DNA of 43,581 bases from Gammaproteobacteria bacterium (GTDB lineage Bacteria > Pseudomonadota > Gammaproteobacteria > Steroidobacterales > Woeseiaceae), in NCBI GenBank assembly GCA_009937605.1, contig JAACFG010000003.1, forward strand, positions 1 through 43,581, given 5' to 3'. The notes beneath the pieces were generated by a model. That model did no database searches. It was not told the DNA's origin and saw only the letters and a list, made by a program, of their open reading frames with translations. Positions 1 to 43,581 of the stretch are shown in pieces. Both the position numbers and the translations under genes were made by a program. Each line of letters opens with the position of its first letter. Within the stretch, counting starts at the first letter, position 1.

Positions 1-30
1 AACTGGTAGATTTGCAGCAAGCCCGGTTTG

Positions 31-45
31 CCGTCAGGATGACGG
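31..45. repeat. Short perfect inverted repeat upstream of algW/degS
   Basis: CCGTCA-GGA-TGACGG forms a perfect 6-bp stem with a 3-base loop about 100 bases before the protease start. No T-run follows, so it is not an intrinsic terminator for either strand. It may be an operator or the tail of a preceding transcript. The rest of positions 1-147 holds only a possible -10 box (TATACA at 80-85) without a convincing -35. Confidence 0.3.
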
Positions 46-147
46 TTGCCCCGGACCTAGGTGCGGAACCACGGCGCATTATACACGTGGCCAAACGAAA
101 TTGGCTAGGTGCTAACAACGGACATTTAAGGATAGCCAGGACGTCAG

Positions 148-1221
148 GTGGCGGATATCAAGTCAGCTTTTGTCTTTGTATTGCAGTCGATCGTCGTCGG
201 CCTGGCGGTCGCATTTCTAGTCGTGCTCGTCCGTCCCGACCTGATGCCGGGAATAGCCAGAAACGACGGAAGCCCCGCGAGCTATGCCGATGCGGTCGCC
301 GCAAGCGCCCACTCGGTCGCAAATATCTATACAAAGCGCCTGGTCCAGGAGACCGACAGCGCCACCGAGCGCACGCGCTTTCGGGTCGACACGAGCTTCG
401 CCTCGGCCGTGATCATTGATCCGGAAGGCTATTTGGTGACGAATTACCACGTTGTGATGGAAGCCACCGAGATCCGCGTCCGCCTTTCGGACGGGACCCT
501 CACCATTCCTATCATTGTAGGTGTTGACGCAGAAACCGATCTGGCCTTGCTGAAACTGGACCTGGGCGAATTGCCCGCAATTCGGCTTGCCCAGTCAGAG
601 CGGCTGCGCATCGGCGACGTGGTACTCGCAATCGGCAATCCCTATGGCCTGACAACGACCGTCACGCAGGGCATCGTCAGCGCTACGGGCCGCAGCCTCC
701 TCAACCTGGTCACTTTCGAGAATTTCATCCAGACCGATGCGGCAATCAACGCCGGCAATTCCGGCGGTGCGCTGGTCAATAGCCACGGTGAACTCGTTGG
801 CATCAATACGGCGGTCCTTGCGCAGGATTCAGGCACAGAGGGCATTGGCTTTGCCATCCCGATCGACCTGGTTCGAGGCGTCGTCGAACAGATCAAGCAA
901 CATGGCCGGGTAATTCGCGGGTACATGGGCCTTTTGCCTGACGATCTTACCGAGGCCGAACGGTCGATCATGGGTATCGAGACCGGCACAGGAATCCTGC
1001 TGACCGATGTCTACGAGGGCGGTCCGGCCGCCAGCGCCGGCCTGCAAATCAACGACGTCATAATCGAAATGAACGGCGAGCCCGTGTACTCCCGCCGGCA
1101 GGCATTGCTTATTTCCGCCAGCACCGTGCCCGGCGACAAGGTTGAGGTCGTCGGCCTGCGGGACGGTCAGCGATTCAAGGCGACGGTCACCGCGGTTGAG
1201 CGACCCGAAGAGATCCGGTAG
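148..1221 (+). CDS. algW: DegS/AlgW-type periplasmic serine protease
   Basis: Membrane-anchored trypsin-like protease of the HtrA family. In relatives, DegS/AlgW makes the first cut in an anti-sigma factor (RseA/MucA) when its PDZ domain senses misfolded outer-membrane proteins. The 357-residue product has one N-terminal membrane segment (about residues 8-29), a protease domain with His101 (TNYHVV), Asp131 (ETDLALLK) and Ser205 (NAGNSGGAL), and one PDZ domain (about 258-350). A single PDZ plus an uncleaved anchor fits DegS/AlgW rather than DegP/DegQ. The start is GTG at 148, with AAGGA about 14 bases upstream. It faces the ibaG gene with a 12-base gap. DegS or AlgW is certain as a family; the exact substrate is inferred. 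Confidence 0.93.
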   Translation: MADIKSAFVFVLQSIVVGLAVAFLVVLVRPDLMPGIARNDGSPASYADAVAASAHSVANIYTKRLVQETDSATERTRFRVDTSFASAVIIDPEGYLVTNYHVVMEATEIRVRLSDGTLTIPIIVGVDAETDLALLKLDLGELPAIRLAQSERLRIGDVVLAIGNPYGLTTTVTQGIVSATGRSLLNLVTFENFIQTDAAINAGNSGGALVNSHGELVGINTAVLAQDSGTEGIGFAIPIDLVRGVVEQIKQHGRVIRGYMGLLPDDLTEAERSIMGIETGTGILLTDVYEGGPAASAGLQINDVIIEMNGEPVYSRRQALLISASTVPGDKVEVVGLRDGQRFKATVTAVERPEEIR

Positions 1222-1233
1222 CCAGAAGCGGCC

Positions 1234-1482
1234 TCAGGCCTGGTCTTGCTTGTCCCGCCACTCGTCTGGCGTCAGCGCCATGATCGACAACGCGTGGATC
1301 TCGTTACCAACCAGGGCGCCCAGGGATTTGTAGACCAACTGGTGGCGTGCCAGGGATCGTAATCCCTCGAATTCCGAAGCGACAATCAGCGCCTCAAAAT
1401 GTGTGTTGTCCGGGCTCATGACCTTTACGATGGCATTGTCGAAGCCGGCTTCTATCAGGGCTGTAATATCCGTTGGGTCCAT
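1234..1482 (-). CDS. ibaG: BolA family protein, IbaG type
   Basis: Small 82-residue BolA-fold protein. IbaG/YrbA-type BolA proteins bind monothiol glutaredoxins and [2Fe-2S] clusters and take part in iron-sulfur trafficking and acid or envelope stress. The conserved BolA core is visible, with THFEALIVA followed by RHQLVYKSLG, whose His is the usual cluster or glutaredoxin ligand. Genomic position supports IbaG over BolA itself: in many gammaproteobacteria ibaG sits beside the mla-yrbG-kdsD region. Here it is divergent from yrbG with no mla genes between them. No clear Shine-Dalgarno precedes the ATG. Confidence 0.88.
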   Translation of the reverse strand: MDPTDITALIEAGFDNAIVKVMSPDNTHFEALIVASEFEGLRSLARHQLVYKSLGALVGNEIHALSIMALTPDEWRDKQDQA

Positions 1483-1513
1483 GGCTGACCGTTTGCGCTT
1501 GATTCAGGGCTGC

Positions 1514-1538
1514 GCAGTGTAACTGCAATTTGAGTTGC
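1514..1538. promoter_or_regulatory. Operator-like palindromes in the ibaG-yrbG divergent gap
   Basis: GCAGT-GTA-ACTGC (1514-1526) is a perfect inverted repeat, and it runs into a second one, GCAA-N6-TTGC (1525-1538). Both lie between two divergent starts. A possible -10 for yrbG is TATCAT at 1565-1570, without a good -35. No known regulator box is recognised. Confidence 0.25.
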
Positions 1539-1597
1539 GGCCTATCCGCTGACGCTGATTTGTGTATCATATTCGGCCGTTTCGATTACGATTCCGT

Positions 1598-2563
1598 ATG
1601 CTTGAGTATATTCTCCTGGTGGTCGCAGGCCTCGTGCTCCTTATTTGGGGCGCGGATCGCTTTGTGCACGGTGCCGCGGCGGCGGCGCGCAACCTGGGTG
1701 TCGCACCGCTCCTCATCGGCCTCACCGTCGTGGCCTTCGCCACCTCGGCTCCGGAAATCCTCGTTTCGGTCATCGCGGCACTTCAGGGCAAGCCAGGGCT
1801 CGCATTCGGCAACGCGATAGGATCCAACATATTCAATATCGGTCTTGTGCTCGGCCTGACCGCCATGATTCGGCCCATTTTGCTGGAATCTGCGACATTG
1901 CGTCGCGAAATGCCCGCACTGTTGGCCGTCTCGCTACTGACCGTGTCGCTGTTTCTCGATTCGTTCCTGAGTCGCATCGATGGCATCGTGTTACTTACCG
2001 GCCTGATAATCGTCATGGTCTGGCTGGCTCGCCTTGGTCTGCGCTCCGCAGCAAATGACCCGATCGCTCGAGACTTCGATGCGGAGATCCCGGCCGATGT
2101 CAGCATGATGATGGCCGTGGTCTGGCTGATCGTCGGCCTCGGAACCCTCCTGATCGGCGCGGAACTGCTCGTCGACGGCGCTGTCGGCATTGCGCGCATG
2201 CTGCAGGTTTCGGACGTCGTTATCGGCATTATCGTCGTCGCGTTCGGCACCAGCCTGCCGGAATTGGCCGTATCGCTGGCCAGCGCCCTTAAAGGCGAAT
2301 ACGGTCTGGCGATCGGCAATATAGTCGGCTCCAATATATTCAACCTGCTGGCCGTTATCGGTGTCGCTGCATCGATAGAACCTGCCTCATTGCCGCCATC
2401 CGTCTTGTCATTGCATATATTCGTCATGGTGGCGTTCACACTAGTGTTGTTTGCCATGACCTACGACTACGACGGCAAGGCCAAACTTAGCCGCCTCGAA
2501 GGCCTGGCCCTGTTCCTCGCTTTTATCGCTTACGCTGGTTACGTGATTGCCCAAAACATATAA
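1598..2563 (+). CDS. yrbG: Calcium/sodium antiporter, YrbG family
   Basis: Inner-membrane CaCA-superfamily cation/Ca2+ exchanger of 321 residues, almost wholly hydrophobic, with about ten membrane segments. Two inverted alpha-repeats carry the family signatures: VVAFATSAPEILVS with GNAIGSNIFN in the first half, and VVAFGTSLPELAVS with GNIVGSNIFN in the second. The acidic residue in the APE/LPE motif is the ion ligand in characterised exchangers. I chose the ATG at 1598 because MLEYILLVVAGL matches the usual family start; an in-frame ATG at 1562 would add an unlikely arginine-rich leader. It precedes kdsD as in E. coli. The physiological ion is not established for this family. Confidence 0.92.
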   Translation: MLEYILLVVAGLVLLIWGADRFVHGAAAAARNLGVAPLLIGLTVVAFATSAPEILVSVIAALQGKPGLAFGNAIGSNIFNIGLVLGLTAMIRPILLESATLRREMPALLAVSLLTVSLFLDSFLSRIDGIVLLTGLIIVMVWLARLGLRSAANDPIARDFDAEIPADVSMMMAVVWLIVGLGTLLIGAELLVDGAVGIARMLQVSDVVIGIIVVAFGTSLPELAVSLASALKGEYGLAIGNIVGSNIFNLLAVIGVAASIEPASLPPSVLSLHIFVMVAFTLVLFAMTYDYDGKAKLSRLEGLALFLAFIAYAGYVIAQNI

Positions 2564-2609
2564 GCAAAGGTTTAGACTATGGCGATACCTAATCGATTGA
2601 GGTTTCGAG

Positions 2610-3593
2610 TTGCCTGACACGCTGACCAAGGACGAACTGCTCGCGCTCGCCGCCAACGTACTGGATATCGAGGCGCGTGCTGTCGATTCACTCAAGTCTC
2701 GTCTGGGCAACGACTTTCTAGCCGCATGCCAGCTCTGCATGGATACGCCTGGACGGATCGTCGTGACAGGCATGGGAAAATCCGGGCATGTCAGCAACAA
2801 GATCGCTGCGACACTCGCGTCGACGGGCACGCCGGCATTTTTTATGCACCCGGCGGAAGCCAGCCATGGCGATCTTGGCATGATCACGAGCCAGGACACG
2901 CTGCTGGCGATCTCCTATTCGGGCGAAACGGCAGAGGTCGTCACGATTCTGCCGGTTGTTAAACGCATGGGTGCGAGGCTTTTGTCAATCACTGGCAACC
3001 CCCGCTCAACCATGGCGGAGGCGGCCGATGTACATCTCGATATTAGCGTCGCGGAGGAAGCCTGCCCGTTGAATCTCGCGCCGACAGCAAGTACGACAGC
3101 AACGCTCGCGATGGGGGATGCCCTGGCGGTAGCGCTCCTGAAAAATCGCGGCTTCACGGCAGAGGATTTTGCGCGCTCCCATCCGAGTGGCAGCCTTGGC
3201 AAGCGCCTGCTTTTGCGTGTGTCGGATGTGATGCGCACCGGTGACCGGATTCCGGCTGTGACAGACGATGTTTCCCTGCGCGATGCACTGCTCGAAATGA
3301 CCGACAAAGGCCTCGGCATGACGGCCGTAGTCGATGCTGACAACAGGATTCTCGGAATTTACACCGACGGTGATCTTCGCCGCACGCTGGACACCGGCGC
3401 AGATATCCGGACGACGCTGATACGGGATGTCATGCATACGGACTGCAAAACAACCTCGGAAGATGTGCTGGCAGCAGAAGCTCTGCACCTTCTCGAGGAG
3501 AACAAAATCACCTCGTTGCTCGTTGCCAATGACGACAACACCATTGCCGGGGCATTGAATATTCACGATTTGTTCCGCGAGGGCCTGATGTGA
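2610..3593 (+). CDS. kdsD: D-arabinose 5-phosphate isomerase
   Basis: Interconverts ribulose 5-phosphate and arabinose 5-phosphate, the first step toward Kdo for lipopolysaccharide. The 327-residue protein has an N-terminal SIS sugar-isomerase domain (about residues 35-180), with GMGKSGHV and the phosphate-binding SYSGETAE loop, then HPSGSLGKRL and two CBS domains (about 205-327). This is the KdsD/GutQ architecture, and the neighbouring kdsC argues for KdsD. Translation appears to begin at TTG (2610), preceded by GAGG; no ATG or GTG fits better. It overlaps kdsC by four bases (GTGA), implying coupled translation. Confidence 0.96.
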   Translation: MPDTLTKDELLALAANVLDIEARAVDSLKSRLGNDFLAACQLCMDTPGRIVVTGMGKSGHVSNKIAATLASTGTPAFFMHPAEASHGDLGMITSQDTLLAISYSGETAEVVTILPVVKRMGARLLSITGNPRSTMAEAADVHLDISVAEEACPLNLAPTASTTATLAMGDALAVALLKNRGFTAEDFARSHPSGSLGKRLLLRVSDVMRTGDRIPAVTDDVSLRDALLEMTDKGLGMTAVVDADNRILGIYTDGDLRRTLDTGADIRTTLIRDVMHTDCKTTSEDVLAAEALHLLEENKITSLLVANDDNTIAGALNIHDLFREGLM

Positions 3594-4090
3594 GTTCTGG
3601 TCTCGACAAGCTGAACGATATTCGCCTGGTCGCATTTGACGTTGACGGCGTCTTTACGGATGGCCGCTTCTATCTCTCCGACGACGGCATCGAGACCAAG
3701 GCCTTCCATACTCAGGATGGCTATGGCATCCGACAGTTGCTGATGTCCGGTGTGGAGGTTGCCGTCATAAGCGGACGAGACTCCGGCGCGGTCGAGAAAC
3801 GCATGGCCGAACTTCAAGTGCCCCACGTCGTGCTTGGCTGCAAGGACAAGGTGCTGGCCATGGATGAACTGGCGGCGAAGCTCGATCTGAAGGTCAGTGC
3901 CTGCGCCTATGTCGGCGACGATCTGCCGGACTTGCCGTTGCTGGAACATGTCGGTTTCTCGATTGCTGTAGCCAACGCCGTCCCCGCTTTGCTGACGCGC
4001 TGCGACTACGTCACGTCGAAGGCAGGCGGCTTTGGTGCGGTACGTGAGGTCTGCGAACTTGTGATAAGCATGAGAAGTAGCGAGGACTGA
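3590..4090 (+). CDS. kdsC: 3-deoxy-D-manno-octulosonate 8-phosphate phosphatase
   Basis: HAD-superfamily phosphatase that releases Kdo from Kdo 8-phosphate in LPS core synthesis. The 166-residue protein has the HAD motif FDVDGVFTDG, with nucleophile Asp17 and acid/base Asp19, then VISGRDS (motif II region) and YVGDDLPDLPL (motif IV Asp pair). It lacks a cap domain, as is usual for the tetrameric KdsC family. The GTG start overlaps the kdsD stop, and its own TGA overlaps the lptC ATG by one base, so the whole set is translated as a tight operon. Confidence 0.96.
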   Translation: MSSGLDKLNDIRLVAFDVDGVFTDGRFYLSDDGIETKAFHTQDGYGIRQLLMSGVEVAVISGRDSGAVEKRMAELQVPHVVLGCKDKVLAMDELAAKLDLKVSACAYVGDDLPDLPLLEHVGFSIAVANAVPALLTRCDYVTSKAGGFGAVREVCELVISMRSSED

Positions 4091-4647
4091 TGAGCCCGCG
4101 CTCCACCACCCTGCTCGTCGTCCTGATAATTGCGGCACTTGGCAGTTGGTACCTTGCGCGCAGCAACAAGCCCGACGACACCGGCACAGCGCCACCTGAT
4201 TCCGGCCACACCGGCTATTATCTCAAGTCAGCGCGCATTCTCGGGACCGATACAGACGGCAGTTTGTTGTACGAGATCGAAGCCGCACACGCCGAACAAC
4301 AGGCGAAGGACCGAATCGAATTCACCGACGTTCGGATTCGCTACTCGCCCGAGGCGGATGTGCCGTGGATCGTGCACGCCGACGAGGCCACGTTGCGCGA
4401 AGGCAGCCCGCGAATCGCGCTGCGCGGACATGTCCGGGCGGTCAGCGCGAAAAGCGCGGACGACCAGGACACCGAAATCAGGACCCAGTACCTGGAACTG
4501 GACCCCGAGCGCTTCATCGCCGAGACGGACGAGCGTGTCCAGATTCGCATTGGCGCACGCAGCCTCACGGCGACGGGCATGCTAGCATCACTGAACGACA
4601 ACAAAGTTGAACTGAAGTCCAACGTGCGCGGAAAAATCGCCCCTTAG
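4090..4647 (+). CDS. lptC: LPS export ABC transporter periplasmic protein LptC
   Basis: Bitopic inner-membrane protein that accepts LPS from the LptBFG transporter and passes it to LptA. The 185-residue sequence has one N-terminal membrane helix (about residues 7-23) and a periplasmic beta-jellyroll containing YYLKSARILGTDTDGSLLYEIEA, which is written here in part only: the DGSLLYEI core is typical of LptC. Sequence similarity in this family is weak, so the call rests mainly on topology, length and its place between kdsC and lptA. It ends two bases before the lptA start. Confidence 0.92.
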   Translation: MSPRSTTLLVVLIIAALGSWYLARSNKPDDTGTAPPDSGHTGYYLKSARILGTDTDGSLLYEIEAAHAEQQAKDRIEFTDVRIRYSPEADVPWIVHADEATLREGSPRIALRGHVRAVSAKSADDQDTEIRTQYLELDPERFIAETDERVQIRIGARSLTATGMLASLNDNKVELKSNVRGKIAP

Positions 4648-4649
4648 TA

Positions 4650-5336
4650 ATGAAATCTGACCGAAGTAAATCGCTGCTGTGGCTGGGTGCCGTCGCCTCG
4701 CTCCTGTTGCCGCTAGTCGCGGGTGCGCAAGCGAACGACCTGGACATGCGCCTGCCGATGGACATTGACGCCGACAATACGACGATCGACGGCAAGAACT
4801 CGATGATCATCTTTAATGGCCTGCGGCTGACACAGGGAAACGTCAGCATCCAGGCGGATGAAGGCCGCGCAACGCGTATGGAACTCGAGGACAGTACCTG
4901 GCTCTTCAATGGCAACGTCATCATCGACGTGGGTGCGGGACGCATCGAGAGCGATTCCGCGGAGCTCTTGTTCGACGAGTTTCGTTTGAAACGGGCTATC
5001 GTGACGGGATCTCCCGCCGTTTACGACCTGCGGCGCCCGGGGACCGAGGAAATCACGCACGCGGAGTCCGGACGACTGGACTACGACGTGGACAAAGGCG
5101 TAATCGAATTCTCGGAGCAAGCGACCATTACCGAAGGCGGTAACCAGATTTCGTCGACAGTGCTCGTCTACAACATTGCAGAGCAGCGCATCAATGCCGA
5201 CTCATCGGGTGAGGAGGACGACCGAGTCCGTATCACCTACACACCGCCCAATGGCGTTGAGCCTGCGGCGGACGAACCGGTCACCGATGACGACGCCCCG
5301 GACGATCCGCCAGAAACGGACGACGGCAATCGATGA
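4650..5336 (+). CDS. lptA: LPS transport periplasmic protein LptA with acidic tail
   Basis: Periplasmic bridge protein that oligomerises through its beta-jellyroll to carry LPS to LptDE. The 228-residue product has a cleavable signal peptide ending near VAGAQA (about residue 28) and the OstA/LptA repeat pattern ([34 protein letters not shown]). E. coli LptA is about 185 residues. The extra length includes a C-terminal tail of about 25 residues rich in Asp, Glu and Pro (roughly 203-228), likely disordered. The tail could limit oligomer growth or be inert. The stop codon overlaps the lptB ATG. Confidence 0.94.
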
Positions 5337-6058
5337 GCATTCTGAGCGTCCAGGACATTTCGAAGAGCTTCAAGCTCCGCCAGGTCGTCAAGAACCTGTC
5401 CGTCGAAATAAAGAGCGGCGAAGTGGTCGGTCTGCTCGGCCCGAATGGCGCGGGCAAGACAACTGCGTTCTACATGATTGTCGGCCTCATTGCCGCGGAC
5501 AGCGGCAAGATACTGTTAGATGGTAAGGACCTGACGGCTCAGCCGATGCACCGGCGCGCCAAACTTGGTCTGGGTTACCTGCCCCAGGAAGCGTCGATCT
5601 TCCGGAAACTCACAGTAGAACAGAATATTCTCGCGATCCTCGAGAACCGCGATGACCTTGACCGCGCCGGACGTGAAAAGGAACTCGAGAACCTGCTCGA
5701 TGAACTCCACGTCGGGCATGTACGCTCAAGCCTGGGTATCAGCCTGTCCGGTGGTGAGCGACGGCGTGTGGAAATCGCGCGTGCGCTGGCGGCTGACCCA
5801 CTGTTCGTGCTTCTCGACGAACCGTTCGCCGGTGTCGATCCGATTTCGGTGCTCGACATCCAGCGCATCATTCGGCATCTGTGTGAACGAGGCATTGGCG
5901 TTCTCATTACTGACCATAATGTCCGGGAGACGCTCGGCATCTGTGGGCACGCCTATATCCTCAGCGACGGCAGTCTTATCGCCTACGGGTCTCCGGAGGA
6001 GATCCTCGAGAATCAGCATGTTCGAGAAGTGTATCTCGGACAAGAGTTCAAACTCTGA
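5333..6058 (+). CDS. lptB: LPS export ABC transporter ATPase LptB
   Basis: Cytoplasmic ATPase that powers extraction of LPS from the inner membrane with LptF and LptG, which are not in this window. The 241-residue protein has Walker [10 protein letters not shown] (about residues 36-44), Q-loop [16 protein letters not shown] signature [15 protein letters not shown], Walker [15 protein letters not shown] and the H-loop LITDHNVRE. The [11 protein letters not shown] stretch is typical of LptB. ATGA overlap with lptA. Confidence 0.97.
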
Positions 6059-6133
6059 GGCAAACTTTGTATTGCGACGACTTGTTCGCGCGAAATTCGC
6101 CCAGATATCAACAGGCAGGAAATCGGTCCAGGA

Positions 6134-7528
6134 ATGCTAAAACCATCGCTGCAACTGAAACTCGGTCAATCGCTGACCATGACGCCGCAATTGCAGCAGG
6201 CGATCCGTTTGTTGCAGCTTCCCATTCTGGACCTGAATGCACAGATTCAGGAGGCGCTCGAAGAGAACATCATGCTCGAGATGGAGGACTTGCCAGACGT
6301 CCCGAGCACTAGCGCCGAGACCACTGCCGAAGTTGAGACCATCCGCGCAGACGAACTCTGGCAGTCCCGCTCTGCCGAGCGCATTCAGGATGGCGGCTGG
6401 AATGGCGAAGGTCGACCGATGTCCGAATTCGCTGACGAATCAGGTGAGACGCTGCAAGACCATTTGCTCTGGCAGATCGAAATGGAGCATTTTGAGCCCC
6501 GCCAGGTGTTGATCGGCGAGGCGATCGTCGACTCGATAAATGACGATGGGTACCTCGAAGCCGAACTCGACGAGATTCTCGACAGCCTTGACGAGGACCC
6601 GAAGGTCACCGAAAAGGAAGTCGAAAAGACGCTGACCAAAGTTCAGCGGCTCGATCCGATCGGGGTTGGCGCGCGCTCTCTGTCTGAGTGCCTCATCCTG
6701 CAGCTCAGTCAACTCGACTGGAAAACCCCGGGCCTGCAGCTTGCGATCGAAATCGCGGGCGACCACCTCGATCTCGTCGCAACACGTGACTACGGGGAAC
6801 TGCGCCGCAGCCTGCGCACCAGCGAGGACGACCTGCATGACGCACTCGCCCTGATTCGCGGCTGCAATCCGAGACCGGGGCTGGCGGTCAGTTCAACCGC
6901 GGCCGAATACGTCATCCCGGATGTTTTCGTGCGAAAGGTTGATGACCGGTGGCAGGTCGAGATCAGCCCCACTGGAGTACCTCGGCTTTCGGTCAATCAG
7001 CAATACGCCCGGCTGCTCCGCGGCAGCGGTGAGCACGCCGTATTGAAGACACAACTGCAGGAAGCTCGATGGCTCATCCGTAGCCTGGAAATTCGCAATG
7101 AGACCATGATGAAAGTCGCGAGCAGTATCGTGTCGCGGCAGACAGACTTTCTTGAGCACGGCGACGAAGCGATGCGACCAATGGTGTTACGCGACATCGC
7201 AGAGGAAATCGGCATGCATGAATCAACGATTTCACGTGTAACGACCAACAAGTACATGCACACGCCGCGCGGCGTGTTCGAATTCAAGTATTTCTTCTCG
7301 TCCCACCTGTCATCCGATAGTGGCGAAGACCAGTCATCGACCTCGGTTCGCGCGAAGATCCGCAAACTGATCAGCGCTGAGAACCCCGCCAAGCCGCTAA
7401 GTGACAGCAAGATCACCAACTTACTGAAAGAGGAAGGTATTTCGGTTGCGAGACGCACTGTCGCGAAGTACCGTGAAGCTATGAATATCCCCTCGTCGAG
7501 CGAACGCAGGGTTCGCGAGGCCAGGTAA
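6134..7528 (+). CDS. rpoN: RNA polymerase sigma-54 factor
   Basis: Alternative sigma factor that recognises -24/-12 promoters and needs an AAA+ activator. The 464-residue protein has the Gln/Leu-rich activator-interacting region I (MLKPSLQLKLGQSLTMTPQL), an acidic region II, a helix-turn-helix (LRDIAEEIGMHESTISRVT) and the C-terminal RpoN box ARRTVAKYR (about residues 439-447) that reads the -24 element. CAGGA lies just before the ATG. There is a 75-base gap after lptB that includes an 11-base palindrome, GCGAAATTCGC. The order lptB-rpoN-hpf-ptsN is conserved across gammaproteobacteria. Confidence 0.97.
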   Translation: MLKPSLQLKLGQSLTMTPQLQQAIRLLQLPILDLNAQIQEALEENIMLEMEDLPDVPSTSAETTAEVETIRADELWQSRSAERIQDGGWNGEGRPMSEFADESGETLQDHLLWQIEMEHFEPRQVLIGEAIVDSINDDGYLEAELDEILDSLDEDPKVTEKEVEKTLTKVQRLDPIGVGARSLSECLILQLSQLDWKTPGLQLAIEIAGDHLDLVATRDYGELRRSLRTSEDDLHDALALIRGCNPRPGLAVSSTAAEYVIPDVFVRKVDDRWQVEISPTGVPRLSVNQQYARLLRGSGEHAVLKTQLQEARWLIRSLEIRNETMMKVASSIVSRQTDFLEHGDEAMRPMVLRDIAEEIGMHESTISRVTTNKYMHTPRGVFEFKYFFSSHLSSDSGEDQSSTSVRAKIRKLISAENPAKPLSDSKITNLLKEEGISVARRTVAKYREAMNIPSSSERRVREAR

Positions 7529-7555
7529 ATCAAGATAGGTAAGTAACACAACATG

Positions 7556-7562
7556 AAGGAGG
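7556..7562 (+). promoter_or_regulatory. Perfect Shine-Dalgarno without a canonical start, upstream of hpf
   Basis: AAGGAGG occurs about 55 bases before the hpf ATG, with no ATG, GTG or TTG at the usual 5-10 base spacing. It lies inside a 24-codon ORF starting at ATG 7553 (KEDPLAVTL early, stop at 7625-7627) that overlaps the hpf start in another frame. In that ORF a CTG at 7568 is spaced correctly from AAGGAGG. It may mark a regulatory leader peptide, a ribosome standby site, or nothing. Confidence 0.3.
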
Positions 7563-7617
7563 ACCCACTGGCTGTTACTCTGAACCCGCAGGCAAATCAA
7601 AAATATGGGAGACCATT

Positions 7618-7938
7618 ATGCAGTTGAATGTTTCAGGCCATCATGTCGAGATAACCGATTCACTGAGAGATTACGTCGGCGTAAAGATTGAGAAAATTGC
7701 CCGACACTTTGACATCATGTCTGACGTCCAATGTATCCTGACGGTCGAGAAGTTGCGGCACAAGGCCGAAGCTACCGCCAGCGTCAATGGTGGCACAATT
7801 TACTGCGACCACACCGAAGAAGATATGTATGCTGCGATCGACGGCCTCGTAAATAAACTCGAACGGCGAGTCCGCAAGTACAAGGAAAAGCTCGTCGATC
7901 ACCACGCAAGAGATAATCAAAAGTCCCGATACGCCTGA
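7618..7938 (+). CDS. hpf: Ribosome hibernation promoting factor, short form
   Basis: Binds the 30S decoding centre in stationary phase and helps form inactive 100S ribosomes. At 106 residues it is the short HPF/YfiA type: the beta-alpha-beta fold is visible (MQLNVSGHHVEITDSL, then CILTVEKLRHKAEATASV and the basic helix VNKLERRVRKYKEKL), and there is no long-HPF C-terminal dimerisation domain. GGGAG precedes the ATG. It sits between rpoN and ptsN as in E. coli. A strong hairpin region follows it. Confidence 0.95.
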   Translation: MQLNVSGHHVEITDSLRDYVGVKIEKIARHFDIMSDVQCILTVEKLRHKAEATASVNGGTIYCDHTEEDMYAAIDGLVNKLERRVRKYKEKLVDHHARDNQKSRYA

Positions 7939-7947
7939 TCAGGCAAC

Positions 7948-7992
7948 CCCGGCGTGGACACAATCCGCGCCGGGTATCCAACGACCCGGCGC
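7948..7992 (+). promoter_or_regulatory. Two mutually exclusive hairpins between hpf and ptsN
   Basis: Hairpin 1 pairs 7948-7958 with 7964-7974 (CCCGGCGTGGA, loop CACAA, TCCGCGCCGGG; 11 pairs, one G-U). Hairpin 2 pairs 7967-7975 with 7984-7992 (GCGCCGGGT, loop of 8, ACCCGGCGC; 9 pairs). The shared arm 7967-7974 can join only one at a time, which is attenuator-like geometry. No T-run follows, so neither is a standard terminator. Possible roles are RNA processing, mRNA stabilisation, or control of the weakly ribosome-bound ptsN start 22 bases downstream. Confidence 0.6.
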
Positions 7993-8013
7993 CCAATACG
8001 CAATTGAATCCTT

Positions 8014-8493
8014 ATGTCGCTTCAAAAAATTATCAAGCCGGACGGTGTGCTTTGCAACGCCGCAGCGAGAAGTAAGAAACACTGTATCGAGATACTCAGC
8101 GAACTCCTTATCCGGAACGTCGCGGATATCGCGAGTGACGACATCTTCGAGCATCTCATCAGCCGTGAGCGCCTGGGATGTACAGGCATGGGCAAAGGCG
8201 CGGCGTTTCCGCACTGTCGGGTTGAGGGCATTGATGAGAGTGTCGCGGTGCTTATCAAACTGTCAGAGCCTGTCGATTTTGACGCGCCCGACGGCGAGCC
8301 GGTGGACCTGGTTCTGGGCATGATGGTGCCGGTCGAAATTGATGACAGCCATCGTGCCGACATCAAGCTCATAACGGACGTCCTGGCCGATGAGGGCCTG
8401 CGCGCACGCTTGCGAGAGATGAACAGCAGCAGCGACCTGTACGACGCGCTAATTAACGGAGCAGATATCACATGTCAGGCGAACTGCGCCTGA
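8014..8493 (+). CDS. ptsN: PTS IIA-like nitrogen regulatory protein
   Basis: EIIA-Ntr, the terminal phosphoacceptor of the nitrogen phosphotransferase chain. It regulates rather than transports, with potassium and phosphate sensing among its known targets. The 159-residue protein has the mannitol-type EIIA fold and the phospho-His67 within GKGAAFPHCRVEG. The start ATG at 8014 has no clear Shine-Dalgarno, and it lies just beyond the hairpin pair. Its 3' end overlaps rapZ by 22 bases. The NPr partner gene is not in its usual position after rapZ. Confidence 0.95.
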   Translation: MSLQKIIKPDGVLCNAAARSKKHCIEILSELLIRNVADIASDDIFEHLISRERLGCTGMGKGAAFPHCRVEGIDESVAVLIKLSEPVDFDAPDGEPVDLVLGMMVPVEIDDSHRADIKLITDVLADEGLRARLREMNSSSDLYDALINGADITCQANCA

Positions 8494-9362
8494 TCATAGT
8501 CAGCGGGCTTTCCGGTTCCGGGAAGTCTGTTGCCCTGCACGTACTGGAGGACCTGGGCTATTACTGCATTGATAACCTCCCGGCAGGCCTTCTGATCGCG
8601 GCAGTCGATGAGGTCCGGCGCAATGGCAGCGCTTCATCGAAACTCCTCGCAGTGGGCGTCGACGCTCGCAACCACACCGAGAACCTGGATGCTCTGCCCG
8701 ATGTGCTTCATGAGCTGCGGTCGCAAGGTGTCAAGACCGATATAGTCTTTCTGCATGCCAGTGACGAAATCCTGTTAAAGCGTTATGGAGAAACGCGCAG
8801 GCGGCACCCTTTGGCGGAGGAAGGGACCCAACTTCGCGCGGCCATCAAGTCGGAGCGGGCCATGCTTGCCCAGATCCAGATGTCGGCAGACCTGGTTGTC
8901 GATACGTCACAATCGAGTATCTACGAGCTCGCAGATGTCATTCGATCACGCGTGGACAGGCGTGATTCCGAGCCTTTGTCTGTGCTGGTTGAATCATTCG
9001 GCTTCAAATATGGCATTCCGACCGACGCCGATTTCGTGTTCGATCTCAGGAGCCTGCCGAACCCCTACTGGACAATGAAATTACGCGGCCTCACCGGATT
9101 CGATGAGGAAGTTCGCGTTTTTCTTGATGCGCAGCAGAAATTCACAGCCATGTACGACGACATCCGCGAATTTCTTGGCCGATGGATTCCGCACTACAAG
9201 AACGCCAACCGGGGATACCTCACAGTCGCCATCGGTTGCACCGGCGGCCAGCACCGTTCCGTATACATGACAGAAAAAGTCGCGGCCGAGATTCGAAACT
9301 ATCATGATGCAGTTTTGATCAGGCACAACAACCTGCCCGAGCATCGTCTCCATCCGAGCTAA
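8472..9362 (+). CDS. rapZ: RNase adapter protein RapZ
   Basis: In E. coli, RapZ binds glucosamine 6-phosphate and delivers the GlmZ small RNA to RNase E, tuning amino-sugar synthesis. The 296-residue protein has the N-terminal P-loop GLSGSGKS, then LEDLGYYCIDNLP, and the conserved C-terminal IGCTGGQHRSVYM. The ATG lies inside ptsN, so translation is probably coupled. No npr follows; mgtE follows 19 bases after the stop. Whether a GlmY/GlmZ circuit exists here cannot be told from this window. Confidence 0.95.
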   Translation: MSGELRLIIVSGLSGSGKSVALHVLEDLGYYCIDNLPAGLLIAAVDEVRRNGSASSKLLAVGVDARNHTENLDALPDVLHELRSQGVKTDIVFLHASDEILLKRYGETRRRHPLAEEGTQLRAAIKSERAMLAQIQMSADLVVDTSQSSIYELADVIRSRVDRRDSEPLSVLVESFGFKYGIPTDADFVFDLRSLPNPYWTMKLRGLTGFDEEVRVFLDAQQKFTAMYDDIREFLGRWIPHYKNANRGYLTVAIGCTGGQHRSVYMTEKVAAEIRNYHDAVLIRHNNLPEHRLHPS

Positions 9363-9381
9363 GCTGCTACACTCCGCGTCC

Positions 9382-10731
9382 ATGGAAGCGAGAGAGCACA
9401 CCCAGGCCAATCTCGAGCTCCTGCGGGAGAAGCTCGACAGCGGCCGCATGCGCTCCGCCAGCATCATGGCTAACAGCCTGCACCCTTCCGAGCTTGCACG
9501 CCTGCTCGAGTCGCTGCCACTTAAGGATCGCGCCGCCCTCTGGGAGATGATCGACCACGAGCTCGAGGGCGACGTGCTCGTCGAAGTTGCCGAAGAGGTT
9601 CGCGATGGCCTGCTCGAGGGCATGGGTACGGACGAACTCATTGCGGCGACGGAAGGTATGGAGGTCGACGATCTCGCCGACCTGCTTGCCGACTTGCCAG
9701 AATCGGTCACGCGAGAAGTCCTGCAATCGCTCGACAAGCAAGACCATGAGCGCCTGGAGCAGGTCCTCGCTTTCGATGAGGAAAGTGCCGGTGGCATGAT
9801 GAACGTCGACGTCGTGACTGTGCGTCCCGACGTCACGCTCGAAGTCGTCGCGCGCTACCTGCGGGTCGGCGGCGAGATGCCCGATGGCACGGACTCGATA
9901 TTCGTGGTCAGCCGAGACAACACTTACATTGGGTCGCTGTTTCTCTCCCGTCTATTGACCCACGATCCTGACGACATGGTTGCCAACGTCATGTCGACGG
10001 ACCTGATACCGATTCCGGCGCACACGCCGTCAAACCAGGTCGTCTGGGAGTTCGAAAATCGTGACCTGTTGTCGGCGCCTGTCGTCGACGATGACTACCG
10101 TGTGCTCGGGCGGATCACAGTCGATGACGTTGTCGATGTAATACGCGACGAAGCCGAACATGCGCTGATGGGCGCCGTCGGTCTCGACGAAGAAGACGAC
10201 ATGTTCGCGCCTGTTGTAAAAAGCGCGACACGACGCGCGCTCTGGCTGGGCGTTAACCTCTGCACCGCGTTCCTGGCTGCTGCTGTTGTCGATATGTTTC
10301 AGACGACGCTCGATGCGATCGTTCTCCTCGCAGTACTCATGCCGATCGTTCCCAGTATGGGTGGCGTTGCTGGCACGCAGTCGCTGGTCATCATCACGCG
10401 GGCGATTGCGCTCGGGCAAATCAATCCCGCAAACGCGGTCGGCATCCTGAGGAAAGAAGTGCTCGTCGGTGTGCTGAACGGATTCGGCTGGGCGATCATT
10501 GTTTCGCTGTTTGCCTACCTGTGGTTTGGCGACTGGCGAATCGGCGGCATCATCGGCGCGGCAATGATCATTAACCTGGTTGTTGCTGCCAGCGCAGGAT
10601 TCTTCATTCCAATGGCCCTGAAACGCATAAATGTTGATCCGGCGCTTGCAGGTGGCGTTGTCCTGACGACCGTAACAGACGTTATCGGCTACTCCGCATT
10701 TCTCGGACTGGGTGCGATCTTCCTGCTGTAG
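9382..10731 (+). CDS. mgtE: Magnesium transporter MgtE
   Basis: Mg2+-gated Mg2+ channel of the inner membrane. The 449-residue protein shows the three MgtE parts in order: an N-terminal helical domain (about residues 1-125; LHPSELARLLESLPLKDR), a CBS pair (about 130-255) whose acidic residues bind regulatory Mg2+, and a five-helix pore domain (about 275-449) with PIVPSMGGVAGTQSL. The GGVAGTQ region lines the pore. Start ATG at 9382. It faces the patatin gene with only two bases between stops. Confidence 0.95.
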   Translation: MEAREHTQANLELLREKLDSGRMRSASIMANSLHPSELARLLESLPLKDRAALWEMIDHELEGDVLVEVAEEVRDGLLEGMGTDELIAATEGMEVDDLADLLADLPESVTREVLQSLDKQDHERLEQVLAFDEESAGGMMNVDVVTVRPDVTLEVVARYLRVGGEMPDGTDSIFVVSRDNTYIGSLFLSRLLTHDPDDMVANVMSTDLIPIPAHTPSNQVVWEFENRDLLSAPVVDDDYRVLGRITVDDVVDVIRDEAEHALMGAVGLDEEDDMFAPVVKSATRRALWLGVNLCTAFLAAAVVDMFQTTLDAIVLLAVLMPIVPSMGGVAGTQSLVIITRAIALGQINPANAVGILRKEVLVGVLNGFGWAIIVSLFAYLWFGDWRIGGIIGAAMIINLVVAASAGFFIPMALKRINVDPALAGGVVLTTVTDVIGYSAFLGLGAIFLL

Positions 10732-10733
10732 CC

Positions 10734-11939
10734 TTACGTAAAGGCACTCAGGTCTTTCTTGATCCAGCTGGGCGCGAACAGGCGTGGCACTTCCGCGCCG
10801 TTTACGAAATCCAGCAGTTCGTCCTTTACGTTCATGGCATCACGGTAGCCGAGGTCAATGAGTTCGCGAGTGTATGCCTGCTCGAACAGCAGGAAACTCA
10901 GTAGTCGGTTTTCGCCAGGGCTGCCGCTGCCGACGCCCCGGAGCAGCGCGCGAATCGCAAATGGCAACTCTGCCCGGTGTTTGCAGGCGAGTTCACGAAG
11001 ATCCTGGCTTGGGACAATCAACATCGTATCGATGGGGCGCATCGTCATGTCACCAATGTCGAGAGTCGCGTCCGGCATCGAGTCGAGCATTTCATTGATC
11101 CGGGTAATGCGCTCCAGATCGGAGTACAAACCATCCATGAACAACGTGTCGAGCATGTAACCGGCGATCTGCCCAAAACTCGGCGGTTCTCCCGGCGCCT
11201 CCGGCTCCTTGTCCCCGGTTTCGTCACGAATACCGATGACAAGAATACGATCGGCACCTAGATGAACGACCGGACTCAGCGGTGTCGCCTGCCGCATGGC
11301 GCCGTCGCCAAAGTACTCATTACCGATGCAGACGGGCGGGAACACCATCGGGACCGCGATACTCGCCATCAGGTGATCAAGATGCAGGTCAACCTGCTTA
11401 CCCAGGCGGCGAGTCCGTTCCCACCCTGCTTGTTCAGGTACGGCTTCGAAAAATGTGGTGGATCGCGCCGACGAGTAACCCGCGGCCGTGACAGCAACGG
11501 CCTCAAGATAACCGTCGTCGATAGCGTCGCGAATACGTGGGAGGTGCAGGTTACTACTCAACAAATTTCGCAACGGCGTATTGTCGAGCAGCGATTTGGG
11601 CGCGCCGACGAGCCAACCGCCCAATACCAGCGACGACATCCAGTGTGCGCTGCTCTTGAGCATCGTCCAGTGATCGGTCTTGTAAACGTGGTTGCAGTGA
11701 AAATGACCCCAGACACGCTCGAGTTCAGCAACCGCGGACCGAAAGTGTTGCGCACGGGAGGCGAGGACGACGGAATTGACGGCGCCGGCCGACGTGCCGC
11801 TGATGACGGGAAACGGGTTCGATCGGTCGCGTGGCAGCAATTCGGCCAGGGCTTTAAGTACCCCGGCCTGGAAGGCACCACGGGCCCCGCCGCCTGGCAA
11901 CACAAGCGCGGTCTTTACATTACCAGGAGAGCTATTCAT
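10734..11939 (-). CDS. Patatin-like phospholipase
   Basis: Ser-Asp dyad lipid acyl hydrolase of the patatin family. The 401-residue protein starts with the oxyanion loop PGGGARGAF, then the nucleophile elbow GTSAG (Ser50), and the catalytic Asp212 in the GDGAMRQ motif. No signal peptide is evident, so it is likely cytosolic or peripheral. A C-terminal part of about 150 residues follows the core, as in bacterial homologues annotated as patatin or RssA-like. Substrate unknown; phospholipid or lysophospholipid is the family expectation. It is divergent from the bcp-type gene, which carries a clear -10 box in the shared gap. Confidence 0.9.
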   Translation of the reverse strand: MNSSPGNVKTALVLPGGGARGAFQAGVLKALAELLPRDRSNPFPVISGTSAGAVNSVVLASRAQHFRSAVAELERVWGHFHCNHVYKTDHWTMLKSSAHWMSSLVLGGWLVGAPKSLLDNTPLRNLLSSNLHLPRIRDAIDDGYLEAVAVTAAGYSSARSTTFFEAVPEQAGWERTRRLGKQVDLHLDHLMASIAVPMVFPPVCIGNEYFGDGAMRQATPLSPVVHLGADRILVIGIRDETGDKEPEAPGEPPSFGQIAGYMLDTLFMDGLYSDLERITRINEMLDSMPDATLDIGDMTMRPIDTMLIVPSQDLRELACKHRAELPFAIRALLRGVGSGSPGENRLLSFLLFEQAYTRELIDLGYRDAMNVKDELLDFVNGAEVPRLFAPSWIKKDLSAFT

Positions 11940-11982
11940 GCAATATTTACCAGCACGTACATTACCGCGCGCGAGTTCGTAT

Positions 11983-11988
11983 TATAAT
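11983..11988 (+). promoter_or_regulatory. Candidate -10 box for the peroxiredoxin gene
   Basis: A perfect TATAAT lies 26 bases before the ATG at 12015. The best -35 candidate is TTACCG at 11962-11967 with a short 15-base spacer, so the -35 is weak. The position in a divergent gap supports a real promoter. Confidence 0.5.
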
Positions 11989-12014
11989 GCGCATCCGTCA
12001 ACAGGACCGGTGTC

Positions 12015-12563
12015 ATGAAACGCAATATTACACTCACACTCGCCATTGTCGCGGTCGCGGCTTTCATTCTCAGCTTCACGTCCGTTGGAATCGCCAACGA
12101 ACAACCGGTCATCGGAGCTGCGGCGCCGGAATTCGAGCTCTCGGACCAGAATGGCCAGCTGCACTCGCTGGAGGATTATCGCGACCAGTGGGTGGTGCTG
12201 TATTTTTATCCAAAAGACGATACGCCGGGTTGCACGACGGAGGCCTGCGAATTCCGTGACAACATTTTTGCGTTCAAGGATCTCAACGCGCAGATTCTTG
12301 GTGTCAGCCTTGACGACGTTGAATCGCATAAGGCATTTGCGGAGGAATACGGATTGCCGTTCCCGTTGCTGGCGGACATCGAGGGCGATGTCTCAAGCGC
12401 CTACGGCGTGAAAACCCGCATGGGTGGAATGACTGTCGCAAAGCGGCAGACATTCATCATCGGTCCGGATGGTTCTATCGCCAAACACTATGAAAAAGTG
12501 AAGCCGGCCGAGCACTCCAGGCAGGTGCTCGCCGACCTCAAGGAGCTTAGTGCAGCTCCCTGA
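12015..12563 (+). CDS. bcp: Exported thioredoxin-dependent peroxiredoxin, Bcp/PrxQ type
   Basis: Thiol peroxidase reducing hydrogen and organic peroxides. The 182-residue protein has the PrxQ pattern YPKDDTPGCTTEACEFRD with peroxidatic Cys73 and resolving Cys78 five residues on. Unlike cytosolic E. coli Bcp (about 156 residues), it begins with a hydrophobic leader (about residues 5-26, ending SVGIANEQ) that looks like a signal peptide or anchor, so the enzyme probably works in the periplasm. Its reductant there is unknown. Its end overlaps the convergent vWA gene by 17 bases. Confidence 0.93.
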   Translation: MKRNITLTLAIVAVAAFILSFTSVGIANEQPVIGAAAPEFELSDQNGQLHSLEDYRDQWVVLYFYPKDDTPGCTTEACEFRDNIFAFKDLNAQILGVSLDDVESHKAFAEEYGLPFPLLADIEGDVSSAYGVKTRMGGMTVAKRQTFIIGPDGSIAKHYEKVKPAEHSRQVLADLKELSAAP

Positions 12564-13722
12564 TTGCCTCATCCAGACCCGCAATCGTTAACGGAAACAT
12601 TCGCTCGCCCATGAGCTCGCGGATCAGTTTCGTCGACGGCGTGTAGTCCCATCGCTCACGCGGTTCCGGGTTTAGCCAGACCGCTTTCGGATACGTATTC
12701 AGGAGGCGCTTGATCCAGACGGCACCCGGCTCTTCATTCCAGTGCTCGACGCTGCCGCCCGCGTAGACAATTTCGTACGGGCTCATCGTCGCATCTCCGA
12801 CAAATATCAGCTTGTAGTCCGACGCATACTTGTGGGCGATATCGAGGGTCGGTGTTTTCTCCGAACGGCGCCGGGCATTGTCCTTCCATAGGTTTTCGTA
12901 AATGAAGTTGTGAAAATAGAAATACTCAAGATGCTTGAACTCGCTGCGCGCCGCAGAGAACATCTCCTCGCAAATCCGGACGTGGTCGTCCATAGAGCCA
13001 CCGATATCCAGGCACAGCAACACCTTAATCGCGTTGTGACGCTCGGGGACCATGCGAATATCGAGCAATCCGGCGTTACGCGCCGTCTTGTCAATCGTGT
13101 CATCGAGGTCGAGCTGGTCGGCAGCACCTTCGCGTGCAAATTTCCGCAAGCGACGCAATGCCACCTTGATATTGCGCGTGCCAAGCTCCAACGAATCGTC
13201 CAGATTCCGATACTCGCGCTTGTCCCATACCTTGACGGCACTTCGATTGCGAGACCCTTCCTGCCCGATACGAACGCCTTCCGGGTTGTATCCATAGGCG
13301 CCGAATGGTGATGTTCCGGCGGTGCCAATCCACTTGTTGCCACCTTCATGGCGCTCGTCCTGCTCGTCGAGGCGCTCCTGCAAGGCACGCATTAGTTCTT
13401 CAAAGCCACCCATTGCCTCAATCTTCTGGCGCTCTTCCTCGGACAACATGAGTTCGGCCTGGTGTCGCAACCAGTCCTCCGGAATTTCCTGGAAGAGATC
13501 GCTCAGCGAATCTTCAACGCCCTGGAAGTACGCACCGAAGATTCGATCGAATCGGTCCAGTTCTGACTCGTCTTTTACGAGGGTGGCGCGGGCGAGGTAA
13601 TAGAAGTCGTCGACACTTTGGCCGGTGAGCCCCTTTCGCATCGCCTCGAGCAAAGTCAGCAACTCGGTGATCGACGTCTTCATACCGCCTTCACGAAGCA
13701 TGTAGAAGAACGGGAGCAGCAT
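12547..13722 (-). CDS. vWA domain protein, CoxE-like
   Basis: A von Willebrand A domain protein of 391 residues that pairs with the MoxR ATPase upstream. The first 130 residues are helical (PFFYMLREGGMKTSITEL). The vWA domain starts near residue 230 and has a MIDAS of the CoxE type, LDIGGSMDD (Asp239, Ser243), with DxGGS instead of DxSxS. Start chosen at ATG 13722, five bases after an AAGG and four bases from the end of moxR, because the MLLPFFY start fits the CoxE-like family; a longer version from 13782 would overlap moxR. MoxR/vWA pairs act as chaperones for assembling or activating metal enzymes or complexes; the client here is unknown. Confidence 0.9.
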   Translation of the reverse strand: MLLPFFYMLREGGMKTSITELLTLLEAMRKGLTGQSVDDFYYLARATLVKDESELDRFDRIFGAYFQGVEDSLSDLFQEIPEDWLRHQAELMLSEEERQKIEAMGGFEELMRALQERLDEQDERHEGGNKWIGTAGTSPFGAYGYNPEGVRIGQEGSRNRSAVKVWDKREYRNLDDSLELGTRNIKVALRRLRKFAREGAADQLDLDDTIDKTARNAGLLDIRMVPERHNAIKVLLCLDIGGSMDDHVRICEEMFSAARSEFKHLEYFYFHNFIYENLWKDNARRRSEKTPTLDIAHKYASDYKLIFVGDATMSPYEIVYAGGSVEHWNEEPGAVWIKRLLNTYPKAVWLNPEPRERWDYTPSTKLIRELMGERMFPLTIAGLDEAIRELH

Positions 13723-13726
13723 GGCC

Positions 13727-14584
13727 TTATTGCGGGTTCGTGCGGCGGTCCAGGAATACGAGCTGCTCGAACAGGTGGACATCCTGTTCGTTTTTCAGCA
13801 GCGCACCGTAGAGCGGCGGTATGGCGCTGGACTTGCCTTCGCTGCGCAGGGCTTCCGGCGGAATGTCTTCGGCGAGCAGCAACTTGATCCAGTCGAGCAG
13901 TTCCGATGTGGACGGTTTCTTTTTCAGACCGCGCACATCACGCACCTTGTAGAACGCATTGAGTGCTTCTGTCAGCAAGTTCTTTTTCAGGTCTGGAAAG
14001 TGGACATCGACGATCTCTGCCATCGTCTCCCGGTCCGGGAACTTGATGTAGTGGAAGAAACAGCGGCGCAAAAATGCGTCCGGAAGTTCCTTCTCGTTAT
14101 TGCTCGTAATAACAATGATTGGCCGGTGTCGTGCCTCAACGAGCTTCTTGGTCTCGTACACGTAGAACTCCATACGATCGAGCTCACGCAGAAGGTCGTT
14201 CGGAAACTCGATGTCAGCCTTGTCAATTTCATCGATCAGCAGGACCGGCTGTTCCTCGGACTCGAACGCCTCCCAAATCTTGCCGCGAACGATGTAGTTA
14301 CCAATATCGTGCACTCGATCGTCGCCGAGCTGCGAATCTCTCAGGCGCGCGACAGCGTCGTACTCATACAGACCCTGCTGCGCCTTCGTTGTCGACTTGA
14401 TGTGCCACTCGTGCAGTGGTTTTCCAAGTGAACGGGCGACCTCGATCGCAAGCTGAGTCTTGCCAGTGCCTGGTTCGCCCTTGATCAGAATGGGACGCTC
14501 AAGCGTGACCGCAGCGTGGACGGCCATCGTCAGGTCGTCCGTCGCAATGTAGGAACTGGTACCCGTAAATCTCTTGTCAGCCAT
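13727..14584 (-). CDS. MoxR-family AAA+ ATPase
   Basis: AAA+ ATPase of 285 residues with Walker A GEPGTGKT (36-43), Walker B VLLIDEIDKAD (about 114-124), a sensor 1 region VITSNNEKELPDAF and an Arg-rich RRCFFHYIKFPD stretch, all typical of the MoxR clade. It is translated just ahead of the vWA gene (four-base gap), a classic pair in which the ATPase remodels a client recognised by the vWA protein. No obvious client is beside it: the neighbours are a peroxiredoxin and a penicillin-acylase homologue. Confidence 0.94.
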   Translation of the reverse strand: MADKRFTGTSSYIATDDLTMAVHAAVTLERPILIKGEPGTGKTQLAIEVARSLGKPLHEWHIKSTTKAQQGLYEYDAVARLRDSQLGDDRVHDIGNYIVRGKIWEAFESEEQPVLLIDEIDKADIEFPNDLLRELDRMEFYVYETKKLVEARHRPIIVITSNNEKELPDAFLRRCFFHYIKFPDRETMAEIVDVHFPDLKKNLLTEALNAFYKVRDVRGLKKKPSTSELLDWIKLLLAEDIPPEALRSEGKSSAIPPLYGALLKNEQDVHLFEQLVFLDRRTNPQ

Positions 14585-14615
14585 CGGTTTTTCCGAAATC
14601 CGCCAGCCGACTATC

Positions 14616-16991
14616 TTACCGCTTGTCGGGGGTCAGCGTCAGCGTATGCCGAGCTTCCCCTGGCAGGAAAGGACTGGCGCGCCCATAAACCCAGTCCTCA
14701 TGGCCCCGGTCGTAGAAATCCGACAAGGGATGACCGCTTTGCCCGGTCGGCATATGCATGATGCTGCTCGCCTCGTCTCCCGGGTACACCGCATAGCGCT
14801 GCGAAGCCCCGAAAGTCGGCCCCTGCGCCTTCGGCATATCGAGATCACCATTAAGAGGCTGCGCGGGCATATCGAGATAATCGCCAACCAGGGGAATGCT
14901 GCGACTCAGCGGGTGCCGAATTGACGCGTTATTGCTTTCGCCCCACACGCGGTCGGACAGTGGCCCATCAAAATTCTCAGCGAACCACACGATGTTCTGC
15001 TCTACAGCCGCGATCATAAGCTCCTGCCAGCTCTCATAATTTTGCGGCAAGAGGTGCATGGGCCGTTCCGTCACCAGGGCCCATAGCGGTCCTTCAAACT
15101 GGTTGCTGAGACGCAGCCTGACATCCTCACCATAGGCTTCTCGCACGGGAGCTGTCAGTGCGTAGAACGCGCGCCGCTCAACCTCCAGGCGGAACGCACG
15201 CACGAGGCGGTAGCCGACGGAATCGGGGACCGCGCGCGGTATCCAGCCTTCCGCAAGCTCGCGATATTCAGCGAGCGTCGGGTCGGCGGCGACGGTGTCA
15301 TCATCAAGCACGTCCAGCAGCAGGTCACGCCAGCGCGACAGGAACAGAGCACGGTCGTCGTACTGAACCGCGAGCATGTCCTCGGGCGTGAAGGTTTCCC
15401 TGGCGAACAGACCATCGCGGATTTGTCCTGCCCGTGCTCCCAGGTCGTAGCCACCGTCACCTACGACACGCAGCGTTTCGGCATCGACCACCCGGGCATT
15501 GGCGGTCCAGATTCGCCCGCTTTCCGGATTCACAACACGAGGGTACTCGGAGGGCGCGAGCCAGCCCTGCCAGCCATGTTCGACGCTCCAGTCGGCAGGC
15601 AGCATCGGATCGAAACCGGTCTTGCGTGGAATCTGACCCGCAATCGTCCAGCCGATGTTGCCGCCGGCATCCCCGGTGACAAAATTCTGTGGCGGCATCG
15701 ACATCGTATTGGCTATATCAAGCGCCTCGGCGACAGACGCTGCCCTCTCGAGCTTCACCAGGTTCAGGTTGATACCTTCCGGCTTATGCCCGATCCAGCT
15801 GACGGCCACCTCCCCGGCAGGGTAGTCAATATCGTCGACGACCGGCCCCCAAATTGTCTCCCGAATCTCGTACTCAATCGGGTCGCCACCTTTCACATTG
15901 ATTGTCTCTACGTGCGTGACAAATTCTCTATCGCCCTCCGGGGTCTGGTAGGTACCCTCGTCGTTGCCAGGTCGCAGAACCACGGCATCCGTCCAGTCGC
16001 CGTAACTGTTCGTGTAGCCCCAGGCAACCTGCGTGTTGCTGCCGCTAATCACGAACGGCGTGCCCGGCAGCGTTACGCCTGTGACATCGCGACTTTCCGT
16101 GCCCAGGACTCGCAGGCGCGCCTGGTACCAGATATTTGGCACGCTGTGTCCCAAGTGCATATCGTTAGCAACGAGGGCACGTCCGTTCGCTGTCAACGCT
16201 CCGGAAACCGCCCAGTTATTGCTCCCGCGCAATGGGTACCGTCCCTGCTCTTCTGCAGGCGGGGCATCGTCGGGCACGTCACGGATCGAAAACACAGCGG
16301 CGCTCGGTATCGGCGGCATCTCGAGCGGAGGACCAACAATCGGGGCATCCCACGACGTTCCCTGCGGGTACATCCAGGAATAGACCTCCGGCGGCAGGAC
16401 GCTCTGCACCATGCCGCGTCGAATCTCCTTTGTCGCTCGGGAGTCATTGAGATCCATGTACATGGCATAGACGGCGAGCAGGGAATCCAGCGCGTCCCAC
16501 GCCCTCGGCTCGCTGCCAAGCACGAAGTACTCGAATGGCTTTGCTCCGAGCGAGCTCAGACCCGCGTTGACGCCGTCCGCGTAGGACTGCATCAGTGTCT
16601 GATCGGCTTCGGACGCCGCCTCGAATACAGCGCCGGCACGCGCGCGGAAGCGATGGAATCGGAATCGCTTGTCTGCGTTGATCGCCGCGGCACCGACCAG
16701 TTCTGACAGCTCACCAGACGCCTTGCGGCGAATCAGGTCCATCTGGAAGAAACGATCCTGGCCGTGCGCGTAGCCGGTCGCGTAAGCCAGATCGTCGCGA
16801 TTCGATGCAGTAATCACGGGAATCCCGTCGGCATCGCGCTCGATCGTGACCACGTCATCGATACCCGTTACCACTACCTCGCCATCGAGTGTCGGAAGAC
16901 TCGCCCGCAGGCCAAGCCAGACCACGAGAAGAACCAACGTGACCAGCGCCAGGGCGCCGCCCAGGGTCCTCTTCAGCCAACCTCCGGTCAC
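14616..16991 (-). CDS. Penicillin acylase family protein
   Basis: Ntn-hydrolase of 791 residues, made as one chain and matured by self-cleavage. It has an N-terminal membrane segment (about residues 9-28), an alpha region, a spacer, and the expected autoproteolysis site at Gly256-Ser257 in RGSNNWAVSG, where Ser becomes the N-terminal nucleophile of the beta chain. Further family motifs are NDMHLGHSVPNIWY and the conserved VAWGYTNSYGDW. Substrates in this family include N-acyl homoserine lactones and other amides, so quorum quenching or amide scavenging is possible but unproven. The GTG start overlaps the pyk stop (GTGA), so it is probably cotranscribed with pyk. Confidence 0.92.
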   Translation of the reverse strand: MTGGWLKRTLGGALALVTLVLLVVWLGLRASLPTLDGEVVVTGIDDVVTIERDADGIPVITASNRDDLAYATGYAHGQDRFFQMDLIRRKASGELSELVGAAAINADKRFRFHRFRARAGAVFEAASEADQTLMQSYADGVNAGLSSLGAKPFEYFVLGSEPRAWDALDSLLAVYAMYMDLNDSRATKEIRRGMVQSVLPPEVYSWMYPQGTSWDAPIVGPPLEMPPIPSAAVFSIRDVPDDAPPAEEQGRYPLRGSNNWAVSGALTANGRALVANDMHLGHSVPNIWYQARLRVLGTESRDVTGVTLPGTPFVISGSNTQVAWGYTNSYGDWTDAVVLRPGNDEGTYQTPEGDREFVTHVETINVKGGDPIEYEIRETIWGPVVDDIDYPAGEVAVSWIGHKPEGINLNLVKLERAASVAEALDIANTMSMPPQNFVTGDAGGNIGWTIAGQIPRKTGFDPMLPADWSVEHGWQGWLAPSEYPRVVNPESGRIWTANARVVDAETLRVVGDGGYDLGARAGQIRDGLFARETFTPEDMLAVQYDDRALFLSRWRDLLLDVLDDDTVAADPTLAEYRELAEGWIPRAVPDSVGYRLVRAFRLEVERRAFYALTAPVREAYGEDVRLRLSNQFEGPLWALVTERPMHLLPQNYESWQELMIAAVEQNIVWFAENFDGPLSDRVWGESNNASIRHPLSRSIPLVGDYLDMPAQPLNGDLDMPKAQGPTFGASQRYAVYPGDEASSIMHMPTGQSGHPLSDFYDRGHEDWVYGRASPFLPGEARHTLTLTPDKR

Positions 16992-18418
16992 TCGTCCGTC
17001 ACCTCCAGGATTTTGAGCGCGTTGGTGCTACCTGATACGCCGTCCTGGTCACCTTTGGTCAATATTGCCAGGTCACCGGATTTCGCGATGCCTTGTGCTA
17101 TCAGCTTCTTGAAAATGTCCTGGTAAAGCGCCCTGGGCTTATCCACATCGATTTCAAACTCGACCGGGTACACACCGCGATACAGCGTCACGCGTCGACT
17201 TGTCGCTTCGTGCGGCGTCAATGCGTAGATCGGAATGTCGGATCGCACACGCGACATCCACAGCGCTGTCGATCCGGACTCGGTCAAGGCGATAATCGCG
17301 GCAACCCGCAGATGATTCGCCGTGTACATAGCGGCCATCGCGATCGCCTCATCCACGCGTGCGAATTCGTCAGCCGCACGTTGGCTGGAATCCTGTGGCA
17401 CCTGGAATCGCTCGGCGCCTACGCAGACATCTGCCATCGCCAGGATGGCCTTGTTTGGGTGCTTGCCCACTGCCGTTTCGCCCGACAACATGACGGCGTC
17501 TGTTCCGTCAATCACAGCGTTTGCCACGTCGGATACTTCGGCACGAGTTGGAATCGGGTTCTCGATCATCGACTCCATCATCTGCGTCGCCGTGATCACC
17601 ACTTTGTGCGCCTTGCGCGTCTTGCGAATGAGTTTCTTCTGGATACCGGTAAGGCCGGCATAGCCCATTTCCACGCCCAGATCGCCGCGCGCAACCATGA
17701 TGACGTCCGCCGCCGCGATGATTGAATCGATATCCTGGACGGCCTCTGTACGTTCAATCTTGGCAACGATCTGGCCGTTACCACCGGCCGCCACGAACAG
17801 CCTGCGAGCCTCTTCCACATCCGCACCGCTGCGGACAAACGATACGGCGAGAAAATCGATTTTCAATTCAGCCGCCAGCTTGATGTTTTCACGATCGACA
17901 TCGGTCAGGGCCGGCGCTGAGAGTCCGCCACCCTTGAGATTGATGCCCTTGTGGTCGGACAGAATCCCGCCGTCGACTACGGTGGTGTGAATGCGGGTGC
18001 CATCTATCTTGTCGACCTGCAGTGAAATAAGGCCGTCGTTGAGCAACAGGATATCGTTCTTCTTAACATCCTCATGCAGCGTATCGAGCGCGACACCGAC
18101 ACCCTTCCTGGTACCGTCATTCAGACCCAGCGTACTGTCGAGGAAAAACGACGCACCCGTTTCGAGGTTCACGCTGCCCGTTTCGAAGCGCATGACCCGG
18201 ATCTTTGGCCCCTGCAAGTCGCCGAGCAGACCGACATCCCGACCGCAATCGTCGGCGGCTTTGCGCACCTGGCGGGCTCGCTCTCGATGCTCGTCCGCAC
18301 TGCCATGTGAGAAATTCAGGCGCGCCACGTCAAGTCCGGACTTGATCATCTTGCGCAGTACTTTGGGTCTCTCCGACGCTGGACCCAGCGTGGCGACTAT
18401 CTTGGTTCGTCTTAGCAT
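16988..18418 (-). CDS. pyk: Pyruvate kinase
   Basis: Converts phosphoenolpyruvate and ADP to pyruvate and ATP, the last step of glycolysis. The 476-residue protein begins RRTKIVATLGPAS and carries LNFSHGS, the metal/substrate signature KIERTEAVQDID, MVARGDLGVE, and the TATQMMESMI loop. Full length for the family. No close Shine-Dalgarno; an AGGAGG about 25 bases upstream is too far. An inverted repeat, GTCAC-N7-GTGAC, lies 24-40 bases before the ATG (18442-18458) and could be an operator. Confidence 0.97.
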   Translation of the reverse strand: MLRRTKIVATLGPASERPKVLRKMIKSGLDVARLNFSHGSADEHRERARQVRKAADDCGRDVGLLGDLQGPKIRVMRFETGSVNLETGASFFLDSTLGLNDGTRKGVGVALDTLHEDVKKNDILLLNDGLISLQVDKIDGTRIHTTVVDGGILSDHKGINLKGGGLSAPALTDVDRENIKLAAELKIDFLAVSFVRSGADVEEARRLFVAAGGNGQIVAKIERTEAVQDIDSIIAAADVIMVARGDLGVEMGYAGLTGIQKKLIRKTRKAHKVVITATQMMESMIENPIPTRAEVSDVANAVIDGTDAVMLSGETAVGKHPNKAILAMADVCVGAERFQVPQDSSQRAADEFARVDEAIAMAAMYTANHLRVAAIIALTESGSTALWMSRVRSDIPIYALTPHEATSRRVTLYRGVYPVEFEIDVDKPRALYQDIFKKLIAQGIAKSGDLAILTKGDQDGVSGSTNALKILEVTDE

Positions 18419-18441
18419 GCGCGCGATTATTGCACAGCCGA

Positions 18442-18458
18442 GTCACCTCCTGTGTGAC
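18442..18458. promoter_or_regulatory. Inverted repeat between pyk and the PhoX-like gene
   Basis: GTCAC-CTCCTGT-GTGAC is a perfect 5-bp inverted repeat in the divergent gap. A weak -10 (TATGCT at 18499-18504) serves the plus-strand gene. It is not a match to the HexR or Cra consensus as I know them. Operator function is a guess. Confidence 0.25.
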
Positions 18459-18536
18459 AAATCCGGGTCGACGCCTTTCCGTTAACCTCGGACCCGTCTA
18501 TGCTGCGTGAAGAATATCCCGGATTGATGAGCCCGA

Positions 18537-19910
18537 ATGTATGACCGCCGCCGCTTCCTGCAGGGCATTGCCGCCGCTGCAGTAACGCCGTCCATTACTA
18601 GTGCCTGCAATGCGAACGAGGCTGAGACCCGGCTCGTTCCGGATGCAGACCGCATTCTCGACCTGCCCGAAGGATTCAGCTACACGGTCGTTTCGCGTGC
18701 CGGCGACCCGATGAGCGATGGCCTGCTGGTGCCGACGCGCCATGATGGCATGGCGGCATTCCCTGGAGATGGCGGCACCATCCGCCTGGTCTGCAATCAC
18801 GAGCTGGCGCCCGACTGGGCCGACGTTCGGCCCTTTCACGATAAATGGCCGGAACTGCCAGAGGAAATGAAAAGTCGATTCTACGATCGAGGTGGCGAAG
18901 TAACACCTGGCGCTGGCGGAACGACAACGACAATCTACGATCCGAAGACGAAGACCACCGAGCGGCAATTTCTGAGTCTTGGCGGCACCGAGTACAACTG
19001 CGCTGGCGGTGCGACCCCCTGGGGCAGCTGGTTATCCTGCGAGGAGTGTTTCGAGTACATTGGGAACCTCCGTTACTACGACAACGCGGCCAGGCGCGAT
19101 CGCAATCACGGCTACGTATTCGAAGTTGACGCTTACAGCGACGAACTTGTTGACGCTGTGCCAATCAAGGCGATGGGCCGCTTCGAACACGAAGCCTGCG
19201 CCTTTCACGACCCGACAGGGATCGTGTACATGACCGAGGACCGACATTACAGCCTGTTCTACCGCTACATTCCCGACGTTCCAGGCAAGCTCATCGAAGG
19301 CGGCCTGCTACAGGCGCTGGCGATCAAGGATCGCCCGTCTGCGCGGACGCACAACTGGTCAGCCGATCCGGACATGCGACTAAACAAATCATATGAGACG
19401 GAATGGGTGGATGTCGGCGATCCGGACCCCGCAGACAATAACCTGCGTCTGACAGGCGCGAAGCGGGGCGCGGCAACGTTTGCTCGAGGCGAAGGGCTGT
19501 GTATAGCAGGCGATCGTTTTGCCTTCACATGCACCAATGGCGGGCGAGCGCAATTGGGCCAGGTCTTTACCTACAAACCGAGCCCGTACGAGGGAACGAC
19601 GAGGGAGCTGGATGAGCCGGGGGAGTTGAAACTGATTGCCGAGTCAAATCGGGACTCGCTGCTGCAGAATGCGGACAACCTGACGATGGCACCCTGGGGC
19701 GATCTGCTTCTCTGCGAAGATACTTCAGGCCACTGCGGCCTGATTGGTATTCGACCCGACGGCAGTCAATATGCCCTGGCCGACAATACCTATTCTTACT
19801 CGGAACTCGCGGGAGCCTGCTTCTCGCCCGACGGCCAGATACTGTTCGTAAATATCCAGCACCCGGGAATAACGCTGGCAATAACCGGGCCGTGGTCTAC
19901 GCTTGGCTAG
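18537..19910 (+). CDS. PhoX/DUF839-family protein, Tat-exported
   Basis: Member of the DUF839 family related to PhoX alkaline phosphatases, which are Ca/Fe-dependent, Tat-exported enzymes. The 457-residue protein opens with a twin-arginine motif (DRRRFLQG) and a short hydrophobic stretch ending TSAC, so it could be a Tat lipoprotein. Family-like stretches are [43 protein letters not shown] and the C-terminal ENADNL-type region [21 protein letters not shown]. Phosphatase activity is not certain, because several DUF839 proteins are uncharacterised. The gene is inverted relative to the pyk and pgk genes that flank it and overlaps the pgk end by 14 bases. Confidence 0.9.
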
Positions 19911-21075
19911 CTCGTCGTTCGAGCATCTCAACCGCTGGCAGGGTCTTGCCTTCAACAAACTCAAGGAACGCGCCGCCACCTGTCGATATGTAGGAGATGC
20001 CGGCGCGGACATCGTATTTATCTATCGCGGCCAGCGTATCGCCACCGCCGGCAACTGAAAACGCATCACTTGCTGCAATCGCTTCCGCCAGTACCTTCGT
20101 GCCATCGCCGAATGCATCGAATTCGAATACGCCCACCGGCCCGTTCCAGATAATTGTGCCGGCGCTCTCGAGTATCTCAGCGAACCGCAAAGCCGTCTCG
20201 GGACCGATATCCAGAATCATGTCATCGACCGCCACTGTCTCGACAGACTTTGTTGACGCGGTGGCATCCGCCGAGAACTGATTCGCACAGACCACATCGG
20301 TCGGTACCGGGATTTCAGCGCGGTCATCCTTGTTGGCTGCGAGGTCGCGTGCCGTATCGAGCATATCGGCTTCGCACAGCGACTTGCCGACATCGTGGCC
20401 GTCCGCGGCGATAAACGTATTGGCAATACCACCACCGACAATCAACGTGTCGACCTTGTCAGCCAGCGCGTCGAGCACCGTCAGCTTGGTCGATACCTTT
20501 GAGCCGCCGACGATCGCAACGAACGGGCGCGCCGGATTATCGAGCGCTTTCGCCAGCGCAGCGAGTTCGCCGGCCAGCAACGGACCCGCACAGGCAATCG
20601 GCGCGTGCTCGCCAACCCCATAGGTACTGGCCTGGGCCCGGTGCGCCGTGCCGAAAGCATCCATCACAAACACGTCGCAGAGCGCTGCCATCTTCTTTGC
20701 AAGTGACTCGTCGCACTTCTTCTCGCCTGCGAGGAAACGGACATTCTCGAGCAGTACGACGTCGCCGGGCGCCACGTCGACACCGTCTATCCAATCCTTG
20801 ACCAGCGGTACATCGCGTCCCAGCAGTTTGCCAAGGTGATCGGCCACCGGCTGCAACGAGAATTTGTCCTCTGGTTGCCCTTCAGTCGGGCGCCCGAGGT
20901 GCGACATCAACATGACCGCCGCATTCGCCTCCAGCGCTGCCTTAATCGTTGGCAAGGCGGCCCGGATGCGTGCGTCACTCGTCACAACCCCGTCCGCGAC
21001 TGGGACATTCAGATCTTCACGAATAAGAACGCGCTTGCCCGACAACTCTATGTCGGACATCTTGATGACGGCCAT
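19897..21075 (-). CDS. pgk: Phosphoglycerate kinase
   Basis: Transfers phosphate from 1,3-bisphosphoglycerate to ADP, or the reverse in gluconeogenesis or the Calvin cycle. The 392-residue protein has the N-terminal signature [11 protein letters not shown], the substrate region [23 protein letters not shown], and the C-terminal nucleotide loop [18 protein letters not shown] precedes the ATG. It follows gap by 22 bases in the tkt-gap-pgk operon. Confidence 0.97.
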
Positions 21076-21097
21076 GCTAATTCCTTATCGAGTCTCT

Positions 21098-22111
21098 TTA
21101 CTTCGCATTTATCAGCGCGACAGTTGTGTCGAGCATGCGGTTCGAGAAGCCCCATTCATTGTCGTACCAGGACAGCACCTTGACCATATTGCCTTCCATG
21201 ACCTTGGTCAGTCCGGTGTCGACGGTGGACGAGTGAGGGTCGTGGTTAAAGTCAATCGATACGAGCGGCTCGTCGCAATAGGCGAGGACACCATTGAGCG
21301 GGCCATCGGCCGCCGCGCGAATGATGTCGTTCACTTCGTCGACCGACGTGTCGCGGGCAGCAACGAAGGTCAGGTCAACGCATGAGACATTAATAGTCGG
21401 TACGCGCATCGAGAAGCCATCCAGCTTGCCGTTGAGCTCTGGCAATACAAGGCCAACCGCTTTTGCCGCACCGGTGCTCGTCGGAATCTGCGACATCGTG
21501 CCAGAACGCGCGCGGCGCAGGTCCTTGTGATACACATCGGTCAGGACCTGGTCGTTCGTGTATGCATGAATCGTCGTCATGATGCCGTGCTCGACACCAA
21601 TCGATTCGTGCAATGGTTTTACGAGCGGCGCAAGGCAGTTCGTGGTGCAGGATGCATTGGAGATGATGTTGTGGTCCGCCGTGAGGTCACCGTCGTTCAC
21701 GCCGTAGACGATCGTGCCGTCGATATCCGCGCCACCGGGTGCCGAAATCACAACTTTCTTCGCGCCACCGGCGATATGCTTGCCCGCGGTCTCCGCGGTC
21801 CGGAACAGGCCCGTGCACTCGAATACAACGTCAACACCGAGTTCGCCCCATGGCAGCTTGGCCGGGTCGCGCTCAGCGAATACCTTGATCCGATCGCCGT
21901 TAACGATGATGTCGCCACCGTCAACTTCGACTTTTCCAGCAAACTTGCCGTGTGCCGTGTCGTAACGCGTCAGGTGAGCATTGGTCTCAGCATCACCGAG
22001 ATCGTTCAGTGCGACTACGTCGAATTCGTCGGTACGACCATATTCGTGAATGGCGCGAACAATGTTGCGCCCGATGCGGCCATAGCCGTTGATTCCGATC
22101 TTAATTGCCAT
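21098..22111 (-). CDS. gap: Glyceraldehyde-3-phosphate dehydrogenase
   Basis: Oxidises glyceraldehyde 3-phosphate to 1,3-bisphosphoglycerate. The 337-residue protein has the Rossmann start [12 protein letters not shown] and the catalytic Cys motif [12 protein letters not shown], and it ends with [12 protein letters not shown]. The Asn-Asp pattern at the end of strand 2 (VVALNDLGD) suggests NAD preference, though this is not proof. GGAGAAG precedes the ATG. Second gene of the tkt-gap-pgk operon. Confidence 0.97.
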
Positions 22112-22129
22112 CTTGTTCTTCTCCAGTAA

Positions 22130-24157
22130 TTAATTCAGTACATCTTTCGCGACTGCAACGACGTTGTCGGTCGTGAAGCCGAAGTGTTCAAATAGCTCGT
22201 CCGCCGGCGCCGATTCGCCGAATCGATCCAGTCCGACAACCTGCCCCGCCGTGCCAACAAAACGCCACCAGCCTTCCGTGACGCCAGCTTCGATTGCAAC
22301 GCGAGCCGTGACCGCTGCCGGTAACACCGACTCGCGATACTCCGCATCCTGTGCATCGAATACGTCGGTGCTGGGCATGGAGACGACGCGCGCCGCGACC
22401 CCGTCTGCTGCAAGTGCGTCAGCGGCAGACACGGCCAGTTCAACTTCGGAGCCTGTTGCGATAAGCAGAATATCAGGTGTGCCGGGGGAATCCTTCAATA
22501 CGTATCCACCACGCGCAATATCGGCAATCTGCTCTGCCGTGCGCTGTTGATGCGGTAACCCCTGGCGGGTGAGCACGAGGCTGGTCGGCCCGGTCTCGTT
22601 GTCAATCGCATATCGCCAGGCTACCGCGGTCTCCACGGTGTCGCAGGGACGCCAGACGCTCATATTCGGCATCAGGCGCAGCGACGCCGTGTGCTCGACC
22701 GGCTGGTGCGTCGGACCATCCTCGCCCAGGCCTATCGAGTCGTGGGTATACACAAGGATGTTCTGAATACGCATAAGCGCGGCCATCCGCAGTGCATTGC
22801 GCGAATAGTCGGAGAAGGTCAGGAACGTGCCCGAGTACGGAATGAAGCCGCCGTGCAGCCGCAAACCGTTACAGATCGCCGTCATGCCAAACTCGCGGAC
22901 GCCAAACCAAACGTAGTTACCCTTGGCGTCGTCTCCCGAGATTGGCGTTGAAGCATCGTGCTTGGTCAGATTTGAACCCGTAAGGTCGGCCGACCCACCG
23001 GCCATCTCCGGCAGGAACGGCGCGAACGCGTTCAGGGCACGAAGCGAGGCCTGACGCGTGGCCAACTTGGCGCCTTCCGCGTCGATCTCTGCGATCGACT
23101 TGTCGGCGTGTTTACACCAGCCGTGCGGCAACTTGCCGGCCATGCGGCGGGCAAATTCTGCAGCAAGTTCCGGGTGTTCGGCGTTGTAGGCAGCAAACGC
23201 AGCGTTCCAGTCCGACTCCGCCGCCGCTCCCTGGTCCTGGCAGTTCCATGCGCTCGCGATGGCGGACGGGATATCGAACGGGGGCGAATCCCAGCCAAGC
23301 TCCTTGCGCGCGGCGGCGATTTCATCGTCACCCAGCGGTGCGCCGTGCGTGGACGCTGTACCCTGCTTGTTTGGGGCACCGAACCCGATGACCGTTTTGC
23401 AACAAATCATCGTCGGACGCTCATCGTCAGCAACAGCCTGGTCTATCGCTGCTGCGATGGCCACAGGGTCGTGGCCGTCGACGTCAGGGATGACCTGCCA
23501 GCCGTAGGCCTCGAAGCGTTTGACCGTATCGTCAGTAAACCAGCCCTCGGTATCACCATCGATCGAAATTTTGTTGTCATCGTACAGACAGATCAGCTTG
23601 CCGAGCTTCAGCGTTCCAGCCAGCGAACAAGCCTCGTGGGAGATGCCTTCCATGAGGCAACCATCACCGAGGAACACCCAGGTCTTGTGATCGACGACAT
23701 CGTGGCCCGCACGATTGAACTCAGCGGCCAGCATCTTCTCGGCCATGGCCATACCTACGGCATTGGTGATGCCCTGTCCCAGCGGACCGGTGGTCGTCTC
23801 GACAGGACCACCCGGTTCAAACTCGGGGTGACCCGCCGTTATGAAGCCCAGCTGGCGGAAATTTTGCAGCTGCTCGATCGTGAAATCTTTGTAGCCAGTC
23901 AGGTGCAACAGGCTATAGAGCAGCATTGAGCCATGCCCATTTGACAGAACGAAGCGATCCCGGTCTGCCCATCGCGGGTTTGCCGGATTGTGTTTGAGGT
24001 AGTCGCGCCAAAGAACCTCGGCGATATCCGCCATGCCCATTGGTGCGCCGGGATGTCCTGAGTTCGCCGCCTGAACAGCATCCATGCTCAGGGCTCTTAT
24101 GGCATTCGCGAGATCGCGCCGGGCGGGTTGGCCGGCGGTTGCAGCTTGTTGTGACAT
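22130..24157 (-). CDS. tkt: Transketolase
   Basis: Thiamin-diphosphate enzyme moving two-carbon units in the pentose phosphate (or Calvin) pathway. It has 675 residues from the ATG at 24157, with [25 protein letters not shown] abbreviated here to its [10 protein letters not shown] core, the ThDP-binding [11 protein letters not shown], and the pyrimidine-domain motif [12 protein letters not shown] chose 24157 because it has ACAGG at the right spacing and matches family length (E. coli about 663); an upstream start at 24286 would cover the promoter region. First gene of the tkt-gap-pgk operon, divergent from metK. Confidence 0.96.
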
Positions 24158-24229
24158 TGGACCTGTCTCTGGCCTCTTGGCCATAAAATGATGAGGAGTT
24201 GTCGCTTGAGCGAGGCGCGCATTTTCCCT

Positions 24230-24258
24230 GTTATAGAGGGCGGCATCAAGGGTACAAT
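24230..24258. promoter_or_regulatory. Overlapping divergent promoters of tkt and metK
   Basis: On the minus strand, TTGTAC (24257-24252) and TATAAC (24235-24230) are spaced 16 bases apart and point to tkt. On the plus strand, TACAAT (24253-24258) is a good -10 for metK, 33 bases before its ATG. The plus -10 therefore coincides with the minus -35, and the minus -10 falls where the plus -35 should be. The two polymerases could not bind together. Confidence 0.5.
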
Positions 24259-24291
24259 GCGCCACCCCTTCGACTGGAACACACAAAAATC

Positions 24292-25449
24292 ATGACTGAT
24301 GCATTTCTGTTCACCTCGGAATCGGTATCCGAGGGACATCCTGACAAGATTTCCGACCAGATCTCGGACGCGATCCTCGACGCCATCATTGCCGAGGACA
24401 CCAAAGCTCGCGTGGCCGTTGAGACCATGGTTAAAACCGGCGTCGCTATCGTTGCCGGCGAGGTAACGACGTCAGCCTGGGTAGACATCGAAGATATCGT
24501 ACGCAACACGGTACTCGACATCGGCTACAACAGTTCAGCCATGGGTTTTGACGGGGCCTCGTGCTCGGTTCTCAATGCCATCGGCAAGCAATCGCGCGAC
24601 ATCGCGATGGGCGTGGATCGCGAATCGGCTGAAAAGCAGGGTGCGGGTGACCAGGGCCTGATGTTCGGCTATGCGACCAACGAAACCGATGTGCTAATGC
24701 CGGCTCCCATCACGTTTGCGCACCGGCTGGTCAAGCGTCAGTCCGAAGTCCGCAAGAATGGCACACTGGCCTATCTTCGCCCGGACGCGAAAAGCCAGGT
24801 CACTTTTGTGTACGAGGACAATAAGCCGGTGGCGATTGACGCCATCGTCGTGTCGTCACAGCACGATCCGGATGTTTCGATGGACGATCTGCGCGAAGGG
24901 GTCATGGAAGAGATCATCAAGCCGATCATCCCGGCCGAGCTGGTCAGCGACAAGACGCAATACCACATCAATCCCACCGGCAGATTCGAGATCGGTGGAC
25001 CGATGGGCGACTGCGGGCTGACAGGTCGCAAGATTATCGTTGACACGTACGGCGGTTCAGCCCGCCACGGTGGTGGCGCATTTTCGGGCAAGGATCCGTC
25101 CAAGGTCGATCGTTCAGCCGCCTACGCCGCGCGCTATGTTGCCAAGAACATCGTGGCGGCCGGCCTCGCCGATCGCTGCGAAATCCAGGTTTCCTACGCC
25201 ATCGGCGTCGCGGAACCGACATCAATTTCCGTACACACTTTTGGTACCGGGAAGATTTCCGATGCAAAATTAACGGAACTGATCCGCGAACATTTTGATC
25301 TCACACCGTATGGCATCCTGACCATGCTTGACCTGATCAAGCCGATCTACAAGCAGACAGCCGCCTACGGACACTTCGGCCGGGAAGACATCGACCTGAG
25401 CTGGGAGCGCACAGACAAAGCTGACGCGCTGAAAGACGCCGCCAACTAA
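24292..25449 (+). CDS. metK: S-adenosylmethionine synthetase
   Basis: Makes SAM from methionine and ATP. The 385-residue protein (from ATG 24292) starts with [20 protein letters not shown] and has the family signatures [12 protein letters not shown] and [17 protein letters not shown] longer ORF from 24199 would run through the promoter and is rejected. No Shine-Dalgarno is visible before the ATG, and the predicted leader is only about 27 bases, too short for a riboswitch. ahcY follows 25 bases later, a common methyl-cycle pair. The SAM made here is the cofactor of the two methyltransferases downstream at 35464 and 40279. Confidence 0.97.
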
Positions 25450-25474
25450 TTACCGAATATCCAGGAGACACATT

Positions 25475-26788
25475 ATGAGCAGCGAACCTGTTGCCATTCA
25501 GCAAAACGACTACAAGGTTGCCGACATTTCACTGGCCGACTGGGGTCGCAAGGAAATCACAATTGCCGAGACGGAAATGCCAGGCCTCATGGCACTGCGC
25601 GACGAGTACAAGGGCAAGAAGCCGCTCGACGGTGTGCGCCTGACCGGTTGCCTGCACATGACTATCCAGACGGCTGTACTCATTGAGACGCTCAAGGATC
25701 TTGGCGCCGACATTCGTTGGTCGTCGTGCAACATCTTCTCAACGCAGGACCATGCAGCGGCCGCAATTGCAGCTGCCGGCATCCCGGTGTTTGCCTGGAA
25801 AGGCGAAACCGAGGATGAGTACTGGTGGTGTGTCGAACAGACCATCAACGGCCCGGATGGCTGGCAGCCCAACATGATCCTCGACGATGGCGGCGACCTG
25901 ACACTGGTATTGCACGACAAATTCCCCGAGATCATGAAAGAGGTCAAAGGCCTGTCCGAGGAGACGACGACCGGTGTGAAACGCCTCTACGACATGATGG
26001 CCGATGAATCCCTGATGTGCCCGGCGTTCAATGTCAACGACTCCGTCACCAAGTCCAAGTTCGACAACCTGTACGGCTGCCGCGAGTCACTCGTCGACGG
26101 CATCAAACGTGCCACCGACGTCATGATCGCTGGCAAGATCGCAATCGTTTGCGGTTTTGGTGACGTGGGCAAAGGCTGCGCACAGTCACTTCGCGGCCTC
26201 GGCGCGACGGTTTGGGTTACGGAAATCGATCCGATCTGTGCACTGCAGGCGGCAATGGAAGGCTACCGCGTCGTCGATTTCGACGAGGTCTGTGACCAGG
26301 CGGACATCGTTGTCACGGCAACCGGCAATTACCATGTTGTGTCAGGCCCGCAGATGGATCGCATGAAAGATCAGGCGATCGTCTGCAATATCGGTCACTT
26401 CGACAATGAAATCGACGTGGCCTACCTCGGCAAGTACGAGTGGGAAAATATCAAACCGCAGGTGGATCACATCATCTTCCCTGATGGTAAACGCATCATC
26501 CTCCTGGCCGAAGGCCGCCTCGTTAACCTCGGTTGCGCCACGGGCCACCCGAGTTTCGTCATGTCCAACTCGTTCACCAACCAGGTGTTGGCCCAGATCG
26601 AGTTGTGGCAGAACGGCGAGAATTACGAGCGGAAAGTGTACGTGCTGCCGAAACATCTCGACGAGAAGGTGGCTCGCTTGCACCTCGATCGTATTGGTGC
26701 CAATCTCACCGAACTATCGGACGAACAGGCGAAGTACATTGGCGTCGACAAGGCCGGCCCGTACAAGCCTGAGCACTATCGCTACTAA
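25475..26788 (+). CDS. ahcY: S-adenosylhomocysteine hydrolase
   Basis: NAD-dependent enzyme splitting SAH to adenosine and homocysteine, removing the product inhibitor of methyltransferases. The 437-residue protein has [30 protein letters not shown], the NAD-binding [17 protein letters not shown], and the C-terminal KPEHYRY. Strong AGGAG before the ATG. There is no SAH riboswitch: the metK-ahcY gap is only 25 bases. metF, a frequent neighbour, is not present. Confidence 0.97.
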
Positions 26789-26850
26789 GAACTGATTTAG
26801 GGAAAACGCCTATTCAAGCGACCGCGGAAGGTAAAAACGATCAGATTCGG

Positions 26851-27588
26851 GTGCTGCATATCACAGACCCGCATTTGTTCGCCGACCCGGAAGGCAGCCT
26901 GCGTGGCACCAACACGCGGGCTTCGCTTGAGAAGGTCCTCGCCCATTACGCGGCCGGAGACTGGCGCGCTGACCGCGTCGTCGTTACTGGCGACATCATC
27001 CAGGACGACTCGGCAGGAGCATACGAGATCTTTCGTGAGCTGCTGCTCCCGCTAAAACTCCGCACCCATTGCGTGCCGGGCAATCACGATATTCGCGACC
27101 TGATGCGGCCGGTTTGTTGCCGGCCGCCCTTTTCCTACTGTGCGTTTGAGGAAATCGGTGACTGGCTGCTCGTCGGAATCGACAGCTGCATCAAGGGAGA
27201 CGCGGGCGGCGAAGTCGAAGCAGATGAACTCGATCGCCTTTCCGAAATTGTCGGTCGCAGCACAGCGAAACACGTCATGGTCTGCCTGCACCACCCTCCC
27301 GTGCCAATGGGCAGCAAGTGGCTTGACACGGTCGGGCTAAAGAATGGCGACGAGGTACTGGAGCGTCTGAGGATGCTCGGGCGCATTCGCACCGTCGCAT
27401 TCGGGCATGTTCACCAGGATTACGACGACGTCTACGAAGGCATACGTATCCTCGCGACACCCTCGACATGCGCACAGTTCAAGCCGGGCAGCGATAATTT
27501 CGAGGTCGACGACAAACCGCCGGCATACAGGCGACTAACACTCAACGTCGACGGCAGTGTCGATACAGAGCTTCTGTGGATCGACTGA
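26851..27588 (+). CDS. cpdA: CpdA-type cyclic nucleotide phosphodiesterase (metallophosphatase)
   Basis: Calcineurin-like metallophosphoesterase of 245 residues, resembling CpdA, which hydrolyses 3',5'-cAMP. Metal-binding motifs in order: ITDPHLF (Asp, His), VTGDIIQDD, PGNHDIRD, CLHHPPVP and FGHVHQDY. The canonical start available is GTG at 26851, but that leaves only three residues before the first metal ligand and has no Shine-Dalgarno. Thirteen codons further up, an ATT at 26812 follows AGGGA at a normal distance and would restore the usual N-terminus (QIRVLHITD). It lies downstream of ahcY in the same direction and overlaps the next gene by 13 bases. Confidence 0.88.
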   Translation: MLHITDPHLFADPEGSLRGTNTRASLEKVLAHYAAGDWRADRVVVTGDIIQDDSAGAYEIFRELLLPLKLRTHCVPGNHDIRDLMRPVCCRPPFSYCAFEEIGDWLLVGIDSCIKGDAGGEVEADELDRLSEIVGRSTAKHVMVCLHHPPVPMGSKWLDTVGLKNGDEVLERLRMLGRIRTVAFGHVHQDYDDVYEGIRILATPSTCAQFKPGSDNFEVDDKPPAYRRLTLNVDGSVDTELLWID

Positions 27589-28478
27589 TTCATACGATTT
27601 GCATAGCGCTGCTGTGCATTCTTGCGTCGTCGTCGTGGGCCGACGAATCCGGTCATCCGGTGACTATGTGGCAAGTGGATGGCAAGACCAATTCCGTGTA
27701 TCTACTGGGTTCCATTCACATGCTGCGCGAGCAGGACCATCCACTGCCCAGTGTTATTGACTCCGCATACGATGACGCAGAGATCATCATCATGGAGCTC
27801 GACATGGATGATATGGACCCGGCCTATACACAGATGGCATTCAACCGCGCCGGGGTCAGGACCGACGGGACAACCTTGCGCGAGCTGATGGGTGACGACG
27901 CTTATTCCCGAGCCGAGGAAGCGGCCGCCGCAGTGGATATTCCGCTCGATATGCTGGCGCAGAGCGAGCCATGGCTGGCCGCCATGACCGTGGAAATCAT
28001 GCTGTTGTACCGCATCGGCTTCAATCCTATGCTCGGCGTCGAGATGACCATGACCTCACGCGCGGCCCGGGACGGCAAACCAATTGAAGGTCTCGAAACG
28101 GTTGACGAGCAGCTCGCCTTCCTGGACGGCCTGCCGCTCGACGTGCAAAGCGAGATGCTGATCCAGACACTCGCCGAGGGCGCCGCGTTGGGCGATTCAA
28201 TCGATGCGTTCATCGATGCCTGGCACTTTGGCGACATGACGATTCTGGAGAGCGGCTTGCTTGATTCAATCAGGGAGCAGTCCGAGTTCAGCGAAGTCCT
28301 GATCACCGGCCGAAACCGCCGCTGGGCTGACGCGATTGCCGGCATGCTCGATGACGATCAGGACTACCTCGTTATTGTCGGGGCACTGCACCTGGTCGGT
28401 GACGAGGGCGTCCCTGCCCTGTTAGCGAAACGAGGTCTCGGTATTCAACAGTTGAGCGAGCCGGCAGGACTCCGGTAG
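27576..28478 (+). CDS. TraB/GumN family protein
   Basis: Secreted or membrane-attached protein of 300 residues in the TraB/PrgY/GumN family (Tiki-like, putative metalloprotease fold). A signal peptide ends near SSSWADE (about residue 22). The two conserved GxxH motifs are present: LLGSIHML and VIVGALHLVGDEG. The GTG start lies inside the end of cpdA, so translation is coupled. In GumN-type proteins function is unproven; the Tiki relation suggests peptide hydrolysis dependent on a metal. Its role next to cpdA and hemL is unknown. Confidence 0.87.
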   Translation: MDRLIHTICIALLCILASSSWADESGHPVTMWQVDGKTNSVYLLGSIHMLREQDHPLPSVIDSAYDDAEIIIMELDMDDMDPAYTQMAFNRAGVRTDGTTLRELMGDDAYSRAEEAAAAVDIPLDMLAQSEPWLAAMTVEIMLLYRIGFNPMLGVEMTMTSRAARDGKPIEGLETVDEQLAFLDGLPLDVQSEMLIQTLAEGAALGDSIDAFIDAWHFGDMTILESGLLDSIREQSEFSEVLITGRNRRWADAIAGMLDDDQDYLVIVGALHLVGDEGVPALLAKRGLGIQQLSEPAGLR

Positions 28479-28484
28479 CATCCG

Positions 28485-28498
28485 CTCCTCTTCAGGAG
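28485..28498 (+). promoter_or_regulatory. Hairpin covering the hemL Shine-Dalgarno
   Basis: CTCCT-CTTC-AGGAG pairs five bases of the strong AGGAGG ribosome site (28494-28499) of hemL with an upstream complement. The stem is short, so it would be weak, but it could lower hemL translation or make it temperature-dependent. Confidence 0.35.
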
Positions 28499-28505
28499 GA
28501 AACCC

Positions 28506-29774
28506 ATGAGTCTTTTCACCGATGCGCGGCAAGTTATTGCTGGCGGCGTTAATTCCCCGGTCCGCGCTTTTGCGAGCGTTGGCGGCGAACCCATCTTCTT
28601 CAAGAGTGCCAAAGGCAGCCGTTTCCAGGCCGAAGACGGCAAGGAGTACATTGACTATGTTGGCTCGTGGGGACCCATGATCCTCGGCCACGCGCACCCG
28701 GAGGTGATCGATGCTGTCGTCACCACAGCGCAGCAAGGACTGAGTTTTGGTGCCCCGTGCGTTCTGGAGACAAAAATCGCCGAGAAGATCTGCTCGATGC
28801 TGCCAACGGTGGACAGGGTCCGGATGGTCAGTTCCGGGACCGAAGCGACCATGAGCGCCATTCGGCTCGCTCGCGGCCATACCGGTCGTGACAAGATCAT
28901 CAAGTTCGAGGGCTGCTACCACGGCCACTCCGATTCTTTGCTTATCAAAGCGGGCTCCGGCGCGCTGACACTCGGTGTTCCGAGCTCACCGGGCGTTCCG
29001 GCAGGGCTGGCTGAACACACGATTACGCTGTCCTACAACGACATCGACGGTGTAAAGGCGGCATTTGCCGAGATTGGCGACCAGGTTGCATGCGTCATCG
29101 TTGAACCCATCGCCGGCAACATGAACATGGTGCCACCCGTGGCTGGCTTCCTTGAGACCTTGCGCGAGGAATGCACCAAGGCTGGCGCTTTGTTGATTTT
29201 CGATGAGGTCATGACCGGCTTTCGCGTGGCAAGGGGTTGTGCCCAGGCCGTATTCGGAATTGAGCCCGATATCACGACGCTTGGAAAAGTCATCGGCGGT
29301 GGCATGCCCGCGGCGGCGTACTGCGGTCGTGCCGATGTTATGGCCAGCATCGCGCCCGATGGGCCGGTCTACCAGGCGGGCACTTTGTCCGGCAACCCGG
29401 TCGCCATGGCGGCAGGCCTCAAGACGCTCGAGAAAATCGACGACGACGCTTTCTGGGCATCGCTCACGGCGAAAACCCGGAAGCTGGTTGACGGACTGGC
29501 GGCAGCGGCGGCCGACGCGGGCATTCCGGTATCGGTTGAGGCCGAGGGTGGCATGTTCGGCATGGTCTTTACGGCTGATGGCCCGGTTCGCTCCTACGCG
29601 CAGGTCGCGGCCGGCGACGTCGATCGCTTCAAACGTTTCTTCCACGGCATGCTGGACGAAGGCATCTACCTGGCACCGTCAGCGTTCGAGGCGGGCTTCG
29701 TCTCAGCCGCGCACAGCGACGATGATATCGATGACACCATCGCCGCCGCGAGCAAAGTCTTCGCGACTCTTTAG
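28506..29774 (+). CDS. hemL: Glutamate-1-semialdehyde 2,1-aminomutase
   Basis: PLP enzyme that moves the amino group of glutamate 1-semialdehyde to form 5-aminolevulinate in C5 haem synthesis. The 422-residue protein starts [16 protein letters not shown] and shows [11 protein letters not shown], the PLP Asp in [10 protein letters not shown], and Lys261 in [12 protein letters not shown]. Strong AGGAGG, partly within a small hairpin. It shares its last four bases (TTAG) with the convergent TonB receptor gene. Confidence 0.97.
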
Positions 29775-31852
29775 AAGTTGAAAATTACGCCGGCAGATAA
29801 GGTCCGCTCGGCGCCATAGAGCCGCTCGCCGACAGGAATATCTGACCCGTTTGCGCGATTGATACCGGCGACATGGTCCTGGTATGTCTTGTCGAACAGG
29901 TTATCGACGCGAGCCTCCAGGCGCAGGGCCTCGGTGGGATACCAAACAAGCGCGGCATTGACGAGCCCGTAACCCGCTGTTGCTTGTTCGTCATTGAATG
30001 CGGAGACTTTGTCCTGCCTGGCATAGCCAACAATCTCGGTCATCACTGACAGCAGATCGTTTTCCCAGGTCAGGCCGAGGCTGGCATTCAGCGGCGCCAA
30101 CCGATACAGGTTGTCACTAACGTCCGTTCGGCGACCACGCGCGTATGTGGCGATGCCATCGATATACCACTGATCGGCCAGCTCGACTTTGAAGGCAAGG
30201 TCAATACCGTAAATCTCGGCATCGACGTTGGCGAACTCCAGCGCTGGTTTCCCGGACATCATCTGGGAAACCATATTCGCGACCATGTTGGTTGACGGGA
30301 CACCCTGGATATAGCCATTGACCTGGCGATAGAAGACCTGCGGCGAAATCGTAACGCGCCCAGCCTCCTGGCCGTAGCCGACCGTGATCTCATTGGAGCG
30401 CTCTGCGTCCAGATCCAGTCCGCCGATGTAATTGCGGCCATCGGCCAAGCCACCCGTGGCCTGCAGCGGCAGCCAAAGGTAGAGCTCCTGGTAGGACGGA
30501 GCACGCGTTTTGCTACCCAGCTCGACGCGCCATTCGGAGTCGTCGGACATGCGCAATCGATACTTCACTACAGCATCGACTGAGTCCCAGTTCAGGTCCC
30601 TGTTCGCCGCGTTAAAATCATCTGCAAGCAAATCAACATTAGTGCCCATGGGGCCCATCATGCCGCTCGCACTGACCTCGCCTGCATTTGCGTCGACGCG
30701 CTTGACGCGAAATCCGAGCTCAAGATCACCGCGGCTCGTATCGCGTTGCCACTCGATGAATGCCGACGTCACGTCCCTCGTCACATCAACGAAATTGTCG
30801 ACGCGGAACATTGCGTTGTTCGGGTTCGTAATCGTCGCCTCGTGATTCGCCGTGCTTGTGTCGATTCCAATCCTGAGCCGTGACGTCGCGAGCTCAAAAT
30901 CAGCATCGGCACTCACCTGCCCGCCTGCGCCTGTTGCGAAGTTCTGGCGCTGTGCCATCGGCATAGGCGCCTGGCGCAGACCGAAGTTGTCCATCAGGTG
31001 CTCGACATCATTCCAGCCGGCACGAAGGTTTAATGAAATCCCGTCAGTGATTTCGACAGAGCCCTCTGCGCCGGCAAGGTCTGTCTTGATAAAGCGAATG
31101 TCCATTGGCAGTGCCGGTGTACCGGTATCATCGGTGTCGAGCCTGCCGACATACAGCTGCAGGTCGACAGAGTTGCCCGCGAACGCATAGCTCAGGTCCG
31201 CACGTTCGCGATGCAGGCGCGATGGCCGCATGACGCCGACCGGCGTCGTGATGTCATCACCGTCATCGACCGCTGCAATCAACGATACCTTGTGGGTGGT
31301 GCTCGCATAGGTGAGCCTGCCGGCTGACGTACTAACGTTGCCATTTCCCGAATATCGCGTACCAGCAAAGCCGGACCATTTGGCGTCGGCCTGGCTGAAA
31401 GCACCACGGGACAGTCGCAATGCCATGTGCCCACCCACGGACTCGGGTGCCAGCGACACGCTCGCCACGCCACGTGTCACATCAAGGTCCTCGGTGATCA
31501 AGGGCGACGCGTAAGACATAGGCGTATCCATCGCATTCGGTCCACCCGAGACAACACCGAGATGATCGATAACAACCGAGACGCGATCGCCATACATGCC
31601 TCGATACTGTGCGATTCCCGTCACAGGACCGTTGGCATTGACGTTGGCGCCCGGTATGTCCTTCAGTATGGTCGCTGTGTCCACGAGCATTTCGCGGTCG
31701 ACTTCTATTTGTACGAGGCCTGTCGAGACTGATCGCCCGACGACAACAACTTCGTCAACCTCGGACTCGGCACCGCTCTCCGGCTGCTGTGCACCGACGG
31801 CGGCGGACAGCAGCAATGCAGCCATGCTGGCCGCGCTTGCAGAATAATTCAC
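29771..31852 (-). CDS. TonB-dependent outer-membrane receptor, probably copper
   Basis: Outer-membrane beta-barrel receptor of 693 residues: signal peptide ending near VGAQQ (about residue 22), a TonB box-like DEVVVVG, a plug domain (about 45-160, with [15 protein letters not shown]), and a barrel ending in the C-terminal Phe (GVIFNF). The plug sequence and Met-rich patches ([23 protein letters not shown]) resemble the OprC/NosA copper receptor group. The Cys of the OprC copper site is not obvious, so copper is an inference, strengthened by the DUF2946 gene just upstream. Start is GTG with AGGAGA six bases before. Confidence 0.88.
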
Positions 31853-31918
31853 AATTTTCTCCTGGATTGCACCGGCAGGAGCACACGCCCGCTGCCAAAA
31901 TAGGTTATTCAGGTGCGG

Positions 31919-32308
31919 TCAGACAGGAGGAGCTCTCGAGCGGTAGGCCGTTGTCGACGAGGCGTGCACCACCGTCGACGGCACGATATTGAACCAGGTT
32001 GCCTCTGGAATGAATTCAGGTGGCGCGGCAGAATCTACTGCAACCGCGGATGCCAGCATGTGGCCAATCGGGCATTGCTCTGTTGCCGATACCGAATCGG
32101 CACTGGTGTCGCCATGACCATGGTGGCCATGGTGCTCGTCGCCCGCGAGCGCCTGCATGATCTCTACAGGCATTCCGGACGGGCAGAGTTCGTACAGCAG
32201 GCCGCTGCCCTGGCTGCCCGGCATGTACCCGTCCGGGGTCAACGCGCGCAGCGACAGCATCGCCAATGAGGCGATGAGGAGCAGCTTGTTGCGGACGGAC
32301 AAGTTCAT
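31919..32308 (-). CDS. DUF2946 family His-rich small exported protein
   Basis: Small protein of 129 residues with an N-terminal hydrophobic segment (about 8-22), an ELCPSGMP motif, a His cluster (residues 59-65, HHGHHGH with an intervening Gly pattern), and a second CPIGHM motif. This arrangement of paired Cys-Pro motifs and a His stretch fits DUF2946, which often sits next to copper or other metal TonB receptors. It may bind metal in the periplasm. Start chosen at ATG 32308, with AGG upstream; a start at 32368 would add 20 unlikely residues before the signal segment. A possible -10, TATACT, lies at 32323-32318. Confidence 0.75.
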   Translation of the reverse strand: MNLSVRNKLLLIASLAMLSLRALTPDGYMPGSQGSGLLYELCPSGMPVEIMQALAGDEHHGHHGHGDTSADSVSATEQCPIGHMLASAVAVDSAAPPEFIPEATWFNIVPSTVVHASSTTAYRSRAPPV

Positions 32309-32389
32309 AAGTACCTGAGTATAGTGGCAAGACGGCTCTGCACTAACTGGCAGACGGTACGGTATCAACTGCCCGACAGGACAGTTAAA

Positions 32390-32405
32390 TGGGTGGTTTC
32401 ACCCA
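32390..32405 (-). terminator. Possible weak terminator after the LON-domain gene
   Basis: Read on the minus strand, TGGGTG-AAAC-CACCCA forms a 6-bp hairpin just past the LON-domain stop and is followed by ATTTAACT. The T-run is short, so termination would be partial. Confidence 0.35.
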
Positions 32406-32409
32406 GGTA

Positions 32410-32973
32410 TTACTGGTGTAAGACCTCCTCAACCAGCTTCAGACAGGCAGAAATGTCGTCGCTCTCCAGGACGGCCTGCTTGGTCTGCAGGTCAATCGGC
32501 AGAATCTCAATGAATCGCCAGGCAACCCACGCGGCATCGTCATACTTGCGCTCCAGGCCTTCGTACAGACGGCCGAGGTCATTCAGTACGCTTTCCAGGA
32601 TAGGTGGTAGTGCTTTGAATTCATTCGGTAGTGCCATCGGTTGGGTCGGTGGCACTAGTTCGACCTCACCGACGTTGAGGCCGTCGCCCAGCTGCTCCGC
32701 GGAATGCAGGCGGAATCGTTCCGTGCCGATGGCCGTGATCCCCAGCAATCCGTCGCTTCCCTGGTACCAGTCCGTTACCCGGGCGAGTGTCCCGACATGA
32801 TGCGTCGTGGCTGGCCCGGCTTCATGACCGTCTCGAATCAGCAGTACACCGAAAGGCGCGTCTTCTTTCATGCAACGGCTGATCATATCGAGATAGCGGG
32901 GCTCGAAAACCCGCAGCGGCAGCGGCCCGCCCGGGAATAGCACAGTGTTGAGGGGGAAAAGAGCTACCTGCAT
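32410..32973 (-). CDS. LON substrate-binding domain protein
   Basis: A stand-alone LON N-terminal (substrate-binding, PUA-like) domain of 187 residues without ATPase or protease domains. The sequence begins ALFPLNTVLFPGGPLPLRVFEPRY, of which FPLNTVLFPGG and RVFEPRY are diagnostic, and includes FGVLLIRDG and a middle HVGTLARV. Bacterial proteins of this kind are sometimes called peptidase S16 or YcaN/cereblon-like; function is unknown. Start at ATG 32973 with GAGG four bases before; a TTG at 32982 is possible but less likely. TATACT at 32988-32983 could be its -10. Confidence 0.9.
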   Translation of the reverse strand: MQVALFPLNTVLFPGGPLPLRVFEPRYLDMISRCMKEDAPFGVLLIRDGHEAGPATTHHVGTLARVTDWYQGSDGLLGITAIGTERFRLHSAEQLGDGLNVGEVELVPPTQPMALPNEFKALPPILESVLNDLGRLYEGLERKYDDAAWVAWRFIEILPIDLQTKQAVLESDDISACLKLVEEVLHQ

Positions 32974-33029
32974 GATCCTCAAAGTATAGCCCCAGGACGC
33001 CGGGCACGCAGATCCTGGCTCCTATCCGC

Positions 33030-33057
33030 AAAAAAAATCCCCACACAAGGTGGGGAT
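33030..33057 (-). terminator. Intrinsic terminator on the minus strand with no upstream gene
   Basis: On the minus strand, ATCCCCAC-CTTGT-GTGGGGAT (33057-33037) is followed directly by eight T residues (33037-33030). This is a textbook Rho-independent terminator. No minus-strand gene lies to its right, because the next gene is cpxR on the plus strand. A small RNA made from about 33200 leftward, or an attenuated leader of the LON-domain gene, would explain it. Confidence 0.75.
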
Positions 33058-33200
33058 AATCTGGGGATGCGCTACCGCGCTATGAGCCTGTACGAGGTAC
33101 AGGACCCAAAGTGTCGCAAAACCAGGCGGCGAATGGGTTTCAGGGAGATTTCAGAATGTATCCATTTGTTTCTCACCGATCGCGTTGCTCCTATCTTGCG
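33030..33200 (-). ncRNA. Candidate small RNA upstream of cpxR, minus strand
   Basis: The region from about 33200 to 33030, read leftward, ends in the strong terminator described at 33030-33057. It contains a perfect 7-bp hairpin CCTGTAC-CTC-GTACAGG (33089-33105 region) and a small GCGC-GGTA-GCGC stem. The 5' end is unknown and no strong promoter is visible (a TACATT box is the best candidate). This 240-base gap contains no protein gene. Confidence 0.3.
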
Positions 33201-33211
33201 CCAGCACGCGC

Positions 33212-33217
33212 TATCAT
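33212..33217 (+). promoter_or_regulatory. Candidate -10 placing the cpxR transcript start at its ATG
   Basis: TATCAT sits seven bases before the ATG at 33224, and no Shine-Dalgarno is present. If real, transcription would start at or next to the start codon, giving a leaderless mRNA. No good -35 is seen at 17 bases. Confidence 0.3.
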
Positions 33218-33223
33218 CGCCAC

Positions 33224-33919
33224 ATGACCAAGGTTCTCCTGATCGATGACGATCGCAAGCACTCTGCGTTGATGCAGGCGTATTTCAAGCGTTTCGGCAT
33301 TACGCTCGTCTGTGCTTATGACGCTGAAGAAGGATTCAAGAAGCTGAGTCGGGAAGAGCCGGATCTGCTCCTTCTGGATATCATGTTGCCCGGCAAGGAC
33401 GGCTTTCAGATTTGCCGCGAAGTGCGAAAGAACAACAACATACCGATCATTATGCTCACCGCCCGAGGCGATGTTTTCGATCGAGTCTCGGGGCTCGAAC
33501 TGGGCGCCGACGACTACATCGGCAAACCATTTGAACCCCGCGAGTTGGTTGCTCGAGTACAGGCCACGCTGCGACGCTCGGAGATCACGGGCTCCACTGT
33601 CGGCGAGCTGGCCTTCAATGGATTGACGATCGAAACGGAAACCCGGACCGTTCGTGTCGATGACGAAGTCGTTTCGCTCACGTCGATGGAGTACGAACTG
33701 TTGCTGATCCTCGCGCGCCGACATGGGCGCAAATTATCACGCGACGACATTCTCAGTGAATTGCGAGGTATTGATGCCGCTATCCTGACTCGGTCTGTCG
33801 ACATCATGGTGAGTCGCCTGCGCCAAAAACTCGGTGATACGGTCAAGCCGGCGCGCTTTATCCAGACGGTCTGGGGCCGCGGCTATTCATTCGTGGGCGT
33901 TCCGAAAACGGATGATTAA
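33224..33919 (+). CDS. cpxR: OmpR-family response regulator, CpxR-like
   Basis: Two-component response regulator of 231 residues: receiver domain (1-120) with the acidic pocket IDDD, phospho-acceptor Asp52 in LLLLDIMLPGKDG, Thr in IMLTARG and Lys in YIGKPFEPREL, then a winged-helix DNA-binding domain (about 130-228, ending RGYSFVG). The stretch RVSGLELGADDYIGKPF closely follows CpxR, but RstA-like identity is not excluded. ATG at 33224 chosen; a start at 33185 adds 13 residues not typical of the family. It overlaps the kinase gene by eight bases. No cpxP is present. Confidence 0.9.
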   Translation: MTKVLLIDDDRKHSALMQAYFKRFGITLVCAYDAEEGFKKLSREEPDLLLLDIMLPGKDGFQICREVRKNNNIPIIMLTARGDVFDRVSGLELGADDYIGKPFEPRELVARVQATLRRSEITGSTVGELAFNGLTIETETRTVRVDDEVVSLTSMEYELLLILARRHGRKLSRDDILSELRGIDAAILTRSVDIMVSRLRQKLGDTVKPARFIQTVWGRGYSFVGVPKTDD

Positions 33920-35255
33920 TCGCCTTTCGCGATCGCTTTCATTTCGCCTCCTCGTCATTTTCATTGTACTGGGTGGCCTGTTCGTACTCGGCACGATCGA
34001 GGCAGTCCAGCGCTTCTACAATAGCGACCAGATTCGCGGCCTTATCAGTGGCCACCTGTCGCTCCACGTAAGCTACGTGCGCGAAGATATCGGCGTTCCG
34101 CCGCGAATTGAGCGCGCTATCGCAATTACGGAAAAGGTCCCCGTCGACATTCGCATCCTGGGTCCTGATATTGACTGGGCCTCCGATCAGGCGTTTCCTG
34201 GACTCGAGCAGCTGGTGTTCCAGCCCAGCCCTCGATTTAGCGACAACCCGGGTGCCTGGGCCGATGAACTTGCCGGTGTGGATTTCGCCAGCCTCGACAA
34301 CCACGATTTCCTTCGCATTCGGCAGGGCGGCTACCAGATTGTCGTGTCGACGCCGAGAATCTCGGACGTGCCCGAGGGCCCGGCATTGATTCCGCTTGTC
34401 CTGGGCCTGGGTCTTTTCTTCCTGCTTATCGCTTATGCGGCCGTAACGTGGCTGTTCCGTCCGATCAGGACGATTCGTTCCGGCGCCGAACACATTGGCC
34501 GTGGCAACTTCGACTTCCGCATAGCGAACATTCGCAGCGACCAGCTCGGCGATCTTGCAACGGACATCAACAAGATGGCAGGAGACGTCGAGGACATGCT
34601 CGATGCCAAGCGTGCCCTGCTGCTCGGAATCAGCCACGAGCTGCGCACACCCTTATCGAGGATGAGACTCGCTCTCGAATTTCTGGGTGAAGAAGACGAT
34701 GCCGAGGGCCTGAGGGCAGAAGTTATCGAAATGGAGACGATCGTCAGTTCGTTGCTTGAGGCCGAACGTCTCAACAGCCGGCACGCGCAGCTATTCCGTT
34801 CCGAGGCCGATATCGGCGACCTGGTCGCGGACATGCTGGAAAGCTTCTTTTCGCGCGACAGGGACCGAATTGTCGTATCACAGCCCGATGAGCCCATCGT
34901 AGCGTCGGTCGACCCAGCCCGCATTACGCTGCTCCTGAAAAACCTCGTCGGCAATGCTCTGCGCTATTCGAAACCTGAGGACGGCCCGGTCGAGCTCGTC
35001 CTCTCTTCTGCACACGACGAACTCATCATGACTGTTTCTGATCATGGCCCGGGGCTGAGCAGGGACCAGGCGGAACACATTGGAGAACCCTTCTACCGTA
35101 GCGATCAGTCCCGGACACGGGAATCTGGCGGTACCGGCCTTGGGCTCTATCTCGCAAGCCTTGCCGCGGAAGCGCATGGTGGCTCTCTGAAACTCCTCGA
35201 CACGGGTGCTCAAGGTGCCAGTTTCGAGGTTCGGATCCCCCTGGTCGACAGTTAA
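33912..35255 (+). CDS. cpxA: Sensor histidine kinase, CpxA-like
   Basis: Inner-membrane sensor kinase of 447 residues: TM1 (about 11-28), a periplasmic sensor of about 130 residues, TM2 (about 159-181), HAMP, the HisKA phospho-site His242 in ISHELRTPLSR, and an HATPase domain with N box NLVGNALRYS, G1 DHGPGLS and G2 GGTGLGLYLA. The phosphatase motif after His (HELRTP) allows it also to dephosphorylate its partner. The call as CpxA rests on the paired regulator and size. ATG 33912 overlaps the end of cpxR. Confidence 0.9.
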   Translation: MINRLSRSLSFRLLVIFIVLGGLFVLGTIEAVQRFYNSDQIRGLISGHLSLHVSYVREDIGVPPRIERAIAITEKVPVDIRILGPDIDWASDQAFPGLEQLVFQPSPRFSDNPGAWADELAGVDFASLDNHDFLRIRQGGYQIVVSTPRISDVPEGPALIPLVLGLGLFFLLIAYAAVTWLFRPIRTIRSGAEHIGRGNFDFRIANIRSDQLGDLATDINKMAGDVEDMLDAKRALLLGISHELRTPLSRMRLALEFLGEEDDAEGLRAEVIEMETIVSSLLEAERLNSRHAQLFRSEADIGDLVADMLESFFSRDRDRIVVSQPDEPIVASVDPARITLLLKNLVGNALRYSKPEDGPVELVLSSAHDELIMTVSDHGPGLSRDQAEHIGEPFYRSDQSRTRESGGTGLGLYLASLAAEAHGGSLKLLDTGAQGASFEVRIPLVDS

Positions 35256-35257
35256 AC

Positions 35258-35277
35258 CGCGCGCAGGAGAGCGCGCG
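35258..35277 (+). terminator. GC-rich hairpin after cpxA
   Basis: CGCGCGC-AGGAGA-GCGCGCG is a perfect 7-bp stem directly after the cpxA stop, followed by AGCCCTCATTTTC. The T-run is delayed, so it may be a weak terminator or a 3'-end stabiliser separating cpxRA from the next operon. Confidence 0.5.
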
Positions 35278-35350
35278 AGCCCTCATTTTCGGGCATTCCA
35301 GGAATGGCCGAGCGGCCCGCAAAAACGCCCAAAGCCCGCAATGACGTAGC

Positions 35351-35378
35351 TTCAGTTATCTGAACAAAGTCAGTTTGT
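35351..35378. promoter_or_regulatory. Two overlapping palindromes before the lipid operon
   Basis: TTCAG-TTAT-CTGAA (35351-35364) and ACAAA-GTCAG-TTTGT (35364-35378) are perfect 5-bp inverted repeats placed end to end just upstream of the CpxR-box-like site. They could be an operator for a second regulator. Confidence 0.35.
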
Positions 35379-35391
35379 AAACGAATGTAAC
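35377..35391 (+). promoter_or_regulatory. CpxR-box-like site
   Basis: GTAAA-CGAAT-GTAAC matches the published E. coli CpxR recognition sequence GTAAA-N5-GTAAA at nine of ten specified bases. It lies 121 bases after a CpxRA-like pair and upstream of the lipid-modification operon. A candidate promoter follows (TTGTGG at 35408-35413, 17-base spacer, TATGTT at 35431-35436), placing the box near -59, a normal activator position. Confidence 0.5.
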
Positions 35392-35407
35392 AGGGCCACT
35401 CAAGCCA

Positions 35408-35436
35408 TTGTGGACCCCGCGCACGGACCGTATGTT
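35408..35436 (+). promoter_or_regulatory. Candidate promoter of the lipid-modification operon
   Basis: TTGTGG and TATGTT are spaced by exactly 17 bases; matches to the sigma-70 consensus are 3/6 and 4/6, as would be expected of an activator-dependent promoter. The predicted start is near 35443, just ahead of GGAGG and the ATG at 35464. Confidence 0.35.
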
Positions 35437-35463
35437 GGCACTCTGATGATTTTGGAGGCCGCC

Positions 35464-36510
35464 ATGAGCGCCATCACTGCAACTGCGGTCAACTGGACCG
35501 AAACAGGACTCGTTCCGGATACCGTTATACGTGCCGGTATCAGGAGACTCCTGGAAGCCAAACGCAAAGAGATCCACTCGGGCGATATCGAGTACGCCGC
35601 GGAGGCGTTGAACGGATTCGTCGCCATGATGAATGACTCGCCGATCGCGCTGGTACCTGACCTCGCGAACGAACAACACTACGAAGTCCCCGCTGAGTTC
35701 TTTTCTCATGTCATGGGCGACCACCTCAAGTACAGCTGCTGCCACTGGGGCCGTGACGTTGGCAACTTGTCGGAGGCCGAGGCCGCTGCGCTTGAGTTGA
35801 CCGTGGAGCGAGCCGGCATAAAGGATGGCATGCATATTCTCGATCTCGGCTGCGGCTGGGGATCGCTCTCGCTGTGGATCGCTGAACACTTTCCCCACGC
35901 ATCCGTTACATCCGTCTCAAACTCATCATCGCAACAAGACTTTATCCGCCAGCGGGCGGCCGAGAGATCGATCGACAACGTCGACGTAATCTCCTGCGAT
36001 ATGAATACTTTTGAAACTGACAAACGATTCGACCGGGTCGTGTCTGTCGAGATGTTCGAACACATGCGCAATTACGGCGAGTTGTTCCGGAAAATAGACA
36101 AGTGGCTGTTACCCCAAGGCCACTTCTTCATGCATATCTTCTGCCACCGCACCACGCCCTACGAGTACATCGATAACGGGCCAGGCGATTGGATGAGCAG
36201 ACACTTCTTCAGTGGCGGCATCATGCCAAGCGCCGATTTGCCGCTGCGTTTTCCGGCAAACCTCAATATCGTGAATCGCTGGCACTGGAGCGGTCAACAC
36301 TATGCCAGGACGTGCAATGCCTGGCTCAGCAAGATGGATGAGAACAAGGCCCGGATAATGCCGGTTCTTGAAAAATGTTATGGCGAGGCCGATGCGTCGC
36401 TTTGGTGGCAGCGCTGGCGCATATTTTTTATGGCTTGCGCCGAGCTGTTCGACTACGACGAAGGTCAAGAGTGGTTCGTCGGTCACTATCTATTTGAGAA
36501 GGCAGCTTAA
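35464..36510 (+). CDS. SAM methyltransferase, CFA/coclaurine N-methyltransferase-like
   Basis: CFA-superfamily methyltransferase of 348 residues. SAM site ILDLGCGWGSLSLWIAEHFP begins at residue 125 (LDLGCGWG). Residues that hold bicarbonate in E. coli CFA synthase have counterparts here: Cys92 (KYSCCHW), Glu199 (VEMFEHM), His224 (FMHIFCH) and Tyr280 (HYARTCNAW). Overall sequence is closest in style to plant coclaurine N-methyltransferase-like proteins, which are also CFA relatives. Substrate is unknown; an unsaturated phospholipid acyl chain or an amine headgroup is possible. Start at ATG 35464 because GGAGG precedes it; an ORF start at 35410 has no ribosome site. First gene of a seven-gene operon. 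Confidence 0.88.
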   Translation: MSAITATAVNWTETGLVPDTVIRAGIRRLLEAKRKEIHSGDIEYAAEALNGFVAMMNDSPIALVPDLANEQHYEVPAEFFSHVMGDHLKYSCCHWGRDVGNLSEAEAAALELTVERAGIKDGMHILDLGCGWGSLSLWIAEHFPHASVTSVSNSSSQQDFIRQRAAERSIDNVDVISCDMNTFETDKRFDRVVSVEMFEHMRNYGELFRKIDKWLLPQGHFFMHIFCHRTTPYEYIDNGPGDWMSRHFFSGGIMPSADLPLRFPANLNIVNRWHWSGQHYARTCNAWLSKMDENKARIMPVLEKCYGEADASLWWQRWRIFFMACAELFDYDEGQEWFVGHYLFEKAA

Positions 36511-36513
36511 GAC

Positions 36514-37059
36514 ATGTTACTTCTGATGAACTTTGCGGTATTCGAGATCGCCTGGCTGTCGTCGGTTATAGGTGCCGCCCAACAAATGCCATGGTTGGGG
36601 CCAATGGCGGCCGTGATTGCATTGGCGCTGCATCTGCGGGCCGCGCGCAGGCCGTTTGAGGAAGTCCTGCTGGTACTCTGTTGCGGACTGATTGGCGCAA
36701 GCTTCGACAGCATGCTGGTAACCGCTGGCTGGGTCTCTTACGAAGCCGGGATGTTCAGCAATTACCTCGCGCCCTACTGGATTGTCACGATGTGGATGTT
36801 GTTTGCGACAACGCTAAACGTCTCGATGCGCTGGCTCAGAGGTCGGCCAAAACTCGCAGCACTGCTCGGCCTGTACGGCGGCCCGGCATCGTACCTGGCA
36901 GGACAGGCTCTTGGCGGTATCGTCATAGTCAACCAGTTCGCAGCGCTTACGGCGCTTGCTCTCGGCTGGGCTGTCATTATGCCGGTTCTAATGTGGCTGG
37001 CGGAACACCTGGACGGCATGCCGGGGCCGCGCCGCAAATGGACCGCGGAACGCACCTGA
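36514..37059 (+). CDS. DUF2878 family membrane protein
   Basis: Inner-membrane protein of 181 residues with about five hydrophobic helices and an invariant-looking GASFDSMLVTAGW segment (about 56-70) and APYWIVTMWMLFATTLN (about 86-102), both typical of DUF2878. No enzymatic motif is recognised. Starts three bases after the previous stop. DUF2878 genes recur in bacterial clusters with Cfa-like methyltransferases, COG2907 oxidoreductases and DUF1365, so a role in membrane-lipid chemistry or transport is inferred from context. Confidence 0.85.
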   Translation: MLLLMNFAVFEIAWLSSVIGAAQQMPWLGPMAAVIALALHLRAARRPFEEVLLVLCCGLIGASFDSMLVTAGWVSYEAGMFSNYLAPYWIVTMWMLFATTLNVSMRWLRGRPKLAALLGLYGGPASYLAGQALGGIVIVNQFAALTALALGWAVIMPVLMWLAEHLDGMPGPRRKWTAERT

Positions 37060-37075
37060 TAAGGAGTACCAAATT

Positions 37076-37732
37076 GTGATACGTAATCTCTCTGCAGTCC
37101 TGGTGTTCATCCTGATGAGCCCCGCATTTGCTTCGCCTGCCGCCGGCCAGACCGGTGCAGGAGAGGTTGCCTCCTGGGACTTCGTTGTTTACCTAAACGA
37201 CAAGAAAGTCGGTAAACACGAATTCAAAGTGATTGAAACGGGCGGAATACGACAAGTACAAAGCGAGGCCAGTTTTACGGTTAAGGTGCTGTTCATACCT
37301 GCCTACCGCTACCAACACAGCGCGGCGGAACGCTATACGGATAACTGCCTGGTTGAATTCGACGCGAGCACGAATGCCAATGGCGAGCGCATCCGGGTAT
37401 CCGGAGCGCGCTCCGGCGCGGGGTTCGTTGTCGAAAGAGACGGCGCTCCGGTCGAGCTGCCTGAATGTGTCATGACGTTCGCTTACTGGAACCCGGACTT
37501 TCTGGAACAACCACGCCTGTTGAATCCCCAGACCGGGGAATACGTCGATGTTCGCGTCGAAAACCTCGGCGAAGAGACCCTCGATTTTCGCGGCCAGTCA
37601 GTTGCAGCAACGCGCTTCAACCTAAAGGCCGATGAGGTGGACCTGACGCTCTGGTATTCAACCGATGACGAGTGGCTCGGCCTCGAGTCAGTAGCCAAAG
37701 GCGGACACATCATCCGTTATGAGCGTTCCTGA
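37076..37732 (+). CDS. Secreted DUF3108/DUF6134-like protein
   Basis: Exported protein of 218 residues with a signal peptide (cleavage near ASPAAGQ, about residue 25). The mature part begins WDFVVYLNDKKVGKHEFKV and is predicted all-beta, resembling the DUF3108/DUF6134 group, whose members may bind lipid-like ligands in the periplasm. Start is GTG at 37076 with AAGGAG nine bases upstream. Position in the operon suggests handling of the modified lipid; this is inference. Family assignment is by resemblance only. Confidence 0.75.
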   Translation: MIRNLSAVLVFILMSPAFASPAAGQTGAGEVASWDFVVYLNDKKVGKHEFKVIETGGIRQVQSEASFTVKVLFIPAYRYQHSAAERYTDNCLVEFDASTNANGERIRVSGARSGAGFVVERDGAPVELPECVMTFAYWNPDFLEQPRLLNPQTGEYVDVRVENLGEETLDFRGQSVAATRFNLKADEVDLTLWYSTDDEWLGLESVAKGGHIIRYERS

Positions 37733-37733
37733 C

Positions 37734-38264
37734 ATGCGCACCGCTACAAAATTTGCCGCCCTTGCATGCGCCGTAGTCCTGTTCGGCGGGTGCGCGGCAA
37801 AAGGACCTGAAATGAAAACCGTGGACTACGTGGACATCGATCGTTTCATGGGACCGTGGTATGTCATTGCCAACATTCCGACGTTCCTCGAAAAGGGTGC
37901 GCACAACGCCGTCGAGACTTACACCCTGAACGACGATGGGACAATCGCGACGAACTTCAAATTCAGGAAGGACAGCTTCGACGGCAAGATCAAGGAATAC
38001 AATCCAAAAGCATTTGTAATGAACAAAGAGACAAACGCGTTGTGGGGAATGCGCTTTGTCTGGCCGATCAAGGCCGATTATCGAATCGTTCATCTCGACG
38101 ATGAATACCAGCACACAATCATCGGCCGTCAGGACCGTGATTACGTGTGGATAATGGCGCGCACGCCGACCGTATCAGGTGCCGACTATGACAAACTGCT
38201 GTCGGTCGTGGAATCGCTGGGATACGACACGTCGAAGATCGAAACCGTGCCACAGCGCTGGTGA
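37734..38264 (+). CDS. blc: Lipocalin family lipoprotein, Blc-like
   Basis: Lipoprotein of 176 residues with lipobox LFGGC (Cys20) and the lipocalin signature FMGPWYVIANIPTF, followed by an eight-strand barrel pattern and the closing DYVWIMARTP. E. coli Blc is an outer-membrane lipocalin that binds lysophospholipids and is induced in stationary phase. The start at 37734 gives a standard signal; an in-frame ATG at 37719 overlaps the previous gene and is also possible. The next residue after Cys is Ala, not Asp, which in E. coli rules would send it to the outer membrane. Four bases separate it from the next gene. Confidence 0.92.
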   Translation: MRTATKFAALACAVVLFGGCAAKGPEMKTVDYVDIDRFMGPWYVIANIPTFLEKGAHNAVETYTLNDDGTIATNFKFRKDSFDGKIKEYNPKAFVMNKETNALWGMRFVWPIKADYRIVHLDDEYQHTIIGRQDRDYVWIMARTPTVSGADYDKLLSVVESLGYDTSKIETVPQRW

Positions 38265-38268
38265 CCCG

Positions 38269-39543
38269 ATGAAAATAGCAATTATCGGTACCGGAATTGC
38301 TGGAAATGTCGCTGCCTACAAGCTACGGCAGGAACATGACATCACTGTGTTCGAGGCCGGCTGCTATGTCGGTGGCCACACGAATACTGTGGATGTTGTC
38401 GAAAACGGCCGCCAGTTCGCGGTCGACACGGGTTTCATCGTCTTCAACGATCGTACCTATCCAAACTTCATTTATCTGCTTGACGAGATCGGTCAGGCGT
38501 CGCAGCAAAGCGAAATGAGCTTCAGTGTCCAGGCCGAAGGCAGCAATATCGAATACAGCGGCTCTTCCCTGAATACGCTGTTCTCGCAGCGCAGGAACAT
38601 CCTTCGCCCGCCGTTTTACCGGATGATTCGCGACATTCTCCGTTTCAACAAGACAACCCTGCCGAGCGTCGAACACCTCGACTACTCGGAGTCGGTGGGT
38701 GATTACCTCTTCGAGAACGGCTACAGCCACGAATTTGTAGATCACTATCTCGTGCCCATGGCCGCAGCAATCTGGTCAGCAGAACCAGTGTCGGTTCTGG
38801 ACATGCCGATTAAGTTCCTTGCCCGGTTCTTCGACAATCACGGCTTGTTGCAGATCAAGGATCGACCGACCTGGCGTGTCGTTAAGGGCGGATCCCGTCA
38901 ATACGTCGAAAAACTCGTAGCCGCTCACCGCGACCGAATTCGCCTGAACTCCCCTGTTCAGTCGATTCGTCGAATTGATGATCGTGTGGAACTACGCTCG
39001 GCATCCGGCGGTACCGAATTATTCGACTACGTTTTCGTCGCCTGCCACAGCGACCAGGCGCTGTCCCTGATAGAGGATGCGACAACTGCGGAGCGCCAGG
39101 TACTTGGCGCGATTCAATATCAGTCCAATGAAGCAATACTGCATACCGACGATTCATTGATGCCAACCCGACGGCGCGCCTGGGCGGCCTGGAACTACCA
39201 CATCCCGGAGGATTCATCGCGTCATGTTGCCGTCACCTACAACATGAACATCCTCCAGGGTCTGCGGACCGATAGCCAGTACCTGGTTACCCTGAATAAC
39301 GACCGTCGGATCGACCCAGGGAAAGTCATACGGAAGATTCAGTACGAACACCCGATGTACTCCCGAGAATCGGTCGCAGCGCAGGGTCGACAGGCCGAAA
39401 TCAACTGCGACCGGACGTTTTTCTGCGGCGCGTATTGGCGCAACGGTTTTCACGAGGACGGCGTCGTCAGCGCGCTGAACGCCATCGAGCATTTCGAGGA
39501 GAGGCTAGCCGATGGAGAGCTGCATCTACGAAGGGCGAGTTAA
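38269..39543 (+). CDS. FAD-dependent oxidoreductase, COG2907/amine-oxidase-like
   Basis: Flavoprotein of 424 residues with the dinucleotide motif IIGTGIAG (Gly7, Gly9, Gly12), EAGCYVGGHTNTVDV, and a C-terminal FAD contact CGAYWRNGFHEDGVVSAL. The GGHTNTV motif marks COG2907, a group related to amine oxidases and phytoene desaturases. In plants, a similar flavin domain is fused to the CFA-synthase domain, which links the two chemistries. Likely substrate is an acyl chain of membrane lipid (desaturation or oxidation), by inference. Overlaps DUF1365 by 32 bases. Confidence 0.9.
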   Translation: MKIAIIGTGIAGNVAAYKLRQEHDITVFEAGCYVGGHTNTVDVVENGRQFAVDTGFIVFNDRTYPNFIYLLDEIGQASQQSEMSFSVQAEGSNIEYSGSSLNTLFSQRRNILRPPFYRMIRDILRFNKTTLPSVEHLDYSESVGDYLFENGYSHEFVDHYLVPMAAAIWSAEPVSVLDMPIKFLARFFDNHGLLQIKDRPTWRVVKGGSRQYVEKLVAAHRDRIRLNSPVQSIRRIDDRVELRSASGGTELFDYVFVACHSDQALSLIEDATTAERQVLGAIQYQSNEAILHTDDSLMPTRRRAWAAWNYHIPEDSSRHVAVTYNMNILQGLRTDSQYLVTLNNDRRIDPGKVIRKIQYEHPMYSRESVAAQGRQAEINCDRTFFCGAYWRNGFHEDGVVSALNAIEHFEERLADGELHLRRAS

Positions 39544-40282
39544 ACACTCGCGCTCCAGACCAGCCAGACACCAGTTCAGCTACCGTCTGTTCCTGATGTA
39601 CCTGGACCTCGATGAACTGGACACACTTTTTAAGAGGCGCTGGTTCTGGTCCACGTCGCGCCCTGCGCTTGCGAGGTTTCGGCGTAGCGATCACTTCGGA
39701 CCCGAAGACCAACCCCTTGCTGAAGCAGTGCGGGATCGGGTGGAGAAAGAGACCGGCAGACGGCCCAGCGGCTCTATTCGCCTGCTGACCAACCTGTCCT
39801 ACTTCGGATTCTGCTTTAACCCGGTGAGTTTCTACTACTGCTTTTCGGCTGATGGCGAACAGGTGGAATACATCGTCTCCGAGGTGCATAACACGCCTTG
39901 GGGAGAGCGCGACACCTATGTACTGGACTGTCGCAAGACCGCCATGTTCGAGTCGTCCTGGCGGTTCAGTCCCAGGAAGAAGATGCATGTCTCGCCTTTT
40001 ATGCCGATGGAAGTCGAATACGACTGGGTATTGTCTCAACCGGCGGATCAACTGTCGGTGTTCATGGCGAATTCCCAGGAAAGCATTCGAATCTTCAGCG
40101 CAACCATGAGTCTGAGTCGCAAGCCGATTACTACGTGGTCCTTGTCCTCGGTGCTCCTGCGATTTCCGCTACAGACATTCAAGATCATTCTCGCGATCTA
40201 CTGGGAGGCCTTGCGCCTCTGGGTCAAGCGATGCCCGTTCTATACGCATCCACAAAAGGAAGAAGAGGCAACGGCACGATGA
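39512..40282 (+). CDS. DUF1365 family protein
   Basis: Protein of 256 residues in DUF1365 (COG3496), recognised from its start CIYEGRVKHSRSRPARHQFSYRLF (key part KHSRSRPARHQF), the central NLSYFGFCFNPVSFYYCF, VSEVHNTPWGER and the FSPRKKMHVSPFMPME segment. A C-terminal hydrophobic stretch (about 213-238) may attach it to the membrane. Biochemical role unknown. It almost always sits between a COG2907 flavoprotein gene and a Cfa-like gene, exactly as here. ATGA overlap with the next gene. Confidence 0.92.
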   Translation: MESCIYEGRVKHSRSRPARHQFSYRLFLMYLDLDELDTLFKRRWFWSTSRPALARFRRSDHFGPEDQPLAEAVRDRVEKETGRRPSGSIRLLTNLSYFGFCFNPVSFYYCFSADGEQVEYIVSEVHNTPWGERDTYVLDCRKTAMFESSWRFSPRKKMHVSPFMPMEVEYDWVLSQPADQLSVFMANSQESIRIFSATMSLSRKPITTWSLSSVLLRFPLQTFKIILAIYWEALRLWVKRCPFYTHPQKEEEATAR

Positions 40283-41556
40283 GTACAAGAACCAACTCCA
40301 TACGCACCGCAGAATTGACCTACGCGACCAGGAAGCCTGCCTGGCTGGACAGGCTTGCAAAGCGCCTCGTCCTCGCTCAGCTCGCGAAGCTGCGCGAAGG
40401 ACAGGTTGTCATCATTCAGAATGACACGCGAACGCGCTTCGGCCAACAGACCCGGGATTTTCCGCGATCAATCGAGCTGCGCGTTCTCGATTCCGAGTTT
40501 TATCGTGATATCGCGTTTGGCGGATCGATCGGGGCCGGAGAAGCGTACATCCAGGGGCACTGGGTCTGCGACGACCTGGAGGACCTGCTCCGCATTCTGC
40601 TCCGGAACCGGGACGTCCTCGAGAAAATGGACTCAGGCCTAGGTCGACTCAGCGTGCCATTGCAGAAATTGTCTCACGCACTGAATCGAAACACACGATC
40701 AGGCAGCCGCAAGAATATAGCTGCGCACTACGATCTCGGCAACGACTTCTACCAGTTGTGGCTGGACGGGACGATGATGTATTCAAGCGCCTACTTCGAC
40801 TCACCAGAGACTTCTCTTGAGGACGCGGCTGTCGCAAAGCTCGACCGAATCTGCAGGAAACTTGATCTTTCTGCGAATGATTCCGTCATCGAGATCGGCA
40901 CGGGATGGGGTGGCTTTGCAATACATGCAGCCCGGCACTATGGCTGCCATGTCACGACAACAACGATCTCACAACAGCAATACGAGTACGCGAAACAGGC
41001 TATCCACGATGCCGGTTTGGACGACCGGATCACACTGCTGCTCAAGGACTATCGGGATCTGGATGGAAGTTTCGACAAGCTTGTGTCGATCGAGATGATC
41101 GAAGCCGTTGGTCACGAATACCACGATACCTACTTCAGCAAATGTTGTGAGTTGCTGAAGCCTGACGGCATGATGCTACTGCAGGCAATTACGATTGCCG
41201 ACCAGCGATACGACCAGTACAAAACCGGAGTCGACTTCATCAAGCGGTATATCTTCCCGGGAGGCTGCCTGACGTCAGTAACCGATATGACCCGGACCAT
41301 GACCACCCAGACTGACATACGGGTAATTCACCTGGAGGACATTGGGCCACATTACGCGACGACCTTAAATCACTGGCACAAGCGGTTCCTGAGTCGTATC
41401 GATGAGGTTCGCGCTCTCGGCTACTCGGAGTCGTTCATTCGCATGTGGCGGTTCTACCTGGCCTACTGCGAGAGCGCGTTTTCCGAAAGAGCGACAGGCG
41501 TCGTCCAAATGCTCATGATGCGGCCGGGTACTCGCTGCGATCACGTTCGCTACTAG
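40279..41556 (+). CDS. Cfa-like SAM methyltransferase of the COG2907-DUF1365-Cfa trio
   Basis: CFA-synthase family methyltransferase of 425 residues with an N-terminal lipid-binding part (about 1-130), NIAAHYDLGNDFYQLWLD (key part HYDLGNDFY), the SAM site VIEIGTGWGGFA (about 203-214) and the family block DFIKRYIFPGGCL. Two residues of the E. coli CFA-synthase bicarbonate site are changed: the Cys of YSCAYW is Ser170 (YSSAYF) and the His of LLHTI is Gln302 (LLQAI); Glu275 and Tyr359 remain. It therefore may methylate without forming a cyclopropane. The start at 40279 overlaps the DUF1365 stop; an upstream in-frame start at 39898 lies deep inside DUF1365 and is rejected. Confidence 0.92.
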   Translation: MSTRTNSIRTAELTYATRKPAWLDRLAKRLVLAQLAKLREGQVVIIQNDTRTRFGQQTRDFPRSIELRVLDSEFYRDIAFGGSIGAGEAYIQGHWVCDDLEDLLRILLRNRDVLEKMDSGLGRLSVPLQKLSHALNRNTRSGSRKNIAAHYDLGNDFYQLWLDGTMMYSSAYFDSPETSLEDAAVAKLDRICRKLDLSANDSVIEIGTGWGGFAIHAARHYGCHVTTTTISQQQYEYAKQAIHDAGLDDRITLLLKDYRDLDGSFDKLVSIEMIEAVGHEYHDTYFSKCCELLKPDGMMLLQAITIADQRYDQYKTGVDFIKRYIFPGGCLTSVTDMTRTMTTQTDIRVIHLEDIGPHYATTLNHWHKRFLSRIDEVRALGYSESFIRMWRFYLAYCESAFSERATGVVQMLMMRPGTRCDHVRY

Positions 41557-41577
41557 AACGAATCTGGCCAGCTTGCT

Positions 41578-42948
41578 CTAGCCGCTGCGCGTTCTCTGTA
41601 ACAGAGCCGTCAGCGTTTGCCTCGCAGAGCCAAAGCCGCCGTTACTCATAAAGATGACCTGGTCGCCACCCAGCACGCGAGTCGACATATCGTTGACGAG
41701 GCGATCGTAGTCGCCGAACAGACGCAGCTTTCCACCGAGACTCTCAAGGCTGGACTCAAAGTCATCGCTCATACCATCCGGACGGAACATCCACACGAGG
41801 TCGGCGCCTTCCAAAGAATCGGCCAGCAGATCGTTGTGCACACCAAGCTTCATGGTATTTGAGCGCGGCTCAATTGCGACGACCACGCGATGTCCCGGAT
41901 AGCGCTTGCGCATTGACTTGATCGACTTGCTGATCGCCGTCGGGTGATGCGCGAAATCGTCGTAGATGGCGATATCGGCGACCGTCGCCGTGCGCTCCAT
42001 GCGTCGCTTGACGCCTTCGAAGCGTGACATTGCATCAACGGCCTGTTCGAGCGAGACGCCAGCAGACGCTGCAGCGGCCACTGCAGCCAGCGCATTCTCG
42101 AGATTATGCACGCCGCCAATCTTCCAGCGCGTGTCAGCGCCCTTTCCATCCGGGCCACGAATGCCAATATGACGCTCCACCTTATCGCCAAAGCGCGCGG
42201 TCCAGTCTGTGTCATCAGCCGTGCTGAAAGTCTCTAAGGGAGTCCAGCACCCTTGCTCGATCAGCTGTCTCAGGTTCTCGTCGTCACCGTTCATTACGAT
42301 GCGACCACTGCCTGGCACCGTGCGCAATAACTGGTGAAACTGCCAGAGAATGGCATCCATGTCCTTGTAGATATCGGCATGGTCGTATTCAAGATTGTTC
42401 AGGATGACGGTGCGCGGACGATAATGGACGAACTTCGCGCGTTTATCGAAAAACGCGGTATCGTATTCGTCGGCTTCGACAACGAAGTAACGCGAATCGC
42501 CGAAGCGTGCTGACTCGCCGAAATTGGCAGGAATGCCGCCAATCAGGAATCCGGGCTTATGACCTGCATCCTCGAGTATCCAGGCCAGCATACTGGCCGT
42601 CGTTGTCTTGCCATGCGTTCCGGCAACCGCCATAACGTGACGGTCATGCAGCACATTTTCAGCCAGCCATTGGGGGCCTGACTTATAGGGCATCCCGCGA
42701 TCCAGCATTGCCTCGACGACCTCGACACCGCGACTCATGACATTACCGACAACAACGCAATCCGGATTAATTTCCAGTTGGTCCGCGTCAACGCCTTCGT
42801 GAATATCGATCCCGAGTTTCCGAAGCTGCGTACTCATCGGTGGGTACACATTGCGGTCGCACCCGGTCACTTCATGCCCGGCCGCTCTCGCCAGCGCCGC
42901 GACGCCGCCCATGAAGGTTCCGCAGATTCCGAGTATGTGTATGTGCAT
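41578..42948 (-). CDS. mpl: UDP-N-acetylmuramate:L-alanyl-gamma-D-glutamyl-meso-diaminopimelate ligase
   Basis: Murein-peptide ligase that recycles cell-wall tripeptide by joining it to UDP-MurNAc. The 456-residue Mur-family protein has the N-terminal HILGICGTFMGGVA, the ATP loop AGTHGKTTTASML, NLEYDHADIY, and the C-terminal DFAHHPTAI and EPRSNTMKLG motifs. GTFMGG and DEYDTAFFDKR separate Mpl from MurC. It converges on the lipid operon with a 21-base gap, and follows the membrane-protein gene by 19 bases. Confidence 0.97.
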   Translation of the reverse strand: MHIHILGICGTFMGGVAALARAAGHEVTGCDRNVYPPMSTQLRKLGIDIHEGVDADQLEINPDCVVVGNVMSRGVEVVEAMLDRGMPYKSGPQWLAENVLHDRHVMAVAGTHGKTTTASMLAWILEDAGHKPGFLIGGIPANFGESARFGDSRYFVVEADEYDTAFFDKRAKFVHYRPRTVILNNLEYDHADIYKDMDAILWQFHQLLRTVPGSGRIVMNGDDENLRQLIEQGCWTPLETFSTADDTDWTARFGDKVERHIGIRGPDGKGADTRWKIGGVHNLENALAAVAAAASAGVSLEQAVDAMSRFEGVKRRMERTATVADIAIYDDFAHHPTAISKSIKSMRKRYPGHRVVVAIEPRSNTMKLGVHNDLLADSLEGADLVWMFRPDGMSDDFESSLESLGGKLRLFGDYDRLVNDMSTRVLGGDQVIFMSNGGFGSARQTLTALLQRTRSG

Positions 42949-42967
42949 GTCGCCTCAGGCTACCTGT

Positions 42968-43501
42968 CTAATTGACTGCTTCAACGCTGACTGGTTGTGG
43001 TTCAGCCGGATCGACCAGCGCGTAGAGAAAGAGCTGGATCATAAACACAGCCATTGCCGCCACGATACCAACGTACCAGTGCCGGTTTATCGCCCGCGCG
43101 ATGATATGCCCTTCAACCGGGATGGACCACAGCAATATCAGCGTCGCCACGAGACTGGTTATATTCTTACTCAAGAAGGGTGAAAGGAAGACATTGGCGG
43201 CAACGAACAACAAGCTCAGCATGGCCCCGCATCCGAGGATCGCGGTGACGGTCTGGAGTAGCCGAGGCTGGTTGCCGGTCAACACGACGATGCCGGCATA
43301 GCAAGCAAGGCCACTCAGACCGGTGAAGGTACCAATCAGGAAATCATGTTTGCCGAGTTCTGGAGTCATGATTGTCATGACCAGACCGGCAGCCAGCCAC
43401 AAGGCGATTACGATCGCGAACACGACGGGCGAATAGGGAATCGCATCCGGCCCCTTCCTGAGGCGAATAATGTCGAACAACGTTTCGAACAGGGCCAGCA
43501 T
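42968..43501 (-). CDS. Membrane protein of unknown function
   Basis: Hydrophobic protein of 177 residues with about five membrane helices (roughly 25-48, 56-74, 83-107, 113-131 and 140-165). The layout, a cytosolic start ALFETLFDIIRLRKGPDAIPYSP and a five-helix bundle, is reminiscent of Yip1-domain proteins, but I cannot confirm it. It precedes mpl in the same direction and is probably cotranscribed with it. No function is suggested. Confidence 0.8.
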   Translation of the reverse strand: MLALFETLFDIIRLRKGPDAIPYSPVVFAIVIALWLAAGLVMTIMTPELGKHDFLIGTFTGLSGLACYAGIVVLTGNQPRLLQTVTAILGCGAMLSLLFVAANVFLSPFLSKNITSLVATLILLWSIPVEGHIIARAINRHWYVGIVAAMAVFMIQLFLYALVDPAEPQPVSVEAVN

Positions 43502-43549
43502 GATGCTCGCATGTTAACCTCTGTTTCCTTTTTTCGCCCGCGCCTTTTT

Positions 43550-43581
43550 ATGCCTCACTACCAATTGATCGAAGATCCGGA
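43550..43581 (+). CDS. 5' end of an unidentified gene, cut by the window edge
   Basis: ATG at 43550 opens a frame of ten codons (MPHYQLIEDP) that runs off the window. It is divergent from the membrane-protein gene. The start YQLIEDP is reminiscent of ribonuclease D, but ten residues are too few to name it. No clear Shine-Dalgarno. Confidence 0.35.
   Translation, partial: MPHYQLIEDP

Follow-up and report, generated by a model that had tools for sequence, protein, structure and literature searches.

The most likely function of the seven genes between positions 35464 and 41556 of the window (the whole 43,581-nucleotide stretch of DNA that was analyzed) is the synthesis and handling of a dimethyl furan fatty acid, a protective, oxygen-scavenging membrane fat. 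The genes appear in this lineage to be activated by a membrane sensor and regulator of their own, rather than by the sigma factor or light-sensing repressor responsible for their control elsewhere. We put the probability of this reading, in which one operon under its own two-component system produces and handles dimethyl furan fatty acid, at about 0.72. The features on which it rests are as follows.

33157 to 33172, + strand: TGTATCCATTTGTTTC, predicted autoregulatory operator, tandem TGTWWC sites repeating every 10 bp, located at −67 relative to the regulator gene (orthologous promoters)
33224 to 33919, + strand: OmpR-family response regulator, 231 aa (Response_reg and Trans_reg_C)
33912 to 35255, + strand: sensor histidine kinase (two TMs, periplasmic domain, HAMP, HisKA, HATPase)
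35376 to 35392, + strand: TGTAAACGAATGTAACA, predicted operator, 10-bp direct repeat, conserved in about 25 congeners
35408 to 35413, + strand: −35 element TTGTGG (relatives' consensus TTGTTG), with a 17-bp spacer to the −10 element
35431 to 35436, + strand: −10 element TATGTT (relatives' consensus TATATT; promoter alignment)
35464 to 36510, + strand: M1, FufM-type methyltransferase, 348 aa (CMAS/CNMT-type; 45 to 48% identical over its full length to a Rhodopseudomonas FufM-type protein; clade support, 100)
36514 to 37059, + strand: DUF2878 inner-membrane protein (135 bits; hydrophobic segments)
37076 to 37732, + strand: DUF6134 exported protein, EipB (DUF1849)/LolA-like beta fold (Pfam, 177 bits)
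37719 to 38264, + strand: Blc-type lipocalin, probable lipoprotein (145 bits; Blc model below cut-off; signal sequence ends in FGGC)
38269 to 39543, + strand: UfaD-type FAD oxidoreductase/desaturase, COG2907-like (43% identical to the Rhodopseudomonas UfaD-type protein that adjoins ufaO-ufaM)
39512 to 40282, + strand: UfaO-type DUF1365 protein (278 bits; 32% identical to the Rhodopseudomonas UfaO-type protein at the equal position in the gene order)
40279 to 41556, + strand: UfaM-type methyltransferase (UfaM clade, support 95; apart from E. coli Cfa and Rhodopseudomonas Cfa2)

Gene layout and accessory proteins

As the original prediction described, the seven ORFs called in the window run on one strand and overlap or are closely spaced, and their families and order support its reading of a lipid-modification operon. 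The order recurs in 18 further copies, complete or nearly so, and for this reason separate conservation with adjacency by chance, which was named as a possible refutation, fails for these seven genes. The start of M1 is most likely the ATG at 35464, because the GTG at 35410 precedes the conserved −10 element.

The third gene had been called DUF3108/DUF6134-like; the DUF6134 half of that label stands, and the DUF3108 half does not. The predicted structure of this protein (pLDDT, 88.9) matches Brucella EipB (DUF1849; PDB 6ntr) with a Z score of 15.4 over 185 residues at a sequence identity of 9%, which is a common fold without proof of function. Signal peptides and this EipB/LolA-like fold bear out the proposal that the operon includes export-side parts, and a probable role for DUF2878, DUF6134, and the lipocalin is the transport or sequestration of modified or oxidized lipid.

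Predicted furan fatty acid enzymes

The FAD protein, the DUF1365 protein, and the CFA-type protein correspond to ufaD-ufaO-ufaM, in the same D-O-M order as in Rhodopseudomonas. In a CMAS tree (a quick tree, in which the E. coli branch is long), the CFA-type protein of the window groups with UfaM and away from the true cyclopropane synthases. Families, order, and tree together support the proposed link to the furan fatty acid pathway. Of the two CFA-superfamily methyltransferases originally proposed, the last gene product is of the CFA type, whereas the first is not a second Cfa but FufM-type, a feature that had been missed.

M1 groups in this tree with the third CMAS protein of Rhodopseudomonas, whose genomes carry at most three such proteins each; the third was identified as RPA0924 by elimination, with named relatives standing in for strain CGA009, which was outside the set. 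This protein is only about 26 to 27% identical to UfaM, and a DUF1295 gene precedes its gene where RPA0923 sits, and for these reasons it fits RPA0924/FufM. RPA0923 was deleted together with RPA0924 in R. palustris, in work that also described the enzyme chemistry of UfaM, UfaD, UfaO, and FufM and showed that FufM adds a second methyl group in vitro, converting the monomethyl to the dimethyl furan fatty acid (PMC7380195). The published identity of FufM to Arabidopsis AT4G33110, a lipid-droplet SAM methyltransferase, is 37.9%. The operon proteins are predicted to have the enzyme activities of these families and, since the first gene is FufM-type, the predicted product is a dimethyl furan fatty acid made by a complete pathway. 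The low identity of the UfaO-type protein to its Rhodopseudomonas counterpart counts against this reading.

It is also conceivable, although we consider it unlikely, that M1 acts on a non-furan substrate (for example, a different unsaturated or branched lipid, or an amine, as for its plant N-methyltransferase relatives), with ufaDOM and M1-DUF2878-DUF6134-lipocalin forming two modules under one switch. Three relatives (G009, G013, and G022) retain the front module with an intact box and have lost ufaD-ufaO-ufaM, indicating that the front four genes either have a function independent of de novo furan synthesis or draw on furan lipids from another source. Furthermore, the best match of M1 among solved structures is coclaurine N-methyltransferase, a plant enzyme of the same family, and the Rhodopseudomonas protein is only 47% identical to M1. 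Against these observations stand the clade that M1 shares with the FufM candidate, the in vitro activity of FufM itself, and six plasmids from three proteobacterial classes in which an M1-like gene lies beside ufaD-type (6/6 loci examined), DUF1295, and mostly also lipocalin genes.

Operon promoter and association with the two-component system

The sequence GTAAACGAATGTAAC at 35377 to 35391 is the GTAAA-N5-GTAAC element that the original prediction placed ahead of the operon, and it is conserved in about 25 congeners, with constant spacing to a sigma-70-type promoter. Conservation across 25 aligned promoters is 1.65 bits per position in the box versus 0.30 in the preceding 60 bp. In the 3.12-Mb assembly, the only exact match to TGTAA-N5-TGTAACA is the one at the operon promoter; across 61 genomes, 22 of 34 exact matches are at the operon promoter, and the reversed control pattern has 6 matches in all. 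Occurrence of the box at this promoter is thus far beyond chance. A broad regulon was considered and rejected, as one-mismatch boxes in the same genome (4 versus 9 for the control pattern) look like chance, as do two extra TGTWTC repeats, both within long ORFs; the box match in G035, a genome that lacks the operon, is inside a coding gene. A TGTWTC repeat is also found upstream of a lipoprotein-hydrolase ORF in two genomes (G019 and G024).

The regulator has a receiver and a Trans_reg_C domain, and the direct repeats at its predicted target promoters are about one helical turn apart, as expected for the OmpR/PhoB family. TGTWWC-N4-TGTWWC is present in 27 of 30 orthologous regulator promoters, nearly always at −66 to −68, where 0.06 would be expected. 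Because the half-sites differ between the two promoters (TGTAAC at the operon versus TGTWTC at the regulator gene), we infer rather than observe that one protein serves both; one regulator promoter (L074) combines both types in TGTAACTAGATGTATC.

Among the genus genomes, 26 have both regulator and operon, 8 have neither, 2 have the regulator only, and none has the operon only (Fisher P = 1.5e-6, uncorrected for phylogeny, such that the absences may represent one or a few events). In 23 genomes of other families, the association gives a Fisher P value of 0.014, and all five regulator-bearing genomes also have DUF2878. The pair adjoins the operon in about 13 of 27 genomes and is separate in about 14, so the suspicion of chance adjacency is partly justified for the regulator, which is nevertheless tied to the operon via co-occurrence and shared sites. 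Dedicated control by the two-component system is well supported by these comparative patterns; regulator binding, direction of control, and stimulus are predictions.

Separation of the pair from the operon and the nonidentical half-sites would both fit a different, unlinked regulator binding the box, with the neighboring pair a bystander to the same pathway. We regard this as very unlikely, given that the operon is never found without the regulator (0/26 congeners), that both promoters share the tandem TGTWWC repeats in a 10-bp layout with the mixed promoter of L074 between them in type, that DUF2878 accompanies the regulator in other families, and that one other family has the sites between divergently oriented regulator and DUF2878 genes.

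Identity of the two-component pair and other candidate control systems

The best NCBIfam model for the regulator is OmpR (217 bits, below cut-off), while CpxR reaches 178 bits against a cut-off of 341 and the kinase scores 152 bits against a CpxA cut-off of 486. Over its whole length, the regulator is closest to E. coli OmpR (44%; CpxR, 41%), and its DNA-binding domain is 41% identical to that of RstA, 37% to that of OmpR, and 30% to that of CpxR. The kinase has TM1 at about residues 5 to 34, a periplasmic domain at about 35 to 152, and TM2 at about 153 to 185; its sensor domain matches no Pfam family and aligns with CpxA only over short local stretches. The periplasmic part is as conserved as the HAMP/DHp region (53% versus 54% invariant columns), and the AlphaFold model of the kinase is of low confidence (pLDDT, 65.8). 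No cpxP lies beside the pair, the upstream neighbor being an unrelated gene on the opposite strand.

That this is a true CpxR/CpxA system with the lipid operon as one member of a broad Cpx regulon is highly improbable: the box fits the GTAAA-N5-GTAAA-like CpxR consensus, the regulator shares the stated identity with CpxR, and several operon products are exported, but the profile scores, the DNA-binding domain, and the sensor domain all point away from CpxRA, the first half-site in the aligned promoters of relatives is mostly GTAAG rather than GTAAA, the single exact box leaves no broad regulon with this motif, and the pair is missing where the operon is missing. The original assignment to CpxR/CpxA is therefore replaced by one to the OmpR family and, since envelope stress as the stimulus depended upon that assignment, it is likewise unsupported.

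Control by an ECF11 sigmaE-ChrR pair was rejected, in agreement with the original expectation that control differs here: none of 60 relatives has a ChrR above cut-off, and the assembly itself (86.6% complete) gives weak partial hits only. LitR control was rejected because the 260 bp ahead of M1 contain no copy of its operator, TGTACA-N12-TGTACA. A kinase/regulator pair beside an Acinetobacter plasmid ufa cluster is a different two-component system (22 to 31%). A photolyase gene is found near the operon in about ten relatives; none was found in the assembly of the window, at the completeness given above.

Proposed mechanism

In the mechanism that we propose, the membrane sensor kinase would phosphorylate the regulator, which would bind the tandem TGTWWC repeats with their 10-bp period at its own and the operon promoters and activate transcription from the sigma-70-type promoter. 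UfaM would methylate a vaccenoyl chain on a phospholipid, UfaD would desaturate the methylated chain using FAD, UfaO would insert oxygen from O2 and close the furan, and the FufM-type protein would add the second ring methyl. DUF2878 in the membrane, the periplasmic EipB/LolA-like DUF6134 protein, and the lipocalin would probably transport or sequester modified or oxidized lipid. Furan fatty acids are scavengers of singlet oxygen, and the operon most likely serves as a defense against singlet oxygen, light, or lipid peroxidation. A more speculative and quite unlikely extension is that furan fatty acids, the products of their breakdown by singlet oxygen, or another oxidized lipid act as periplasmic ligands sensed directly by the kinase and presented to it by the lipocalin and DUF6134, such that a lipid-oxidation circuit makes its own scavenger; this would represent a third independent wiring of the pathway to photo-oxidative stress.

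Comparison with known systems

The pathway is already known, and its regulatory wiring here is a new variant: in studied bacteria it is tied to sigmaE-ChrR or LitR, whereas here it appears to be under one dedicated two-component system. Among the papers searched, judged by title and abstract, none connected a response regulator with control of furan fatty acid genes, and no paper on PhrR/MerR and photolyase was found; as far as we know, a two-component regulator of this pathway would be without precedent. A whole dimethyl pathway with periplasmic helpers and a single operator besides the regulator's own would make a clean, testable circuit, would point to functions for DUF2878 and DUF6134, and would provide a compact operon for producing dimethyl furan fatty acids.

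The pair resembles E. coli CpxR/CpxA in its winged-helix response regulator family and tandem GTAA-type half-sites and differs in falling below the model cut-offs, in its sensor domain, and in its apparently dedicated rather than broad targets. Pseudomonas putida/mendocina has a light-induced phrB-SDR-FAD oxidoreductase-ufaM region under class II LitR/LOV control (PMC9758184), thus combining furan fatty acid genes and a photolyase with a dedicated light-stress regulator, but the window promoter has an OmpR-family-type tandem site in place of the LitR operator. In Rhodobacter sphaeroides, RSP1091-1087 and ufaM are under sigmaE-ChrR (PMC7380195, PMC6852236); ufaD and ufaO homologues and a photo-oxidative stress context are shared, with a photolyase in the R. 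sphaeroides core regulon, whereas the window has a two-component regulator instead of ChrR, and ufaM is inside the operon. In R. palustris, RPA2571-2570-2569 is ufaD-ufaO-ufaM and fufM (RPA0924) is unlinked (PMC7380195): the same three genes are found in the same order, with a FufM-type methyltransferase and a predicted dimethyl furan fatty acid, but here fufM, DUF2878, DUF6134, and the lipocalin join ufaDOM in one operon with an OmpR-family two-component system.

The locus and its gene calls

The locus combines a known pathway with a new regulatory setting: it is best read as an operon for the whole dimethyl furan fatty acid pathway, under dedicated two-component control. The assembly (3.12 Mb, 86.6% complete) carries the window as contig C57. 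The features preceding the operon, and its first gene, are as follows.

29771-31852, minus strand, TonB-dependent-receptor-like protein, upstream of the regulator and outside the operon
31919-32368, small ORF with a signal-like N-terminus, adjoining the receptor-like gene, upstream of the regulator and outside the operon
33224-33919, OmpR-family response regulator
33912-35255, histidine kinase
35464-36510, M1, the first operon gene

The kinase is followed, after a gap of ~210 bp, by seven genes on one strand, the last ending at 41556. Pfam domains in operon order are CMAS, DUF2878, DUF6134, Lipocalin_2, Amino_oxidase/NAD_binding_8, DUF1365, and CMAS, each match exceeding its gathering cut-off. 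The gene calls and Pfam bear out the seven-gene run of the original prediction; the third product is a DUF6134 protein, not DUF3108. M1 most likely starts at ATG 35464, which is preceded by GGAGG; GTG 35410 lies upstream of the transcript, because the conserved -10 element sits at 35431-35436.

Predicted enzymes of furan fatty acid synthesis

UfaM (Cfa-like), UfaD (an FAD protein), and UfaO (DUF1365) convert vaccenoyl chains to monomethyl furan fatty acid, which Rhodopseudomonas palustris FufM (RPA0924) methylates a second time (Lemke et al. 2020, PMC7380195). Homologues of the window's last three genes are adjacent in R. palustris XCP in the identical order D-O-M (43%, 32%, and 38% identity, respectively). 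Rhodopseudomonas genomes encode at most three CMAS-family proteins: a UfaM type, a second Cfa (~35 to 38% identical to the window CFA), and a third protein that matches M1 at 45 to 48% identity over its full length but shares only ~26% identity with the window CFA and 27% with the UfaM of its own genome. For the two candidates other than UfaM, published identities to UfaM are 38% (RPA3082) and 26% (RPA0924/FufM) (PMC7380195), and by elimination the third protein is FufM. In strain XCP, its gene is preceded, with a 4-bp overlap, by a DUF1295 gene. RPA0923 was deleted singly and together with RPA0924 (PMC7380195), a design that fits RPA0923 being this DUF1295 gene, short of proof.

In a quick-method tree of 49 CMAS sequences, with E. 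coli Cfa as a long branch, M1 falls within the clade of the third Rhodopseudomonas protein (support of 100) and the last operon gene within the UfaM clade (support of 95). FufM has a published identity of 37.9% to Arabidopsis AT4G33110, and the best solved-structure match of M1 is plant coclaurine N-methyltransferase. By sequence, therefore, the operon encodes all four known steps to dimethyl furan fatty acid. We give this pathway assignment a probability of about 0.85; FufM activity of M1 is predicted somewhat less firmly, as probable.

Gene order in relatives and on plasmids

The order M1-DUF2878-(DUF1295)-DUF6134-lipocalin-ufaD-ufaO-ufaM is retained in 18 further loci of the genus, including two that end within M1 at a contig end. 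Among the genus loci, two lack DUF6134, three are truncated before ufaM, and three have lost ufaD-ufaO-ufaM. The last three (L049, L045, and L046 in G009, G013, and G022) keep M1-DUF2878-DUF6134-lipocalin and an intact operator but have cleanly lost the rest; neither ufaD nor a close ufaM was found in these genomes. M1 may act on another substrate in these species; alternatively, they modify furan lipids obtained otherwise, or the module is decaying. This loss lowers confidence in FufM activity to a greater degree than confidence in the pathway.

In many relatives (L032, L033, L036, L037, L050, L053, L055, L058, L059, L061, and L062), DUF2878 is followed by an inserted gene for a DUF1295 (steroid-reductase-like) protein. 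The window lacks this gene, which also lies ahead of the M1-like gene in Rhodopseudomonas and in plasmid loci.

M1-type genes also cluster with ufaD-type and DUF1295 genes, and mostly with a lipocalin gene, in plasmids from Rhizobium, Mesorhizobium, Burkholderia, Cupriavidus, and Acinetobacter, for which gene annotation is incomplete; several of these loci further hold either a photolyase gene or genes for an ECF sigma factor with ChrR. Acinetobacter piscicola plasmid pYH12207-1 (L143) has ufaD-ufaO-ufaM-DUF1295-M1 and, after it, genes for another, different kinase-regulator pair, which may have linked two-component control to the furan pathway independently.

Regulation of the operon

The CpxRA label of the original prediction should be dropped: scores for the CpxR and CpxA models fall far short of the respective cut-offs and are lower than those for OmpR or MtrB. 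The regulator is 44% identical to E. coli OmpR, 41% to CpxR, and 39% to RstA, and its DNA-binding domain is nearest to those of RstA and OmpR. ChrR above cut-off was absent in 60 relatives.

Across 25 promoters, the operon shows a clear footprint whose elements hardly shift in position: TGTAAgcGAaTGTAACA, then TTGttG, 17 bp, and TATATT. The box is conserved at 1.65 bits per position in this set, and its exact pattern occurs once in its own genome. Upstream of the regulator gene, TGTWWC-N4-TGTWWC is found in 27 of 30 orthologues (0.06 expected), nearly always at -66 to -68. It is also present in L101, from a genus of another family, where the regulator and DUF2878 genes are divergently oriented. 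The operon and regulator sites each form a tandem repeat of 10 bp, the type of site that OmpR-family regulators bind. In G019 and G024 (L330 and L331), an orthologous ORF for a lipoprotein resembling alpha/beta-hydrolases has TGTTTCATGTTGTTTC ~55 bp upstream and may be an extra target of the regulator.

Within the genus, 26 genomes have regulator and operon, 8 have neither, and 2, both incomplete, have the regulator alone; in other families, all five regulator-bearing genomes also have DUF2878 (P = 1.5e-6 and 0.014, respectively, ignoring phylogeny). The adjacency described earlier holds in the window but is not universal: the two are apart in ~14 genomes, several times by 21 to 33 kb on the same contig. 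The shared sites and co-occurrence are therefore more telling than adjacency.

Predicted periplasmic components and likely stimulus

Periplasmic residues 35 to 95 of the kinase have 69% invariant columns among 11 orthologues, compared to 33% in the ATPase domain, which suggests a specific ligand or partner. The confidently predicted DUF6134 structure (pLDDT of 88.9) is a beta fold whose nearest match is Brucella EipB (6ntr; Z of 15.4, 185 residues, 9% identity); LolA, LmcA, and RseB rank lower among the matches. This protein and the Blc-type lipocalin have hydrophobic N-terminal signals, and periplasmic lipid handling is a reasonable prediction.

In ~10 relatives, the strand opposite to the operon or regulator carries a DNA photolyase gene close by. 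In L035, L038, L040, L041, L047, L050, L053, and L056, it immediately precedes the operon, which places the conserved operator between photolyase and operon. None was found in the window or elsewhere in its 86.6% complete assembly. Given the pathway and these neighbours, photo-oxidative or lipid-oxidation stress would be a likelier stimulus than misfolded envelope proteins. The neighbourhood in these relatives resembles the light-induced region of Pseudomonas, where photolyase lies beside furan genes (PMC9758184), and the sigmaE-ChrR core regulon, which also contains photolyase (PMC5507510).
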